Below are positions 1-7,106 of a stretch of DNA of 7,106 nucleotides, in pieces. Origin of the DNA: Clostridia bacterium. Its GTDB lineage: Bacteria; Bacillota_A; Clostridia; Christensenellales; Borkfalkiaceae. The DNA lies in NCBI GenBank assembly GCA_017621955.1, contig JAGASB010000058.1, positions 1-7,106 on the forward strand. Reading direction: 5' to 3'. Every line of letters starts with the position of its first letter. The stretch's first letter is position 1. Below the pieces are notes generated by a model. The model saw only the letters and a list, made by a program, of their open reading frames with translations, ran no database searches and was not told where the DNA came from. The position numbers and the translations under genes are program-made.

Positions 1-2
1 AT

Positions 3-3000
3 GTAATAAACTCTGCATATATATCAAATGAAGTTATTAAGATAGGCGATAATGCGTTTAAGAATTATACTGCTTTAACTAATGTGGAAGTTCCACAAAG
101 TGTTGTTAGTATTTCAGGTGGCGCATTTAGCGGTTGTAGTTCGTTAGAAAGTATAACATTACCGTTTGTAGGTGGTAGTACTAACGCAAGTAATGGATAT
201 GATCAAGTGTTTGGTTACATATTTGGCTATAAAACAAGTTCAAGTAGTTTAACTATAAGTGGAGCTATTTATCAATATGGTTCAAGCAGTGGCACTTATA
301 AATATTACCATTATTATATACCTATGTCGTTAAATAGTGTTACAATAACAGGTGGTTCAAGCATAAGTTATCATGCGTTTTATAATTGCAAAAGTTTAAC
401 AAGTGTAGTAGTGGATGGCGTATCAAATATAGATTCTTATGCGTTCGATAATTGTACTTTATTAACCGTTTTAACAATAGATAATAGTGTTGAAAGCATA
501 GGTTGGAATGCGTTTTATAACTGCAATTCGCTGGCGAAAGTAAACTATACTGGCACAATAGACCAGTGGGCTGAAATTGAACGAGGAGGTGGATTTGCGA
601 ATTACTATAATTTATATTTAAACGATGTATTAGTTACAGAAGTAGTAATATCTACTGCAACAAGAATATCTGATAATGCGTTTGATAATTGTATTTCGCT
701 TGAAAGTGTTGTGATTCAAAAAAGTGTGACTAGTATAGGCTCTGAAGCGTTTTTGGGTTGTAGTTCGTTAACAAAAGTGATGATGGGCGAGGGTGTAATT
801 AGTATAGGAGATTATGCTTTTTGTGATTGTAGTTTGCTTGAAAATATAGTAATACCTGATAGCGTGACGAGTATAAGTTATAGAGCATTTTATAATTGTT
901 CCTCTTTAATAAATGTAAAAATAGGTGATGGTGTAGAGAGTATTGGAGAAGAAACGTTCTATAATTGCAATTTGCTAACAAGTGTAATAGTAGGAAATAG
1001 TGTAACAAGTATAGGTGAGGGTGCATTTGATTATTGTACTTTGTTAACGAAAGTAAACTATATAGGAACAATAGATGAATGGGCGCAAATAGATTTTGCT
1101 AATTATTCTTCGAATCCTTTGTATTATGCTCAAAATTTATATATAAATGATGTACTAGTAATAGAAGCAAGGCTAACATCTGTTTCTGAAATATCTGCAT
1201 ATGCATTCTATAATTGTAAGTCACTTGAAAGTATATTAATTTCGAATAATGTAGTAAGTATAGGTTCTTATGCGTTCGGTGGCTGTTCGTCATTAATAAA
1301 AGTAAATTATGCTGGAACGATAGACGAGTGGGCACAAATAGAGTTTGTTTCATCTTCTTCCAATCCATTATGTTATGCTGAAAAATTATATATAAATGAC
1401 GTATTAGTAACAGAAGCAATAATGGCCACGGCAACAAAAATATCTAGTTATGCATTCTATAATTGCAGCTCGCTTGAAAGGATAGTAATCCCAAACGTTG
1501 TAACAAGTATAGGTTTTGCTACATTCGAGGGCTGTAGTAATTTACAAGAATTAACATTGCCATTTGTAGGTACAATTAAAGACAAATTAAGTAATGCATA
1601 TTTTGGTTATGTATTTGGAGCAAGTAGTTATTCATATAATGTGAAATGTGTTCCAGTTTCACTTAAAACAGTAACTATAACAGGTGGTAAATATATAGAT
1701 ACATTCGCATTTTATAATTGCAATTCATTGCAAAGCATAAATATACCAGATACTGTAGTAAGTATAGGTTCTTCTGCGTTTGCTTATTGCTCTTCTTTAC
1801 AAAGCATAGATGTGCCAAATAGTGTAACGAGTATAGGTTATGAAGCATTCGAAAACTGCTCTTCGTTAACAAATGCAGTGATAGGAAACGGTGTAACGAG
1901 CATAGGTGAAAGTGTGTTCTATGGATGCAGTAGTTTAAGAAGTATATCATTGCCGTTTGTAGGTGCGACCAAAGAGGGTGTAAATAACACGCATTTTGGT
2001 TATATATTTGGAGCATATAATTATTCTAGTAATTATTCTTGTGTTCCAACATCGTTAAAAACTGTAATAATAACAGGTGGAGAAAGTATAGGAGAGTCAG
2101 CTTTTTCTGGATGTTGTTCATTAGAAAGTATAACATTACCATTTGTGGGTGGTAGCAAAATGGCAACAGAAGCAAGCAGGTCAACATTATTTGGATATGT
2201 CTTTGGTACTAGTAGTTATTCTGGAGGAGTGGAAACTAAACAGTATTATTCGCCATCTTTATCTGAAGTTTATTATATACCGGCAACACTGCAAAACGTG
2301 GTCATAACGGGCGGAAATATTTTTTATGGTGCTTTCTATGATTGCGATTCATTAGTGGATGTAAAAGTGGAAAATGGAGTAACGAGTATAGGTTCTTCTG
2401 CGTTCGCTTATTGCAACTCGTTAACAAGTATAACATTGCCGTTCGCAGGAGAGACAAGGGGTGAAACAGAAAATTATCATTTTGGTTATATATTTGGAGC
2501 AAGTAGTTATTTATATAATGGTTCCCATGTTCCATTTTCACTTAAAACAGTAACGATAACAGATAGCACTACTATAGGAATTCAAGTATTTTATGATTGT
2601 AGGTCGGTTGAAAGTATAATAATAAACGATGGTGTAGAAAGTATAGAGGGTAGAGCATTTTATCTTTGTAGTTCATTACAAAGTATAGATATACCAGACA
2701 GTGTAACGAGTATTGGTAGCGAGGCATTTTATCGTTGTACTTCATTACAAAGTATAGATATACCGGACAGTGTAACGAGTATTGGTTTTTTTGCGTTCTA
2801 TAATTGTAATTCACTCGCTACTGTAATATTTGGGGAAAATAGTCAAATGACAAGCATAGGTTCTGCCGCATTTGAAGGTTGTTCGTCACTGATAAGTATA
2901 AAAATCCCTGACAAAGTAGATAAAATAGGCTCTTCTGCGTTCGCTTATTGTAGTTCTCTAAAAACAGCAACAATTGGAGATAGCCTAACGAGTTTAGATG

Positions 3001-3647
3001 ATTCTGTGTTTTATCAATGCATTTCATTACAAAGTATAAATATACCAGACATAGTGACGAGTATAGGCTCTTATGCGTTTTATGATTGCAAAAATTTGAT
3101 TAGTGTAGTAATAGGAAGTAGCGTAGAAAAGATAGGTTCTTCTGCGTTCTTGGGGTGCGATAAAATTGTAGAAGTATATAATAAATCGAAATTAAAAATA
3201 ACGGCAAGTAGTTCTAATGGCTATGTAGGGTGGTATGCATTAAACGTATATGCAGAAGAGAACGAAAGTAAACTTACAACAGATAGCAATGGATATATTA
3301 TATACACGGATGGAGTGGATAAAATATTATTAGGCTACATAGGAAAAGAAACAGATTTAACCTTACCTAACGGTATAACTGCTATTTATAAATATGCCTT
3401 CTATTACTGTAGTTCGTTAACAAGTGTAACAATTCCTGACAGCGTAACAAGTATAGGTGACTATGCGTTTACTTATTGCGATTCGTTAACAAGTGTAACA
3501 TTTAAGGACACTTCGACTTGGTATAAAACAACAAACTATACTAATTGGCAAAATAAGACAGGTGGCACGGAGACAAATGTAGTAAATTTTTCTACTAATG
3601 CTACGTATTTAAAGTCCTATTATGATTCTTATTGGTATAAAATATAA
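3..3647 (+). CDS. BspA-like leucine-rich repeat (LRR_5) surface-type protein, 5' truncated by window edge
   Basis: The frame is open from the first complete codon at 3 to the TAA at 3645-3647, giving 1214 visible residues. Repeat sequence (IGDNAF...LTNVEVP) already precedes the GTG at 84, so that GTG is an internal Val codon and the real start and any signal peptide lie to the left. I count about 33 copies of the LRR_5/BspA unit of roughly 23 residues, with the pattern SIxxxAFxxCxSLxSVxIPxSVT. The array is interrupted by two families of non-LRR cassettes and a spacer near 3171-3375, and it ends in a Tyr/Trp-rich cap (3516-3644). I see no LPxTG motif, transmembrane tail or SLH/choline-binding repeat at the C-terminus. 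BspA-like proteins are typically extracellular adhesins or ligand-binding scaffolds. That role here is inferred from the family. The gene stands alone on its strand and ends in a shared terminator. It could be a chromosomal surface protein, mobile-element cargo or a phage receptor-binding protein. Confidence 0.93.
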   Translation, partial: VINSAYISNEVIKIGDNAFKNYTALTNVEVPQSVVSISGGAFSGCSSLESITLPFVGGSTNASNGYDQVFGYIFGYKTSSSSLTISGAIYQYGSSSGTYKYYHYYIPMSLNSVTITGGSSISYHAFYNCKSLTSVVVDGVSNIDSYAFDNCTLLTVLTIDNSVESIGWNAFYNCNSLAKVNYTGTIDQWAEIERGGGFANYYNLYLNDVLVTEVVISTATRISDNAFDNCISLESVVIQKSVTSIGSEAFLGCSSLTKVMMGEGVISIGDYAFCDCSLLENIVIPDSVTSISYRAFYNCSSLINVKIGDGVESIGEETFYNCNLLTSVIVGNSVTSIGEGAFDYCTLLTKVNYIGTIDEWAQIDFANYSSNPLYYAQNLYINDVLVIEARLTSVSEISAYAFYNCKSLESILISNNVVSIGSYAFGGCSSLIKVNYAGTIDEWAQIEFVSSSSNPLCYAEKLYINDVLVTEAIMATATKISSYAFYNCSSLERIVIPNVVTSIGFATFEGCSNLQELTLPFVGTIKDKLSNAYFGYVFGASSYSYNVKCVPVSLKTVTITGGKYIDTFAFYNCNSLQSINIPDTVVSIGSSAFAYCSSLQSIDVPNSVTSIGYEAFENCSSLTNAVIGNGVTSIGESVFYGCSSLRSISLPFVGATKEGVNNTHFGYIFGAYNYSSNYSCVPTSLKTVIITGGESIGESAFSGCCSLESITLPFVGGSKMATEASRSTLFGYVFGTSSYSGGVETKQYYSPSLSEVYYIPATLQNVVITGGNIFYGAFYDCDSLVDVKVENGVTSIGSSAFAYCNSLTSITLPFAGETRGETENYHFGYIFGASSYLYNGSHVPFSLKTVTITDSTTIGIQVFYDCRSVESIIINDGVESIEGRAFYLCSSLQSIDIPDSVTSIGSEAFYRCTSLQSIDIPDSVTSIGFFAFYNCNSLATVIFGENSQMTSIGSAAFEGCSSLISIKIPDKVDKIGSSAFAYCSSLKTATIGDSLTSLDDSVFYQCISLQSINIPDIVTSIGSYAFYDCKNLISVVIGSSVEKIGSSAFLGCDKIVEVYNKSKLKITASSSNGYVGWYALNVYAEENESKLTTDSNGYIIYTDGVDKILLGYIGKETDLTLPNGITAIYKYAFYYCSSLTSVTIPDSVTSIGDYAFTYCDSLTSVTFKDTSTWYKTTNYTNWQNKTGGTETNVVNFSTNATYLKSYYDSYWYKI
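159..2567 (+). repeat. Cassette family B: LPFxG...FGYxFG...SLKTVTITGG, five copies inside the LRR protein
   Basis: Five inserts sit at 159-356, 1557-1688, 1950-2081, 2136-2315 and 2436-2567. Each opens with LPFVG or LPFAG after an LRR turn, has a variable polar stretch, then FGY(I/V)FG, a Tyr/Ser-rich stretch, a (V/I)Px(S/T)L motif and a strand (TVTITGG-like) that leads into the next LRR unit. Copies 2, 3 and 5 are all 44 codons long. Copies 1 and 4 carry extra Ser/Tyr-rich residues in the middle. Words such as TTTTGGTTATATATTTGGAG recur exactly in copies 3 and 5, which supports duplication within the gene. I recognise the pattern from other Firmicutes LRR proteins but know no assigned function. 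Confidence 0.85.
537..1415 (+). repeat. Cassette family A: KVNYxGTIDxWAxI...LYxNDVLVTE, three copies inside the LRR protein
   Basis: Three inserts lie at 537-641, 1050-1166 and 1299-1415. Each begins KVNY(T/I/A)GTID(Q/E)WA(E/Q)I, passes through a short variable Asn/Ser/Tyr-rich section and ends LY(L/I)NDVLV(T/I)E before the next LRR unit. Copies 2 and 3 are the same length (39 codons) and are more alike than either is to copy 1, which is 35 codons. All three lie in the N-terminal half of the visible protein. Between cassettes 1 and 2 lie six LRR units, and between 2 and 3 only two. The Trp- and Asp-rich core could be a loop or small sub-domain on the solenoid. No function is known to me. Confidence 0.85.
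2672..2786 (+). repeat. Near-identical tandem 46-bp direct repeat, 69-bp period
   Basis: Copy 1 (2672-2717) and copy 2 (2741-2786) differ at one position only, CCAGA versus CCGGA, which is a silent Pro codon change. The offset is exactly 69 bp, one LRR unit, and both copies encode SLQSIDIPDSVTSIG. This is the most similar pair I noticed in the array and probably a recent unit duplication or local gene conversion. Confidence 0.85.
3516..3644 (+). other. C-terminal Tyr/Trp-rich cap of the LRR protein
   Basis: After the last LRR unit the protein changes to about 43 residues that start TWYKTTNYTNWQNKTGG, continue with an Asn/Thr-rich stretch and end YYDSYWYKI. I recall very similar endings on other gut Firmicutes LRR proteins, so it looks like a conserved terminal module rather than random sequence. 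It has no hydrophobic anchor or sorting signal. It may cap the solenoid or mediate attachment to the cell surface, but this is inference. Confidence 0.6.
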
Positions 3648-3658
3648 CTAGACACAAA

Positions 3659-3686
3659 AAAAGCCGAGCTGTAAAGCCCGGCTTTT
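3659..3686. terminator. Bidirectional Rho-independent terminator between convergent genes
   Basis: AAAAGCCGAGC (3659-3669) pairs with GCCCGGCTTTT (3676-3686) around the loop TGTAAA. On the plus strand the stem has one A-C mismatch at 3667/3678. On the minus-strand transcript the same position is a G-U wobble, so the hairpin is continuous there. The minus transcript is followed by a run of seven T residues, while the plus transcript has only four. It should therefore end the minus-strand operon strongly and the LRR transcript less strongly. It lies 11 bases past the LRR stop and 14 bases past the stop of the 93-residue gene. Confidence 0.88.
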
Positions 3687-3700
3687 AGCGTGTTATAAAA

Positions 3701-3982
3701 TTATAATAACGTATATGATTTTTTGTCAACGGTTATAGTGTTTCCGTTTTTGGTAGGTTGTCCGTAACTTTCGGCACGTAGTATAATTTTATTTGTTTGT
3801 TCGGTGACTTTTGGTATATCACCGTCATTGAATTTGTTTTGGTTTCCTACGGCAATAATAGAAAAGCCTTTTTCTACTAGCATACAACTAAAATCACTTA
3901 ATGAGTCGTAAGCGCCGTAAGAGTCCATAATAATTGAGTAGTTTTGTTCTTTGTTATAAGCTGTAATTCTAAAATAATTCAT
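3701..3982 (-). CDS. Hypothetical 93-residue protein downstream of the PcfJ-like gene
   Basis: The gene runs from ATG at 3982-3980 to a stop at 3703-3701. GGAG lies about 8 bases upstream of the ATG, immediately after the stop of the PcfJ-like gene, so it is the last gene of that operon, with a gap of 12 bases. The protein begins MNYFRITAYNKEQNYSIIMD and looks like a small alpha/beta fold. It has an N-terminal strand, a helix around DSLSDFSCMLVEKGF (residues 26-40), a strand SIIAVG and a C-terminal Thr/Lys-rich beta region with two Asn-Gly/Lys turns (residues 62-93). It has no signal peptide, transmembrane segment, cysteine cluster or catalytic motif that I recognise. Its place beside PcfJ/PcfK suggests a mobile-element accessory protein of unknown role. 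Confidence 0.85.
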   Translation of the reverse strand: MNYFRITAYNKEQNYSIIMDSYGAYDSLSDFSCMLVEKGFSIIAVGNQNKFNDGDIPKVTEQTNKIILRAESYGQPTKNGNTITVDKKSYTLL

Positions 3983-3994
3983 AGTTTATCTCCT

Positions 3995-5320
3995 TTATGC
4001 TGCAATTTGTTTTAATTGTTCGTTTGCGTATGGAAGCCATTTTTTGTTTACAAAGTCTAAAACTTCCATAGCAGGTCTTGAGTCGCTTTTTCCGTAACAT
4101 TGTAATATTTGTTTTTTGTCTAATGAATATTCCATAGTAACGAAAGGCGTTGAAATATCGTTTTTCTTTCTTATAAAGAAGATAAGTGTTTCTTCTCTAA
4201 TAAATTTTTCGCTATAATTCATACTACCTACGCAATGGTCTAAAATTTTGCCTTCAACTTCAAGTTCGTCTGGTGTTTTAGCAATTATAACTACGTAAGG
4301 ACATTTTTGCGTTTTTTCAAGATTATGATATTTGCCCGCAACGACAGCAAAGTTTTCAAATATTTCTTTGCGTTTTTCACGATTTTCCATATCCTTTTTA
4401 GTCTTATATTGGTCGGTTCTAATTCTGTGCCAACGCTTAAAATCGTGGGGTAAACGATTCTTTTCTAAAGACATATCAAGTCCTAAATATTCGCAAGCCG
4501 TGTAATAGTCCCTATAACTATAAAAGTTAGTAATTTGTTTGCCAAGATAGTTTATAAGGTCTTTATAACTACCGAATTTTTTCAAGAACGAATCTAAATC
4601 ACCACGCATATACATTCTGTTCGTTTCCATTATGATTTGTTCATAATCTGGTGATGTATTCTTTTTATAAGCCCTTAAAACAGGTGCAACGTGATAAGCG
4701 TTTACACCACCTAACTTATCTTTATTTCTTACAAGCCACTTTGCAAACTTCTTATCTTTACCAACTTTGCGAAGTATTGTTCTGCTTACAGCTAGCGTTT
4801 GAAAACCGAATTTTGCAAGTAGTTCTAGTTGTGGAAACTCACGATATAAACGTAAGTAATTTATAGGGCAATTAGGCTTAAATATATCTATGGCAGAATA
4901 CTTAAATTCTTTTATTTTCAACGCATAATCGAGATTAACTACTGTTGCGTATGGATTATAGTATTTATAGCCACAATCATACCATTTACCGTCATTATAA
5001 TAGGGGCGAATATTGTATCTATATTTAATACCTTCGTCATACCAGCCTACTTTATATGCGTAAACGCCTAAATAACAATATTCAAGGTCTTTGACGTAAC
5101 AACGTTCAGAATTTACCCCATGAACTGCTACTTGTTTTATTAAGGCTATTTGCTTTGTTTTATTACGCATAGCAACAGTTATTTTTACTAATTCACCATC
5201 TAGTTTAGTAAGGTAGGCATAAAAACGCAACCCCTTTTGTTGTGGGCAGTTTTCTTTATCTAACTTTCTTATTTTCTTTTCTATGTATTTTGGTATAGGT
5301 TTAATTTTTTCTATCTTCAT
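3995..5320 (-). CDS. PcfJ-like protein
   Basis: This 441-residue protein starts at ATG 5320-5318 and is preceded by GGAG about 8 bases upstream, inside the end of the previous gene. It carries the PcfJ-like signature in its C-terminal quarter. That signature comprises CPYVV (340-344), LDHCVGS (360-366), FFIR (381-384), TPFVTMEY (391-398), ILQCYGK (405-411) and FVNKKW (423-428). The HC and QCYGK residues are the conserved features that made the family recognisable. The N-terminal two thirds are basic and Tyr-rich, with paired CxY segments around 74-125 and a helical middle (155-330). PcfJ is named from the enterococcal conjugative plasmid pCF10, and its relatives occur on conjugative elements and phages. 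The molecular activity is not established to my knowledge. Its start overlaps the stop of the PcfK-MutS_I gene by ATGA, so the two are translationally coupled, matching the usual PcfK-PcfJ pairing. Confidence 0.9.
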   Translation of the reverse strand: MKIEKIKPIPKYIEKKIRKLDKENCPQQKGLRFYAYLTKLDGELVKITVAMRNKTKQIALIKQVAVHGVNSERCYVKDLEYCYLGVYAYKVGWYDEGIKYRYNIRPYYNDGKWYDCGYKYYNPYATVVNLDYALKIKEFKYSAIDIFKPNCPINYLRLYREFPQLELLAKFGFQTLAVSRTILRKVGKDKKFAKWLVRNKDKLGGVNAYHVAPVLRAYKKNTSPDYEQIIMETNRMYMRGDLDSFLKKFGSYKDLINYLGKQITNFYSYRDYYTACEYLGLDMSLEKNRLPHDFKRWHRIRTDQYKTKKDMENREKRKEIFENFAVVAGKYHNLEKTQKCPYVVIIAKTPDELEVEGKILDHCVGSMNYSEKFIREETLIFFIRKKNDISTPFVTMEYSLDKKQILQCYGKSDSRPAMEVLDFVNKKWLPYANEQLKQIAA

Positions 5321-6351
5321 AATTTTATCTCCATTTGATTTCCAAAGATTTTTTGTAGGCTTTGTATAATATCGTTTTCTTGTTGAGAAGATATTACTTC
5401 GCCCGTTTCTAAATTAACTGTGAACTTATCGTCGGTTTTGTCGTGTAAGGTGATTTTGTCACCATCCATTACAACAAGAGTATTTATTTTTGTTATTCTC
5501 TTAAAATAATTTTCTGCAACGTGTTCTGGAAAGCCTACCATAGGAACTCTTTTTGGAGCTCCAAAGTCACGTCCTGTCATAGTTAAATCAAGTTCGTTTG
5601 CAATTATTTTTGCGTTATCGCCAAAAACTTCATAGAAGTCACCTAAACGATAGGCGATAATATAATCGGGGTATTGAATCTGAACTTTTAAGTATTTCAT
5701 ATAAATAGGTGAAATAGGCTTTTCTTCGGGTTCAGGTTCTTCCGTTTGTTCTTTTTCAAGTTCTGCCATAGCATCAACAATATCGTCTTCTGTTGGCTTG
5801 TCATCATCTTGTTCTTCGTCAACGTCTAACGGGTCAGGTTGAGCCTTCATTGCAAGTTGTCCTTTATATGAAAGGGTAGAAGTAGTTTTTTCATTATCTA
5901 CTTGCTCTTTTTTGTCTTCTGCTTTTGGCGTTAAGAAATCAAATAAAGACATTTGTGGTTCAGGCTTTTTAATTGGTGAAACGTAGGTAGCCGTAGGTGT
6001 TTTAGTAGTTGTTGTAGCAACCTTTTTATCAAGCTTGTATTCTGTTCCATCTTCGTTATATAACGTTCCTTCTATGCTATCTTCTTCAAAGTAGTGTATA
6101 GCCCAGCCAAATACTGTATCGTCATTAACATAAGCACCTCTGGAACTTTTAGTTGCAATTTTTCTTGCTTCATCAGTTGCGTAACTCCAAAAGCCGTTTA
6201 GGTCTTTTTTGTTAAGCAGACGTTTATCGTCTTTTGTTATATAAACGCCGTTGTTGATTTTTTCAGCAAGAATTTCGCTGACGTTATTTTCTAAATATTC
6301 TTTAATGCGTTCTTGTTCATTGTTTTCAGTTTTAAGATTTAATGTTTTCAT
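5317..6351 (-). CDS. PcfK-like domain fused to a stand-alone MutS domain I (mismatch-recognition) protein
   Basis: The start is ATG 6351-6349, with AAGGAGGA (6359-6366) seven bases upstream. Residues 1 to about 105 resemble PcfK-like proteins: ERIKEYLENNVSE (14-26), LAEKINNGV (28-36), FWSYATDEAR (54-63) and VFGWAIHYFEEDSIEG (80-95). A low-complexity linker follows (106-212), Thr/Pro/Lys-rich and then strongly acidic, and it contains PQMSLFDFL (132-140). Residues 213 to about 300 match the N-terminal domain of MutS. They show SPIYMKYL, then RLGDFYEVF with the Phe-x-Glu wedge at F239/E241, ELDLTMTGRD, PMVGFPEH and VAENYFKRI. MutS is usually about 850 residues, but here the connector, lever, clamp and ATPase domains are absent. 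MutS_I without the ATPase is known on large mobile-element proteins. In MutS, the wedge contacts mispaired bases; here DNA binding is inferred. The gene is coupled to the PcfJ-like gene by an ATGA overlap. Confidence 0.9.
   Translation of the reverse strand: MKTLNLKTENNEQERIKEYLENNVSEILAEKINNGVYITKDDKRLLNKKDLNGFWSYATDEARKIATKSSRGAYVNDDTVFGWAIHYFEEDSIEGTLYNEDGTEYKLDKKVATTTTKTPTATYVSPIKKPEPQMSLFDFLTPKAEDKKEQVDNEKTTSTLSYKGQLAMKAQPDPLDVDEEQDDDKPTEDDIVDAMAELEKEQTEEPEPEEKPISPIYMKYLKVQIQYPDYIIAYRLGDFYEVFGDNAKIIANELDLTMTGRDFGAPKRVPMVGFPEHVAENYFKRITKINTLVVMDGDKITLHDKTDDKFTVNLETGEVISSQQENDIIQSLQKIFGNQMEIKL
5932..5955 (-). other. Candidate sliding-clamp (DnaN) binding motif QMSLF in the fusion protein linker
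   Basis: Residues 133-137 of the PcfK-MutS_I protein read QMSLF, followed by DFL. The bacterial clamp-binding consensus is QL(S/D)LF, and the clamp motif at the C-terminus of E. coli MutS is QMSLL. The motif lies in a low-complexity linker between two folded domains, which is where accessible clamp motifs are usually found. Binding is inferred from sequence only. Confidence 0.5.
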
Positions 6352-6383
6352 AGTGTAATCCTCCTTGTTTTTATTTTAAAATT

Positions 6384-6409
6384 AAAAAAGCCCTTCTTAT
6401 CTAGAAAGG
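6384..6409 (-). terminator. Small hairpin plus T-run after the 80-residue gene (intra-operon terminator or attenuator)
   Basis: On the minus strand CCTTTC (6409-6404) pairs with GAAGGG (6396-6391) around a 7-base loop, with one G-U wobble. It is followed by C and six T residues (6389-6384). The stem begins inside the last codons and includes the TAG stop of the 80-residue gene in its loop. It is a short stem, so termination is probably partial. No convincing -35/-10 pair is visible in the 49 bases before the next gene, so the downstream genes may depend on read-through. Confidence 0.55.
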
Positions 6410-6643
6410 AACTTCACGCCAAATACCGTCTTGTATCTCTTTTATTGTAACGGGTATTTCTCGCCATTTAGGTTTTTTAAGTTTGTGGTTATCTTCCCTT
6501 GAATTAGGTGGATAACGTTTATAGTGGTTAATCATATAAATAGCATCATTATAATTTCGTGTTAAAAAGTGTCGTATGTATTGATTAGAGCCTTGCTCTT
6601 TATAACAGACTTTATATCCATTTTGAACGGTATATTTTTTCAT
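6401..6643 (-). CDS. Hypothetical 80-residue basic protein
   Basis: I place the start at ATG 6643-6641 rather than at the TTG two codons earlier. The ATG overlaps the stop of the preceding gene as ATGA, and AAGGTGA (6651-6657) lies seven bases upstream. The protein starts MKKYTVQNGYKVCYKEQ, continues with TRNYNDAIYMINHYKRYPP and ends KPKWREIPVTIKEIQDGIWREVPF. The two W-R-E-(I/V)-P repeats in the last 24 residues are its most distinctive feature. It is basic, with no signal peptide, membrane segment or recognised enzyme motif. I have seen similar small proteins on Firmicutes mobile elements but cannot give it a function. It is coupled to the fragment upstream and precedes the PcfK-MutS_I gene by 49 bases with a small terminator between them. 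Confidence 0.82.
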   Translation of the reverse strand: MKKYTVQNGYKVCYKEQGSNQYIRHFLTRNYNDAIYMINHYKRYPPNSREDNHKLKKPKWREIPVTIKEIQDGIWREVPF

Positions 6644-7104
6644 ATGCAAATCACCTTCATTTTTTGAGCAAGTCTTGGTAGGGCAGAATAGGCTCTATTA
6701 GTCATTATTGCTTGGTGTATTCGTCTATCGTTAGAAAAATAGTTTCTCATAGCAAATTGTTCACCTTTACGGGTTAGTCTTTTTAATTCGTAGTTGTCTT
6801 CGCCGTCGTGGTGATAACCCCATATTTTTAAGTGTCCGTCTTCGTCATAAAAACGAATTCTCTCAAGGTGAGATATGGTTTTGAATAAATCGTGAGGTGA
6901 ACGAATAAATTTGCCACCTTCAGCTGGTCCATACCAACGTCCACAAGTTCCTGTTAAAAGATATGTATCGTGGCTTAAAATTTTATATATCTGCTCGTAA
7001 AAATCTTGCCACGCTAAATTGTCTTGTGCGTCTATTTCTTCATAGATAACATCTTCGGGAATGTCGTCTATAGTTTTCCAGCCCCTTTCTTCTGAAAAGG
7101 TGTC
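6640..7104 (-). CDS. Unknown mobile-element protein, 3' part only (start beyond right edge)
   Basis: This is the only minus-strand frame that stays open from the right edge. It gives 154 residues before TGA at 6642-6640. No start is assigned because the frame continues past 7104. Visible landmarks are DIPEDVIYEEID (14-25), LAWQDFYEQIYKIL (30-43), LLTGTCGRWYGPAEGGKFI (49-67), a strand-turn LERIRFYDEDGHLKIWGYHHDG (80-101), YELKRLTRKG (105-114) and ALPRLAQK (141-148). The composition is balanced and the codon use matches the neighbours, so it is a real gene and not a shadow. I do not recognise a named domain. The His/Asp-rich HHDGED segment might suggest metal binding but no canonical nuclease motif is clear. 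It is the first visible gene of the minus-strand operon and overlaps the next start by four bases. Confidence 0.8.
   Translation of the reverse strand, partial: DTFSEERGWKTIDDIPEDVIYEEIDAQDNLAWQDFYEQIYKILSHDTYLLTGTCGRWYGPAEGGKFIRSPHDLFKTISHLERIRFYDEDGHLKIWGYHHDGEDNYELKRLTRKGEQFAMRNYFSNDRRIHQAIMTNRAYSALPRLAQKMKVICI
6651..6657 (-). promoter_or_regulatory. Ribosome binding site that fixes the start of the 80-residue gene
   Basis: AAGGTGA on the minus strand lies seven bases before ATG 6643 and would be too close to the alternative TTG at 6649. It sits inside the last codons of the upstream gene, as expected for coupled translation. Confidence 0.65.
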
Positions 7105-7106
7105 AA

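Follow-up and report, generated by a model that had tools for sequence, protein, structure and literature searches.

Outside MutS, domain I of the protein (MutS-I) had up to 2017 been described in one setting only, the polyvalent proteins (PMC5512222). These are multidomain proteins of mobile elements of Bacteroidetes and Firmicutes. Their MutS-I is thought to derive from classical MutS, co-occurs with ArdC-N in about 80% of cases and is suggested by Iyer et al. to bind short stretches of ssDNA. The terms PcfK, PcfJ, clamp and DnaN do not occur in the main text of that paper. A second related system is the PcfK/AcrIIA9 family. AcrIIA9, a Cas9 inhibitor, has the same domain as PcfK (PMC6739104). 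It emerged from a screen of human gut libraries against SpyCas9, and its mechanism column in the table of PMC6538845 is empty. The words 'clamp' and 'DnaN' are absent from PMC6739104, and searches of the open-licence literature for AcrIIA9 with the sliding clamp, and for MutS domain I with phage and mismatch, found no paper. Bacterial sliding clamps are bound through the consensus QL[S/D]LF, or more broadly QxxLF, located C-terminally in known partners (PMC12309361, PMC4549789). Insertion-sequence transposases are mobile-element proteins that dock on the clamp by such a short Q-L-x-L-F motif; unlike the protein described here they are transposases, and their motif has been tested biochemically (PMC4549789). 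MutS, too, is reported to be recruited to mismatches and stabilised there by the clamp (PMC9690074, citing Simmons 2008).

The window, a stretch of 7,106 nucleotides from a Clostridia bacterium, contains a small gene block related to these systems. An earlier note, made from the letters alone, had described a PcfK-like domain fused to a lone MutS domain I and encoded in an operon with PcfJ. The features are as follows.

3701..3982, minus strand: small conserved gene, 93 aa (cluster c1), downstream of PcfJ
3995..5320, minus strand: PcfJ gene, 441 aa, overlapping the fusion gene by 4 bases (Pfam PcfJ, E 1.2e-24)
5317..6351, minus strand: PcfK-MutS_I fusion gene, 344 aa (ORF; Pfam PcfK and MutS_I; AlphaFold model)
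5431..5721, minus strand: MutS domain I, residues 211-307 (Pfam MutS_I at residues 215-289, E 4.5e-19)
5629..5643, minus strand: mismatch wedge GDFYE, residues 237-241, with F239 and E241 (conserved among homologues)
5722..6036, minus strand: acidic, mostly disordered linker, residues 106-210 (net charge -14)
5941..5955, minus strand: sliding-clamp-type motif QMSLF, residues 133-137, followed by D138 (conservation and published consensus)
6037..6351, minus strand: PcfK/AcrIIA9-type domain, residues 1-105 (Pfam match at residues 45-94)
6401..6649, minus strand: small conserved gene, 82 aa (cluster c3), upstream of the fusion
6640..7104, minus strand: small conserved gene (cluster c15), upstream, cut by the window end

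The small genes recur at related loci. Clusters c1 (53 of 94 loci) and c3 (39 of 94) lie on the same strand every time, and c15 was seen at 11 of 94 loci, its full-length form of 180 aa being found in L010. The plus-strand ORF at 3-3647 encodes a BspA-type leucine-rich-repeat protein (Pfam LRR_5, E 2.5e-203). In L010, a relative of the window which likewise begins at a contig end, the same gene adjoins the block. The window's own element is interrupted by the contig ends.

Pfam searches at E<=1 returned two families for the window protein, PcfK and MutS_I. The PcfK match (PF14058) scored 31.4 bits against a cut-off of 27 and is partial (profile positions 29-73 of 139). The domain is modelled with pLDDT of 79-95 in blocks of ten residues and is conserved in phage proteins consisting of PcfK only (alignment A4). 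Comparison of the PcfK sequence with solved structures gave no match, and in a structure search with the full-length model the match list was filled by the MutS domain, so that the PcfK fold was barely covered. The NCBIfam AcrIIA9 model did not match the window protein. This carries no weight, because the PcfK of plasmid pCF10 lacks such a match too. As in the pCF10 protein, PcfK scores above the cut-off, PcfJ adjoins and a QxxLF-type motif follows the domain; unlike the window protein, pCF10 PcfK and the PcfK proteins of viral contigs lack MutS-I.

The MutS half resembles MutS in its domain I fold and its Phe-x-Glu wedge. The model search returned MutS domain matches for it, in line with the assignment first made from the letters. 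Predicted structures of three phage proteins in BFVD, named 'MutS domain I' or 'DNA mismatch repair protein', matched as well (A0A8S5PL02, E 2.6e-4; A0A8S5L9N2, 1.2e-3; A0A8S5PPT8, 1.5e-6); at 74, 84 and 153 aa they have little room for anything besides domain I. Unlike MutS, the window protein has no connector, lever, clamp or ATPase domain detectable by Pfam at E<=1, so that the nucleotide-driven steps of MutS are impossible for it. NCBIfam MutS models matched only residues 214-293 and 214-290, with 74.9 and 71.8 bits against cut-offs of 480 and 641.7. The net charge of MutS domain I is 0 in the window protein, with medians of -4 in 90 fusion segments and -3 in nine MutS segments, and the domain alone may have weak affinity for DNA.

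Loss of F239 or E241 among close homologues was looked for, and both were retained. GDFYE is invariant in alignment A1, and the wedge was kept in 120 of the 120 homologues among the matches listed and in 71 of 72 fusions (48 of 49 in the subset found without using the wedge pattern); one fusion variant, L081, lacks the wedge Phe. The protein search behind the listed homologues scored 8000 candidates, at least 7652 of them with E<=1e-3. All 120 listed homologues carry PF01624 together with the wedge and most also carry PF14058, which rules out a MutS pseudogene or truncated MutS. Thus the fusion, the wedge, the missing MutS domains and the PcfJ operon, all claimed in the earlier note, were borne out.

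To this picture the linker adds a motif. Residues 111-210 are modelled with pLDDT of 37-63 by blocks, the part around Q133 (residues 111-150) with 38-61. Within it Q133 is invariant (46 of 46), S135, F137 and D138 are at least 90% conserved, and QMSLF fits the clamp consensus at each position (Q, L/M/I, S/D/T, L/I/M/F, F). The 72 distinct fusions yielded 70 linkers that could be located, and the pattern Q..[LIMF]F occurs in every one of these; 500 shuffles gave 1.1 on average and never more than 5. The two fusions whose linker was missed by the locating pattern read QMSMF and QLSIF by eye. A narrower first pattern had matched 53 of the 62 located linkers of the 72 fusions and was broadened to the published general form after these misses. 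Among the 120 listed homologues the broader pattern was found in 116 of 118 located linkers, both misses reading QLSFL.

The motif is shared by proteins that have PcfK only (7 of 7 from genomes, 6 of 9 distinct viral ones). Among 120 PcfK-only homologues listed from a separate search, it lay within the last 15 residues in 91, with a shuffled mean of 0.38. The 29 misses comprised 15 near variants keeping Q (QLSFDFF, QMAFDF, QMTILDF, QLSLL), 10 without Q (NFSIF, RLSLF) and 4 without any trace. Fourteen named plasmid and phage PcfK proteins gave 10 matches, three QLDLL or QLSLL and one without Q. The matches are QIDLF in pCF10, QLDLF in S. salivarius and two Streptococcus phages, QMDLF in E. wangshanyuanii, QLTLF in Parabacteroides and Phocaeicola, QPSLF in B. 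fragilis, QMSLF in Bacteroides phage BS-TP3 and QLELF in Treponema, so that the motif recurs across Bacillota, Bacteroidota and Spirochaetota. Some MutS proteins have such a motif near the C-terminus. Of three named full-length ones, those of Cytobacillus (QLSFF) and Geosporobacter (QLDLF) carry it and that of Vescimonas does not; six host MutS stretches that ended short of the C-terminus are outside this count. The shuffles preserve composition and not kinship, and what carries the clamp argument is therefore the invariance of Q within a disordered segment, together with the recurrence across phyla. On these grounds the linker motif probably docks on the host replication clamp.

The genome scan gave 429 loci, and the best 80 of them were analysed. 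They were mostly metagenome-assembled genomes of gut and rumen Clostridia, a few being labelled as other phyla. The survey of PcfK homologues for a C-terminal MutS_I, proposed in the earlier note, showed a fusion with a separate PcfJ at 62 of these 80 loci (PcfJ split in one), a share that overstates fusions among PcfK loci as one scan pattern falls in MutS-I. A three-way PcfK-MutS_I-PcfJ fusion occurred at one locus (L068), the fusion was the last ORF of the contig, without PcfJ, at eight, PcfK without MutS-I was accompanied by PcfJ at seven, and PcfJ stood alone by the ORF test at two, one of which (L030) shows MutS-I in a six-frame search. Scanning viral contigs with both kinds of pattern gave 13 loci: 11 with PcfK lacking MutS-I plus PcfJ, one with PcfJ only and one (L093) with a MutS-I protein lacking PcfK. 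MutS-I was thus missing from 11 of 11 viral PcfK-PcfJ loci, and the fusion as a typical dsDNA phage gene is unsupported (11 of the 13 viral-contig loci being PcfK-PcfJ without MutS-I). PcfK works without MutS-I in phages; PcfK-PcfJ therefore looks like the core pair and MutS-I an addition. All seven element-bearing genomes gave a MutS_I match, with a separate frame of MutS size (862-988 aa) in six; in G006 the single match was the fusion. A MutS-I tree of 103 columns placed the nine MutS rows on one side of a starred branch (100/97). The tree has many unresolved forks, unsettled bootstrap values and two poor fragments on very long branches (L013_KM, L057_KM), and is compatible with one or several captures.

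Element layout was read in four stretches of 80-120 kb from three genomes, which hold six copies of the fusion block. Five of the six are built alike. The small genes come first, followed by the fusion, PcfJ and in most cases c1; a stretch whose content varies separates these from a rolling-circle Rep (PF23343, REP_ORF2-G2P), c16 and further conserved proteins, which lie on the opposite strand. A large serine recombinase lies at or past the far end in four of these five. Two copies span about 24 kb (G001 C2 266154-290416; G003 C2 63626-87330), as judged from gene content. Rep was present in only 9 of 24 fusion loci having at least 8 kb downstream. The two 24-kb copies have 50 ORFs of at least 90 aa, and 43 of these were surveyed, two border-crossing and five other ORFs being left out. 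The 25 of 36 Pfam families listed for them include Rep, serine recombinase, EcoRI methylase, ABC-3C CTD11, Apea-like HEPN and sigma factors, with no relaxase or T4SS gene among them, and no capsid or terminase was named among the 25 of 31 PHROGs listed. The element is not clearly conjugative. Other cargo includes c24, cytosine methyltransferase-like by eye (6 of 94 loci). The record MT835493.1, filed as Bacteriophage sp., has a gene block and Rep identical in kind to those of the integrative elements; its cargo gave best matches to PADLOC models of PbeA, PbeC, SspA, SspB, SspC and BrxP, the BrxP-matching gene also matching SspD more weakly. The multi-span protein c16, with its GSMGKKKT stretch, had been taken by eye for a filamentous-phage-like ATPase. 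This idea was dropped, there being no Pfam match over the cut-offs and none in PHROGs. A viral-contig scan with patterns from one sequence found no relatives of c16.

Taken together, the protein is best read as a clamp-tethered binder of DNA distortions made by an integrative mobile element, a reading to which we give a probability of about one half. Sequence and model show a PcfK domain, a disordered linker with the conserved QMSLF and a MutS domain I with its Phe-x-Glu wedge, in a protein co-encoded with PcfJ. The fusion would thereby join two contacts of MutS, the wedge and the putative clamp motif, without the MutS engine. We infer that QMSLF attaches the protein to host DnaN at places of element replication. 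There the wedge would scan nascent or heteroduplex DNA for mispairs, bulges or hairpin distortions, and the bound protein would keep PcfJ at that site. In MutS, switching and the call to MutL depend on the ATPase, connector and clamp domains; the fusion could reach MutS sites and stay there, with no call to MutL. Because it lacks these domains, it would mask an occupied site from host MutS, a user of the same clamp. The benefit would most likely be that replication or recombination intermediates of the element persist; a weakening of host mismatch repair may be intended or incidental. Binding to distorted DNA or competition with host MutS, both raised in the earlier note, is possible and gains some weight from the linker motif, and the fusion may be a stripped-down MutS serving the element and not the host. 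The reading is favoured by the SSB, RecT, helicase or Holliday junction resolvase genes near PcfK in 6 of 13 named stretches, by the Rep of the mapped elements, and by the coupling to PcfJ, including the three-way fusion L068. Against it stand the lack of net positive charge in MutS domain I, the PcfK-only proteins that miss the motif, the viral PcfK-PcfJ loci without MutS-I, the presence of Rep at only 9 of 24 loci, the wedge variant L081, and an excess of non-synonymous over synonymous changes in the fusion gene.

A stronger form of this proposal makes the protein a dominant-negative mini-MutS, displacing host MutS from clamp and mismatch alike and suppressing mismatch repair or anti-recombination at element DNA, with PcfK/AcrIIA9 proteins being clamp-binding in general. 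We regard this as possible and rather doubtful.

It is unlikely, if still a serious alternative, that the operon is an anti-defence one, in which an AcrIIA9-type PcfK half inhibits Cas9 and MutS-I and the clamp motif target the protein to element or R-loop DNA beside ArdA. AcrIIA9 does inhibit SpyCas9 (PMC6538845), the pCF10 record names its PcfK 'Cas9 inhibitor AcrIIA9 family protein', and an ArdA-like gene (c10, Pfam ArdA) was found in 17 of 63 fusion loci with PcfJ. Compared with its two nearest relatives, the fusion gene had non-synonymous to synonymous changes of 7:2 and 7:1, and PcfJ had 0:1 and 2:7. Strong recent purifying selection is therefore not seen in the fusion gene, unlike in PcfJ. 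The counts, being few events, give a mixed picture: they oppose a simple housekeeping role and agree with an arms race, and the wedge and the motif have been kept over deep time. However, Cas9 inhibition requires neither MutS-I nor a clamp motif, and AcrIIA9 homologues occur with various CRISPR subtypes, none being reported in PMC6739104 in a genome with II-A self-targeting spacers. Genes for SSB, RecT, a helicase or a Holliday junction resolvase lay nearby in 6 of 13 named PcfK stretches, which also argues against this reading.

Slightly less probable, but likewise a serious alternative, is a DNA coat of the polyvalent kind. Here MutS-I would bind element DNA that is single-stranded or mispaired and shield it during entry, neither the clamp nor mismatch repair playing a part. 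The proposed ssDNA binding of MutS-I (PMC5512222) would suit it, as would G002, a genome which carries giant open frames with MutS_I (3583 and 4095 aa) besides a fusion. The window protein is likewise a multidomain mobile-element protein with MutS-I, but it differs from the polyvalent proteins, in which MutS-I mostly accompanies ArdC-N: it has 344 aa, a PcfK domain, a coupled PcfJ and a clamp-type motif, and Pfam at E<=1 finds in it no ArdC-N, protease or other polyvalent domain. A coat would also leave the invariant motif unexplained.

About as unlikely, finally, is that QMSLF makes no clamp contact and is a PcfJ-binding tail of PcfK, with MutS-I a generic DNA anchor for PcfK-PcfJ: the conserved motif could bind PcfJ instead, since motif and PcfJ are both very frequent at PcfK loci and fused genes are known (L068; Phocaeicola dorei, 552 aa), but it fits the clamp consensus at each position and, like the motif of known clamp partners (PMC12309361, PMC4549789), stands at the C-terminus of PcfK-only proteins.

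The module had been called undescribed. This goes too far for its parts, as MutS-I outside MutS (PMC5512222) and PcfK as the AcrIIA9 domain (PMC6739104) are on record; it holds in so far as PcfK and PcfJ are absent from the main text of PMC5512222. PcfK and PcfJ are common in mobile elements, and no stated mechanism for them was found in the open-licence literature. The motif recurring across the PcfK family points to a first concrete, testable candidate partner, host DnaN. If the reading as a clamp-tethered distortion binder is true, a MutS wedge without ATPase, set next to a clamp tether, would offer a natural experiment on mismatch recognition alone, and the fusion would be a candidate mobile-element antagonist of mismatch repair. 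The motif also raises the question whether the effect of AcrIIA9 on Cas9 in cells is exerted via the replication clamp. If PcfK/AcrIIA9 proteins do bind the clamp, the block of Cas9 by AcrIIA9 in cells would need re-examination.

Amino-acid change was quicker in the PcfK-MutS_I fusion gene than in the adjoining PcfJ gene when the window was compared with its nearest relatives, L009 and L010. In the fusion gene (window 5317-6351) the ratios of non-synonymous to synonymous changes were 7:2 and 7:1, whereas in PcfJ (window 3995-5320) they were 0:1 and 2:7.

Further joined genes were seen at two loci. L068 carries a three-way PcfK-MutS_I-PcfJ gene of 606 aa (10001-11821), and L146, from Phocaeicola dorei, a PcfK-PcfJ gene of 552 aa (2004-3662). 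These fusions are either genuine or products of deletion, assembly or frameshift.

The block in the window is adjoined by a leucine-rich-repeat gene, followed by an intergenic palindrome picked out by eye:

Window 3-3647, forward strand: BspA-type leucine-rich-repeat protein, 5′ end cut.
Window about 3655-3687: AAAAGCCGAGC...GCCCGGCTTTT, an imperfect palindrome in the gap where the leucine-rich-repeat gene and the small gene converge.

The palindrome appears terminator-like in both directions. At L038, a leucine-rich-repeat protein of the same cluster has a TIR-like segment ahead of the repeats, again judged by eye.

The MutS_I domain also occurs in other protein contexts. Genome G002 has two giant open frames, of 3583 and 4095 aa, each with this domain, besides the fusion and MutS:

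Stretch C3, 30524 (locus L109): giant MutS_I open frame.
Stretch C8, 60379 (locus L112): giant MutS_I open frame.

Both are polyvalent-type proteins. On a viral contig, a short MutS-I protein (L093, 9884-10357) retains GDFYE and lacks PcfK.

In gut Clostridia, integrative elements of about 24 kb encode a rolling-circle Rep of the G2P type, together with a large serine recombinase and the conserved multi-span protein c16, for which there was no Pfam match above a cut-off and no PHROG match:

Loci L031, L045, L058, L065 and L079.
Genome G001, stretch C2, 266154-290416.
Genome G003, stretch C2, 63626-87330.

Up to three copies of the fusion are present in one genome, and the cargo differs between copies. 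MT835493.1 (L131, 16949-30135), filed under the name Bacteriophage sp., is one of the same elements. Between the PcfJ block and Rep it has genes that match the PADLOC models SspA, SspB, SspC, PbeA, PbeC and BrxP, a phosphorothioation-type defence.
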